A DNA stretch of 46,718 nt from Candidatus Parendomicrobium reticulitermitis. Lineage in GTDB: Bacteria; Elusimicrobiota; Endomicrobiia; Endomicrobiales; Endomicrobiaceae. Of the stretch, positions 1-46,718 are shown piece by piece (the stretch's first letter is position 1; every line of letters begins with the position of its first letter). The translations under genes were made by a program, and so were the position numbers. The stretch spans positions 1 through 46,718 of the forward strand of contig JAITTG010000058.1 in NCBI GenBank assembly GCA_031287095.1, read 5' to 3'. The notes under the pieces were generated by a model. The model did no database searches. It was given only the letters and a program-made list of their open reading frames with translations, and was not told the DNA's origin.

Positions 1-153
1 AATCTCTATGGACGATAACCTGTTTTCACCCCTATAATCAAGCGCAGCATTGAGAAAAGATAATAATTGCTCCTCATCGCCTTCTTCCCCCATACACTTT
101 TGAAACGCATAATCATTTAAAGGATTGGGTCTTTCTTCTTGGGTTTGTTTCAT
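1..153 (-). CDS. Rpn/PD-(D/E)XK nuclease family protein, N-terminal part (cut by window edge)
   Basis: Fifty-one codons run from an ATG at 153 off the left edge of the window with no stop. The peptide begins MKQTQEERPNPLNDYAFQ and continues through a KCMGEEGDEEQLLSFLNA stretch. This is the usual opening of the PDDEXK_2 / Rpn 'recombination-promoting nuclease, putative transposase' family, in which an N-D-x-x-F-K-like segment precedes a conserved 'LLSFLNAIL' helix. An AGGA ribosome binding site lies about nine bases upstream of the ATG. The catalytic D/E-x-K residues would lie beyond the edge, so activity cannot be judged. Rpn proteins are DNA endonucleases found in many copies in gut and host-associated bacteria. 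The family call rests on recalled sequence pattern only. Confidence 0.6.
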   Translation of the reverse strand, partial: MKQTQEERPNPLNDYAFQKCMGEEGDEEQLLSFLNAALDYRGENRLSSIEI

Positions 154-527
154 GTCCGATTTGTCCTGTTTCTTGTTTTAGGAATGATGCGATTGTATCA
201 AAATTTCCATTAAAAATACACGCGCGCGACGCATTTAATCATCTAAAATGACGCCGAAAACAAGACAACAGCAGCGGCTTTCTCGCAAGTTGCGCAAATT
301 TCAGAAACGCAAGTAACGCAAAATGACAAGACTAACGCTGTTGCTATTGACTTTGCCTTTGCTGTTTTGCGCTCCTTGCGCTGTATTTGCCTTTGTCGTT
401 GTTTAAGCATCTCGCGCCCGCCGATAGACTTGCGCTCTTTATTCATCGCGCGGCGGCTACAACTTGCGAGAAGTCTTTGTTGTTGTCTATTGATTTTTAC
501 CTTTCAATATGTAATAAATATAACATA
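154..527. other. Gene-free stretch, possible decayed sequence
   Basis: I see no convincing gene here. Short open frames lack ribosome binding sites and have no recognisable protein pattern. Part of it (about 455-500, around 'acttgcgagaag') resembles the stretch near 35790-35840 upstream of the FHA gene, which suggests a low-copy dispersed repeat. Confidence 0.4.
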
Positions 528-910
528 ATGATAATAAGAAGCATTCATAATAACTTTATCAAAGAAATTTACAGACTTAAAGAAAAAACAAGAACAAGCC
601 CTTATAGGGCTTTTTCTTGTTGAGGGCAAAAAGATTATTGACGAAGTAAAAAATGATTGGAAAATCAACTATATTTTTATTTCTGAGAATTTTAAAGATA
701 ATGTTGATGTCTTTGTATCATTGCGGGATTGAACCATAAATATAGGGCAGATACATGGGTCTGCCCCTACCCGCGCAACAGCGGGTCAATGCCAGCAATA
801 CAACAAAAGACTCCCGCAATTTACGGCAAAAAACCAAGTATGATGATGAAGTTATCACTGTTTCTGATAAAGTTATAGAGAAATTATCTTCTGCGCAAAA
901 CCCGTGTTGA
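528..910 (+). pseudogene. Decayed TrmH/SpoU-family RNA 2'-O-methyltransferase, N-terminal fragment interrupted by a repeat
   Basis: Three pieces read like the N-terminal substrate-binding domain of a TrmH/SpoU methyltransferase. From 528 the frame gives MIIRSIHNNFIKEIYRLKEK; after a +1 shift near 600-607 it gives GLFLVEGKKIIDEV and on to a stop at 730-732. About 95 bp of palindromic repeat follow, and the reading then resumes near 827 as YDDEVITVSDKVIEKLSSAQ up to a stop at 908-910. In intact family members these segments are nearly contiguous (IKEIYxLKEK, then LFLVEGxK, then VSDxVxxKLS). The SPOUT catalytic domain that should follow is absent. I infer a dead gene: frameshifted, invaded by a repeat and truncated. 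The family call is from recalled pattern. Confidence 0.6.
733..826. repeat. Palindromic repeat inserted in the trmH-like pseudogene
   Basis: This block separates two readable parts of the trmH-like pseudogene. It contains an inverted repeat GGGCAGA...TCTGCCC (about 748-769) and CCCGC...GCGGG (about 770-785). A related GGGCAGAC...GTCTGCCC palindrome occurs near 21585-21607. Confidence 0.5.
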
Positions 911-914
911 AATA

Positions 915-1010
915 GAATTTTATTATATAGATTCTGCGGCTTCGCGCAGAATGACAGGCTTTGTTAACACACAATGACGGACTCTGTTAGCGTATAATGA
1001 CAACTTGCAA
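915..1010. repeat. Partial copy of the MITE-like family (internal segment)
   Basis: The stretch carries the internal signature of the dispersed element, ATTCTGCGGCTTCGCGCAG followed by AATGACA and later 'ctgttagcgtataatgaca'. It lacks clear TAGACCTCTTGC ends, so it is a decayed or partial copy. The ATTCTGCG...CGCAGAAT core is a hairpin. Confidence 0.5.
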
Positions 1011-1123
1011 TGGGAAAACAGCGATTAGTATAAAATTCCATAGGGATTTAATGCTGTTAATAATCCTATATTAATGTAGGGACGCGCTATATACGCGTCT
1101 AAAACAAAAAAGGAGAAAGTAAA

Positions 1124-1522
1124 ATGAAAAGGATAGTTGATTTTTTGATGGATGCGAAGGTTTTCTTTTTGGCTACTGTTGACGGAGATAGCGCAAGATG
1201 CAGACCTTTTGGCGTGACGGTAGAATTTGAAGACAAATTGTATTTTGCTACGGGAGCGGCAAAAGCAGTATGCAAGCAATTGCAAAAAGAGCCTAAATTT
1301 GAAATCAGCGCTATGTCTAAAGACGGCGCGAAATGGATAAGAGTAAATGGAAAGGCTGTGATTGACAATAATGTCGGAGCAAAAAAGAAACTCTTTGAAA
1401 TCGCTCCAAATCTTGCCAATATATACGGCAGCTATGACAGCCCGGCTTTTGCGGTATTTTATGCGGATAATTTGAGCGCAACAATTTATTCTTTTGAAGG
1501 CGCGCCGGAGAAGATTGTATAG
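1124..1522 (+). CDS. Pyridoxamine 5'-phosphate oxidase-like (PNPOx/NimA-type) flavin-binding protein
   Basis: A 132-residue protein with the split-barrel fold pattern of small PNPOx-like FMN proteins: an N-terminal helix, then FFLATVDGDSARCRPFGVTV (about 14-33, the usual 'LATVDxDGxPxxRP' strand pair), then LYFATGAAKAVCKQLQKEPK (about 39-58, 'tgxxKxVxxqLxxNP'), and a final strand with AVFYADNLSATIYSF. The length matches the family of anaerobe proteins annotated 'pyridoxamine 5'-phosphate oxidase family'. The substrate is unknown; related proteins reduce flavin-accessible compounds or bind haem or F420. The start is supported by an AAGGAGAAAG ribosome binding site ending a few bases before the ATG. 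It stands alone, flanked by repeats, and its stop codon abuts the MITE-like copy at 1523. Confidence 0.85.
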   Translation: MKRIVDFLMDAKVFFLATVDGDSARCRPFGVTVEFEDKLYFATGAAKAVCKQLQKEPKFEISAMSKDGAKWIRVNGKAVIDNNVGAKKKLFEIAPNLANIYGSYDSPAFAVFYADNLSATIYSFEGAPEKIV

Positions 1523-1791
1523 TAGACCTCTTGCATAACTGATATATAAAGAATGTAAGAGTATAGATATTGTGCGCTAACAGAGATTATTTGCGCGAAA
1601 GCGAGATTGTGCGCCCTGCGCAATGCATAGGATAAACTCCATCGCAGAATTTATAGGATAATTCTATTTCAAGCCCCTGCCTTTAATAACTAACAACAAA
1701 GGCTTGAAGAACGGCATTTTATAGATTCTGCGACTTTGCGCAGAATGACAATGTTCATCTATTTTTATGCGTCGGTTGTGCAAGAGGTCTA
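1523..1791. mobile_element. MITE-like element, copy A (269 bp)
   Basis: Begins TAGACCTCTTGCATAAC immediately after the preceding stop codon and ends GTTGTGCAAGAGGTCTA, so the two 17-base ends are near-perfect inverted repeats. The interior holds an ATTCTGCG-type hairpin and a second inverted pair, CAAGCCCCTGCCTTT and AAAGGCTTG. No coding capacity is visible. Four other copies lie at 11153, 13970, 39546 and 45385. Confidence 0.7.
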
Positions 1792-1945
1792 TCGTCGTCG
1801 TCGTTTGTCATTATGCGCGATAGCCGCAAAGTCTATGTAATAAAATTCTTTTTCAAACCCTCGCTTTTAGATACCAACAACGAGGACTTGAATAATCGCA
1901 TAAAATAGATTCTGCGGCTTTGCGCACAACTTACAGTAGAATACG
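1792..1945. repeat. Second, end-less partial copy of the MITE-like interior
   Basis: This stretch repeats the interior of copy A (the 'acaacgaggacttgaa' segment and the final ATTCTGCGGCTTTGCGCA) without the TAGACCTCTTGC ends. It sits directly beside copy A, so this gap of about 440 bp between genes is almost wholly repeat DNA. Confidence 0.5.
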
Positions 1946-1963
1946 CCTTAAAGGAGACCATTT

Positions 1964-3478
1964 GTGAAAAAAATTATTGTTTTGTCGGTATTTGTTTTAT
2001 CATTAGCAGTTAGCGGCTTTGCTCAATCTAAATCGGCGGTGTCGCCGTTTGGGGAAAGTTTATTTGAGATTTATGGGGCTATCGGAGCCGTTAGCGCTCA
2101 AAAAAGAGCGGAGATTGTATCTGAAAATATCAAAACTTTAAGAGATGACCCCGTTTTTAATGAAAATTTGCTTACTGTGCAAAAAGACAAGCATTCGGAC
2201 AATTATAATATCTCTTATGCTGATAAAGTTATTGTGAGCATAGACGCTCAACAATCAGATGCGCTTGCTCAAAGCAAAGAGGAAATCGCAAATGAATACC
2301 GCCAAATAATAATATCGGCGGTCTCTTCCCATAGTTCGTATAAAAGATGGATAGAACTTGGATATAGAATTTTATTAGTCCTACTTCTTATCGCAATATC
2401 AATTTTTATCTTTAAATTCATAAACAAATTTTATATTAGGCTTGCTAAAAGCGCTATAGCTGAAATAGACAAACTTCCCAAAATTATAAAAAAACTATTG
2501 GGAACCGGCAAACAATTGACTATCATAAGAGGCGCTCTCAATATCTTGCGCATTATAATATCGGTATTTATTATTTTCATTGATTGTACGCTGATATTAT
2601 CCATTTTTCCGGAGACGAGGTGGATTGCGGAAAAAATCGTTCTGCTCATAATAGTTCCGCTCAAAGGATTCGGCGTATCTTTTTTAAATTATATCCCAAA
2701 TCTTTTCGTAATAGTCATAATTTTTGCGATATATTATACGGCGGCTAAGATATTGAAACTTGTCGCGTTAAAAGTAGCCGATGGAAATATAAAAATAAAG
2801 AGTTTTCATCCCGACTGGGCTATGTCAACTTACAATATTTTGCGGGCTGTGCTTTTTATTTTTACAGTGATTGCGATTTTTCCGCATTTGCCTAATTCTA
2901 ATTCCGACGTGTTTAAAGGCATGTCTGTTTTTATAGGTTTACTTTTGTCTTTGGGATCTACTTCTATTATCAATAATATAGTGTCGGGCTTTGTAATTAC
3001 TTATATGAGGGCTTTCCAAATAGGCGACCGCATAAAAATGGGCGAAAATGTAGGAAATGTGATTGAAAAAACCGCTCTTGTGACGCGTATAAGAACTGTA
3101 AAAAATGAGATTATCACAATACCAAACTCAAATATAATGACGGCGCATACTATAAATTATACGGCGTCCTCTCAAAAAAATAACGGATTGATTTTGAATT
3201 ATGAAACTGGTTTTGGATACGATGTTGATTGGAGAAAAGTTCACAAATTTTTGATAGAGGCGGCGGAAAATACAGATAATATCTTAAAAGACCCAAAACC
3301 TTTTGTTTTGCAAACTGCGCTTGATGATTTTTATGTTAAGTATCAGATAAACGCTTATACGGATAATGCGGATATTATGCAGCGGACTTATTCAGAACTA
3401 TTGCAAAATATACAAGATGTATTTCATAGAGAAGGATTGGATTTGTCTTTGCCGCATATTAGGAAACATGTGAATTAA
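1964..3478 (+). CDS. Mechanosensitive ion channel of the MscS family
   Basis: A 504-residue inner-membrane channel that would open under membrane tension to release solutes in osmotic downshock. It has a signal peptide (MKKIIVLSVFVLSLAVSGFA), a periplasmic domain of about 105 residues, then five or so hydrophobic helices from residue 130 onward. The MscS core is clear: a glycine/serine-rich pore helix (GLLLSLGSTSIINNIVSGF, near 325-343), followed by the beta domain AFQIGDRIKMGENVGNVIEK and the IPNSNIM strand typical of MscS. It is longer than E. coli MscS (286 residues), as usual for versions with an extra N-terminal domain. Translation starts at GTG 1964, chosen because AAGGAG lies nine bases upstream and the signal peptide begins there. 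Confidence 0.9.
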   Translation: MKKIIVLSVFVLSLAVSGFAQSKSAVSPFGESLFEIYGAIGAVSAQKRAEIVSENIKTLRDDPVFNENLLTVQKDKHSDNYNISYADKVIVSIDAQQSDALAQSKEEIANEYRQIIISAVSSHSSYKRWIELGYRILLVLLLIAISIFIFKFINKFYIRLAKSAIAEIDKLPKIIKKLLGTGKQLTIIRGALNILRIIISVFIIFIDCTLILSIFPETRWIAEKIVLLIIVPLKGFGVSFLNYIPNLFVIVIIFAIYYTAAKILKLVALKVADGNIKIKSFHPDWAMSTYNILRAVLFIFTVIAIFPHLPNSNSDVFKGMSVFIGLLLSLGSTSIINNIVSGFVITYMRAFQIGDRIKMGENVGNVIEKTALVTRIRTVKNEIITIPNSNIMTAHTINYTASSQKNNGLILNYETGFGYDVDWRKVHKFLIEAAENTDNILKDPKPFVLQTALDDFYVKYQINAYTDNADIMQRTYSELLQNIQDVFHREGLDLSLPHIRKHVN

Positions 3479-3512
3479 AAACATATTGAAAAAACAATAT
3501 GAAACCCAAAAT

Positions 3513-3565
3513 CCCCAAAACTTCGTATGGGCGGGTTTGAAACCCGCCCATACGAAGTTTTGGGG
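3513..3565. terminator. Perfect 26-bp stem hairpin between convergent genes
   Basis: The 53 bases form a perfect palindrome around position 3539: the left arm opens CCCCAAAACTTCG and the core is GGGCGGGTTTGAAACCCGCCC. It lies between the end of the MscS gene (plus strand) and the M23 peptidase gene (minus strand), so it could end both transcripts. T-rich sequence follows on the plus side. Imperfect relatives occur at about 26030-26095 and 35640-35690, so it is also a member of a repeat family. Confidence 0.55.
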
Positions 3566-3704
3566 TTTGTTGTTTGGATTTTTTTGTTTTTTGGGGTTTT
3601 GTTTTTTGTCGTTTTTTCCCTTTATGCATGAGACGCGCATAGTCTTAACGCAAGAATGACAGACTACGGAATTTATCATATATAGCCGCAAAACATAGCC
3701 AGCC

Positions 3705-4673
3705 TTACCAAAGAAATCTCAAGGGATCCATAGGTTGGTCGCCTTTTTTTACGGTGAAATGTAAATGCGGGCCTGTTACTCTGCCGGTTGCGCCGCTTCT
3801 GCCTATGAATTGTCCAGCGCGGACTCTTTGCCCTTCTTGGACTGCAATGCTTGATAGATGTCCATAATGCGTAATATATCCATTCCTATGATCTATAAAA
3901 ACTGCAACTCCGTAATATCCCACATCATAACTTGCCACTATTACAAAACCGTCAGCCGCCGCGCCTACCAAACTGCCTATCGGCGCTCTTATATCTATGC
4001 CGCCGTGAACGCTTACCGAGCCTGTCACAGGATGACGGCGTCTGCCGAAAGAACTTGTGATTGCTCCTCCGAGCGGAGAAATAAACATATCCCTTAAAGC
4101 ATAAGCCTCTTGCATATTTTGATTCATCAAATCAACGGCGGGTCTTCTGCCTGGGATAAAAATATACTCGCCTGATACAAGTTTGTTTACAGTATGATTT
4201 GTATCTTTTAAAATTTTAATATCGTCAATATCGTATTTATCGGCGATTTTTTCCCAAGTATCGCCCTTTTGCACGGGATGAAGAGAGCCGCCTGACGACG
4301 GGATTAGAAGTTTTTGATTTATGCTTACATTATAAGTTTTGAGTTGAGGATTATTACCTATCAAGGTGTGGACTGAATAATGATATTTTCTCGCAAGTTT
4401 CCAAAGATTGTCTCCGTTACGAACGCTGTATACAAAGAAATTAACTCCTTTTATGCGCGGAGCAAGAAATTGCCGTCTTGCATCAATGTCATTTAACAAA
4501 ATATCATTTGAAAAAGTGGGCATTTCTACAATTTCCACATCGGCAACAATTCTATATGCGATAATGCGGACTATGATTTGAGACGCAAGAATAGCGCATA
4601 TAAGAATGGTAAAAAATATTGACCATCTGTAAGCATAATCTTTAAAGTTTGGTAAATTGAATTTTAGAGACAT
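3705..4673 (-). CDS. LysM domain M23-family murein endopeptidase (membrane-anchored)
   Basis: A 322-residue envelope protein. A membrane anchor spans residues 17-40. Two LysM peptidoglycan-binding repeats follow (about 81-125, VYSVRNGDNLWKLARKY, and 132-174, HPVQKGDTWEKIADKY). The zinc peptidase M23 domain occupies 203-322, with metal ligands His223 and Asp227 in HGGID and the HLH motif at 303-305. All catalytic residues look present, so it should cut peptide cross-links in murein, or act in the NlpD/EnvC manner to control amidases. It is the last gene of the minus-strand run, about 120 bp downstream of metF across a repeat-bearing gap, and may be transcribed separately. Confidence 0.9.
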   Translation of the reverse strand: MSLKFNLPNFKDYAYRWSIFFTILICAILASQIIVRIIAYRIVADVEIVEMPTFSNDILLNDIDARRQFLAPRIKGVNFFVYSVRNGDNLWKLARKYHYSVHTLIGNNPQLKTYNVSINQKLLIPSSGGSLHPVQKGDTWEKIADKYDIDDIKILKDTNHTVNKLVSGEYIFIPGRRPAVDLMNQNMQEAYALRDMFISPLGGAITSSFGRRRHPVTGSVSVHGGIDIRAPIGSLVGAAADGFVIVASYDVGYYGVAVFIDHRNGYITHYGHLSSIAVQEGQRVRAGQFIGRSGATGRVTGPHLHFTVKKGDQPMDPLRFLW

Positions 4674-4796
4674 GATTGTTTCCTTTAGTTACGGGCTTTA
4701 GATTTGCCGCTACGGATTTTTGGTTTGTTATCTGCGGCAATAACGACTTACCCGCGGTAACGACGCTGCAACTTGTAATGGCGACATGGACGGCGC

Positions 4797-5651
4797 TTAT
4801 GACAAAGACAAAATTTGAGGGATATATTCTTCCATGCCGATTGCCATTATATGGACGCCGTCAGAGAACTTTTTTAAATCTTTTATTAACTCTGAGCATA
4901 TTTTTATGCCTTCTGCCAAAGGGTCTTTGGCTGAATTTATGCGGGTTTGAATTTCTATCGGGATATTGACGCCCGGAAGTTTTTGTAAAAATTGCATAAA
5001 TTTTTGCGATTTGAGCAGAGTTATCCCCGCTAATACTTTTACATTTGGAGTTTTGATTTTGTCAAAAAACGCTTTGTATTGGGCGGCGTCAAAAATTGTT
5101 TGGGTTTGAAAGAATTCCGTCCCCGCTAAAACCTTTTTCTTAAACATTAGAACTTGTAAATCATTGGGAGCAGCCGATGGATTTACTGCGGCGCCTATAC
5201 AAAATTGCGGACTGCCTTTGAGTTTTTTGCCCGCCAAATCTAATCCTGTTTCAAGAATTCTTGCCGTCTTTAACAATTGCAAGACATCTAAATCATATAC
5301 TGGTTTTGCGCTTGGATATTCTCCGGCGCTTGGATGGTCTCCGCTGATTATCAAAACATTTTCTATGCCTAAAACGCTTGCGCTTAAAAGTTCGCTTTGC
5401 AAGGCTATTCTATTTCTGTCTCTTGCCGTAATCTGCAAAATCGGTTCAAACCCTTTTTCAAGCAGAATTTTACACATAGCAAGAGATCCCGTCCGCATAG
5501 AAGCCCGCTGATTATCTGTGACATTTACAGCATCCAACTCTCTCAAAGATTCGGCGCGCGTTAGAAACGAGGAAATATCCACGCCTTTTGGAGGAAATAA
5601 TTCCGCTGTGATTAAAAATTTGTTTGATTTTAGTTTTTCTTTGAATTTCAT
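4797..5651 (-). CDS. metF: 5,10-methylenetetrahydrofolate reductase
   Basis: A 284-residue TIM-barrel flavoprotein that reduces methylene-THF to methyl-THF for methionine synthesis or the methyl branch of the Wood-Ljungdahl pathway. Family signatures are the N-terminal LITAELFPPKG (the catalytic Glu of the E-x-x-PPKG strand), the AVNVTDNQRA segment with the conserved Asp, LQITARDRNRIALQSEL, LIISGDHPS and FFQTQTIFD. The length suits short bacterial MetF proteins without a regulatory domain. It lies about 106 bp downstream of the MetV-like gene, the pairing seen in anaerobes where MetF acts with a zinc-containing partner. The intervening 106 bp contain palindromic repeat DNA. Confidence 0.93.
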   Translation of the reverse strand: MKFKEKLKSNKFLITAELFPPKGVDISSFLTRAESLRELDAVNVTDNQRASMRTGSLAMCKILLEKGFEPILQITARDRNRIALQSELLSASVLGIENVLIISGDHPSAGEYPSAKPVYDLDVLQLLKTARILETGLDLAGKKLKGSPQFCIGAAVNPSAAPNDLQVLMFKKKVLAGTEFFQTQTIFDAAQYKAFFDKIKTPNVKVLAGITLLKSQKFMQFLQKLPGVNIPIEIQTRINSAKDPLAEGIKICSELIKDLKKFSDGVHIMAIGMEEYIPQILSLS

Positions 5652-5757
5652 CCGTCCTCGCAGTTTTTTGTATTCTTTTTTTGTCGTTGCGGGGGCAAAT
5701 TATTATTTGCCCGCTATTTGCGCTTTGTATTTTATAAAGGCGGGCGCGCAACAACGC

Positions 5758-6354
5758 CTATTTTGGCTCTATAAAACTATTTATAAATTTGTCTAATCCA
5801 TTGTTTTTTTTCAATTTTTCGTATATCAAAACCCATGCGCAATCTTTTGACGAGTCTATTTCGCATTTGCCGTTCACAAAACCGCCGCAAGGTCCGTTGA
5901 CGAGGCTTTTGGGACATCTTGTTTTAGGGCATATTCCCTGCGTATAAGACAAAATGCAATCCCCGCAAACAGAGCAAAACTTGCTATAAGAAGACTCCAC
6001 AACCGTTATTGCTTGCGAATTTAAAACAGCAATCAATCTTTTATCTGAAAAACTTCCAACCGCTTGAATCCCTGTTCCGCAAGATAAAAACAAAATTGTT
6101 TTTGCTTTTTGAAAATTGGTATTTTTTGACAAGATTTCTTGAGTTTTTTGTTTTGCGCAAACCGAGCCGAGAATTTCAATCTCTGAAATTTTTATATTAT
6201 TGTCTGAAAGCAATTTGGAAATATATTCTATTGATTGTTTGTCGGCAGTATTTGATTTGACGGCGCAGCCTGCGCAAGCAATTATAAAAACTGCGCTTTC
6301 GCCTTCAAGACTTTTTAAAATTTCTTTGTCTGATTTTTGGACGGTTAATATCAT
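5758..6354 (-). CDS. metV: MetV-like methylenetetrahydrofolate reductase partner (MTHFR C-terminal zinc-binding domain)
   Basis: A 198-residue protein whose C-terminal third matches the cysteine-rich MTHFR_C domain: Cys127, 130, 133, 142, 147, 156, 164 and 172 in the pattern CSVCGDC...CPKTRCPKS...NGPCGG. The N-terminal part adds Cys27, 30, 66 and 92 around an ACAGCAVKSNT motif, which resembles the domain that receives electrons or binds a metal in acetogen MetV. In such bacteria MetV forms a complex with MetF, and here metF follows on the same strand, which supports the role. The start has a purine-rich leader (AAAAGGAATAAAATG). I am confident of the domain and less so of the symbol. Confidence 0.78.
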   Translation of the reverse strand: MILTVQKSDKEILKSLEGESAVFIIACAGCAVKSNTADKQSIEYISKLLSDNNIKISEIEILGSVCAKQKTQEILSKNTNFQKAKTILFLSCGTGIQAVGSFSDKRLIAVLNSQAITVVESSYSKFCSVCGDCILSYTQGICPKTRCPKSLVNGPCGGFVNGKCEIDSSKDCAWVLIYEKLKKNNGLDKFINSFIEPK

Positions 6355-6395
6355 TTTATTCCTTTTGGGTTCGCCATTCGTCTATCGGGCGGATT

Positions 6396-6983
6396 TCAAT
6401 CCCGCAATGGCGGCAATAAATTTAATTTGCTTATGGCTTTTTCTAATCCTAAATCTATCGCTTCATCAAAAAAACTTACAGCCTTTTGGACTATCAAATC
6501 AACGGCGGCTTTATCTTCTTGACGAAATTTTGATAAGACGAAATCTATTGTTTTCATATATTCCGGTATAGGTCCTATGCCGAGCTTCATCCTTGGAAAA
6601 TTTTCACCGCCAAGACGGCTTATAAGAGATTTTAAACCATTATGTCCCGCCGAAGAGCCTGACAGACGGACTCTAAATGTTCCCAAATTCATAGCAAAAT
6701 CGTCATAAAAAACAAAAATTTCATCAGGAGCAATTTTATAATACTTCGCAAAATCCGCAACGGCGCCGCCTGAATTGTTCATAAAAGTAAGCGGTTTTAA
6801 CAAATAGATTTTCTCTTGCGGATTTTTGCTATAAAAAGAAATATCCGCCAGAGAATTCCAATTTTTAAATTCTAAACCCTTTGCTTGCGCTATGGAGTCT
6901 AAAACTATGAAACCGAAATTATGGCGGGTATTCTTATACTGGTCTGTCGGATTTCCCAACCCGACAAAAAGTCTAATGGGCAT
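6396..6983 (-). CDS. pth: Peptidyl-tRNA hydrolase
   Basis: A 195-residue enzyme that frees tRNA from peptidyl-tRNA dropped during translation. It begins RLFVGLGNPTDQYKNTRHNF, with Asn11 and the catalytic His21. It also has the FMNNSG segment (Asn69), FYDDFAMNLG with the conserved Asp, and SGSSAGHNGLKSLI with the conserved Asn. Length is normal for bacterial Pth. The gene starts three bases after the rplY stop codon; the rplY-pth pair is conserved in many bacteria and implies cotranscription. Confidence 0.95.
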   Translation of the reverse strand: MPIRLFVGLGNPTDQYKNTRHNFGFIVLDSIAQAKGLEFKNWNSLADISFYSKNPQEKIYLLKPLTFMNNSGGAVADFAKYYKIAPDEIFVFYDDFAMNLGTFRVRLSGSSAGHNGLKSLISRLGGENFPRMKLGIGPIPEYMKTIDFVLSKFRQEDKAAVDLIVQKAVSFFDEAIDLGLEKAISKLNLLPPLRD

Positions 6984-6986
6984 TTT

Positions 6987-7691
6987 TTATTTTTTAGCAG
7001 GCGCAGATTTTCCCGCTCCGGCTGCAGGCGCAGCCTCGGCTCCTTCTTCGCCTTCTTTATCTTTCTTGCCTTTTGAGATTACCTCAGGTTGAACGGGTTC
7101 CGTTCCAACGACAGCCGCATCAGCGGCGGCGGCTTCTTCTTTAACGGCAACAATATGCACTATTAAAGTTGAAGGGTCTTGCAAGTATTCTACGCCGTCA
7201 AGTTTAGGGAGTTGTTCTATTCTAATTCCTTGACCAATTCCCAAAGGAGAAACATCTATTGTAATGCTCTTGGGAATATTTGTCGGCAGGCATTTAACTT
7301 TAACTTCTCTGACGATAAATGACATCAAACCGCCGAAATTCTTTACGCCGTCGGCAACGCCTTCAATATGAATAGGCGCCAAAACTTCTATTGTGTCTTT
7401 GAGAGATACAGATTGAAAATCTATATGTATCGGCTCTTGGCTGATAATATCTCTTTGCAAATCTTTTACAATAGACGACTTTTTCCCGTCTTTAAAATCA
7501 AGAGTAATAACTGAATTTAATCCGCCTGCCTTAATAATCGCCGCAAATGTTTTTGCATCTACGGAAATTGTTTGAGTACCTATCCCCTTTCCATAAAATA
7601 CCGCGGGGATTTTTCCATTTTTTCTAAGAGTTGCAAGCAGTCCTTTTGAAGATACTTCTCTATTGTCCACTCCTAATAACGCTTCTTTCAT
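6987..7691 (-). CDS. rplY: Large-subunit ribosomal protein bL25, long Ctc form
   Basis: A protein of about 234 residues that binds 5S rRNA. It has an N-terminal L25 domain (RKNGKIPAVFYGKGIGTQTI) and the C-terminal TL5/Ctc domain (IEVLAPIHIEGVADGVKNFGG). A low-complexity tail of Ala, Glu and Lys fills roughly the last 40 residues. An ATG four codons upstream (7703) is also in frame. I choose 7691 because GGAGGA, lying inside that upstream ATG's first codons, sits at the right distance from the 7691 ATG and the protein then opens MKEALL like its relatives. It sits 24 bp after prs and 3 bp before pth, the usual prs-rplY-pth order. Confidence 0.92.
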   Translation of the reverse strand: MKEALLGVDNREVSSKGLLATLRKNGKIPAVFYGKGIGTQTISVDAKTFAAIIKAGGLNSVITLDFKDGKKSSIVKDLQRDIISQEPIHIDFQSVSLKDTIEVLAPIHIEGVADGVKNFGGLMSFIVREVKVKCLPTNIPKSITIDVSPLGIGQGIRIEQLPKLDGVEYLQDPSTLIVHIVAVKEEAAAADAAVVGTEPVQPEVISKGKKDKEGEEGAEAAPAAGAGKSAPAKK

Positions 7692-7715
7692 TTGTTCCTC
7701 CATTTTATATTTGAT

Positions 7716-8648
7716 TTAAAAAAACAATGCGCTTACAGATTCGTCTTTTGAAATTCTTGTAATAGCGTCAGCCAAAATTGAAGATACGCTAATCACTGAT
7801 ATTTTCTTTGTATTTTCTGATTCTTGTAAAGGGATTGAATCGGTTATAATCAATTCTTCCAAACAAGAATCTTGTATTCTTTGTTTTGCCGCTCCGGAAA
7901 GGACGCCGTGAGAAGCCATAGCCAAAACTTTCGCCGCGCCTTTTTCCTGTATAGCCGCCGCAACTTTTGCGAGCGTCCCAGCCGTATCAACCATATCGTC
8001 TATTATCATACAGGTTTTATTTTTGACTTCTCCGATGATGTTCATTATGGACGCTTCATTGGGTTTTGGTCTTCTTTTATCAACTATAACCAAATCCGCG
8101 TTCAAATCTTTTGCATAAGAACGCGCTCTTTCCACGCCGCCTGCGTCTGGAGCGACCACTACGAGATCTTGATAATTTCTCTCTTTGATATAGTTGATGA
8201 GAACAGGTTTTGCATATAGGTGGTCAACGGGAATATCAAAAAAACCTTGAATTTGACCAGCGTGCAAATCCATAGTTAAGACTCTTGTGATGCCGGCGGT
8301 GGCAAGCAAATTTGCCACAAGCCTCGCTGTAATCGGCACTCTCGGCTCGGCTTTTCTATCTTGTCTGCCGTATCCATAATAAGGCATAACAGCCGTAATC
8401 CTTTTTGCCGAAGCCCTTTTTAGCGCGTCTGCCAAAATCAGCAATTCCATAAGATTTTCATTTACGGGATGACAAGTGGGCTGAATAACATAACAATCCG
8501 CGCCTCTAACATTGTCAAGGACTTGCGCCCTTATCTCTCCATCGCTAAAACGCTCAAGCATTCTCTCCGCTAAATCAACTCCCAGCCTTTGAACAATTTT
8601 TTTAGAAAGTTCAACATTGGCGTTTCCTGAGATAATTTTAAGTTTCAT
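7716..8648 (-). CDS. prs: Ribose-phosphate pyrophosphokinase
   Basis: A 310-residue PRPP synthetase, which makes phosphoribosyl pyrophosphate from ribose-5-phosphate and ATP for purine, pyrimidine, histidine and NAD synthesis. Signatures seen: FSDGEIRAQVLDNVRGADCY near the N-terminus, the YYGYGRQDRKAEPR loop (ATP-binding 'flag' region), the LTMDLHAGQIQGFFDIPVDH metal/ATP-binding motif, and the PRPP loop MIIDDMVDTAGTL. Length matches class I enzymes. An AGGATTTAAGAATG leader supports the start. It lies between glmU and rplY, the same neighbourhood as in many bacteria. Confidence 0.96.
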   Translation of the reverse strand: MKLKIISGNANVELSKKIVQRLGVDLAERMLERFSDGEIRAQVLDNVRGADCYVIQPTCHPVNENLMELLILADALKRASAKRITAVMPYYGYGRQDRKAEPRVPITARLVANLLATAGITRVLTMDLHAGQIQGFFDIPVDHLYAKPVLINYIKERNYQDLVVVAPDAGGVERARSYAKDLNADLVIVDKRRPKPNEASIMNIIGEVKNKTCMIIDDMVDTAGTLAKVAAAIQEKGAAKVLAMASHGVLSGAAKQRIQDSCLEELIITDSIPLQESENTKKISVISVSSILADAITRISKDESVSALFF

Positions 8649-8729
8649 TCTTAAATCCTCTTTTATAGAAATTTAACGGCTCTAAGTAGATTGCAGGTCT
8701 TGCCCGCAGGCAACAAACAGAAAAACTTG

Positions 8730-10097
8730 TTATTTTTTGAATGTTTTTAAAACTTCTTTGCTTAAATGCTGCTGTTTTGCTCTTGCTATTGCGAGTTGAT
8801 GCGGCGCAATATCGTGAGTTATAGTTGAGCCTGCCGCAATCAAAACATTTTTTCCGACTTTTATAGGCGCGACAAGATTTACATTAGAACCTACAAAAAC
8901 ATTGTCGCCTATTTCAGTTTTATGTTTCTTAAATCCGTCAAAATTACAAGTGATAGTTCCCGCTCCGATATTTACCGCTTCGCCTATATTAGCGTCTCCT
9001 ATATATGAGAGATGATTTACTTTTGCGCCTTTTTTTATCACAGATTTTTTGATTTCGCTAAAATTTCCCACCTTAACGCCCTCTTTTAAATGCGATTCTG
9101 GACGAATGTGAGAAAAAGGACCTATATGGCAGCCTTTCTCTATTACCGCGCCTCTTACATAAGAATAAGAAATGAAAACATCATCCGCTATTTTGGAATC
9201 TGCAATATAACTATCTCCTTCTATTGTGCAATTTTTGCCGATTTTAACATTGTTTGCAATATAAGCGCGCGGATAAATTATCGTGTCTTGCCCTATTTGC
9301 GCATCCGCTGAAATATAAACTGATTTAGGGTCAATAAAAGAAACGCCTTGCGCAAAAAGTTCCTGTATTTTTCTATCTTGCAATATGCTTTCCGCCTCTG
9401 CGAGTTCTTTTCTATTATTTATTCCTTTGACTTCGCTGCTATCGTCGGTTTTATACAGACCTACCGATTTACCTTCCGACTTTAAAATAGCGATAGAATC
9501 CGTGACATAGTATTCCTTTTTCACATTATTTGGCTTAATTTTTGAAAGGATTTCCCAAATCCCGCTGTCAAAACAATAAATACCGCTATTGATTTCTTTT
9601 ATATTCTTTTGCTCTTTGGACGCGTCTTTTTCTTCAATAATTGCTTCAAAATTCAATCCATTTTTTACTATCCGTCCATATCCAAAAGGCTCATTTACTA
9701 TTGTTGATAAAACCGTCGCGCAATTCCCATTTTTTATGCCGCTTTTTAGTAAAGATGATATTGTAGAAGACCTGATCAGCGGAACATCTCCGCTTATTAC
9801 TAATATATTGCCTTTATAGTTGGTTAATGCGCTTTTTGCTTGTAAAAGAGCGTGGGCTGAGCCTTTTTGCTCTCTTTGATATACTATTTTGACATTCAAA
9901 TTTGCCAAAGACTTCTCAACAAGAGCCGCTTTATGACCCAAAACAATCACAATATTGTCCGGTTTCAACTTTGAAACTGAATCTATGACCCATTTAAGCA
10001 AAGTTTTTCCCGATAACTTGTGTAAAACCTTAGGAATTTCGGATTTCATTCTTGTTCCAGAGCCTGCGGCAAGAATTACTGCAGAAAAGTTAGTCAT
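8730..10097 (-). CDS. glmU: Bifunctional UDP-GlcNAc pyrophosphorylase / glucosamine-1-phosphate acetyltransferase
   Basis: A 455-residue cytoplasmic enzyme that acetylates glucosamine-1-phosphate and transfers UMP to give UDP-GlcNAc, the entry point to murein and LPS. The N-terminal nucleotidyltransferase carries the LAAGSGTRMKSEIPKVLHKL loop and the later GDVPL and EINSGIYCFD motifs. The C-terminal half is a left-handed beta helix of hexapeptide repeats (for example GAVIEKGCHIGPFSHIRPES and later NIGAGTITCNFDGFKKHKT), with the acetyl-CoA site residues. Length is typical (456 in E. coli). It heads the glmU-prs-rplY-pth run and has its own predicted promoter. Confidence 0.96.
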   Translation of the reverse strand: MTNFSAVILAAGSGTRMKSEIPKVLHKLSGKTLLKWVIDSVSKLKPDNIVIVLGHKAALVEKSLANLNVKIVYQREQKGSAHALLQAKSALTNYKGNILVISGDVPLIRSSTISSLLKSGIKNGNCATVLSTIVNEPFGYGRIVKNGLNFEAIIEEKDASKEQKNIKEINSGIYCFDSGIWEILSKIKPNNVKKEYYVTDSIAILKSEGKSVGLYKTDDSSEVKGINNRKELAEAESILQDRKIQELFAQGVSFIDPKSVYISADAQIGQDTIIYPRAYIANNVKIGKNCTIEGDSYIADSKIADDVFISYSYVRGAVIEKGCHIGPFSHIRPESHLKEGVKVGNFSEIKKSVIKKGAKVNHLSYIGDANIGEAVNIGAGTITCNFDGFKKHKTEIGDNVFVGSNVNLVAPIKVGKNVLIAAGSTITHDIAPHQLAIARAKQQHLSKEVLKTFKK

Positions 10098-10131
10098 TAT
10101 TGTCCTTTCAGATTGGATTTGAACCGAGCGG

Positions 10132-10159
10132 ATTATACTAAAAATTTAATCTAAAACAA
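10132..10159 (-). promoter_or_regulatory. Predicted sigma-70 promoter of glmU
   Basis: On the minus strand TTGTTT (10159-10154) is followed after 16 bases by a perfect TATAAT (10137-10132), about 35 bases upstream of the glmU ATG. It lies just downstream of a terminator hairpin, which fits the start of a new operon. Confidence 0.5.
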
Positions 10160-10173
10160 ATTTTTTAAACATT

Positions 10174-10214
10174 AAAAATCCTCCTATCGCTTGAATGACG
10201 ATAAGAGGATTTTT
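10174..10214. terminator. Rho-independent terminator (bidirectional in form)
   Basis: Arms AAAAATCCTCCTATCG and CGATAAGAGGATTTTT pair over 16 positions with one mismatch, around a nine-base loop, giving A and T tracts on both sides. It should end minus-strand transcription coming from the nuclease-like gene at 10422-11006, just before the glmU promoter. Confidence 0.7.
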
Positions 10215-10241
10215 TGTTTTTATGATTTTTATCTTTGTCCC

Positions 10242-10361
10242 CTTTTTAGATTTGACTGCTTTATAAAAATGAATTCCCGCTCCCGACAGAAACATTCGGA
10301 AATGACGACAACATATATCTCATTTGGACATAAAAAAAGCAGCGATTACTATGAGCCTATC
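10242..10361. repeat. Dispersed 120-bp repeat, copy 1 (gene-flank repeat)
   Basis: The segment starting at TTTTTAGATTTGACTGCTT and running through 'gacataaaaaaagcagcgattactatgagcctatca' recurs nearly intact at 15685-15806 and in part at 14756-14823. In the 15.7-kb copy its end forms a terminator hairpin with seven Ts; here the second arm is missing. Confidence 0.65.
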
Positions 10362-10421
10362 AAATGTTGCGGTAAACTCTCTTCTGTTAACTTATTTTAA
10401 AAATATCATTTTTGTCTTTTG

Positions 10422-11006
10422 CTATGCTTTATTATCAATTGCAATTATAAAATAATGAAAGTTTTTTAATTGTTCTTGAGATTGTCCAAAATTTTTCCAC
10501 TCGATTTTGTAATCATTATTTATTTCAATTGCGGGATAAGATTTTTGTAATTCTTCTTCACTTCTTTCACATAGTTCTGTTTTTATCCACTTATGAATTC
10601 CTTTACAGATTTGTTCCGACAAACAAAACTGTTCATAATCAGTGTCTTTATGAACTTTTTGATACCTTTCATTATTAGTAAGGAAAATAAAAAAATTCTG
10701 ACTTCCATTCTCTTTACTAATGGTTTCAAGTCTGTTTATGTCTTTATAGATGTGATAACTGTGCATGTTTTCTGTTGCTTGTTTTTTTGTTTTATATTTT
10801 AGTTCTATATAGTGTTCTTTGCCGCCATTTTCAACACGAATGTCAACCTTTATCGTTTTATTTTTATACGGATATGGATATTCCTCATTTACAATCGCTT
10901 GCGGCAAACTTTGTTGTAAACACCTTGAAAGATAAGATCTAAAATGCGCCTCAGACATAAACAGCTCGTTAATCCCTTTCATTATCTCTTCTAATAATTG
11001 TTTCAT
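10422..11006 (-). CDS. Hypothetical protein with PD-(D/E)XK nuclease-like core
   Basis: A 194-residue soluble protein, not assigned to a named family. Residues around 55-80 read KVDIRVENGGKEHYIELKYK, with the D...E-x-K arrangement of the restriction-endonuclease-like fold (Asp, then Glu-Leu-Lys). An upstream helix, MSEAHFRSYLSRCL, resembles that of uncharacterised restriction-like proteins. An in-frame ATG at 11102 also exists. I prefer 11006 because GGAGG lies nine bases upstream of it, while the extra 32 residues fall in repeat DNA also seen at 15628-15692. A possible role is defence or DNA repair, but nothing nearby fixes it. A terminator lies 200 bp downstream. Confidence 0.6.
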   Translation of the reverse strand: MKQLLEEIMKGINELFMSEAHFRSYLSRCLQQSLPQAIVNEEYPYPYKNKTIKVDIRVENGGKEHYIELKYKTKKQATENMHSYHIYKDINRLETISKENGSQNFFIFLTNNERYQKVHKDTDYEQFCLSEQICKGIHKWIKTELCERSEEELQKSYPAIEINNDYKIEWKNFGQSQEQLKNFHYFIIAIDNKA

Positions 11007-11062
11007 TTTTACAATCCTCCTTTTGTTTTTTGTGGTTTTGACAGCCGCATGGGCTATCCCTA

Positions 11063-11125
11063 CAATTTTTGATACAACTGCACGCGAATGATTATTCGCC
11101 ACTATAAAGACCTTTCCTCCTTTTC
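11063..11125. repeat. Dispersed repeat shared with 15628-15692
   Basis: The stretch around 'tttgatacaactgc', then 'gcgaatgattattcgc' and 'cctttcctcc', recurs with a few changes at 15628-15692 ('gtgatacaactgcgagc', then 'gaataattatttgcgc', 'ctttacctcc'). Both copies lie beside minus-strand genes of the accessory region. Confidence 0.5.
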
Positions 11126-11152
11126 CATTTTCTCCTTTATATTAGACCTCTT

Positions 11153-11298
11153 GCGCGAAACAATCCTGTCATTCTGCGTCTTGCGTCTTTGCGCAGGATA
11201 AACTCCGCCGCAGAATCTATAATATAAAACGATGTCTCCATTAGCGCGCAATACACATATTCTTACATTCTTTATATGACAGTTATGCAAGAGGTTTA
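11153..11298. mobile_element. MITE-like element, copy B (146 bp)
   Basis: Begins TAGACCTCTTGCGCGAAAC and ends GTTATGCAAGAGGTTTA. The reverse complement of its right end (about 55 bases, including 'ataaagaatgtaaga') matches the left end of copy A, so the true terminal repeat is longer than 17 bases. It contains 'attctgcgtcttgcgtctttgcgcag'-like interior sequence (split for reading: ATTCTGCG and CTTTGCGCAG). Confidence 0.65.
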
Positions 11299-11354
11299 AT
11301 TATTGAAATCGGCAAATACCAAAGCCTTTATAATGTCTTTACGGCTTTCAGCGC

Positions 11355-13169
11355 TTATCGTAAAAGTTTCATCAAATTTTCTTTGGCATTTAGTCTTTGC
11401 GCTTCCTCTGTCTTTTTTGCTTTTACCTGCCATTTTATGCCCTCATCTTCATCTTGTTTTACCCCTTTTCCCGTCAGATACATATCCGCCAACAGCTCCA
11501 TAGCTCCAATATTCCCTTGTTTTGCGGCTTTTTTAAACCATTTTATTGCATCCTTATAATCTTGCTTAATTCCCAATTCTTCGTTTCCAAATAAATAAAG
11601 AAGACCCAAAGAATATTGACTGTCTATATCCCCCTGTTCTGCCATTTTTCTTATCCACCTTAGACCATCTTCTTCCTTTCCTTGCTTTTTTTGTTCCCCT
11701 GATTTTATATCCTTTCTTGTTGTATTTTGGGCGCTTTGTTCCACCCCTTGACCATTCTTATACATGGTATCAACTATCTTTTTGGCATCTTCATTACCTT
11801 GTTCTGCCGCTTTTTTAAACCATTTCATTGCCTCTTGATAATCTTGGGTTATTCCTTGCCCATTATAATACATCATTCCTAAATCATGTTGAGCATTAGC
11901 ATTCCCTTGTTCCGCTGATTTTTGATACCACTTAAACGCTTCTTTGTAATCTTGGTTTACTCCTCGTCCAATAACATACGTCAATCCTAAAATGTATTGA
12001 GCATTAGCATTACCTTGTTGCGCAGATTTTTGAAACCACTTGAACGCTTCTTTGTAATCTTGTTTTACTCCTTCTTGCCCATTAGCATACATCACTCCTA
12101 AATTGAATTGAGCATAAGCATTCTCTTGTTCTGCTGATTTTTGCCACCACTTAAACGCTTCTTTGTAATCTTGTTTTACTCCTTGCCCATTAGCATATAT
12201 CAATCCTAAATTGTTTTGAGCATTAGCATTCCCTTGTTCTGCTGATTTTTGATACCACTTGAACGCTTCTTGGTAATCTTGTTTTATTCCTTGCCCATTA
12301 TAATACATCCATCCTAAATTGAATTGAGCATTAGCATTTCCTTGTTCCGCTGATTTTTGATACCACTTGAACGCTTCTTTGTAATCTTGTTTTACTCCTT
12401 GCCCATAAGCATACATCACTCCTAAATTGAATTGAGCATAAGCATTCCCTTGTTCCGCTGATTTTTGCATTAACTTATCGGCTTCTTCATAATTTTGCTC
12501 AACTCCTATTCCTGTCAATGTCATTAAAGATAAAACTTTTTGAAATTTTGCATCTGTTTGCGCCATTTTTTTTAATTGATTGATTTTTTCTTCTTCTTGT
12601 TTGTCTTGTTTAAGAAATTCAATTATAGCGTCAGCGCTGTCCTTGTCTTCATTTGAAATTGTCTTTAACCAAATTACCGCTTCATCATTATTTTTTTCAA
12701 CGCCAAATCCATTATAATAAAATGACGCTATGACAATTTTTGATATATTGCCGCCGCCATTAGCGGACTTTTTATAGTATTCTAAAGCCTTTTTATAATC
12801 TTTGCCCACGCCATCACCATTTTGATATATTTGCCCAAGCATATAATAACTGCCCGCTTGTTCATACCAAGATATAGCCTCTTTATAATCTTGTATAACT
12901 CCAAATCCATAGTAATAGATATTGCCTAAATCGACTTTGGCGTTATTATTGCCTTGCTGAGCGGATTTTATATACCAATTACGAGCCTCATCATAATCTT
13001 GAGAAAGACCATTAGTCCCGCTGTAATAAGCATTGCCATAAATATATTGAGCCTGCGCATCGCCGCTTTCGGCTTTTTTACGAATCTCTTCAATAGAATT
13101 TGTGTCTTGACCGCACGACAATGTTGATAGCAAAAATGCTAATGATAAGACTGAAAACATCTTTTTCAT
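11355..13169 (-). CDS. Secreted Sel1-repeat (SLR) protein
   Basis: A 604-residue protein with an N-terminal signal sequence (MKKMFSVLSLAFLLSTLSCG; the Cys may be lipidated, but the lipobox is imperfect). About 13-14 Sel1-like repeats of 36 residues follow, of the type AQFNLGVMYAYGQGVKQDYK then EAFKWYQKSAEQGNA. Repeats in the middle (roughly 230-450) are almost identical at the DNA level, forming a tandem array at about 11840-12480 that points to recent expansion. Sel1 solenoids bind partner proteins, and in host-associated bacteria they often act in host interaction; the partner here is unknown. It has its own promoter at 13197-13225 and an AAGGAG site. A truncated copy of its first codons exists at 14844-14867. 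Confidence 0.85.
   Translation of the reverse strand: MKKMFSVLSLAFLLSTLSCGQDTNSIEEIRKKAESGDAQAQYIYGNAYYSGTNGLSQDYDEARNWYIKSAQQGNNNAKVDLGNIYYYGFGVIQDYKEAISWYEQAGSYYMLGQIYQNGDGVGKDYKKALEYYKKSANGGGNISKIVIASFYYNGFGVEKNNDEAVIWLKTISNEDKDSADAIIEFLKQDKQEEEKINQLKKMAQTDAKFQKVLSLMTLTGIGVEQNYEEADKLMQKSAEQGNAYAQFNLGVMYAYGQGVKQDYKEAFKWYQKSAEQGNANAQFNLGWMYYNGQGIKQDYQEAFKWYQKSAEQGNANAQNNLGLIYANGQGVKQDYKEAFKWWQKSAEQENAYAQFNLGVMYANGQEGVKQDYKEAFKWFQKSAQQGNANAQYILGLTYVIGRGVNQDYKEAFKWYQKSAEQGNANAQHDLGMMYYNGQGITQDYQEAMKWFKKAAEQGNEDAKKIVDTMYKNGQGVEQSAQNTTRKDIKSGEQKKQGKEEDGLRWIRKMAEQGDIDSQYSLGLLYLFGNEELGIKQDYKDAIKWFKKAAKQGNIGAMELLADMYLTGKGVKQDEDEGIKWQVKAKKTEEAQRLNAKENLMKLLR
11840..12480. repeat. Tandem 108-bp coding repeats of the Sel1 protein
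   Basis: Six adjacent units of 108 bp (one is 111 bp because of an extra Gly/Glu codon) differ by only a few bases each. They encode the 36-residue Sel1 motif. Such arrays change copy number by slippage or recombination. Confidence 0.7.
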
Positions 13170-13196
13170 AAACTTTCTCCTTTTTTATTTTATTTT

Positions 13197-13225
13197 GTTG
13201 TATGCATCTATGAAACCATTTTCAA
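13197..13225 (-). promoter_or_regulatory. Shared promoter-leader module, copy 1 (Sel1 gene)
   Basis: On the minus strand TTGAAA (13225-13220) and TACAAC (13202-13197) are separated by 17 bases. They are followed by a leader with AAAAAAGGAGAAAG and the ATG at 13169. The same module, with few changes, occurs at 13924-13952 and 14896-14924. Confidence 0.5.
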
Positions 13226-13272
13226 AACCGCCATCTTAGAAATATGCTTTGAACACTCTGCCATAGAAAAAA

Positions 13273-13376
13273 TTATATGCCCTTTCTGGCATTAATCATA
13301 AGAACAATTCTGCCGCCTCTATAATTCTTTCCATCACAGAAATTTCTTTGCTTTCAATAACAATTTTTATGTTCAT
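13273..13376 (-). pseudogene. Hybrid gene scrap: short start fused to the 3' end of a copy of the 160-residue gene
   Basis: Positions 13273-13320 repeat almost exactly the 3' end of the gene at 14161-14643; in the right frame they encode RIVLMINARKGI and stop. Joined to this upstream is a 26-codon frame (13296-13376) starting MNIKIVIESKEISVMERI, with a GAGG site seven bases before its ATG. I infer remains of a duplicated gene that recombined with something else; a functional product is unlikely. Confidence 0.55.
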
Positions 13377-13399
13377 AAACTTACCTCAATAATATTAAA

Positions 13400-13897
13400 C
13401 TATTTAGCTAACGGATATTTTTCCCAATCAAATTTAACTACTTTTATTGCCACTCCTGAGAGATTATCTTTAACATCTAATATAAATCGAATGTTTTTAA
13501 CATCATGATTTGCTAATTCCATAATATTATCGAAATCCCTTAGATACAGACCTTTTAGACGTTGTAACAATACGCTCTTTTCTTCTGAATATAAACGAAT
13601 GTGATTGGTTTCTCCATCAGAATCCCTAAATTGATATGTAGTTGTAATTCCATTTTGTATTGTGTTCATTTTAGTGATTCTAGGACTCGATAAAAATTTA
13701 TAAGACCGCGTATTACGCATAAAACATTGTCTCCCATGAATTTGAGGAAAGTACTGTATTACATGAGTATTCCCAATTTCCATATACATAGGACCATTTG
13801 AAGAACGGGGAAAAAACAAGTACTTTGCTGCAAACACATTTCTAGATAGTAATATAAAACCTAATAGCAATGCAACGAACAACAATTTTCTTTTCAT
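13400..13897 (-). CDS. Secreted protein of unknown function
   Basis: A 165-residue protein with a clear signal peptide (MKRKLLFVALLLGFILLSRNVFA, cleavage near 23-24). The mature part has alternating short strands and turns and two cysteine-bearing or aromatic segments (QIHGRQCFMRNTRSYKF). I recognise no family. It has a strong promoter candidate (13924-13952, with a perfect TTGACA) and an AAGGAG-like site. It is one of four small secreted proteins in a row (with those at 14161, 15167 and the Sel1 protein), on the same strand but each apparently with separate transcription. Envelope or host-interface roles are possible but unproven. Confidence 0.65.
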   Translation of the reverse strand: MKRKLLFVALLLGFILLSRNVFAAKYLFFPRSSNGPMYMEIGNTHVIQYFPQIHGRQCFMRNTRSYKFLSSPRITKMNTIQNGITTTYQFRDSDGETNHIRLYSEEKSVLLQRLKGLYLRDFDNIMELANHDVKNIRFILDVKDNLSGVAIKVVKFDWEKYPLAK

Positions 13898-13923
13898 TTT
13901 ACTCTCCTTTTTTATTTTATTTC

Positions 13924-13952
13924 GTTGTATGTATCTATGAAACTATTGTCAA
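13924..13952 (-). promoter_or_regulatory. Shared promoter-leader module, copy 2
   Basis: On the minus strand TTGACA (13952-13947), 17 bases, then TACAAC (13929-13924), then a leader ending in an AGGAG site before the ATG at 13897. It is the best -35 of the three copies of this module. Confidence 0.55.
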
Positions 13953-13969
13953 AACATCCATTCTAAAAA

Positions 13970-14129
13970 TAGACCTTTTGTACAACCAACACATAAAGAT
14001 AGATGGACATTGCCAGTATGCGTGAAGCCACAGAATCCATAGAATAAAATTCTATTTCCAATATTTGCCTTTAACGATTAACAACGAAAAGCATTACATT
14101 CTTTGTGTATCAGTTATGCAAGAGGTCTA
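13970..14129. mobile_element. MITE-like element, copy C (160 bp)
   Basis: Begins TAGACCTTTTGTACAAC and ends GTTATGCAAGAGGTCTA. The interior keeps 'attctatttcc', 'aacgattaacaacgaaaag' and 'acattctttgtgtatcag' in the same order as other copies. It lies between the promoter of the 13400-13897 gene and the stop of the 14161-14643 gene. Confidence 0.65.
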
Positions 14130-14160
14130 ATGTTCTTTAAACACTCTGCTATAGAAAAAA

Positions 14161-14643
14161 TTATATGCCCTTTCTGGCATTAATCATAAGAACAATTCTG
14201 TAGCTTCTATCAACAGTTATACTTTTGTCAGTTTCTATCAACGAAACCACAATTTTGCCTTTTTTTCTATAAGAAAATATACGCTGTCCAGCGGATGGTT
14301 CCTTCTTTTCTTCTAAAACAAATCCCTTGGAACTCAAGAAATCAGTTATAAGTTCTCTTTGTTCATTTCTTATGCTATCGCTTTTAGTTACTAATAGTAT
14401 GGAAACAAAATCAACTTTTCCATCATGCGTCTGAACACCAGAAGAAGCAGAATATCCATCAAACTGTATTACTTCACTTTTATATGCGGCAAAAGTTCCA
14501 TCTTGAAAATCTATATAGTAATTGCTTGGAGCAGGTCTACCAATATAATCCATCATCTGACTATAGTCTTTTGTATCAAAAGCAAAACTATTTACTGCAA
14601 ACAGAAACGCCAACATCAATGCAACAATTGTTTGTTTTTTCAT
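14161..14643 (-). CDS. Secreted protein of unknown function
   Basis: A 160-residue protein with signal peptide MKKQTIVALMLAFLFAVNSFA and a mature alpha/beta region (IDFQDGTFAAYKSEVIQFDG, then LLVTKSDSIRNEQRELITDF, then RIVLMINARKGI at the end). I do not recognise a family. Its 3' end is duplicated as a scrap at 13273-13320, which shows this locus has undergone duplication and loss. Start supported by AGGAG about seven bases upstream (leader 'TAGGAGTTTTAAAATG'). Confidence 0.65.
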   Translation of the reverse strand: MKKQTIVALMLAFLFAVNSFAFDTKDYSQMMDYIGRPAPSNYYIDFQDGTFAAYKSEVIQFDGYSASSGVQTHDGKVDFVSILLVTKSDSIRNEQRELITDFLSSKGFVLEEKKEPSAGQRIFSYRKKGKIVVSLIETDKSITVDRSYRIVLMINARKGI

Positions 14644-14755
14644 TTTAAAACTCCTAATCGTTTAAAGTCCGCGCGACTATTATTTTTTTTGTTTCACGAC
14701 AAAACAGAATTTACAATTTTCCTCCCTTATAAATTAAACTCCCAACCTCATAACC

Positions 14756-14823
14756 TCCTTTTTTAGATTTGACTGCTTTTAAAAATGGATTCTCATTCTT
14801 GACAGAAATATTCGGAAATGACG
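14756..14823. repeat. Dispersed 120-bp repeat, copy 2 (partial)
   Basis: Matches the first half of the repeats at 10242 and 15685 (TTTTAGATTTGACTGCTTTT through 'attcggaaatgacg') and then breaks off into the Sel1 start scrap. Confidence 0.6.
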
Positions 14824-14843
14824 CTTTTTTGGGGAATGACGAC

Positions 14844-14867
14844 TAATACTGAAAACATCTTTTTCAT
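14844..14867 (-). pseudogene. 5' scrap of a second Sel1-type gene with its leader
   Basis: The ATG at 14867 opens MKKMFSVL, the same first codons as the Sel1 gene at 13169, and the leader and promoter upstream (14868-14924) are also copied. After about eight codons the match stops and repeat DNA follows. This is the start of a deleted duplicate gene. Confidence 0.6.
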
Positions 14868-14895
14868 AAAACTTTCTCCTTTTTTATTTTATTTC

Positions 14896-14924
14896 GTTGT
14901 ATGCATCTATGAAGCTATTTTCAA
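14896..14924 (-). promoter_or_regulatory. Shared promoter-leader module, copy 3 (now orphaned)
   Basis: On the minus strand TTGAAA (14924-14919), 17 bases, TACAAC (14901-14896), followed by the AAGGAGAAAG leader and the 14867 ATG. It now drives only a gene scrap and might read through into the 14161-14643 gene. Confidence 0.45.
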
Positions 14925-15062
14925 AACATCCATTTTAGAAATGCACAAAAATTTTCTTTCAGTTAAAGCAATATTACTGATACATTGTTTTAATGAAACT
15001 CCCATATCTAATCTATTAGATAATTCAATTACGACGCATTGTTTAATTGTATTTAAATTGGT

Positions 15063-15152
15063 TTAATTGTTTTTTAATGAAATTAATAATGTATTTAATA
15101 TCAATTTTACTTGTTCCAATAATTCTTTATTATTATTGCTACTATTAGACAT
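15063..15152 (-). CDS. Very small hypothetical protein (29 codons)
   Basis: The frame opens MSNSSNNNKELLEQVKLI and ends LKNN. An AAGGA site lies seven bases upstream, and the start is 15 bp after the stop of the 15167-15553 gene, so it may be translated from the same mRNA. The composition (helical, charged then hydrophobic) would suit a small peptide, but it could equally be the start of a broken gene: downstream sequence in other frames continues with similar composition. Confidence 0.3.
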   Translation of the reverse strand: MSNSSNNNKELLEQVKLILNTLLISLKNN

Positions 15153-15166
15153 GCTTTATCCTTATT

Positions 15167-15553
15167 TTAATATCTAAGTGCGAAATCAAGTCTATCTAAA
15201 ATTATTAAACAAGATGGCCAATCCTCTACATCTTCATGACTACCAGTTCTATTGCCATAAGTTTGTTCTGTTTTAGTCATTCCGGGATAAAGATTTGAAA
15301 TTATTAAAGAACCACTTCCTATTTGTTCTAAATTATCATCTAACCAAATAAGATCGAAACAAGCCCTAGATATTTTCTCATTTGTAAGATTTTTGACTTT
15401 CATTTCAACCAAATAGCCCGAGCGATACACTTTAACTATCTCAATTTTATCATTGGGAATTTTTCCCTTAATTTCTACTTGAGTTTCTGAAGCTGCATAA
15501 ACTATGATGCTTGACAAGAAACAAACGAACAATGTGAATAATACTTTTTTCAT
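15167..15553 (-). CDS. Secreted protein, possible FxLYD-like domain
   Basis: A 128-residue protein with a signal peptide (MKKVLFTLFVCFLSSIIVYA). The mature part contains VEMKVKNLTNEKISRACFDL, then IWLDDNLEQIGSGSLIISNL and YPGMTKTEQ. This order, 'NxT...i....v....D..g..l....... L.PG', is that of FxLYD and related small beta-sandwich domains found in secreted bacterial proteins, but I hold this loosely. It has the same strand and size class as the neighbouring secreted proteins. A small frame follows 15 bp downstream. Confidence 0.62.
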   Translation of the reverse strand: MKKVLFTLFVCFLSSIIVYAASETQVEIKGKIPNDKIEIVKVYRSGYLVEMKVKNLTNEKISRACFDLIWLDDNLEQIGSGSLIISNLYPGMTKTEQTYGNRTGSHEDVEDWPSCLIILDRLDFALRY

Positions 15554-15627
15554 TTTAAATCTCCATTTTAATTAAATTTAGATACTGCGCCATTACTTCT
15601 TTTTAGGCAACATACGGGTCTGCTACC

Positions 15628-15806
15628 ACGATTTGTGATACAACTGCGAGCGAATAATTATTTGCGCATACAAATACCTTTACCTCCTTTTTTAGATTTG
15701 ACTGCTTTTAAAAATGGATTCTCATTCTTGACAGAAATATTCGGAAATGACGACAACATATATCTCATTTGGACATAAAAAAAGCGGCGATTACTATGAG
15801 CCTATC
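15628..15806. repeat. Dispersed repeats: 11063-type copy joined to 120-bp repeat copy 3
   Basis: Positions 15628-15692 match 11063-11125, and 15685-15806 match 10242-10361. At the two loci the same pair of repeats flanks different genes, which suggests they were once part of one longer duplicated segment or a mobile cassette. Confidence 0.55.
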
Positions 15807-15829
15807 AGCGGTCTCATAATAATCGCCGC
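15784..15829 (-). terminator. Strong minus-strand terminator of the PIN locus
   Basis: Arms GCGGCGATTACTATGAG (15784-15800) and CTCATAATAATCGCCGC (15813-15829) pair over 17 positions with one mismatch. On the minus strand seven Ts follow (the AAAAAAA at 15777-15783). It lies downstream of the PIN toxin-antitoxin-like genes. Confidence 0.7.
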
Positions 15830-15937
15830 TTATCCGTGCGGCTTCAAGGCGCACGGATAAAAGCCAGCGATTATTTTGGAGCTGATAGGATTTTAAAAAG
15901 TTTCCTTTTTAAAACACCCCATACCCCGAGGGTATGG
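15830..15937. other. Cluster of three further hairpins
   Basis: Three stems follow in quick succession: TTATCCGTGCG/CGCACGGATAA (15830-15860, 11 bp), TTTTAAAAAG/CTTTTTAAAA (15891-15914, 10 bp) and CCATACCC/GGGTATGG (15919-15937, 8 bp, loop CGA). Together with the terminator just before it, this gives four hairpins in about 155 bases between gene ends. It could be the structured 3' end of the PIN-locus mRNA, a small RNA, or stacked repeats. Confidence 0.45.
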
Positions 15938-16026
15938 TTCCAAAAAATCTATATTAAATTGTTTTACTGCTTACTACATTTGTTAGGGCAAATAATTTCC
16001 TGCGCCTGCAAAAATCTCTATATTCA

Positions 16027-16230
16027 TCATCTTTCTTGCAAAGGGATTTGTTTCTCTATATAACTTTCATTAACCGTATGAATACTATATTCCTTTAAAA
16101 TCGGCGCAGATAGATTTTTTAAATATGCCGTCATTTCCGACGATGTCATATCTTTGGTTTGCTCATACAAATTTAAGCGGATTTTATCTAACCCTGCTTC
16201 AATAGAATTTTGCTTTAATAATGCTCTCAT
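16027..16230 (-). CDS. Small protein coupled to the PIN-domain gene
   Basis: Sixty-seven residues beginning MRALLKQNSIEAGLDKIRLN, largely helical and charged, with no recognised family. Its ATG overlaps the stop of the PIN gene (ATGA at 16230-16227), and GGAG lies eight bases before it inside the PIN gene. An earlier in-frame ATG at 16254 exists, but the coupled start is better supported. Tight translational coupling to a PIN nuclease suggests a partner or regulator. It is followed by a strong terminator 200 bp downstream. Confidence 0.55.
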   Translation of the reverse strand: MRALLKQNSIEAGLDKIRLNLYEQTKDMTSSEMTAYLKNLSAPILKEYSIHTVNESYIEKQIPLQER

Positions 16231-16700
16231 TCTATAATCTCCATAGGCGTGCATATAATAATGCCTTTATAGCCTTCATTCAAATTTATAAGTTCCGTCA
16301 TTCGCTTTGTTTTTAATTTGTTTATGTGTTTGAAATTGAATGAAAGAATACAATCAAGTCCATGAATTGACGCGCTTGCTATGTGAGTTCCATCAAATCT
16401 ATATACTTCTGGTATCATCTTGTTTTGAATGTAAATATCAGTAAGACGATTAACTTCATCTTCAACGCCAAATACCGTAATTTCGTATTGCTTTATAAGA
16501 GACAACATTTGGCTTCTTTTTGGCTCAGCAGCGTTGCGTAGTTCAATCAAAGCATATTCTGAAGTATAAGGAATAAATCTTCCATTGCGAATTTCTTCAA
16601 AAAGACGGACAGTTGCATCATGTCCGTCACGGGCTTCATCGAAATAATAATTAAACATTGTGGTTTCAAGATACAATTTTAATTTTGTGATGTTATTCAT
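16227..16700 (-). CDS. PIN-domain protein (VapC-like ribonuclease candidate)
   Basis: A 157-residue protein. The start KLYLETTMFNYYFDE matches the first PIN strand, although the usual first Asp is Glu (YLET rather than YLDT), as in one well-known PIN subgroup. The middle has EYALIELRNA (conserved acidic residue), and the third acidic cluster is FDGTHIASASIHGLDCILSF ending in NFKHI, as in PIN proteins ('D..hiAxA......ivsxNxkH'). PIN proteins are metal-dependent RNases, often the toxin of type II toxin-antitoxin pairs. The small gene upstream (16817-17029) is a plausible antitoxin and the one downstream is coupled by an ATGA overlap. The mRNA or tRNA target is unknown. Confidence 0.75.
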   Translation of the reverse strand: MNNITKLKLYLETTMFNYYFDEARDGHDATVRLFEEIRNGRFIPYTSEYALIELRNAAEPKRSQMLSLIKQYEITVFGVEDEVNRLTDIYIQNKMIPEVYRFDGTHIASASIHGLDCILSFNFKHINKLKTKRMTELINLNEGYKGIIICTPMEIIE

Positions 16701-16816
16701 TATATAATCTCTTAGTTATATGATTTTTCCCCCCAAAAGAATACATTGCGTTATTTTACTGCTCGTCTTTCTGCATATTATTAGGGAAAATAACTATCTG
16801 CGCCTACAAAATCATT

Positions 16817-17029
16817 TTATTTTTGTTTCTTTCTTAACAATTCATCTATTTCCGATAAGGACAACTCTTTTCTTTGATATTTTTCCTGCGTATAGTCTCC
16901 GCGTCCGCTTTCATATTGCTGAATAAATCTCACCCTACCCGCAACGGCTAATGATTCCCTTAAAGCATTTAGATCAACCCTTCTCACTTGCGCCATATCG
17001 TTAAAATTTACCGCCGCATTATTGTTCAT
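16817..17029 (-). CDS. Small antitoxin-like protein upstream of the PIN gene
   Basis: Seventy residues starting MNNNAAVNFNDMAQVRRVDL, then RVRFIQQYESGRGDYTQEKY and a charged tail (ELSLSEIDELLRKKQK). The pattern 'R..G/D..AL...L...G.vRFIqQYe.G.GDYT.EK' is one I recall from small proteins beside PIN genes in spirochaetes and other gut bacteria. The role as antitoxin is inferred from position and size. GGAGG lies eight bases upstream of the ATG. A gap of 116 bp separates it from the PIN gene, and that gap resembles the sequence after the third gene of the locus (about 15950-16020). Confidence 0.55.
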   Translation of the reverse strand: MNNNAAVNFNDMAQVRRVDLNALRESLAVAGRVRFIQQYESGRGDYTQEKYQRKELSLSEIDELLRKKQK

Positions 17030-17464
17030 ATCCTATAACCTCCAAAATATATTTTATCGGGTTCTTAACCTTTATAGAAATATTTATCTCGGATTGGCGG
17101 GATAATATCAAAAAGCGGTTTAAAAGACAAATTCTCTCGTTTTTTAAAGGCAGAGAGAGAAAAGACGGCAAAAACCGAGAAAAATGAATGTAGAAACGCG
17201 CTAAAAACAAAAAAAGGCGGGACTAACTGACGCTTTGCGTTACGCTCTGCGATTTACCCCTCTCCCTCAAGGGGAGAGGGAACAATGGCGCGCTTTGCGA
17301 TGAAAGTGGATTTCCGATAGGGACGCTCGGGAATGACGAATAAAAAACGGCGGAGATTGCGGGTATTGCCCGCAATGACAAAGCCAAAACCCGCAACGAC
17401 AAAACAAAAACCTGCAAAATCAAAGTCCGCATACGGCAAAAGGGGTTAGTTAGTCGGCGGGTTT
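17030..17464. repeat. Repeat-rich gap downstream of ftsW
   Basis: No gene is visible. The gap holds several palindromes: CCCCTCTCCC/GGGGAGAGGG-type hairpin near 17256-17280 (related to the one at the far right edge of the window), and ATTGCGGG/CCCGCAAT at 17356-17376. The latter belongs to the family that also occurs at 18788 and 41895 and, as an insert, in murF. Confidence 0.55.
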
Positions 17465-18685
17465 TTATCTGCTTTTTTTGGTTTTGGATATATTTAGCAA
17501 AATTCCCGCCATAGCCATGTTTGTTATCATTGCCGTTCCGCCGAAAGATATAAACGGCAATACTAATCCTTTTGTCGGAAATAAGCCTGCGGCTACCGCC
17601 AAATTTATTATGACTTGAAAAATAAGCAATAAAGTTATGCCTAATGCTAAGTATTCGCCAAATGGAGCGCGAGAATCGTTTCCATAGAATTTTGTTGTCT
17701 CCAAATAAAATATTTCGCCGTATGTATAGTGCGTATTGCGGGCATTTTTGCTTATCTTGAAACCTCTTATAAGAATGACGACAAAAACCGTCGTAAGAAT
17801 TAGGGATCCCAAAAAACCAAATTCTTCGCCTATGATTGGGAAAATGAAATCCGTATACGCTTCGGGCAAATATGATTCTTTTAAATCGCTGTTTCCTAAA
17901 CCTTTGCCAAAAAATCCGCCTGAACCTAAAGATTGGATAGACCGTTTTATCTGATATAATGAAGGAGCTAATTCTTTTGCTTGCAATAAAGCGTCCATGT
18001 TCACAATATAGGAAAGATATCCTTTTATTCTTGAAAGTCTATGAGGTTTTGTGACTATCGCTCCTATCACAACCAAGAACGATACGGGAATCAAGACGGC
18101 AAGTTTTTTTATACTGATTCCCGCGCAAAAAAGCATAGCGATACATACGAGAGAAATCAAAATCGGGGTTCCCAAATCATTTTCTAAAAAAATTGGCAGC
18201 AATATGCCCAATATTATTAATCCCGCAAGTTTTCTAATAGTCTTGGCGTCTTGCAGCAAATGTTTTTTTCTATTTATAAAATCTGAAACGAAAATAATGG
18301 TTATGAGTTTTACAAATTCGGAAGGTTGTATTGTAAAAATTTTTAAGTCAAGCCATCTCGTTGCGCCATGGCTGGAATGCCCCATAATCAAAACTAAAAT
18401 CAAAATTATTACGGCGGCTATATACAAATTTTTTGCATATTCTTGATATAAGCGGTAATCAATTTTGAAAGCTGTAAAAAACATTACCGCAAAGCCTAAA
18501 ACAACTTTTTCTAAATGATTAAAAAAATCGGCATACAGCGGCTCGTTTGGATTAGCAGGCATCACCGCGCTTGCGGAAAACATCATTATGACGCTAAAAA
18601 CTACTAAACCAGCTACAGATAAAGCCAAATATAAATCATATTGTTTGAAATTTACCTGCATTATTGTTTTAAAATTTATTTTCAT
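17465..18685 (-). CDS. ftsW: Lipid II polymerase / cell-division protein FtsW
   Basis: A 406-residue SEDS-family membrane protein that polymerises lipid II at the division septum together with a class B PBP. It has about ten hydrophobic helices. SEDS signatures include the first helix VFSVIMMFSASAV, the loop HGATRWLDLKIFTIQPSEFV with the conserved Arg-Trp and QPSE, FLENDLGTPIL (catalytic Asp region), IKRSIQSLGSGGFFGKGLGNS, and the C-terminal LPFISFGGTAMITNM. These fit FtsW/RodA; ftsW is chosen because it follows murD and mraY in dcw-cluster order. The start at 18685 has an AGGA site; an alternative ATG eight codons later has weaker support. Confidence 0.9.
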   Translation of the reverse strand: MKINFKTIMQVNFKQYDLYLALSVAGLVVFSVIMMFSASAVMPANPNEPLYADFFNHLEKVVLGFAVMFFTAFKIDYRLYQEYAKNLYIAAVIILILVLIMGHSSHGATRWLDLKIFTIQPSEFVKLITIIFVSDFINRKKHLLQDAKTIRKLAGLIILGILLPIFLENDLGTPILISLVCIAMLFCAGISIKKLAVLIPVSFLVVIGAIVTKPHRLSRIKGYLSYIVNMDALLQAKELAPSLYQIKRSIQSLGSGGFFGKGLGNSDLKESYLPEAYTDFIFPIIGEEFGFLGSLILTTVFVVILIRGFKISKNARNTHYTYGEIFYLETTKFYGNDSRAPFGEYLALGITLLLIFQVIINLAVAAGLFPTKGLVLPFISFGGTAMITNMAMAGILLNISKTKKSR

Positions 18686-18787
18686 TATTCCTGCGCCTTA
18701 AACAAACATTTATTATAAATTGCATCTATTCCTATATAGAATTATCAATCAAATTGAAATTAATTGCAGGCTTGACTCATGTTTGCG

Positions 18788-18816
18788 CCGTTGCGGGCTT
18801 GACCCGCAAGCAACGG
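18788..18816. repeat. Palindromic repeat (CGGGCTTGACCCG type)
   Basis: CCGTTGCGGGCTTGA followed by CCCGCAAGCAACGG forms a nested stem. It lies between murD and ftsW, and the same core occurs at 41895-41911 and in diverged form at 17356 and 21667. Confidence 0.6.
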
Positions 18817-18828
18817 AGATACGAATTG

Positions 18829-20145
18829 CTACAAACTCCTAACTAAATCCTTAAAAACTTCCCCTCTTTCTTCAAAGTTTTTGAATTGATCAAAGGATGC
18901 GCAGGCGGGAGAAAATAATATTATATCGCCGTCTTTTGATAGAACCCGCGCTTTTTTTAAGGCATTTTTGATATTGAAACAATCATAAATTGCGCTTGCG
19001 CCTTTTAAATCCTTTTTAATTTTTTTTGCGGCTGAACCTATCAAAAGTAAGGCTTTTACTTTTTGCCGAATTAGTTTTTTTATAGGCGCATAAGAGAAAC
19101 CCTTATCAAGCCCGCCCAAAATCAGAATTATATTATTGTCAAAAGAGTTTAAAGCGGCTCTTGTGGAATCAACCGTTGTGGATTTGGAATCATTATAATA
19201 ATTGACGCCGTCTATTGTTTTTACAAATTCTATTCTGTGAGGAACGCCCTTATATCCCGATATTACTTTTTCAATTGCGTTTAAAGAAATGCCTGCGCAA
19301 AAACAAGCGGCGCAAGAGGCTAAGATGTTTTCTATATTATGAGCGCCGACTATATTTATTTTGGGTTTGATTTGAGGTTTTCTTGCGCCTAATGCAAAAA
19401 CAAAAGCGCCATTATCATAATATACTCCGCTTTTAAGCGGCTCTTTGCTAAAAAAAATTTTCTTGGCTTTTGTCTTGGCGGACAGTTTTCTACAAATAGC
19501 GTTCTCATAATTGATAATAGCAAAATCGTTTTTTGATTGATTTTTCAATATGTTTTTTTTTGCTTTGATATAATTGACCATGGATTTGTGATGCTCTAAA
19601 TGGTCGGGAGTGATATTGAGCAAAACTGAGATATGAGGGTGAAAATCTGGAGTGTCTTCAAGTTGATAACTTGATAATTCCATAGAAATTATTGTGTTTT
19701 TTGTAGTTTTGAGCGCTTTGTCTGAAAGAGGAAACCCAATATTTCCGCATACTATAGAATCTTTATATTGCGCCTTTACGATTTTTGAGATTAAATCTGT
19801 GGTTGTTGTTTTGCCGTTTGTGCCTGTTACAGCGATGATTTCTTTGTATTTAGAATTGTTTAAGGCAAATTGTAATTCGCTAATTATGGGAATTTTTTTT
19901 AACGCGGCTTTTTTTAATATAGCTATATCGCCGCAAATGCCTGGGCTTTTTATTATTATGTCGGTATCCAAAACTTTGTCCGAATGTCCGCCGAACTCAG
20001 TGGAGATGGACGGCAAGAGATTCTTAATTTTTCTTTTTTTGCCTGTATCGCTTGCAAAAATTCTATATTTGAGTTTTACCGCAAGATTTGCCGCAGACGC
20101 CCCGCTTTTACCAAGCCCTAAAACAGATACTCTTTTTGACAACAT
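18829..20145 (-). CDS. murD: UDP-N-acetylmuramoyl-L-alanine--D-glutamate ligase
   Basis: A 438-residue cytoplasmic ligase that adds D-Glu to UDP-MurNAc-L-Ala. It has an N-terminal Rossmann-like start (VSVLGLGKSGASAANLA), the ATP loop VTGTNGKTTTTDL, the ELSSYQLE motif characteristic of MurD, NITPDHLEHH, and YNDSKSTTVDSTRAAL in the C-terminal domain. Length is usual. It lies six bp downstream of mraY and before ftsW on the same strand, so these three form one murein operon section. Confidence 0.95.
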   Translation of the reverse strand: MLSKRVSVLGLGKSGASAANLAVKLKYRIFASDTGKKRKIKNLLPSISTEFGGHSDKVLDTDIIIKSPGICGDIAILKKAALKKIPIISELQFALNNSKYKEIIAVTGTNGKTTTTDLISKIVKAQYKDSIVCGNIGFPLSDKALKTTKNTIISMELSSYQLEDTPDFHPHISVLLNITPDHLEHHKSMVNYIKAKKNILKNQSKNDFAIINYENAICRKLSAKTKAKKIFFSKEPLKSGVYYDNGAFVFALGARKPQIKPKINIVGAHNIENILASCAACFCAGISLNAIEKVISGYKGVPHRIEFVKTIDGVNYYNDSKSTTVDSTRAALNSFDNNIILILGGLDKGFSYAPIKKLIRQKVKALLLIGSAAKKIKKDLKGASAIYDCFNIKNALKKARVLSKDGDIILFSPACASFDQFKNFEERGEVFKDLVRSL

Positions 20146-20151
20146 TTCTTA

Positions 20152-21237
20152 TTACCTCAATTTAAGCGAGGCAAAAGATAATATGGCAAGAATTATTCCG
20201 ACAATCCAAAATCTAATGACAACCTTAGTCTCCTGCCAGCCCTTTAATTCAAAATGATGATGGAGCGGAGCCATCAAAAACATTCTTTTTTTTGTTCTTT
20301 TAAAAACGCTGACTTGTATTAAAACAGACAAAGCCTCCGCTACAAAAATTCCGCCAAGCAAGACAAGAATCAATTCTTGTTTTATTAAAATTGCCGACAT
20401 TCCCAAAATTCCGCCCAAAAACAAACTCCCCGTATCTCCCATAAAAATTTCTGCGGGATGAGCGTTAAACCACAAGAAGCCAAGCCCTGCGCCGACAACG
20501 GCAAAAAGGAAAACTGCTATTTCCCCAGCGCCTGCGACATGAACTATTTTAAGATATTCCGATATATTTATATGTCCCGCTAAATAAGCGAAAACAGAAA
20601 GAGCAAAAGCCGCAATGATTATGCACACTACCGCAAGACCGTCTAAACCATCGGTAAGATTTACGGCATTGGAACTTCCGACAATTTCTATAACGATAAA
20701 AACAAAATAGAAATAAGACAAATCTATAAACACTTCTTTGAGATAAGGGATATTTATTTTTGTCAAAAATGCTGTATTGGGAGGCATAAAATAAATTGCA
20801 ACTGCGACAAGAATTGCAAAAATGGTTTGCCACAACAATTTCCATCTGGCGCTTATTCCTTTGGAATTCTTTTTGACTAATTTCAAATAATCGTCCATAA
20901 AACCTAAGAATCCAAGATATGTAGTTCCAAGTAAAAGCAAAAGTATAAACACATTATCCAAACGCGCCCAAAGCAAAACAGAAATAAGTATAGAAATCAA
21001 AATGAGAAGACCGCCCATAGTAGGAGTGCCGACTTTCGCTTGATGAGTTTGAGGACCATCGTTTCTTATTGTTTGATTGATTTTAAATTCTTTCAATTTC
21101 TTAATAAAATAACCGCCGAAAATCAAGCAAATCAAAAGACTTGTCAAGACCGCTCCGCCCGCTCTGAATGTGATATACTGAAACACATTAAAAGGCGTCC
21201 AAAAACCTATCAATTTATAAGCCAAATAATAAAGCAT
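20152..21237 (-). CDS. mraY: Phospho-N-acetylmuramoyl-pentapeptide-transferase
   Basis: A 361-residue membrane enzyme that transfers phospho-MurNAc-pentapeptide to undecaprenyl phosphate to make lipid I. It has about ten helices and the signatures KVGTPTMGGLLI, GFMDDYLKLVKK (catalytic Asp-Asp), NAVNLTDGLDGLA and the C-terminal HHHFELKGW. A reading frame continues 22 codons upstream to 21303, but I start at 21237. There the protein begins MLYYLAYKLIG like other MraY proteins, AAGGA lies seven bases upstream, and the extra codons fall in a palindromic repeat. Six bases separate it from murD. Confidence 0.95.
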   Translation of the reverse strand: MLYYLAYKLIGFWTPFNVFQYITFRAGGAVLTSLLICLIFGGYFIKKLKEFKINQTIRNDGPQTHQAKVGTPTMGGLLILISILISVLLWARLDNVFILLLLLGTTYLGFLGFMDDYLKLVKKNSKGISARWKLLWQTIFAILVAVAIYFMPPNTAFLTKINIPYLKEVFIDLSYFYFVFIVIEIVGSSNAVNLTDGLDGLAVVCIIIAAFALSVFAYLAGHINISEYLKIVHVAGAGEIAVFLFAVVGAGLGFLWFNAHPAEIFMGDTGSLFLGGILGMSAILIKQELILVLLGGIFVAEALSVLIQVSVFKRTKKRMFLMAPLHHHFELKGWQETKVVIRFWIVGIILAILSFASLKLR

Positions 21238-21257
21238 CTTTTCTTCCTTTTTCATTG

Positions 21258-21300
21258 ATTTCAACAAAATAAATGCGCCGGCGCCGCCGACGCATTTATT
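21258..21300. repeat. GC-rich palindrome before mraY
   Basis: AAATGCGCCGGCGCC and GCCGACGCATTT pair as an imperfect hairpin about 40 bp upstream of the mraY start. It may be a repeat or may affect readthrough into mraY. Confidence 0.35.
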
Positions 21301-21369
21301 CATTGAGTTTAATTTAATATTTGAAGCGAGCGGATTTTATCAGTTTTATAGATTATTTCAAAATACATT

Positions 21370-21540
21370 AGGAGCGGCAAAGCCGCGATATGCACGACTG
21401 GCTCTAAGTTAAGCGCAGGACTGAAAGGTCGCTTTGCCTTTTGGCGTCTTTTGACACAATTTGTCTGCTTGGATAGCGCCGCTATACGCGCGCAGACAAA
21501 TTCTGCCAAAGGACGCTCAAAATGCTTTGCGGAGCGGGAG
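21370..21540. repeat. Inverted repeat arm L (about 165 bp), partner at 26118-26285
   Basis: Sequence from about 'ggcaaagccgcgatatgcac' to 'caaaatgctttgcggagcg' matches the reverse complement of 26118-26285 with few differences, including 'ctaagttaagcgcaggact' and 'gccaaaggacgctcaaaatg'. The arm itself contains a smaller palindrome: 'acaatttgtctgc' facing 'gcagacaaattctg'. The two arms bracket the substrate-binding protein, murF and murE. Confidence 0.75.
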
Positions 21541-21579
21541 TAAAACAAATCGTCAAAACAATTTCAAATCCTGTCTCGT

Positions 21580-21710
21580 CTCGTAGGGGCAGACCTATGC
21601 GTCTGCCCTCATCAAATAAATTCATCATTAAATCATAAATCCGCCGTGCAGGTTTTTGTTTTGCGGGCTTCGTGTTCGTTGCGAGCTTGACCCGCAACGA
21701 CGATATAGGA
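21580..21710. repeat. Short palindromic repeats in the gap before mraY
   Basis: GGGGCAGACctatgcGTCTGCCC (about 21585-21606) is a hairpin of the same type as the insert in the trmH-like pseudogene. A diverged CGGGCTTG...GACCCGCAACGA unit follows near 21667-21705. No gene is seen. Confidence 0.5.
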
Positions 21711-21745
21711 CGCTGGTCAAACTCGTAATAACGACAACAATGCTT

Positions 21746-22663
21746 TTAAAACAGCGTCTTTAAATCCACAGGGTTTGTTATCATTTTGTTTTCAAGTAAA
21801 AACTTTTGAGTGTTTTCTAAATTTTTTATATCGGTTGGACTAAATTCAGGACTGAAATCATAATAGTCTGCCAAAATCTCAATCTCTTTTATGGAAAGTC
21901 CGCCGCTATGCGCCGCCATTTTATAAGCGTCGGCTTTGTGAGTTTTTAGATAATTGACCGCTTCTTTGTGAACTTTAATAAGTCTTTTGGCAAAATCGGG
22001 ATTTTCTCTGTATAGTTTGCCGCTGACTATTATAAACATTTCTCCGCCTATCAAACCTTGCCCGTCTATTATAAGCCTTGCCCCGTTTGATAACGCCTTT
22101 TGAGCCGCATGTCCCGTCAATAAAGCGGCGTCGACTTTTCCTGATTCAAAAGCGGCAAAAGATAAATCATTATTCATCTGTATATGCTCAATGTCGTTTA
22201 AAGACATTTTGTTTTTGACAAGGGCGGTTCCAAGCATTTCGTGCAGAGGGGTACCCTTAGGTCCCGAGATTTTTTTGCCTTTTAGATCTTTTATAGTTTT
22301 GATTTTTGGGTCTTTTGTCACAAGCATAAAAGCCTTGGGAGCGCGGGAATACATGGACAGGACTTTTATGTCCATGCCGTTTGAAATACCCGCAATCACT
22401 GCAATAGCGCCGACGCAATTTGCCGCGTCAATAGAGCCTGATGCAAGAGCCTTCACTTGATCTGGCGCAGAAAAAAGATGAGGGAATTTTAGCGTATAGC
22501 CGTCTTTGGCAAATTCCTTTTCAAAAAGTTTTAAATTCTTTTCTATGATTGTAGGGAGATTTAAGGCGGCGTCAATATAAGATATTGAGTATTCCTTTTT
22601 CCCTTGCGCAAAACAAATAACTACAACAAATAGACAAATTACAAATGCGGCGGCTTTTTTCAT
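21746..22663 (-). CDS. ABC transporter substrate-binding protein, NMT1/SsuA-like
   Basis: A 305-residue exported binding protein with a signal peptide (MKKAAAFVICLFVVVICFAQ). The pattern is that of the periplasmic binding fold used for nitrate, taurine, alkanesulfonate or thiamine-precursor uptake: YSISYIDAALNLPTIIEKNL at the start, ALASGSIDAANCVGAIAVIA, TIKDLKGKKISGPKGTPLHE (the typical 'iksvkDLKGKkva.p.Gt'), and FESGKVDAALLTGHAAQKAL. No permease or ATPase gene lies in the window, so it must work with components encoded elsewhere or be an orphan. It sits inside the murein gene cluster between murF and mraY, with repeat DNA on one side and a hydF scrap on the other, so it looks inserted. The ligand cannot be told. 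Confidence 0.82.
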   Translation of the reverse strand: MKKAAAFVICLFVVVICFAQGKKEYSISYIDAALNLPTIIEKNLKLFEKEFAKDGYTLKFPHLFSAPDQVKALASGSIDAANCVGAIAVIAGISNGMDIKVLSMYSRAPKAFMLVTKDPKIKTIKDLKGKKISGPKGTPLHEMLGTALVKNKMSLNDIEHIQMNNDLSFAAFESGKVDAALLTGHAAQKALSNGARLIIDGQGLIGGEMFIIVSGKLYRENPDFAKRLIKVHKEAVNYLKTHKADAYKMAAHSGGLSIKEIEILADYYDFSPEFSPTDIKNLENTQKFLLENKMITNPVDLKTLF

Positions 22664-22676
22664 TTTATTGCTCCTT

Positions 22677-22869
22677 TTATTTCAACGGCAACGGCTTATC
22701 GCAAGGATTTAATTCCATTTGTTTGCCGACGACATCAGTAGTAGTCCACGCCATAGATGAAACTATAGAAGTTTTTTGATTGGCGATAAAATTCATCAAA
22801 AAGGATTTGCCGACATTGGTTCCGCCCAATATTGCGATTTGAAGAGTAAGGGTTTCATTTATTATCCAT
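22677..22869 (-). pseudogene. hydF: N-terminal scrap of HydF, [FeFe]-hydrogenase maturation GTPase
   Basis: One frame reads TLTLQIAILGGTNVGKSFLM, then NFIANQKTSIVSSMAWTTTD and VVGKQMEL before a stop at 22677. This matches the start of HydF: the P-loop G-x-T-N-x-G-K-S, the 'Q.vsivSxxxGTTTDPV' switch and the 'KxMEL' strand. Several conserved positions have changed (Gly for Arg before TN, Phe for Ser after KS, Trp for Gly before TTT). The probable original ATG (22869) is one base out of frame: removing one A from ATGGATAATAAATGAA would restore it. Only about 60 of some 400 residues remain, so the gene is dead. Assignment is by recalled motif. Confidence 0.6.
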
Positions 22870-22940
22870 TTTATTTTTTGTTGAGAAAGTATGGTTAATT
22901 AAGTTGAAATTGCAATATAAATATACGGTTCAATTCTGCG

Positions 22941-24371
22941 CTATATATCCTTATTTATCATTCCAATCATAATTTCCATTTTCATGCCTCTGGAACCTTT
23001 TACTAATATTACTGTGTTGGAAGTTATTGACAGCGTTTTTAAGTTTTCTAATAAATCTTGGGCAGTCGGGGCGTAGAATACATTGCCGCCTTTTAATGCT
23101 TGCGCGGTATTGGACATATCTTTGCCGGCAAGATACGATGCTTTTACTTTTTGTTTGCTGATAAATTCTCCTAATTCTTTGTGATATTTTGAGGAGTCAA
23201 CGCCGAGTTCTAACATATCGCCCAAAATTAGGATTATGTCTTTGTCTGCGTAAGTTGCGCATATTGTTTTTATTGATTCTTGCATTGACGAGGGATTGGC
23301 ATTGTAGGCGTCATTGATTATTACTGCGCCGCTTTTTAGCGTTGTGATTTCCATACGCATTCTTGGAGGAGTAAAATTTTCTATGCCTATTTTAATATCG
23401 TTTATTGAAAAACCAAAACCGCTCGCTATGGCGGCGGCGCATAGCGCATTTTTTATAAAAGTTTCCCCTTTTTGTGTTGAGTTTATGGGAATTGAATCAG
23501 AACCTATATATAGTATAAAACTGACGCCGTCTTTGTTGATTTTTATGTTGTCTGCATAAATACTCGCCTTGTTTTGAATTGAAAAATCAATCACTTTTTT
23601 AAATTCACTATGTCCGTCATTGCTATCAATTAGTCTGTCATTATGGGCTTGACAACCATTAAGCCTGCAATGACGGAAAGTGTTAAGATATTCATCGTCT
23701 GTATTTAGAGCAATGAAACCGTCTTTGGCAAGATATTTGAAAATATTTTTTTTCTCTTTAAATACCCCTGCGGGGGTTTGGAAAGTTTCGAGGTGCGAAC
23801 AGCCTATATTGGTGATTGCGGCGGCATCGGGGGCGAGTATGTTTGCCAAAATGTCTATCTCGCCAAAAAGTGAAGAGCCGATTTCTAATACCGCGTATTT
23901 ATATGAAGAGTCCAATTCAAAAATTGAAAGAGGCGCCCCTATTCTATTGTTGAAATTGCCTTTGTTAGCGAGAGTTTTATATTTTCTGTTTAAAATTGAA
24001 AATAAAATTTCTTTTGTGGTGGTTTTGCCGTTTGAGCCTGTGATAGCCGCTACTTTTAAGTTTTTAAAACTGTTTCTGTATGCCTTTGCCGCCTCGCCTA
24101 AGGCGATAATTGTGTCTGATACTTCTATTATGGCAATGTTTTTTGAGATATTGATAGGTTTTGAAACAACTATACCCGCCGCGCCCGCTTCTATCGCTTG
24201 CGGGATAAAATTATGTCCGTCAAAATTTTCGCCTTTGATAGCGAAAAAAAAATCGCCTTCTTTGATTGTCCTTGAATCAATTGAGATGTTTTGAATTGGT
24301 AAATCTGAACTTCCTGATATGAGATTTGCTTTTGCCGCATTGACCAAATCTTTAATAAAAAAATCTTGCAT
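22941..24371 (-). CDS. murF: UDP-MurNAc-tripeptide--D-alanyl-D-alanine ligase, with an in-frame palindromic insert
   Basis: A 476-residue ligase that adds D-Ala-D-Ala to UDP-MurNAc-tripeptide. Signatures: SIDSRTIKEGDFFFAIKGEN in the N-terminal domain, the ATP loop ITGSNGKTTTKEIL, GNFNNRIGAPLS, LEIGSSLFGEID, NIGCSHLETF, and VIINDAYNANPSSMQ in the C-terminal domain. Residues about 232-252 (FRHCRLNGCQAHNDRLIDSN region) come from a 63-bp palindromic repeat between CCGTCATTGC ends. It is a whole number of codons, so the frame survives. The start ATG overlaps the murE stop by one base (TAATG), implying translational coupling. Confidence 0.94.
   Translation of the reverse strand: MQDFFIKDLVNAAKANLISGSSDLPIQNISIDSRTIKEGDFFFAIKGENFDGHNFIPQAIEAGAAGIVVSKPINISKNIAIIEVSDTIIALGEAAKAYRNSFKNLKVAAITGSNGKTTTKEILFSILNRKYKTLANKGNFNNRIGAPLSIFELDSSYKYAVLEIGSSLFGEIDILANILAPDAAAITNIGCSHLETFQTPAGVFKEKKNIFKYLAKDGFIALNTDDEYLNTFRHCRLNGCQAHNDRLIDSNDGHSEFKKVIDFSIQNKASIYADNIKINKDGVSFILYIGSDSIPINSTQKGETFIKNALCAAAIASGFGFSINDIKIGIENFTPPRMRMEITTLKSGAVIINDAYNANPSSMQESIKTICATYADKDIILILGDMLELGVDSSKYHKELGEFISKQKVKASYLAGKDMSNTAQALKGGNVFYAPTAQDLLENLKTLSITSNTVILVKGSRGMKMEIMIGMINKDI
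23614..23676. repeat. 63-bp palindromic element inserted in frame in murF
   Basis: The two ends CCGTCATTGC (23614-23623) and GCAATGACGG (23667-23676) are perfect inverted repeats, and the interior 'atgggcttgac' and 'ttaagcctgc' echo the CGGGCTTGACCCG intergenic repeats. Length is 21 codons exactly. The encoded 21 residues sit in the central domain and have no counterpart in the usual MurF pattern. Confidence 0.7.
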
Positions 24372-25897
24372 TAAAATTTAAACTCCTTTTGTCCATAACT
24401 TTTTTTGTTTTCTTTCTCTTTTTCTTTGAGCGCTATGTATTTTTCCGCTATTTCTCTATCGTCAAAATGGAATTTCTGCGTTCCAAGTATCTGATAATTT
24501 TCATGTCCTTTGCCTGCGATTAAAATTATATCGTCTTTATCGGCGCTCATAACCGCTTCTTTTATCGCCGTTTCTCTGTCCGCTATTATTTTATAATTAT
24601 TTAGACCCGCTTTTTTTATGCCGAACTCTATATCTAAAATTATGAGATTTGCATCTTCTGTTCTGGGATTGTCGCTTGTTACAAAAGTAAAATCGCTCAT
24701 TTGCGCCGCTGTTTTTCCCATAAGGGGTCGTTTTGTTCTGTCTCTATCGCCGCCGCAGCCGAAAACTGTCAAAATTCTATTGTGTTTAACTATCTTTAAA
24801 GCGGACAAAACATTTTTTAAAGCGTCGTCAGTGTGGGCATAATCCACTACAACTTCAAAACCTAACCCTTTTGTATCAACTCTTTCAAGCCTGCCCGGAG
24901 CGGCTTTTGCATTTTTTAAAGATTCAATTATTGTTTCCATAGGAATTGAGCAATAAAAGCAAATAGCGATACAAGCCAAAACATTATAAACATTGTGCAA
25001 CCCAATATGCTCTATATTTATTTTTTTTCTGTCTTGCCCAAAGAGCAAATCAAAAGATGAGCCGCTTTTGCCGATATTGATATTTTCCGCTCTAAAAGAC
25101 GCTGTTTTGTCATCAATGCCGTAAGTTGTGATTTCTATATTCTTATTTATTTCTAAAAGTTTTTTGCCGAATTTATCATCTGTGTTTATTACGGCGCGCT
25201 TTTGATTTTTTTTATCATTGAATTTGCCCAAATCTTTAAACAAAATAGATTTTGCCTCAAAATAGCGCTCTATATCTTTATGAAAATCCAAATGGTCTTG
25301 AGTGAGATTTGTAAATACGGCTATATCAAATTCTATTCCCGCAACCCGTCCCAAAGATAAAGCGTGAGATGAGACTTCCATTATGAGATATTCAATCCCG
25401 CTGTCTGCCATCTCTCTCATCATTTTGTAAAGGTCGGCAGATTGAGGCGTAGTATTGTTTGCTGTGATAACTTTGCCGCCGTAACGATAATTGATAGTGC
25501 CTATTACCGCGCGATTTTTGCCCGCGGCGGATAAAATGGATTCTGTAATATAAGCGACGCTCGTCTTGCCATTGGTGCCTGTGACGGCTATTATTGCAAG
25601 TTCTTTATCAGGATGGCGGTAAAATTTTGCGCTAAAAATGGACATAAAAGCAAAGACATCTTTTACCACTATTTGAGATACCGATATATCTTGTTTGGCA
25701 TCTGAGATTATAAGTTTTGCTCCCTTTTCTATAGCCTGATTGATAAATTTTTTGCCGTCTGTAAAATGACCGCTTAAAGCAAAAAAAGCAAACCCTTCTG
25801 CGACAGAGCGGGAGTCATAGGAAATACCTGAAATCTCGTAGTTTTCATTTCCATAAAATTCTATTTTGTCTAAATTTAAAAATTCTTTTATTTGCAT
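24371..25897 (-). CDS. murE: UDP-MurNAc-L-alanyl-D-glutamate--meso-diaminopimelate ligase
   Basis: A 508-residue ligase that adds the third amino acid of the murein peptide. It has SYDSRSVAEGFAFFALSG in the UDP-binding domain, the ATP loop VTGTNGKTSVAYI, NTTPQSADLYKMM, EVSSHALSLGRV, NLTQDHLDFH with the carbamylated Lys region downstream, and VFGCGGDRDRTKRPLMG. The specificity loop reads TSDNPRTEDAN; the DNPR motif is that of enzymes using meso-diaminopimelate rather than lysine. The murE stop and murF start overlap by one base. Upstream lies the right arm of the inverted repeat pair and then lolC/E. Confidence 0.95.
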   Translation of the reverse strand: MQIKEFLNLDKIEFYGNENYEISGISYDSRSVAEGFAFFALSGHFTDGKKFINQAIEKGAKLIISDAKQDISVSQIVVKDVFAFMSIFSAKFYRHPDKELAIIAVTGTNGKTSVAYITESILSAAGKNRAVIGTINYRYGGKVITANNTTPQSADLYKMMREMADSGIEYLIMEVSSHALSLGRVAGIEFDIAVFTNLTQDHLDFHKDIERYFEAKSILFKDLGKFNDKKNQKRAVINTDDKFGKKLLEINKNIEITTYGIDDKTASFRAENINIGKSGSSFDLLFGQDRKKINIEHIGLHNVYNVLACIAICFYCSIPMETIIESLKNAKAAPGRLERVDTKGLGFEVVVDYAHTDDALKNVLSALKIVKHNRILTVFGCGGDRDRTKRPLMGKTAAQMSDFTFVTSDNPRTEDANLIILDIEFGIKKAGLNNYKIIADRETAIKEAVMSADKDDIILIAGKGHENYQILGTQKFHFDDREIAEKYIALKEKEKENKKSYGQKEFKF

Positions 25898-26117
25898 TTT
25901 TTTCTGTCTCCCGCCCTGTACGACTTTTATATTTTTTTCGTTCTTTTTTGTTCTTCGTCGTTTATTTCTACTCTTTCCCGTTTTAGTTTACTATTCGTCC
26001 GAGCTGGCAGGTTTGAAACTCGCCCCGAACAACAAAGGCAACGGCGCGCTTGGCGATGTGGGTGGGTTTGAAACCCACACCCTACGAGGATTTTGGATTT
26101 TTTTGTTTTTGTCGTTA

Positions 26118-26285
26118 TGTATGAGACGCGCTCCGCGAAGCATTTTGAGCGTCCTTTGGCAGAATTTGTCTGCGCGCGTATAACGGCGCTATCCAAACAG
26201 ACAAATTGTGTCAAAAGATGCTGCGACCTTCCAGTCCTGCGCTTAACTTAGAGACAGTCGTGTGTATCGCGGCTTCGCCGCACAT
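26118..26285. repeat. Inverted repeat arm R, partner of 21370-21540
   Basis: Reverse-complement match to 21370-21540. It begins near 'gcgctccgcgaagcattttg' and ends with 'atcgcggcttcgccgc' next to the stop of the lolC/E gene. Just upstream (26030-26095) is a GGGTTTGAAACCC palindrome related to the hairpin at 3513. No gene lies in the 390-bp gap. Confidence 0.75.
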
Positions 26286-26287
26286 AA

Positions 26288-27514
26288 TTATTCCTCGCGC
26301 ATTGCTTTTAATGGGTCAAATTTTGAGACCTGATATGCGGGGTATATTCCCGCCATTATTGTGATTACGAAAGCGCATAAACCTACCATAAAAATATCCG
26401 AAGGAATGATTGCCACAGGAAGCCTTTCTATATAATACACGCCTTGCGGAAGTTTGATGAGATTTGAGTATTTTAAAATTAAACTGATTGAAACGCCGAA
26501 AATTATTCCCAAAACTGAGCCTGCAAAACCTACTATAAGCCCTTCGTAAAAGAAAATTTTTGCAATTGAAAATTTGGAAAAACCTATCGCCGACATTATT
26601 CCGATTTCTTTAGATTTTTGCGCGCTAAGAAGTAAAAGGTTGGATATTATATTGAAAGCCGCCACCAAAATTATTAAGCCTAAAATCAAAAACATCATAA
26701 TCTTTTCAAGTTTTAAAGCGGAAAATAAATTTTTATTTAATTCTATCCACGCTCTCGACAAATAAGTATGCCCTAAATCTTCTTGTATTTGGGCGGCGAC
26801 TGACACAGCCTTGTCAAAACTTTCAGTCTGAGCGCTTATACCGCTTATAGATGCGCCCATAGCAAACAATTCTTGAGCCGCCTTTATATCCATAAAACCC
26901 AAAGAAGAATCATAATCATACATCCCCGAATGAATTACGGCGGCTACTTTGAATTTATACATTTTAGGCACCGATGCAAAATTTGCGGGAAAAGTTAAAA
27001 GAACTTCGCTGCCCGCATAAGCAAGAATATGTTTGGCGAGTTCATTGCCTATAACAATATCCCTTGCGCCCAATTCGCCTTTAAAATCAATATCGCTTTC
27101 CTCTATTGTTTTTCTGATGCCCAGCATCTCATCTTCTTTTTTGAAATCAACCGCTTTAATCAAAACTCCCGTCGTCGCGCCGCTTTCTATATTTCTTATT
27201 ATGCCTTGGCGGTATATAAATGGAGAAATGCCGATTATAGATTTATTTTCTCTTACCTTATCTTCAATTTTTTTAATATCGTCAATATAATATCCGTCGG
27301 CTTTTGTTATGACGATTTGAGGTTGTATGCCTAAAATTTTATCTCTTATATCGGTTTGAAACCCGCTCATCACCGCCAAAGTGATAATTAGCGCCGTCAC
27401 TCCAAGCGTAGTTCCGCCTATGGCGATAAGATTGGTAAGCAAAGAAAAAAAAGTTTTTTTACCCGATTTTAAATATCTAAACGCGATGAAAAGTTCTACT
27501 GATTTTTCAAACAT
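26288..27514 (-). CDS. Lipoprotein-releasing ABC transporter permease, LolC/LolE family
   Basis: A 408-residue inner-membrane protein of the FtsX/MacB superfamily that, with the ATPase LolD, pulls lipoproteins out of the inner membrane for delivery to LolA. It has an N-terminal cytoplasmic segment ELFIAFRYLKSGKKTFFSLL, a first helix (about 25-50, IAIGGTTLGVTALIITLAVM) followed by the GFQTDIRDKILG motif typical of LolC/E, a periplasmic domain to about 265, then three helices, with AQKSKEIGIMSAIGFS as the coupling segment. Only one permease is present, so it may work as a homodimer (LolF-like). It begins one base after the lysS stop, so the two are cotranscribed. No lolD is in the window. Confidence 0.88.
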   Translation of the reverse strand: MFEKSVELFIAFRYLKSGKKTFFSLLTNLIAIGGTTLGVTALIITLAVMSGFQTDIRDKILGIQPQIVITKADGYYIDDIKKIEDKVRENKSIIGISPFIYRQGIIRNIESGATTGVLIKAVDFKKEDEMLGIRKTIEESDIDFKGELGARDIVIGNELAKHILAYAGSEVLLTFPANFASVPKMYKFKVAAVIHSGMYDYDSSLGFMDIKAAQELFAMGASISGISAQTESFDKAVSVAAQIQEDLGHTYLSRAWIELNKNLFSALKLEKIMMFLILGLIILVAAFNIISNLLLLSAQKSKEIGIMSAIGFSKFSIAKIFFYEGLIVGFAGSVLGIIFGVSISLILKYSNLIKLPQGVYYIERLPVAIIPSDIFMVGLCAFVITIMAGIYPAYQVSKFDPLKAMREE

Positions 27515-27515
27515 T

Positions 27516-29015
27516 TTATGGTCTCATTGTGGGAAATGTTATCACTTCTCTTATTGAAACGGCTCCGGTAAGAATCATCACAAGCCTGTCTATGCCTATG
27601 CCCAAACCGCCCGTCGGGGGAAGTCCTTGCTCAAGCGCTATTATATAATCCTCGTCATAGGGCATAACTTCGTCGTCGCCTTTGGCTTTTGCGTCCATTT
27701 GCTCGCTAAACCTTTTTTGCTGCAATTGCGGGTCGTTTAATTCGGAATAAGCGTTTGCGATTTCCATACCATTGATATAGAGTTCAAATCTTTCGGCTAT
27801 ATCGGGATTATTAAATTTCACTTTGGAAAGAGGGGAATAGACTGCGGGATAATCTATTATAAATGTGGGATTTTTAAGATTGGGGATGACTTTTTCATCA
27901 AGAACTTGATCTAAAATTTTCTTATCAGACGCATTTTTGGGCAAGTCCAATTTTAAATTTTTTACTTGCTCAAACATTTTGCCGCTTTCAACAAAAGGCA
28001 AAAGGTTTAAGCCTGTGAATTTTTCTATAATGTCAAAAAGTTTGATTCTTTCAAAATTCAATTCAACTTGAGAATCTATAGCCTTTGCCGCAGTTTTGAG
28101 CAGTTTTTCTGTGATATCCATCATATCATTGTAGTCAGCATAAGCCTGATAGAGTTCCAACATAGTAAATTCTGGATTATGATTTTTGTCTATGCCTTCA
28201 TTTCTAAACATTCGTCCGATTTCAAAAACTCTGTCCATACCGCCTACGACAAGCCTCTTTAAATAAAGTTCAGGCGCAATACGCAAAAACAAATCTATAT
28301 CAAGAGCATTGTGATGAGTTGTAAAAGGTTTGGCATTGGCGCCGCCGGCAAGAGTTTGCAGAGTCGGAGTTTCAACTTCAACAAAATGCAAATCTTCAAG
28401 AGTATGCCTTATAGAAGAAATAATTGCCGCTCTATCGGTAAAAATTTTTTTAACATTTTCATTTGCAATCAAATCTATATATCTTTGTCTATAACGGGTT
28501 TCAATATCTTTAAGCCCATGCCACTTTTCAGGCAGAGGGCGCAAAGATTTACTTAACATAGTCCATTTTTCAATCATTATTGTGAGTTCATTGGTTTTTG
28601 TTCTAAAAGGTATGCCTTCAACGCAGATAATGTCGGAAAGGTCGACAATATCTTTAAGCATTTTATAATTGTCCGCGCCGACAATATCCGCTCTGACATA
28701 GATTTGAATTTTTGCAGACCCGTCTTTAATATCTAAAAATGCGGCTTTGCCCATATTTCTAAAAGTCATCACTCTGCCCGCCGCTTTTACTTTTGTATCC
28801 GATTGTTGCTCTTTTTCAAGCGAAGCAAATTCTTTTTGAATTTCTAAAATAGTTTTTTCAAGCGTGAACGCTTTGGCGGGATAAGGGTTGATTCCGTCTT
28901 TTAAAAGGTTCTCAACTTTTTGTTTTCTTAAAGCGATTAATTGCTCAATTGGCGCGCCGCTTTGTTCTTCTGATTGCTGTTGTTGCATTTGTTGCTGCTG
29001 TTGTTTTTGGTGCAT
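27516..29015 (-). CDS. lysS: Lysyl-tRNA synthetase, class II
   Basis: A 499-residue enzyme that charges tRNA-Lys. It has an OB-fold anticodon-binding domain ([20 protein letters not shown] region) and the class II catalytic core: motif 1 [10 protein letters not shown], motif 2 [20 protein letters not shown], and motif 3 [13 protein letters not shown], ending in ITFPTMRP as LysS proteins do. The N-terminus is a Gln-rich run ([18 protein letters not shown]) before the usual [12 protein letters not shown] start; this is unusual. The first Met is retained because AAAGGA lies seven bases before it. A long hairpin stands in its leader. Confidence 0.96.
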
Positions 29016-29046
29016 TTTTAGTCCTTTTAATTGATTTTGGATATAT

Positions 29047-29085
29047 AAAGAATATCAGCCGCATTTTTGGCGGCTGATATTCTTT
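29047..29085 (-). promoter_or_regulatory. 16-bp perfect hairpin in the lysS leader (attenuator or terminator)
   Basis: Arms AAAGAATATCAGCCGC and GCGGCTGATATTCTTT pair perfectly around a seven-base loop, about 32 bases before the lysS ATG and downstream of a predicted promoter at 29129-29157. On the plus strand a run of seven Ts follows, so it also resembles a terminator in that direction. I see no T-box or other riboswitch pattern. Confidence 0.5.
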
Positions 29086-29128
29086 TTTTGATTGATTTTT
29101 AAATGATTTTTTACTTTTTGACGGAGGG

Positions 29129-29157
29129 ATATTAACAAAAAACTTGTGGAAATGCAA
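29129..29157 (-). promoter_or_regulatory. Predicted promoter of lysS
   Basis: On the minus strand TTGCAT (29157-29152), 17 bases, then TAATAT (29134-29129). The start point would lie near 29122, giving a leader of about 105 bases that includes the hairpin. Confidence 0.45.
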
Positions 29158-29306
29158 ATTGACTTTTCCGATTTGTAATATTTTTACATTGCGTATAAAT
29201 AATACCGCCTTTGTTTTTATTGCTTTGATAATCATATAGGAAAGTCAGGAGACGAACAACACGAATATAATCTGAATTATAGTAAGCAAAACGAACAGAT
29301 TGGTTT

Positions 29307-30080
29307 TCATTCCAACATTGGATCTGTGTTTTTCTTTACAATCAACTTTTGTTTTCCATATAACTCCACAAATTCTTTATCTGCTTTCACAACTTCCATT
29401 TCCAAGACTATATTCTTATTTCTTGGCAAATCTCTTGGAACAAAGTATTCAAAAAGAAGAATAACCATATAAGATTCATACTTCTTTCTGCCAATTACTT
29501 TAACTTCCCAAAAAGCGCGTTGTTTGGAATTAATATCAAAATCGATATTGAATGTTTTATCTGATATGATTTTCAAATTTAATTTGTAATTAATTTTATA
29601 AGTTTCTTCTGAATAAATTGCTTTTTCAGGCAATAGAACAATTGAATATTTGCCAGGATATTTATTTTTGAATTCCGTTCTGTATTTTCCAACTTTTGAA
29701 ACATCTAAATCTATTTCAACTAAATTTTTGTATAAATCTCTTAGCGGAAAAATATAATTCAAATGAATGAAATGTGTTCTGAAAATACAAATCAATATTA
29801 TTGAAATCACAAAAAGCAAAAGTATTGATATTTTCACAAATTTATGTTTTGTTAAAAAAAATAAAATAGTAAGGAACATTGTTATGACTGTAAGCGACAC
29901 TATTGTTATAAATAGTATCATGAAATCTGTTCTGAAAACAGAAAGCAAAATTATAAAAACTGCGTAAAGCAAAAATATTGATATTTTCACAAACTCATGT
30001 TTTGTTAAAAAAAATAAAATAATAAGGAATAATGTTGTGAATAGGAACAAGTCTATTGTCAAGAATGACACTGTATTCAT
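29307..30080 (-). CDS. Membrane protein of unknown function, candidate immunity protein
   Basis: A 257-residue protein with four hydrophobic helices in the first 110 residues, then a soluble domain rich in beta strands and lysine. The helix pairs are an internal duplication: FLTKHEFVKISIFLL...SVFRTDF and FLTKHKFVKISILLL...CIFRTHF are near repeats in DNA as well. The ATG follows the stop of the effector-domain frame with no gap (TAAATG), so the two are translationally coupled. In contact-dependent inhibition and other polymorphic toxin loci the gene directly after the toxin tip encodes its immunity protein, and membrane-anchored examples exist. That role is inferred from position only; I recognise no family. 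Confidence 0.6.
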   Translation of the reverse strand: MNTVSFLTIDLFLFTTLFLIILFFLTKHEFVKISIFLLYAVFIILLSVFRTDFMILFITIVSLTVITMFLTILFFLTKHKFVKISILLLFVISIILICIFRTHFIHLNYIFPLRDLYKNLVEIDLDVSKVGKYRTEFKNKYPGKYSIVLLPEKAIYSEETYKINYKLNLKIISDKTFNIDFDINSKQRAFWEVKVIGRKKYESYMVILLFEYFVPRDLPRNKNIVLEMEVVKADKEFVELYGKQKLIVKKNTDPMLE

Positions 30081-30428
30081 TTATTGATATATGTTTTCTA
30101 ATCTATAATACTCTTTTCTTACATCATCTATGAAATCTTGACAATTATATTTGTCTTTCACAAAAGGAATGCCTAACAAACTATACTGGTTTTGGGCTGG
30201 GCTTACATTTTTTACCGCTTTTCTCATGATAGCATCATCATAATGTTTCCTATCGCTTGTTGTATATAGCGGCAGATTTTCTATCTTGTCTTTATCAACT
30301 TTTCCTTTGCCCGTATCAAAGAATCCTTCATTGCTGTATTCTTCATTACTTTCTTTATTGTCTTCATAGAATATCTGTTCATGGGCTATGTCTATATTCA
30401 ATTCATCAAATCCAGGAGGAGCGTGCAT
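30081..30428 (-). CDS. C-terminal effector domain of the FHA protein, now out of frame
   Basis: A 115-codon frame that overlaps the end of the FHA gene by 23 bases. It reads MHAPPGFDELNIDIAHEQIF, then a charged linker, and ends VKDKYNCQDFIDDVRKEYYR. The NCQDF context is what papain-like or NlpC/P60-type domains show around a catalytic Cys, and HEQ may hold a partner His, but I cannot confirm a catalytic set. Deleting four bases (for instance CGCT in TATGCACGCTCCTCC) would join the FHA frame ...GYGIYLYA to PPGFDEL. I infer that this was the toxin tip of the exoprotein, cut off by a frameshift. It may still be made as a separate protein from its own ATG. Confidence 0.55.
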   Translation of the reverse strand: MHAPPGFDELNIDIAHEQIFYEDNKESNEEYSNEGFFDTGKGKVDKDKIENLPLYTTSDRKHYDDAIMRKAVKNVSPAQNQYSLLGIPFVKDKYNCQDFIDDVRKEYYRLENIYQ

Positions 30429-33400
30429 ATAAATATATTCCGTAACCTATGTCCAATGGTCTTTTCTTTATCCGAGCATCGCTTGCATTTTCTATATGCG
30501 CCGCTGCAAAACTATTGTTTTGTAATATGTTATTACTTTGATTGTTACCATACCAACTGCTTGCCGTCGCTCCTCCGCTTGTGTTCACGCTTGTCAAACT
30601 AAATAAGTTTGATACTCCCCACATCGCATTGGCATAGTTTCCCGTATTATCAGCTATCGCGTCATTTGCCGTATAATTATGCGCGTTCTCATGACCATAA
30701 ATATTTATAAACTGTCCCGTATCTGTCGCTGTTCCTAACGCGGCATTTAAATATATTTGACCTGTGTCATTATCGTGCTTTCCAGATCTTTGATAGTATT
30801 CTCCCGTTTCTTCGTCCATATATACAGTTTCATCATAATATACTTTTGCTTTACCATTTGCCGCTTGCTCTATTTCTTCTAAACTCTTTTCTTGGCTTAA
30901 ATTGTTTATTACTTTCTTATTCATGCCTATCATATCTGCCAATGTTGACTGATTTGCTTGCCATTGCTCCGCTATATCAAAAATGCCGACTTTATCAAAA
31001 GCCGCTATATCATAAGCCGTTTTCGCCGTGTTATATATTGTCCCTGTTATACCAGTTAATGATTTTGCTGTGTTCATACCTAATCCCATCACTTGTTGAA
31101 CTATTTGGTCGCGTCCTGCTTTTGATAGCAATCGCAAATCTATGCTTACATCCGCATTCAACGCCCCTGTCACTTGCTCGCGCGTTGTTTGTTGCGAGTT
31201 GTCCGTATCTCGGTTTATCTTTGATAAGTCTTGATTGGATTGTCCGCTGCCTATTGTCGCTTTGTTGATTTGCTCTTTTTCATTTCCTTGATTGCCCAAT
31301 GTTAAACCTAATTTACCGCCCGTGCCTACCTTTTTCTTGTCTTTTACTATGTCCGTTATTGATACGCTCATACCAAAACTTGAATTGCTGCTGTAATCCC
31401 TGTCTTTTATGTCTTCATAAGTTATTGTCCCTGTGTTAAATATCGTCTTGTTTTCCGATACGCTCCCTATCGCCGCGCCCGCTAAATGCGTGTCGCCAGA
31501 TACTTTTATGTTCGCTTCTTGCGACGATAATAAGCCCGTCTGCTCCTCTACCCACGCTTTGTTCGTCTCGCCTTGCCCGTAATTTATTCCTGCGCTCGCT
31601 CCACCGCTTCCATATCCCGCGTTTGCTCCTATGCTACTGCTGTTGGATTCTACCGTGTTTTGCTTGCTTTCTACTTTCAAGTTTCCCGCTACTTCTATGT
31701 CAAGCGTCCCGCTGTTTGATTGATGTCCGCTCGATAACATGCTCCCGCCTGCTTTGTATGTGATGTTTCCCATCGCTTGACTTATCGCATTGTTGTAATT
31801 TACCGCTATCGTCTTGTCCCCGCCTAAACTAAATCCCGCGCTCGCGCTTACTCCACCTGTCCCGATCGTTAAACTCGCCGTGTATTCCTCGCTCTTGTCT
31901 TGACTTTTAAACACATCTTTGCTCGCTTTTATTATTATGTCGTTGCCAGCATTGTAGGCTATGTTGCCCTGCTCGCTTAGTATCGCGCTCCCTGTTTGAT
32001 TTATATTGTTTGTTGCATTGAGGATTATGTCTCCGCTCCTTGATACTATTTGACTCGCTATGTTGCTTATACTGCTTTCTTTGCGCGTTGTCTCTTGAGT
32101 CTTTGCGTCTATCGTCACGCTCGCATTAAAACCCGCCGTCTTTGCGCTTCCCGCAGCGCTGGCTATGCTTGCCGCTACATTTACTCCCGCCGCCGCAATG
32201 TTTGCTCGCGCTAAATCTACATTCCTTCGCGCATCTTCTAACGCTTCATCGCTTGCTTTGCCTTCCGCGTGCAACGCTTCTATTCTCGATAACTCTTTCT
32301 CCGCTTGCGCTTGCATCTCCCCAGCTTTTACTAATGCGTCGCTTGCCCTGTATGCGTCAACATAAGCGTTCGTTATCCCTACGCTTATTTCTAAACTCGC
32401 CTCTTTGTGCGTGTTGATTATCTCTTGCTTTTCCTCGGCGCTTAATACATTGATATCCCTCGCGCTCACATCTACGCCGCCAGCTATTATGTTGCTCCCT
32501 ATCACATTTACATCGTTTTTCGCCCGTATCGTCAAATTCCCGACTATGTCTATGTTGCTCGATACCACTCTGCTCGTTGTGGTCTCGTTCTCATCGCTGG
32601 TCATCTCACCCTTAATACTAGCTAATTTCGCTTGACCCTCGCCTAACCCTTTGAAAAAATCGCCTATCGAACCTAATGCGCTCGTTATGTCAAGACTTTT
32701 CTCTTCGTGCATATAATAGTGGTATTCGCTGTCTTGTGTGTTAATCACATTTATGTTGTTAGCGTCAAATATCGCATTCGCTCCCGCTTTTATGTCCCCG
32801 CCTACTATCGTTATGTCCCTCTTTGCCTCCACTTCTAAATCTTTTGACGCTTTTATCGCGCTCTTTACCGCAACGCTTTGCGCGTCCACTTTCTGTTCTT
32901 GTTCGCTCGATAATCCCAACGAACCCGTCGTCATCTTGCTGTATTGACTGCTAACGCTGTCTTGCGCCGCTAATACTAATATGTCCCCCCACGCTTTCAT
33001 TACTATACCGTCTTGCGTGCTTTCTACACTGCTTCCTTCTATTATTATGTTGTTGCCGGCATTCATCGTTATCTTGCCGCTCGTCTCTATCTTGCTGCCT
33101 ATGTGCCTGATTTCTGTATAACTGCTGTTTTCCTCAGTCGTATCTCCAAATGTTCCCTCGTCTTGCGTCGAATGCGTTTCGGTATGCTTTTTGACTTCTA
33201 ATGCTCCCACTACTATGTCTTTGGCGCTGTATGTTATGTTTGCCGCTCCTATTATGTCAAAACCCCTTTGCGTTATTATCCCCCTGTCTGGTATCCCGTT
33301 ACCGCCCGCTACAGACGCCTTTATGTCTAACCCTGAAAATATGTATAAATTGCCGCGCCCTAATGTTTTTAACCTTCCCGTTATCTCAAAATCTTGCGAA

Positions 33401-35517
33401 TCGCTTCCCCTATCCCCATTCGCCTCTATCCCCCATGTCTTGCTATACACTATACCCAACAAATTCGCCGCGCTTATTCCGTATATATCCCCTTTGCCGC
33501 TCTCTATCGTCACATCCATCCCTTTTATCGATAAACTTCCTGCCCGTATCTTTAAACTTTCCCTCGCATTTATCTCCCCATACGGATTTACTATCTCCTT
33601 GCTATACCATATCGCCCCATAACTATCTTCAAACCTCGCTACTTCTTTCTCGCTCTTAAACGCTCCTACTGCTTTTATTTCTATATCGCCGCCTTCTATA
33701 TTCCCGTTTATGTTCTTTATGTCTCCACGCGCGTCTAATTTTATACTCTCCTGCCCCTCTAATGTCCCGTAATTGCTTATGTTGTTCGCTTTGATTTCTA
33801 CTTGCCGCCCTTTTACTATGCTGTATAAATTGCGCCCTTCATTGTCTTGCCCCCTTATCACCGCTCCCTGCGTCAAGTCTTGCGCGAAATTTCCCGTTAA
33901 ATTTATCTTTATGCTCTTGCCTAATATCTCCCCAACAGTCTTGCTTGTAAATGTGTATTCCTCATTAAAAGCTGCCATGTGATGCTCGTTCTCTTCCTTA
34001 AGACCCCAACTAAACGGGTCATACCATTCCCGCACCTCATAAGTCGTGTATCCCCATTTGACTATCTCAAAACTGCCTCGCTCCATTATCGCTTTGTTCG
34101 TTAAATCCCTCGCCCTTATTTCTAAACTCGTCTTTCCGTTGATTCTTGAACTCGTATTGCTTATGTCCCGTCCTACTATGCTTACTTCATTGCCCTCTAT
34201 CTTTGCCGCTCGCGCCGTGTGTATCACTTTTCCCGTTTCATAAGTCCTGTCATTTACTTGCGCAAATTCAAGCCAGCTGCCTGTCCCGATTGTCTGCTTC
34301 TCTATAAACCCGCTCCCGTTTTCTATAGCCTCATTTATTATGTCTCCCGTTGCGGTTATGTCTATCTTGCGCTCCGCTATTATGCCGCTTCCTTTGTTGC
34401 TTAATGCCGCCGCTTCTATCTTTATGTTCTTGGCATTTATCTGTCCCTGCTTGGCAGAACCCTCGTTCTCATTTACCACTTCGCGAGCGTTTATTACCAT
34501 GTCCCCTAACGCTTTTATCAATCCGTTTGTGTTCGCTATCTTGCCGCCCGCTTGTAAATCTATGCCCGTTTTGGCATTGATTGCTCCCCTGTTTTCTATA
34601 TCCCCTTTGCTCTTTATCACTATGTCTTCTACATCGCTTATCAACTTGCCGCCTTCTTGCGTCTTTACGCCAAACCCGTTCTCGCTCGATACTATCTTGA
34701 TTTTGTCCCCATACATCGAACCTGCCGCTTCTACCATCACCGCCTCGCCTTGCGCTCCTAAATCTTGCGATATAACCGTTTTACTTTCATTGTCGTATTC
34801 TTGGTTTCCTGCCTTTACTTCTATTTTCTTTGCCTTTAATTGTCCGCTTATCTTTACATACCGACTTACTATTTCTACATCGCTCTCTAACGCTTGCATT
34901 CCGCCAACGCCTATCTCCACACTGCGCGTCCTGTCTATACTGTATCCGCTTATTTGCCCGTTTACTACGCTCGGTCTTGCGCTTACTAAACTTATTTGAC
35001 CAGTGTTTATAAACCGCGCCCCATTGACCAATATCCCGTAAGGATTTGCTAAAACAAAATCCGCCCTCTGCCCTACTATCTCCACAGAACCTCTTAATAC
35101 GCTCAAGTTTGACGCTGCTACTTCGTTTAATATGATTCTTGCCGCATCGCCCGTAAAGTTTGTGTTGCCAGATATCTCCCTGTCAAGAATCTGCGAACGC
35201 GCTCCGCTTACCGAATTGTTTATTACCGCCCCTTGCGCGTCAACATTGAATTTGTCGTATTTATTGTGCGATAATCCGTTGGCGTTTGGCGCAACTATGC
35301 GCACCACAGGCACTTGCCTGCGCTGACTGTCCATCTGATTTTCTATCGCAGGCTTGTATACCACCTGCGCATTGTGAGGCAGTATTTCCCCAAAAATAAT
35401 GCCGCTTTGACTTAATATAATCACAACAGCCATAAATAAAGCAAAAATTTGACGACGATTTGTAATAATCTTCGCAAATATCCTCTTGCCTATTTTGATG
35501 ATTTTTAGTCTTTCCAT
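30406..35517 (-). CDS. Filamentous-haemagglutinin-like TpsA exoprotein with pretoxin metalloprotease-like motif
   Basis: A 1,703-residue secreted protein. Residues 1-44 are an extended signal peptide (two basic stretches, then FALFMAVVIILSQSGIIFGE). The two-partner-secretion domain follows to about 300: SHNKYDKFNVDAQGAVINNS, then NPYGILVNGARFINTGQISL, matching the conserved 'NPNGI' region with Tyr for Asn. Beta-helix repeats rich in 'I..SG.I..nA.nni' fill about 300-1450. Near the C-terminus FINIYGHENAHNYT contains an HExxH motif (residues 1609-1613), as in pretoxin regions of such proteins. The frame ends shortly after GYGIYLYA because of a frameshift before the effector domain. No TpsB transporter gene is in the window. 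A GAGG site precedes the ATG. Confidence 0.88.
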   Translation of the reverse strand: MERLKIIKIGKRIFAKIITNRRQIFALFMAVVIILSQSGIIFGEILPHNAQVVYKPAIENQMDSQRRQVPVVRIVAPNANGLSHNKYDKFNVDAQGAVINNSVSGARSQILDREISGNTNFTGDAARIILNEVAASNLSVLRGSVEIVGQRADFVLANPYGILVNGARFINTGQISLVSARPSVVNGQISGYSIDRTRSVEIGVGGMQALESDVEIVSRYVKISGQLKAKKIEVKAGNQEYDNESKTVISQDLGAQGEAVMVEAAGSMYGDKIKIVSSENGFGVKTQEGGKLISDVEDIVIKSKGDIENRGAINAKTGIDLQAGGKIANTNGLIKALGDMVINAREVVNENEGSAKQGQINAKNIKIEAAALSNKGSGIIAERKIDITATGDIINEAIENGSGFIEKQTIGTGSWLEFAQVNDRTYETGKVIHTARAAKIEGNEVSIVGRDISNTSSRINGKTSLEIRARDLTNKAIMERGSFEIVKWGYTTYEVREWYDPFSWGLKEENEHHMAAFNEEYTFTSKTVGEILGKSIKINLTGNFAQDLTQGAVIRGQDNEGRNLYSIVKGRQVEIKANNISNYGTLEGQESIKLDARGDIKNINGNIEGGDIEIKAVGAFKSEKEVARFEDSYGAIWYSKEIVNPYGEINARESLKIRAGSLSIKGMDVTIESGKGDIYGISAANLLGIVYSKTWGIEANGDRGSDSQDFEITGRLKTLGRGNLYIFSGLDIKASVAGGNGIPDRGIITQRGFDIIGAANITYSAKDIVVGALEVKKHTETHSTQDEGTFGDTTEENSSYTEIRHIGSKIETSGKITMNAGNNIIIEGSSVESTQDGIVMKAWGDILVLAAQDSVSSQYSKMTTGSLGLSSEQEQKVDAQSVAVKSAIKASKDLEVEAKRDITIVGGDIKAGANAIFDANNINVINTQDSEYHYYMHEEKSLDITSALGSIGDFFKGLGEGQAKLASIKGEMTSDENETTTSRVVSSNIDIVGNLTIRAKNDVNVIGSNIIAGGVDVSARDINVLSAEEKQEIINTHKEASLEISVGITNAYVDAYRASDALVKAGEMQAQAEKELSRIEALHAEGKASDEALEDARRNVDLARANIAAAGVNVAASIASAAGSAKTAGFNASVTIDAKTQETTRKESSISNIASQIVSRSGDIILNATNNINQTGSAILSEQGNIAYNAGNDIIIKASKDVFKSQDKSEEYTASLTIGTGGVSASAGFSLGGDKTIAVNYNNAISQAMGNITYKAGGSMLSSGHQSNSGTLDIEVAGNLKVESKQNTVESNSSSIGANAGYGSGGASAGINYGQGETNKAWVEEQTGLLSSQEANIKVSGDTHLAGAAIGSVSENKTIFNTGTITYEDIKDRDYSSNSSFGMSVSITDIVKDKKKVGTGGKLGLTLGNQGNEKEQINKATIGSGQSNQDLSKINRDTDNSQQTTREQVTGALNADVSIDLRLLSKAGRDQIVQQVMGLGMNTAKSLTGITGTIYNTAKTAYDIAAFDKVGIFDIAEQWQANQSTLADMIGMNKKVINNLSQEKSLEEIEQAANGKAKVYYDETVYMDEETGEYYQRSGKHDNDTGQIYLNAALGTATDTGQFINIYGHENAHNYTANDAIADNTGNYANAMWGVSNLFSLTSVNTSGGATASSWYGNNQSNNILQNNSFAAAHIENASDARIKKRPLDIGYGIYLYARSSWI

Positions 35518-36006
35518 GATAATGCCTCTTTTTATTATCGGGCAGATGTTAAATATGCCCTGTGATTTATACGCTTTTTGCCGTTTGATTGATTTTGTTG
35601 TTCGTCGGTTGTTTTTACCATTTCCCCTTTGGATTTACTGTTCGTCCAGCGGGCGAGTTGAAAAACCGCACTGCATGAAGTTTTGGGTTTTCTGGATTTT
35701 CATGTTGATTTTTCAATGTGTTTTTGATTTCAATGATTTTTTGAATTTGTTGTTTGTTCGGTTTTGTTGTTCGTCGAGTTTTGTTTTTTGCACAACTTGC
35801 GAAAAGCCGTTGTCGTGGTCGTGGTCAATTTGTCTGTTGATTTTGAGATGTTGATTTAAAATTAGTTTAATGTATTTTCTTAGGATGCGGCGGATAGTAT
35901 CATAAACCCTTGTAAATAGCATACCTGAAAAAACCCTAAATGCAAGCGAGCAAATGTAGGTTTTTTGACATAAAATTTATTGGGTTTTTAATCTATGAAA
36001 GGAAAA
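35518..36006. other. Gap between FHA gene and tRNA-Gln, no gene seen
   Basis: The gap is T-rich with diverged repeats: GCGGGCGAGTTG...AAAACCGC and 'gaagttttggg' near 35650-35690 echo the 3513 hairpin, and 35790-35840 resembles 455-500. It should contain the FHA promoter, but I cannot place it with confidence. Confidence 0.4.
35928..35966. terminator. Terminator-like hairpin after tRNA-Gln
   Basis: AAAAAACCCTA and TAGGTTTTTT pair with one bulged C around an 18-base loop. It lies 40 bp beyond the 3' end of the tRNA gene on the minus strand and would end the rimI-TPR-ispE-tRNA transcript before the FHA gene. Confidence 0.45.
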
Positions 36007-36077
36007 CTTCGGGACTAGGATTCGAACCTAGACAAACGGCTCCAAAAGCCGTTGTGCTACCATTACACAATCCCGAA
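36007..36077 (-). tRNA. tRNA-Gln (anticodon UUG)
   Basis: A 71-base cloverleaf on the minus strand. The acceptor arms TTCGGGA and TCCCGAA pair fully. The anticodon stem ACGGC/GCCGT holds the loop TTTTGGA with anticodon TTG, reading CAA. The T arm is CTAGG-TTCGAAT-CCTAG. The CCA end is not encoded. It lies 20 bases after the ispE stop and is probably processed from the same transcript. Confidence 0.95.
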
Positions 36078-36097
36078 ATTAAAATCTTATTGAATTT

Positions 36098-36949
36098 TCA
36101 GTGAGTTTCTGTATTGTAGATTTTCCAATTATACTGATTTAATTTTTTAATTATTTCGTCTGAATGATCTTTGGATTTTGATATGCCAAAAACCGTTGAG
36201 CCTGAACCTGACATAAGAGCAAGACATCCCGCTTGAATTAAAAGAAATTTGATTTTTGCTATCTCTGGATTATATGGAAAAACGAACTCCTCAAGTCTGT
36301 TAAATAAGTCATTTTTGTCCAAAGACCAATGCTTGAAATCTGTTGGGATTTTATACATTTGGCTTATCTTTGTCAATGGAAATTTTATACGGTTATAAAC
36401 CTCAGATGTGGAGACGCTAAAATTGGGATTGATTAGAATCACATTCTTTTTTCCTATACTTTTTATTGGAGCGACGATATCGCCTATGCCTTCACATAAT
36501 GTTGTCCCCCCTGTCAAAAAAAACGGGACATCGGCTCCAAGTTTGGATGACAGAAGTCTTATTTGCTCATTTTTGCTTATCTCATCAAGAGGCATTATAC
36601 CCCATAATTCTATCAACCCTTTTATTGTTCCTGCGGCATTTGAAGAGCCGCCGCCAAGACCTGCGCATATCGGAATTTGTTTGTCTATATATATTTTAAC
36701 GCCTTGTTTTATATTAAATTTTTCTTTTACGGCTTGCGCCGCTTTATAAACAAGATTGCGGCTGTCTGTGGGAATTTCTTTATTATTGCTTTCTATTTCT
36801 ATCGTATCATTGGAGAGACTCTCTATTGTGAGTTCGTCAAATAGGGATACTGTTTGCATTATACTTACAAGATTGTGATAGCCGTCGGGACGCTTGTTAA
36901 GAATTTCTAAAAATAGATTGATTTTTGCGGGTGTTTTGAGTTTTAACAT
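36098..36949 (-). CDS. ispE: 4-diphosphocytidyl-2-C-methyl-D-erythritol kinase
   Basis: A 283-residue GHMP kinase of the MEP pathway to isoprenoids, needed for the undecaprenyl carrier used by MraY. It opens LKTPAKINLFLEILNKRPDG (substrate loop with the conserved Lys, Asn), then YHNLVSIMQTVSL. The ATP motif is IPICAGLGGGSSNAAGTIKG, the catalytic Asp is in GADVPFFLTGGTTLCEGIGD, and ALMSGSGSTVFGI is the third GHMP motif. Length is usual. It follows the TPR gene after eight bases and precedes tRNA-Gln. Confidence 0.95.
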   Translation of the reverse strand: MLKLKTPAKINLFLEILNKRPDGYHNLVSIMQTVSLFDELTIESLSNDTIEIESNNKEIPTDSRNLVYKAAQAVKEKFNIKQGVKIYIDKQIPICAGLGGGSSNAAGTIKGLIELWGIMPLDEISKNEQIRLLSSKLGADVPFFLTGGTTLCEGIGDIVAPIKSIGKKNVILINPNFSVSTSEVYNRIKFPLTKISQMYKIPTDFKHWSLDKNDLFNRLEEFVFPYNPEIAKIKFLLIQAGCLALMSGSGSTVFGISKSKDHSDEIIKKLNQYNWKIYNTETH

Positions 36950-36957
36950 TTTGAACC

Positions 36958-39108
36958 TTATTTTTTTGGTATTTCTATGCGGCGGTCGGAGACGGTAAAT
37001 GGAGAAGCGGTAAGAATTACGCTATAATTAAATTTTTTTGAAATTATCTTAATTTTTGAAGGGATTTTTGAGATATAGAAAGGCTTGTTTTCAAGAACTT
37101 GTATTGTTAAACCGCCTTTTACTATTTCTTTGATTGTGGAATCTTTTATATTTAGAACAAGCGTATCTTCCCCAAGATGATAAATCATATCGCCGCCCTT
37201 GGTTTCTATATAAGCGGTTTTAAAACTATCAATAAAACTTCCATTCAAAATTTGCGCCGCTGTTTGCAAGATGTCTAAAATTTCGGGCGATACGCTGTCT
37301 TTGACAATGTCGGGATAAAATATAATTTTTGAATCTTTGATAAAAATTTTTGCATCGGGCATAAGAGCGATAGGTAAAGATATTTCTATGCCTTCGCCTT
37401 TAACAAAATTAAAATTGAAATACATAGACTTGGACGCAAATACCAAACCAGCCTGCGCTTTATACCCAGTCTTTAACGACAACAATTTAAAGTAATGGCT
37501 GCTTGCCCTAAAAAGCATTCTGTCGGACAATTCTATATTTGACAGCGTTTTTTGAACAGCATCAAGTTTCTTTTTGACTTCTTTATCTCCGGTAGCGTCA
37601 TAAGCGAGACAATATGCAACCCAAGCGTTTGCATTTTTGTTTTCAGCGGCATACACATCTCCAAGATGATAATAAGCGCTGGGCTGACGAGTTCCGTTTG
37701 CGGCATAAACTAAAGCCTGTTCGGCAGCCTCAAGATTTCCCAACTTGAAATAAATCCACCCCAAAGTGTCAATAAATATGCCGTTGTTTTTATCTATTGT
37801 AAGCGCTTTTTCCAATAAACTTTGAGCATAGGGGAGGTCTTCGCCTTTATTGGCAAGAACTAATCCCAAATAATTCATAGTTCTTTCGTCATTTGGAAAC
37901 ATCTCAAGGGTTTGTTTTAAGGCTTTTTTTGCGTTTTGCCAATCGCCTTTTCTGTCATAAGCGACGCCGAGATAAAAATGAGCATCGTTTAAATCCGGCT
38001 TTACCTCTATTGTTTTGAGAAAATATTCTATAGACTGATCGTATTTTTTTGCATCCATATAATTTAACGCGGTAAGATTTAAAAGGTCGCTGTTGTTAGG
38101 CTCAATTTTTAAAGCCCTTAAAAGATATTTTTCCGCCTCAGAATATTTGCCTGAAACGGCATAGTAAAAACCGAGTTTGGAAAGAACTGTCACATTATCT
38201 TTTTGCGACGGAAATGTGAGAATAAACTCAAATTCCTTCATAGCATTTTCTATTTGTTTTGTTCTCTCATAAGTCATACCGAGCCAAAAAGCGGTATTAA
38301 AATCGTCCTTTAAAATTTTTTTTGCCTTGAGCAAAAATTCTTGAGCCTTATCTAAATCCCCAGTGAGATAATAGACCCTGCCGAGATATACCAAAATAAA
38401 AGAATTGTCGGGATAATTTTCATAGAACTGTTCATAAACTTTTACGGCTTGCGCTATTTTGCCCATTTTTTCATATATATTTGCTTTTGCCACATAACTA
38501 TCTAAAACATCGGGTCGTTCTTTGATAACTTTGTCATAGGATTCCAAAGCCGCCGCATTCATATTGAGTTTTTCTTGAACAACGCCGAATTGATAATTAC
38601 CGATAGCGGATAATGGGTCTAAATTTAAAAATTCCTGCCAATATTTTTTTGATTCGGTAAATTTATTGTCATTAAAATAGAATAGAGCAAGAGATGAAAG
38701 AGCAGTCTCGTTTTTGGGATCTAATTTGAGAGTTTTATCCCAAAATGCTTTGGCTGAATCGGTTGTTTGCGTCATAAGATAAAAACCAGCCAAAAAAAGA
38801 GTTGTATCTGGATTTTCCCCGTCAATGGCGTCAATTTTTTGAGCCAATTCCATAGCATTGTCTTTATTGCCTATGCTCCAATCCAAATATGTTAAATCTT
38901 TATATATGATTATAGCGCTGGTATCAAGAGAAATGGCTTTTTCATAATCTTTTTTGGCTGCGGCGCTTTTACCGCTTTTTTGCTCAAGCAAGGCTTTTAG
39001 ATAAACTTTATAGGCTTCGTAATTTTGCCCAAAAGAAAAACCGCTTTGCATAAGCAAGACGGAAATAATAAAAGTAAAAATCAAAATTTTGTTTGTTTTT
39101 TTATTCAT
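36958..39108 (-). CDS. Exported TPR-repeat protein
   Basis: A 716-residue protein with a signal peptide (MNKKTNKILIFTFIISVLLM...SFG). About 13 tetratricopeptide repeats follow over residues 30-540, for example YEKAISLDTSAIIIYKDLTY and AEKYLLRALKIEPNNSDLLN. The last 180 residues are not TPR and look like a beta-rich domain (FNFNFVKGEGIEISLPIALM, then ETKGGDMIYHLGEDTLVLNI). Such a tail resembles periplasmic lipid- or lipoprotein-binding beta domains, but I do not assign a family. The ATG overlaps the rimI stop (ATGA), and ispE follows after eight bases. A scaffold role in the envelope is likely. Confidence 0.8.
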   Translation of the reverse strand: MNKKTNKILIFTFIISVLLMQSGFSFGQNYEAYKVYLKALLEQKSGKSAAAKKDYEKAISLDTSAIIIYKDLTYLDWSIGNKDNAMELAQKIDAIDGENPDTTLFLAGFYLMTQTTDSAKAFWDKTLKLDPKNETALSSLALFYFNDNKFTESKKYWQEFLNLDPLSAIGNYQFGVVQEKLNMNAAALESYDKVIKERPDVLDSYVAKANIYEKMGKIAQAVKVYEQFYENYPDNSFILVYLGRVYYLTGDLDKAQEFLLKAKKILKDDFNTAFWLGMTYERTKQIENAMKEFEFILTFPSQKDNVTVLSKLGFYYAVSGKYSEAEKYLLRALKIEPNNSDLLNLTALNYMDAKKYDQSIEYFLKTIEVKPDLNDAHFYLGVAYDRKGDWQNAKKALKQTLEMFPNDERTMNYLGLVLANKGEDLPYAQSLLEKALTIDKNNGIFIDTLGWIYFKLGNLEAAEQALVYAANGTRQPSAYYHLGDVYAAENKNANAWVAYCLAYDATGDKEVKKKLDAVQKTLSNIELSDRMLFRASSHYFKLLSLKTGYKAQAGLVFASKSMYFNFNFVKGEGIEISLPIALMPDAKIFIKDSKIIFYPDIVKDSVSPEILDILQTAAQILNGSFIDSFKTAYIETKGGDMIYHLGEDTLVLNIKDSTIKEIVKGGLTIQVLENKPFYISKIPSKIKIISKKFNYSVILTASPFTVSDRRIEIPKK

Positions 39109-39542
39109 TTTAATTGTTTCCTCAAAACTAAAGCGTCTTCTCCATTTGCATAATATTTTTTTCTAATTGACGACAATTCAAATTCAAAAGATTTATAAAA
39201 ATTCTGAGCCGTCATATTGCTTTTTCCGACTTCTAAAAACGCGCTTTTGACGCCTTTTTTAACTGCATCTGATAAAACAAATTTAAACAAGACTGCGGCG
39301 TTTCCTTTTCTTCTTTGCTCTTTTGTTACGGCTATTGATAAGATTTCTAATTCAATACCGCAATATAAAGATATGCAATACCCGATTACTTTGCCGTCGA
39401 ATAAAATAATGTCAAAAGAGACATTGCTATTGGATACAGAATCCGAAAGCATAGATTTTGACCATGGATTTTGAAAAGAATCTTTTTCAATATCTGCAAT
39501 GTCGTTTAAAAATTCTTGTCTAAAACCGCATACTTCAATCAT
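39105..39542 (-). CDS. rimI: Ribosomal-protein-alanine N-acetyltransferase, RimI-like
   Basis: A GNAT acetyltransferase of about 145 residues, presumed to acetylate the N-terminal Ala of ribosomal protein bS18. Signatures: the N-terminal IADIEKDSFQNPWSKSML, the acetyl-CoA strand-loop LEILSIAVTKEQRRKGNAAV (R-R-x-G-N/x-A), and FLEVGKSNMTAQNFYKSFEF ending in RKKYYANGEDALVLRK, all as in RimI. The frame extends seven codons upstream to 39563, but those codons lie in the end of a MITE-like element. I start at MIEVCGFRQEF, where the element's AGAGG lies seven bases before the ATG. The stop overlaps the TPR gene start. Confidence 0.85.
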   Translation of the reverse strand: MIEVCGFRQEFLNDIADIEKDSFQNPWSKSMLSDSVSNSNVSFDIILFDGKVIGYCISLYCGIELEILSIAVTKEQRRKGNAAVLFKFVLSDAVKKGVKSAFLEVGKSNMTAQNFYKSFEFELSSIRKKYYANGEDALVLRKQLK

Positions 39543-39545
39543 CAA

Positions 39546-39718
39546 TAGACCTCTTGCATACAAAAACGACTAACAATAAAATCTCAAATAACGGTATTTT
39601 ATGGATTCTGCGACTTCGCGCACAATGACAAACCCACTTTCGTGCAGACAGTTCCTATTAGCGTATAATAATACCTATACTCTTATATTCTTTGCATATC
39701 AGTTGTGCAAGAGAACTA
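39546..39718. mobile_element. MITE-like element, copy D (173 bp), at the rimI start
   Basis: Begins TAGACCTCTTGCATAC three bases from the rimI ATG and ends GTTGTGCAAGAGAACTA. The interior has 'attctgcgacttcgcgca' and 'attctttgcatatcag' as in other copies. Read on the minus strand its end supplies the sequence just upstream of rimI. Confidence 0.65.
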
Positions 39719-39781
39719 ATATCGTCGGTTGCGCAAGAGCGCCGTATCCTAATATCCGTTTAATCGGCTACAAATAAAACA

Positions 39782-39816
39782 GGCTGTAAATTGCTTTTGA
39801 TAAAGAATTTACAGCC
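39782..39816 (-). terminator. Terminator of the PpiC/SurA-type gene
   Basis: Arms GGCTGTAAATT and AATTTACAGCC (11 bp) with a loop of 13 bases, followed on the minus strand by TGTTTTATTTG. It lies about 35 bases after the stop of the gene at 39850. Confidence 0.65.
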
Positions 39817-39849
39817 CGCTTATTGATTATCTCTAACAACTTTTTGTTT

Positions 39850-40908
39850 CTACCAATCTTTGTTTAATTTTATATTTGCTCTTGCTTTAAAATCGGCAAT
39901 CATTTTAGCATAATACTTATTAGCTTCGTTTTGGAAATAAGCGTTTGCTATTTGATTTTTTACATCGTCAAAATTAACTTCTTTGGGAGCGATTTTCTCT
40001 TCAACTTTAAAGAAGTAATAACCGCTATCATTGATTCTGACGGGAGAAGTCGTATATCTGCCGGTTCTCAAACTAAACACCACCTTATCAATGTCTGCCA
40101 CTAAATCGCCCTTGGCTATGATGCCCATATCTCCGCCTCTCTGTCTTGAAGCATCGTCATCGGAATATTGAGCCGCTACTTGAGCAAAATTTTCGCCTTT
40201 GCCAGACGCGAGTTGCTTTTTAATTTCCGCCACTTTGGCATCCGCATTCTTTATAGTATCTGCCGAAGCGGTTTTGGGAGCGTAGATGAAAATTTGTCTA
40301 AGTTTTACTTGTTCGCCGACATATCTCTTTAACCACGCGGATACTTGACCTGCAAATTGGTCGTCTTCAACGGAGAGTCCGGTAGAGCCATTTTGCCCTT
40401 TTATCTTAACCTTATCATAAAAAGTTCTTACCTGAGCCTCTGTCGGGCGGACGACTTTTGTCTCTATAGTTTGATTTACGAATTTGTTGACTGTAAGTTG
40501 GTCTGAAATTCTTGCCTCAAATTTTGCTCTTGTCAAATTTTCTTTTTTAAGAGCTTCGTTGAAAGCATTATCGTCTTGAAAATTCTGTCTTACCTGAGAC
40601 ATAGCGTCTCTAACTTCTTGAGAAGTCGCCGTCACTTTCTGTTTCTTCGCCTCTTGTTTGAGTATTGTGAACTCAACCAATCTGTCTAAAACAGCGTCTT
40701 TTCTCTGATTGATTTCTGCAATGGTTTGATTTGCTTGAGGCGTTGTCTGCCTATACTGCTCAATCAAGGGATTTACCACTACGCTAAACTCAGATTCAAA
40801 TATCGCTTCTCCATTGACTACCGCCAAAGTTCTATCTGCGCAATAAGAATCTACTGCAAAAACTACGGCGATTAAGAGCGCCGCTGCTGCTAATGCTAAT
40901 TTTCTCAT
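39850..40908 (-). CDS. SurA/PpiC-type periplasmic peptidyl-prolyl isomerase
   Basis: A 352-residue exported chaperone. It has a signal peptide (MRKLALAAAALLIAVVFAVD), a SurA N-like helical chaperone region (VNGEAIFESEFSVVVNPLIE; LDRLVEFTILKQEAKKQKV), and a parvulin domain near 200-305 (VKLRQIFIYAPK, then FAQVAAQYSDDDASRQRGGD, then VVFSLRTGRYTTSPVRINDS). A charged insert of about 40 residues (SVEDDQFAGQV...) separates the chaperone part from the parvulin part. It would help fold outer-membrane or secreted proteins. It forms a pair with the PpiC lipoprotein 70 bp upstream and ends at a terminator. Confidence 0.88.
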   Translation of the reverse strand: MRKLALAAAALLIAVVFAVDSYCADRTLAVVNGEAIFESEFSVVVNPLIEQYRQTTPQANQTIAEINQRKDAVLDRLVEFTILKQEAKKQKVTATSQEVRDAMSQVRQNFQDDNAFNEALKKENLTRAKFEARISDQLTVNKFVNQTIETKVVRPTEAQVRTFYDKVKIKGQNGSTGLSVEDDQFAGQVSAWLKRYVGEQVKLRQIFIYAPKTASADTIKNADAKVAEIKKQLASGKGENFAQVAAQYSDDDASRQRGGDMGIIAKGDLVADIDKVVFSLRTGRYTTSPVRINDSGYYFFKVEEKIAPKEVNFDDVKNQIANAYFQNEANKYYAKMIADFKARANIKLNKDW

Positions 40909-40977
40909 TTGTTTTCTCCTGTTATTACCCGCTTGCGGATTAGAAATTTATGCAAGCGATTGTTTATATTTTCTCTG

Positions 40978-41826
40978 TTAATTGGCGTCATAATCAACTT
41001 TCACTTTGAGTTGCTCTTTCCTATTCTCAAACCATCTTTCAAACTTATCTCTTGCTAAAATACCTTTTATTTCAGGCTCGGCTTGTTCATAGGGAATGGG
41101 AGCAAGATTTTGTTGAGATACTTTCCTTATTATATGGTAGCCGTAACTTGTCTCTACTATATTAGAAGTTTCGCCGTTTTTGAGAGCCAAAGCCGCCCTT
41201 TCAAACTCGGGAACCAAAGCGCCTATCCTAAAAGGACCTATTAAACCGCCGGTCGAAACCGACGCCTTATCTTGAGAATATTCTTGAACTACTTTGTCAA
41301 AAGGCTCGCCTTTTTGCAAGGCATCATAAGCCTTATCGGCTTCCGTTCTATCTGTAACAAGTATATGACGCACAGTATAAGATATGGGAGACTGATAAAG
41401 CTCCGCATTGGCGTTGTAATAGGCTCTCGCATCGGCATCGTCTATGGTCATATCGTCTTGAATTTGTCTTAAATACATTTCAAGCATCAATCCATCTTTA
41501 TATTCTGCGAATTGTTTTTGCTGTTGCTGTTTGAAATCGTTTAAAATATCCTTGTATTCTTTGCTTTTATCCACTTTTGCTTGTTTGGCAGACTCTATCA
41601 TAACCGCTTCTCTGACAAGAGTATCAATAAATTGTCTTCTGCCCAAAGGCGTATTTGCATAAGTTTGATACGCCGGAGGGGTGCTTGCAAGCCTTGTTTC
41701 CACTTGTGACGCCGTGATAGAGGTTTTACCTACTTCGGCTACTGCCGTCTCCTTGCTTTTACAAGAGATTAAAACAAGCGTTAAAAACCAAAAAATCATA
41801 CTAAATACAATTACTTTTTTATTCAT
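40978..41826 (-). CDS. PpiC-type peptidyl-prolyl isomerase lipoprotein (PrsA-like)
   Basis: A 282-residue lipoprotein with signal and lipobox LVLISC (Cys at 22). Chaperone-type helices follow (VGKTSITASQVETRLAS; LVREAVMIESAKQAKVDKSK), then a parvulin domain at about 150-240 with YTVRHILVTDRTEADKAYDA, VQEYSQDKASVSTGGLIGPF and VETSYGYHIIRKV. Such proteins assist folding of exported proteins. It precedes the SurA-like gene on the same strand (gap of about 70 bp with GGAG-type leader) and lies 210 bp downstream of mfd. Confidence 0.88.
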   Translation of the reverse strand: MNKKVIVFSMIFWFLTLVLISCKSKETAVAEVGKTSITASQVETRLASTPPAYQTYANTPLGRRQFIDTLVREAVMIESAKQAKVDKSKEYKDILNDFKQQQQKQFAEYKDGLMLEMYLRQIQDDMTIDDADARAYYNANAELYQSPISYTVRHILVTDRTEADKAYDALQKGEPFDKVVQEYSQDKASVSTGGLIGPFRIGALVPEFERAALALKNGETSNIVETSYGYHIIRKVSQQNLAPIPYEQAEPEIKGILARDKFERWFENRKEQLKVKVDYDAN

Positions 41827-41894
41827 ACAAGCTCCTTTTTTAACAACGGGCGCGATATTACTAAATTTAAAGCGATTTAGTCAAACATTCGTCA

Positions 41895-41911
41895 TGCGGG
41901 CTTGACCCGCA
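41895..41911. repeat. Palindromic repeat TGCGGGCTTGACCCGCA
   Basis: A perfect six-base-plus stem with loop CTTGA, in the gap between mfd and the PpiC lipoprotein. It has the same core as 18788-18816. Confidence 0.6.
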
Positions 41912-42034
41912 AATCCAAAACTTTGTGATGACAAACCCAAAGCCTGCCTGCATGACCGCTTTTTATAAAAACTCATATTTAAAATTTACTAATTCAGCTG
42001 TAAAACGCAAGTGTGCGCAATTTTATTGCAATCA

Positions 42035-45000
42035 TTATCTTCTCAAATAGAATTTGAGGTCTTTTAATGCTTTTTTTATGTATTCCATCGTGTTTGAATT
42101 ATTTGGCTTTTTCAATCTAAATCCGTTTTGTTTGCCTGCTATAAATTCTATTGTATCCGCATAATCTTTTGACAATTTGCCAAAATCGGCATTGGAAAAG
42201 TCGACTTTTTGCGAAAAGTAGATTGATACAATGTCATTATTTTCAAAAATTGACTCTATATCAAGCGCGCGGGCGGCGAGTTTTAATGTTGCTATTTCAA
42301 AAAGCAATTCTGATTCTTGAGGGAGTTTGCCAAATCTGTCTATTATTTCGGATTTTATGGAATTGATTGCTTCTATATCTTTTGCATCGGCAAGTTTTCT
42401 GTAAAATAGAACCCTTATTTCCTCGCTTTTCATATAGGTTTCTGGAAATAGCGCTGATATTGACAGGCTTATTTCAATATTGTTTTCGTATTGAGGCTCT
42501 TGCGCCAATCCTTGCTCTTTAAGCCGCCCGCCTTCTTCTTCAAGAAGCCGCACAAACATATCATAGCCGATATCCCTTATAAAACCATGCTGATTTGCGC
42601 TGAGTATGCCGCCGGCGCCCCTTATTTGCAAATCTTTTAGAGCCAATCTAAAGCCGGACCCCAATTGATTAAACTCTTTCATCGCTTCAAGTCTTTTTAT
42701 TGCTTCTTCTGTTAAATCCTTATCATCATAAAACATATAACAATAAGCCTTTTGAACTGCCCGCCCTATGCGTCCGCGCAGTTGATATAGTTGAGAAAGA
42801 CCGAAATTTTGAGCGTCTTCTATTATCATTGTGTTGACAGAGGCAATGTCTAAACCTGATTCTATAATAGTCGTGGCAAGTAAAATATCATATTCTCTAT
42901 TTATAAATTTCCACATAATGCTTTCTATATCTTTTGCCTGCATTTGACCGTGTATTATGCCCAATCTCATATCTGGTATAAGTTTTTTTAGATTCTCTGC
43001 TTTGGAAAACATTGTGTCTATCCTATTATAGACATAAAAAACTTGTCCGCCTCTTGAAAGTTCGGCGGAGATTATGTTTTTTAACAATTTCTCATCATAA
43101 GCGGACAAAAAAGTTTCTATCGGTAATCGTCCCAATGGCGGAGTTTCTATTACGGACAAATCCCTAAAACCCGATAACGCGGACGACAAAGTGCGGGGTA
43201 TAGGCGTTGCGGAAAGCAATAAAACATCTATCGCCTTTTTTATATTTTTGATTTTTTCTTTTTGTTTGACGCCGAATCTGTGCTCCTCGTCAATTATCAA
43301 AAGTCCCAAATCTTTAAAAACTATGTCTTTTTGTAAAAGCCTGTGAGTGCCTATAACTATATCTATTTTGCCTTCTTTTAGTTGTTCAACTATTTTTTGT
43401 TGCTCAGATTTGGATTGAAATCTGCTCAAAACGGCAAGTTTGACGGGAAAAATAGAAAGCCGCTCTGAAAAAGTGTCAAAATGCTGCCCTGCCAAAATCG
43501 TGGTAGGAGCCAAAAGCGCCGCTTGTTTGCCGTTTTGGACTGCCTTAAAAGCGGCGCGGACTGCAATTTCCGTTTTGCCGTATCCAACATCTCCGCATAT
43601 AAGCCTCTCCATAGGAAAAGCGCGCAGAAAATCTGCTTTTACATCGTCAATCGCTTTTAATTGGTCTGGGGTTTCTTGATATGGGAAAGAATCGGCCAAC
43701 TCTTTTTCCCAAGGGGTCTCGCCTTTTAAAGGCGGACGGACTACCAAACTCCTTTGAGCGTATAAAGCGAGCAATTCTTTTGCAAATTCCTTAGCGGCTT
43801 GGCGCGCTCTTGACTTGATTTTGTCCCATGCGCCCGTATCCATAGAATAAAGTTTTGGACGCGCGCCTTCCACGCCGATATATTTTTTGAGCGCTTTGAT
43901 ATTATCGGGCGGGACATATAATTTGTCGCCTTTGGAATATTCTATACACAAAAAATCTGAAATTTTGCCGCCGCTTTTGATTGTTTTTAAACCGAGATAT
44001 TTGCCTATGCCGTATCTTTCGTGGACTACATAATCTCCCGCCGCCATCTCCCAAATGCCTTCAAGCCTTTTTGCGCCTTTTACTTTTGGAAAAGAGACGG
44101 GCTTCCTTTTATAAAGCATTTCCCTGCTTGAAATATAGGCGGCGTTTTCGCTTTCTAAATAAAATCCGCTTGATAGATTTCCAAAAAGAAATTGAGGCGC
44201 GGCAAAAGACCATTTATTGTCGTGAAAAATATCCGCAATTCTTTCTTTTTCGCCGTTGTTTGCGCAATATATTTTTATGTCTATTTTATTTTGAGCGAAA
44301 GTTTTGAGAGTGTCAATGAAATATTGAGTATTGCCTTGAAAGCCTGTGAAAGATTTGTAATTTTGATTTTGGGATTTTGAATTTAGCGGGTCATTGATTA
44401 TGAGTTCATATTTTTCAAAAGCCGTCTCATTTTCTTTTGAGATTTTGTAATCAAAAAAAAGAATCGCATTTTGTTGATTTTGCGCAGAAAAATAATCTTT
44501 TATGGTCGCCGTATTTTGTTCATTGTTGACCGATAGAATTTTTATCTCGTTAAGATGAGTATTGGATATCTGGCTTATAGGCTCAAATGATTTGATTGTT
44601 TCTATTTTATCGTATTCAAAAAGTATGCGGACTGGCTCTTCATTTAAACCAGTCCATATATCTATTATGTCTCCGCGCACGGCAAATTGTAAAATATCTT
44701 CTACAAAATCAACCCTCTCATAACCGAATTTTGAGAGAGAAACAATTAAATCTTCAAATCTATAATCTTGATTTACTTTTATAGTAAGACTGTTATTGCT
44801 ATCGGGTTTTGCTATAAGAGAATTTATAGAACTTTCCGAGCAGCACAAAATAAAATTGTCCGTAGTTTTTATCTTGTCTATGCTAAAAGCTCTTGTATTT
44901 GCCAAATCGTGAGGAAATAACAATATATTATCTTTATTTAATACGCTTTGTGTTTCAGATTGAAAAAACGCTTTTATATCATCGTAAAAATTCTGCAAAT

Positions 45001-45127
45001 CGTCGTCTTTGACAAAAGCAAAGACGCGCAAGTTGGAGTTTTTCTCCCCCCCTCGCTTGTTGATAAGTTTAAAAAGATAATGCGCCTTAGCGCTTGCAGA
45101 TGCTTGCGATAAATATGTTTTGCTCAT
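42035..45127 (-). CDS. mfd: Transcription-repair coupling factor
   Basis: A 1,030-residue ATPase that pushes stalled RNA polymerase off DNA and recruits UvrA. It has UvrB-like N-terminal domains without nuclease function, then the RNA-polymerase-interacting domain (GDYVVHERYGIGKYLGLKTI). The RecG-like translocase core follows: Walker A CGDVGYGKTEIAVRA, IIDEEHRFGVKQKEK (DEEH box), LLSATPIPRTLSSAL, and QLYQLRGRIGRAVQKAYCYM. The C-terminal UvrA-masking domain follows SISALFPETYMKSEEIRVLF. It is slightly shorter than E. coli Mfd (1,148). The gene stands alone on the minus strand with repeat-rich DNA upstream. Confidence 0.96.
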   Translation of the reverse strand: MSKTYLSQASASAKAHYLFKLINKRGGEKNSNLRVFAFVKDDDLQNFYDDIKAFFQSETQSVLNKDNILLFPHDLANTRAFSIDKIKTTDNFILCCSESSINSLIAKPDSNNSLTIKVNQDYRFEDLIVSLSKFGYERVDFVEDILQFAVRGDIIDIWTGLNEEPVRILFEYDKIETIKSFEPISQISNTHLNEIKILSVNNEQNTATIKDYFSAQNQQNAILFFDYKISKENETAFEKYELIINDPLNSKSQNQNYKSFTGFQGNTQYFIDTLKTFAQNKIDIKIYCANNGEKERIADIFHDNKWSFAAPQFLFGNLSSGFYLESENAAYISSREMLYKRKPVSFPKVKGAKRLEGIWEMAAGDYVVHERYGIGKYLGLKTIKSGGKISDFLCIEYSKGDKLYVPPDNIKALKKYIGVEGARPKLYSMDTGAWDKIKSRARQAAKEFAKELLALYAQRSLVVRPPLKGETPWEKELADSFPYQETPDQLKAIDDVKADFLRAFPMERLICGDVGYGKTEIAVRAAFKAVQNGKQAALLAPTTILAGQHFDTFSERLSIFPVKLAVLSRFQSKSEQQKIVEQLKEGKIDIVIGTHRLLQKDIVFKDLGLLIIDEEHRFGVKQKEKIKNIKKAIDVLLLSATPIPRTLSSALSGFRDLSVIETPPLGRLPIETFLSAYDEKLLKNIISAELSRGGQVFYVYNRIDTMFSKAENLKKLIPDMRLGIIHGQMQAKDIESIMWKFINREYDILLATTIIESGLDIASVNTMIIEDAQNFGLSQLYQLRGRIGRAVQKAYCYMFYDDKDLTEEAIKRLEAMKEFNQLGSGFRLALKDLQIRGAGGILSANQHGFIRDIGYDMFVRLLEEEGGRLKEQGLAQEPQYENNIEISLSISALFPETYMKSEEIRVLFYRKLADAKDIEAINSIKSEIIDRFGKLPQESELLFEIATLKLAARALDIESIFENNDIVSIYFSQKVDFSNADFGKLSKDYADTIEFIAGKQNGFRLKKPNNSNTMEYIKKALKDLKFYLRR

Positions 45128-45384
45128 AATAATCCGATGACGAACAATAATGCGGCGTTTTCTTAAAATACAATTACGGCAATGCTCCTATTATTCTACC
45201 TGCGTTTAATAAAACCTCATCGTCATTTTTTTACTTTGGACGCCTCTATTATAGCGGTTTTCCAAAAAATTTCTAATAAAGAAAGTTGAATAAATAATGT
45301 CTGCCGATATAATTGCTTTGTTCATAATGCTTGATTATACATAATTGTTGACAAGTATCGTCGTATAATACGATTTTTATCGAT

Positions 45385-45614
45385 TAGGAGCCTGTCATTC
45401 TGCGCGAAGCCGCAGAATCTATAGAATAAACCTCTTTTTTACTAACAACAAAGGCTTGAAGAACTGCATAAAATGGATTCTGCGGCTACGCACAGAATGA
45501 CAGACATAGCGCGCAGAATGACAAGCCCGCTTTCGCACAAACGGATTCTGTTAGCGCGCAATGGCAATGCCTATATTTTTACATTTCTTGTATATCAGTT
45601 ATGCAAGAGATCTA
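45385..45614. mobile_element. MITE-like element, copy E (about 230 bp, left end degenerate)
   Basis: The right end GTTATGCAAGAGATCTA and the interior are well kept, with two ATTCTGCG hairpin units and 'actaacaacaaaggcttgaagaactgc', the same as in copy A. The left end has only TAGGAG...GTCATTCTGCGCG, so it is eroded or rearranged. It lies in the 600-bp gap upstream of mfd, where I see no gene. Confidence 0.65.
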
Positions 45615-45662
45615 ATGACTGACTTTAATTTTCTTTGAAAGAAAGTTAAATCGCTTATAAAT

Positions 45663-45699
45663 AAAAAGACACAAGCCTTTGGGAGCTTGTGTCTTTTTT
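45663..45699. terminator. Rho-independent terminator after the lipoprotein gene
   Basis: Arms AAAAAGACACAAGC and GCTTGTGTCTTTTT (14 bp) with an eight-base loop, with A and T tracts on each side, so it can work in both directions. It lies 45 bases beyond the stop of the 45742-46641 gene. Confidence 0.75.
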
Positions 45700-45741
45700 G
45701 GGTTTTACTATTTATGGAAAGAAAAACTCAATTTGTTATCA

Positions 45742-46641
45742 TTATGGCTGCCTTTCAAAAGGATTTCCGCTTACATCATTACCCATAATAAAATGGTTGT
45801 TATCTATTATAGTTATAGTTATAGTCATCAATGAGTCTGAACCTGAAATGGTAATTGTTTGACCATCACTTACGCGCCTCGCAGAAGTAAAGGTAATAGA
45901 TAACTCATTTCCAGAAAGTGAAAATGTCCCCATCGCTTTTGTAATCTCAACCAAATTCCCGTTTATCATAAGTTCCATTGGATCTCCTATCGTCTTTTCT
46001 TGAGTGTAAGTATTCCCGTTAAAAGTAAGAAAAGTGTTGTCTTTCTCCCAAGTCCCTTCTAAAGAAAATTGAGGGGCGGGGGCGACGGCATCCGTAGCCA
46101 GAGTAAAATTAAAAGGCTCTTCTGTTAACTCTTTATAAGTTACTGTCAAAGAGATATCTGCAGGACTGTCAGAATAGAATGAATCGCTTGTCGTCAACTT
46201 TCCATTTTCTTTTGAGACGGCATTATTGCTTGAAGTAAGAGTCCATTGAGAATCATCGGAAATAGCAAAGTATGCTATATGCCCTGTGGCTATCTTTTTA
46301 ATTCCTATGATGATAGGAGAATATGTTTTACCATTCCCATCAATAGTAATAGTTGGGTTCGCATCGCCAACATGGTAAGAGCCAAACCGCAATTCAATTA
46401 TCTCATAATCTGTAGAAGGCAAATCTGTGGAAGTATTATTGACGCTATTAATGACTTCTTGTGTTTCTTCCGCTGTTTGTCCATTTTCCGTTAGAGGCAG
46501 CATGGAAGTGATAACTTCGGAAGGATTTGGTGGAGGAACATAAATCCCAGTTATTGGGTCTTTACTGCTGCAACTTACAATTGCAAATGATACAAGTAAA
46601 ACTACTGCAAACAACGATACTGCTTTTAAAATGTTCTTCAT
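45742..46641 (-). CDS. Lipoprotein of unknown function
   Basis: A 299-residue protein with a lipoprotein signal (MKNILKAVSLFAVVLLVSFA, Cys in FAIVSCSS). The middle (about 80-180) has an Ig-like or pseudo-beta pattern (ISDDSQWTLTSSNNAVSKEN, then ADISLTVTYKELTE). The last 110 residues read SLEGTWEKDNTFLTFNGNTY...GTFSLSGNELSITFTSARRV, which is the pattern of lipocalin-like 'xGtW...l.f..n.y' domains common in spirochaete and Bacteroidota lipoproteins. No enzymatic motif is seen. An AGGAG site precedes the ATG. A terminator follows, and the gene starts close to the right edge, where a repeat begins. Confidence 0.75.
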   Translation of the reverse strand: MKNILKAVSLFAVVLLVSFAIVSCSSKDPITGIYVPPPNPSEVITSMLPLTENGQTAEETQEVINSVNNTSTDLPSTDYEIIELRFGSYHVGDANPTITIDGNGKTYSPIIIGIKKIATGHIAYFAISDDSQWTLTSSNNAVSKENGKLTTSDSFYSDSPADISLTVTYKELTEEPFNFTLATDAVAPAPQFSLEGTWEKDNTFLTFNGNTYTQEKTIGDPMELMINGNLVEITKAMGTFSLSGNELSITFTSARRVSDGQTITISGSDSLMTITITIIDNNHFIMGNDVSGNPFERQP

Positions 46642-46664
46642 TTTTTAATTCTCCTTTTTCCTCT

Positions 46665-46718
46665 TTCCCCTCTCCTACGGGAGAGGGTGTCGCAAAGCGA
46701 CGGGTGAGGGACGCAAAA
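46665..46718. repeat. Palindromic repeat at the right edge
   Basis: CCCCTCTCC-TAC-GGGAGAGGG and GTCGC-AAA-GCGAC are two adjacent hairpins. The first is related to the one at 17256-17280. The repeat runs to the window edge. Confidence 0.6.

Follow-up and report, generated by a model that had tools for sequence, protein, structure and literature searches.

Background

The CGTC-tagged REPs are palindromes with an unpaired CGTC (or TGTC/CCTC) end tag, an 8-9-bp stem in which A-T pairs come first, a 4-5-nt loop and a short unpaired tail, mostly CCA; they are found predominantly as head-to-head dimers, with an 8-bp stem and a 5-nt loop in class CGTC-2, and have no dedicated transposase (PMC3733652). 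They have been listed for Proteobacteria, Chlorobi, Bacteroidetes, Spirochaetes and Thermotogae, five phyla from which Elusimicrobiota is missing, and two of the Rickettsia palindromic elements (RPEs) belong to them, RPE-4 being a CGTC-4 REP and RPE-6 a CGTC-1 REP (PMC3733652). The Rickettsia elements lie in frame, at solvent-exposed positions, in unrelated genes (PMC3767692). In Wolbachia, the CGTC repeats and the palindromic elements of the genus (WPE) are stated to be unrelated (Di Nocera et al., PMC3733652). A literature search for REPs in Elusimicrobiota found no report, and CRISPR is the only palindrome mentioned in the Endomicrobia genome paper.

The window analysed here is one 46.7-kb contig from the draft assembly (2.16 Mb in 125 contigs) of an Endomicrobia MAG (Elusimicrobiota), referred to as G000. 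The sole congener genome found among its relatives, G001, is also a draft assembly, and gene calls in both are ORF-based.

Results and discussion

An in-frame insert in murF

The product of murF, an essential cell-wall gene, scored 393.8 bits against TIGR01143 (cut-off 288.6) and contains the Pfam domains Mur_ligase, Mur_ligase_M and Mur_ligase_C; its closest matches are in Endomicrobia / Elusimicrobiota, and its model matched the solved MurF 4qf5 with a TM of 0.94 in Foldseek. An earlier note on this DNA had described a 63-bp element with perfect inverted ends inside the gene, and the sequence, CCGTCATTGCTATCAATTAGTCTGTCATTATGGGCTTGACAACCATTAAGCCTGCAATGACGG, is as described: the ends CCGTCATTGC / GCAATGACGG form a perfect inverted pair, with one extra complementary base on each side (23613-23677). 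The element begins at the third base of codon 232, ends at the second base of codon 253 and does add 21 residues to MurF, which we place at 233-253 rather than at about 232-252. Positions of the gene, the parts of its insert and the REP copies are given in Table 1.

Table 1. Location of murF, the components of its insert and the REP copies within the window
Feature	Position	Strand	Basis
murF, UDP-N-acetylmuramoyl-tripeptide--D-alanyl-D-alanine ligase, 476 aa	22941..24371	-	TIGR01143, Pfam, Foldseek
63-bp in-frame palindromic insert, residues 233-253 RHCRLNGCQAHNDRLIDSNDG	23614..23676	-	sequence, relatives' alignment, hairpin z-scores
5' REP head, gene orientation, CCGTCATTGCAGGCTT	23661..23676	-	15/16 identity to REP consensus
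Second REP-like head, inverted, CTGTCATTATGGGCTTGAC	23635..23653	+	sequence
Third unit, 21 bp, CCGTCATTGCTATCAATTAGT, provides perfect outer inverted end	23614..23634	+	compare 23-bp tandem units at 944-1003
REP copy, 3 mismatches	17357..17379	-	consensus search
REP copy, 2 mismatches	18787..18809	+	consensus search
REP copy, 3 mismatches	21675..21697	+	consensus search
REP core GGGCTTGACCCG	41898..41909	+	sequence

The stretch corresponding to MurF residues 226-262 has 37 residues in G000, 26 in G001 and 15-21 in 51 other relatives drawn from many phyla. In each of alignment columns 236-253 at most one of these 51 has a residue, and homologous residues at the insert position were absent in 51/51 relatives outside the genus and in all Endomicrobia outside the genus that were examined; relatives with such residues but no palindrome, which the earlier note had named as counter-evidence, were thus not found there. 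When the 21 residues are removed, the flanks DDEYLNTF and HSEFKKVIDFS join into a normal MurF. The AlphaFold model has a mean pLDDT of 93.1 and falls below 50 only at residues 242-244 and 249-254, in a loop of the central domain between helix 227-238 and strand 259-264. The insert loop is predicted to be the only disordered stretch in an otherwise confident fold, and its low confidence places the insert at a putatively surface-exposed, non-conserved position. Alignment and predicted structure agree with a loop insertion at residues 233-253, and positions 23614-23676 of the window are an in-frame insertion in murF.

Composition of the insert

Inverted ends alone were dropped as evidence, since their number is not above chance: the window has 18 perfect pairs of 10-nt arms and its shuffles have 1-20. 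What raises the insert above chance is its fold, its match to the REP consensus and the lack of homologous residues in relatives. Its hairpin had a z of -3.9 as RNA and of -4.7 as DNA with flanks, and 0/200 shuffles were as stable. The score of its match to a single REP was reached by 0/1000 shuffles, as was that of one dimer form, while two other dimer forms match less strongly (3/1000 and 11/1000). The proposed kinship with the CGGGCTTGACCCG intergenic palindromes proved right, the inner part of the insert, CTGTCATTATGGGCTTGAC, being a diverged copy of CGTCATTGCGGGCTTGAC. The insert can be identified as a CGTC-type REP copy of compound and decayed form, with a third arm and about 5-6 mismatches in the core; because of this divergence its exact boundaries are estimates.

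The 9-mer CTAATTGAT is present both in the insert (23620-23634) and in the murF of G001 (L006, about 2243-2253), just downstream of the REP, possibly by chance or as a trace of the formation of the compound insert. The 21-bp third unit of the insert is similar to tandem 23-bp units at 944-1003 of the window, each of which opens with a YGTCATT head.

The REP family in the two genomes

The main palindromic repeat of G000 has the REP consensus YGTCATTGCGGGCTTGACCCGCAATCTCC. At up to 3 mismatches it was found 141 times in G000 and 48 times in G001, with 0 matches for the reversed pattern, so that the absence of further genomic copies, also named beforehand as counter-evidence, does not apply. At up to 2 mismatches it was found in 13/60 related genomes, all of the same family. 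About 70 stretches of G000 and 28 of G001 were read for copies, which in G000 took in all but the weakest 41 of the 141. The bases GTC are preceded, at position -1, by C in 56-81% of copies and by T in 17-38%; consensus copies have the form ATTGCGGG-CTTGA-CCCGCAAT, an 8-bp stem with A-T pairs first around a 5-nt loop, and end in the tail CTCC, each base of which is present in 57-93% of copies. Among the loci read there were 37 head-to-head dimers of 63-87 bp, the only arrangement counted.

Other palindromes also occur. A second CGTC-like family, GTCATTCTGCGCGAAGCCGCAGAAT, with 56 copies in G000 and 25 in G001, lies at 931-1003, 1725-1749, 39605-39629 and 45392-45503 of the window. Two related imperfect palindromes (GCAGACAAATTCTGCCAAAGGACGC type) at 21439-21521 and 26148-26222 flank the murF-murE genes, and a near-continuous palindrome of 101 bp, with 50-nt arms that are 82% complementary, occupies 3489-3589.

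One Y1_Tnp gene was found in G000 (L206 2135-2578) and none in G001. No CGTC REP was present at its flanks, where different repeats occur, and it was therefore rejected as the mover of the REPs. Three 93-bp repeats lie beside it (L206 2623-2900), and related inverted repeats, unlike the CGTC REPs, flank the gene.

REP copies in other genes and comparison of the two species

The search for further in-gene copies that the earlier note had suggested found many. Copies lay inside ORFs of at least 120 aa in 37/115 cases read in G000 and 19/46 in G001, and at least 20 domain-supported genes, counted over both genomes, carried the REP in frame. The Pfam-supported carriers in G000 were genes for an ABC transporter ATPase, an AMP-binding enzyme, a PIF1-like helicase, an FAD-oxidase, a miaB-like radical SAM protein, the CCA-adding enzyme and two glycosyltransferases, together with metH, uvrD, aroB, uxaA, recG and nadB; those in G001 were glyS, larC and genes for PTS HPr/EI, DUF2779, radical SAM, sulfatase, FAD-oxidase, AMP-binding and CCA-adding proteins. 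Nine ORFs (L043, L151, L165, L176, L179, L183, L195, L197 and L198) were left out of this list for want of Pfam support or because the REP lay near a doubtful 5' end. The long REP-bearing L151, L176, L179, L197 and L198 resemble upstream extensions or ORFs rich in repeats; they have Chlamydia-PMP-like repeats or no Pfam match, and the common peptides FPNVSPTPSLPSV and VGADPRVCP beside their REP suggest yet other coding or overlapping repeats. In the altronate dehydratase gene of G000 (L163 281-1909) three successive REP readings follow each other with a 36-bp period, and in-frame tandem growth therefore also happens.

Orthologue alignments showed the element in one species and not in the other for the ABC transporter, metH, uxaA, nadB, glyS, PTS, DUF2779, larC, radical-SAM and sulfatase genes. 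Such differences between congeners suggest that CGTC REPs moved recently in this group. The insertion site is common to both species in the FAD-oxidase and CCA-adding enzyme genes, with in-frame loss of part of the dimer in G000 for the former and in G001 for the latter, and the left insertion boundary is the same in both for the AMP-binding gene. The murF of G001 carries a perfect REP copy, read RHCGLDPQSP, in the same loop as the G000 insert. Since it is offset about 9 nt further on (flanking bases counted) in a loop of poorly conserved sequence, one shared insertion and two hits on a permissive loop are both possible.

Length, reading frame and distribution

Head-to-head dimers within ORFs were mostly 65 or 83 bp long (66 and 84 from CGTC), and 82 and 83 bp were commonest outside. 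Length plus one was a multiple of three in 14/14 dimers in ORFs versus 9/23 elsewhere (Fisher p 2.4e-4), a result partly built in because the ORF criterion already demands a stop-free reading; out-of-register dimers can be stop-free too. REP dimers usually have two of three frames open on each strand. The frames of the other copies were recorded, as the earlier note had advised: by a hand count that excluded two insertions near gene ends, the reading RHC...RND was used in 24/25 supported insertions and the other open frame in 1/25 (p about 1.5e-6 if both open frames are equally likely). The used frame, RHCGLDPQS...EIAGQARND, is hydrophilic, with a GRAVY of mostly about -1.1 versus -0.7 to 0.2 for the alternative, and the inverted dimer can give it in either orientation. 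No report of the peptide RHCGLDPQS was found in a literature search, and none of it in solved structures.

REP clusters lay in ORFs of at least 200 aa in 36/119 cases in this genus versus 2/42 in two other genera with this repeat (p 5e-4), which fits greater tolerance here, a burst of more recent date or an element that is better suited. Random 83-bp stretches of this genus fall in long ORFs in 55-63% of cases, so the REP clusters are below expectation, in keeping with landing at random and later loss of harmful copies. In the second palindrome family (ATTCTGCG type), taken as an internal comparison, 3/30 clusters lay in long ORFs, and those are doubtful.

Origin of the murF insert

We consider it highly probable that the murF insert is a compound copy, since decayed, of a REP of the CGTC type, a small non-autonomous element spreading through the genus, and that it now forms a neutral translated loop. 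The REP would spread as a single unit or a head-to-head dimer, and its copies would land in genes just as elsewhere. Insertions that disrupt the frame, bring in a stop or fall in folded parts would be purged by selection; the remaining copies would occupy surface loops, such as the helix-to-strand loop in the central domain of MurF, would be translated, and would then decay through point changes and in-frame deletions. Given such removal of harmful copies and survival in surface loops, the MurF insert would thus be a neutral extra loop made from selfish DNA.

Three other explanations were weighed. An ordinary expansion of the MurF loop with a chance palindrome, bearing no tie to the REP family, would suit the divergence of the murF copy from the consensus, and in this window it is not unusual to find perfect 10-nt inverted pairs so spaced; however, the consensus match exceeds all 1000 shuffles, the hairpin stability (z -3.9 to -4.7) and the same kind of insertion in at least 20 genes speak against it, and the perfect REP in the same murF loop of the congener largely refutes it, making this a highly improbable origin. 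It is scarcely credible that the insert is absent from the mature protein, being bypassed in translation or spliced from the mRNA. Translational bypassing elements and self-splicing sequences exist elsewhere and the mRNA hairpin is strong, but a self-splicing intron would be much longer than 63 bp, and the in-frame state of all coding dimers, with near-exclusive use of the stop-free hydrophilic reading, would be needless if the insert were removed. Domestication, in which the inserted peptides are retained for a function such as interaction or a regulatory tag, is quite improbable. One peptide does turn up in many proteins, and some insertions are common to both species (FAD-oxidase, CCA-adding enzyme, AMP-binding); yet the shared inserts have decayed differently in G000 and G001, several insertions are confined to one species, the carrier genes have no evident common feature, and the MurF insert is conserved only in its first few residues.

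A neutral loop left by a spreading REP is therefore the reading we retain. It is unlikely, though conceivable, that the REP dimer of this genus has itself been shaped to be harmless in genes, as a selfish element selected to tolerate translation. The size classes of 66 and 84 bp from CGTC, as multiples of three, fit this idea, and since the hydrophilic frame can be read in either orientation, the peptide added would be the same mild one whichever strand takes up the insertion. If true, it would explain why intragenic copies are few in other genera with the same REP.

Comparison with known palindromic elements

By tag, stem, loop and dimer form the REP described here appears to fit the CGTC-tagged REPs (Di Nocera et al. 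2013, PMC3733652), and best CGTC-2: it shares with them the unpaired CGTC/TGTC tag, the 8-bp A-T-first stem with its 5-nt CTTGA loop, the occurrence of head-to-head dimers, the presence of some copies inside ORFs, encoding 20-30 aa, and the lack of a dedicated transposase, the one Y1 gene found having no CGTC REP at its flanks. It differs in its tail, CTCC rather than the CCA described, which is similar but not identical, and in its high intragenic share. The REPINs and GTAG REPs with RAYT transposases are likewise inverted REP dimers dispersed in the genome, but membership among them was rejected, the tag here being YGTC and the RAYT-like Y1 gene of G000 being flanked by other repeats that do not match. 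The coding palindromes of nematomorph mitochondria (PMC6649704) are also inverted repeats read as protein, but they are long and perfect, up to 284 bp, and of another origin.

In behaviour the element is, as far as sequences tell, RPE-like, with in-frame insertion in unrelated, otherwise conserved genes. RPE-4 and RPE-6 agree with it in their in-frame position in unrelated genes, housekeeping genes included, in their ATGAC ends, in the 84-bp length of an RPE-4 example and in that orthologues carry different elements close to one site (PMC3767692, PMC3733652), and differ in consensus, host phylum and peptide. RPE-1 to RPE-3 and the Wolbachia palindromic elements are also palindromes coding protein in frame; the Rickettsia repeats, at 100-150 bp (PMC3767692), are longer than those here. 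The likeness to RPEs drawn in the earlier note thus holds, but the family is not wholly independent, since the repeats fit CGTC REPs as RPE-4 and RPE-6 do; nor is such behaviour limited to Rickettsia and a few other symbionts, intragenic REPs being already known beyond Rickettsia and Wolbachia, in O. terrae, Thauera and others (PMC3733652).

The two congeners differ in their carrier genes, which allows direct comparison of empty sites with new and with decaying insertions and makes the genus a good system for testing what lets inserted DNA survive as protein. The recent movement of CGTC REPs that is suggested here would have taken place in a group from which no transposase for these REPs is known. 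Because the element works like the RPEs, and RPE-4 and RPE-6 are CGTC REPs, we regard it as a prolific representative of a known kind: protein-coding palindromes, until now mainly from Rickettsia, appear to be newly seen in the phylum Elusimicrobiota. Protein-extending mobile DNA, best known from the intracellular Rickettsia, would thus recur in a distant phylum through the REP superfamily to which RPE-4 and RPE-6 belong.
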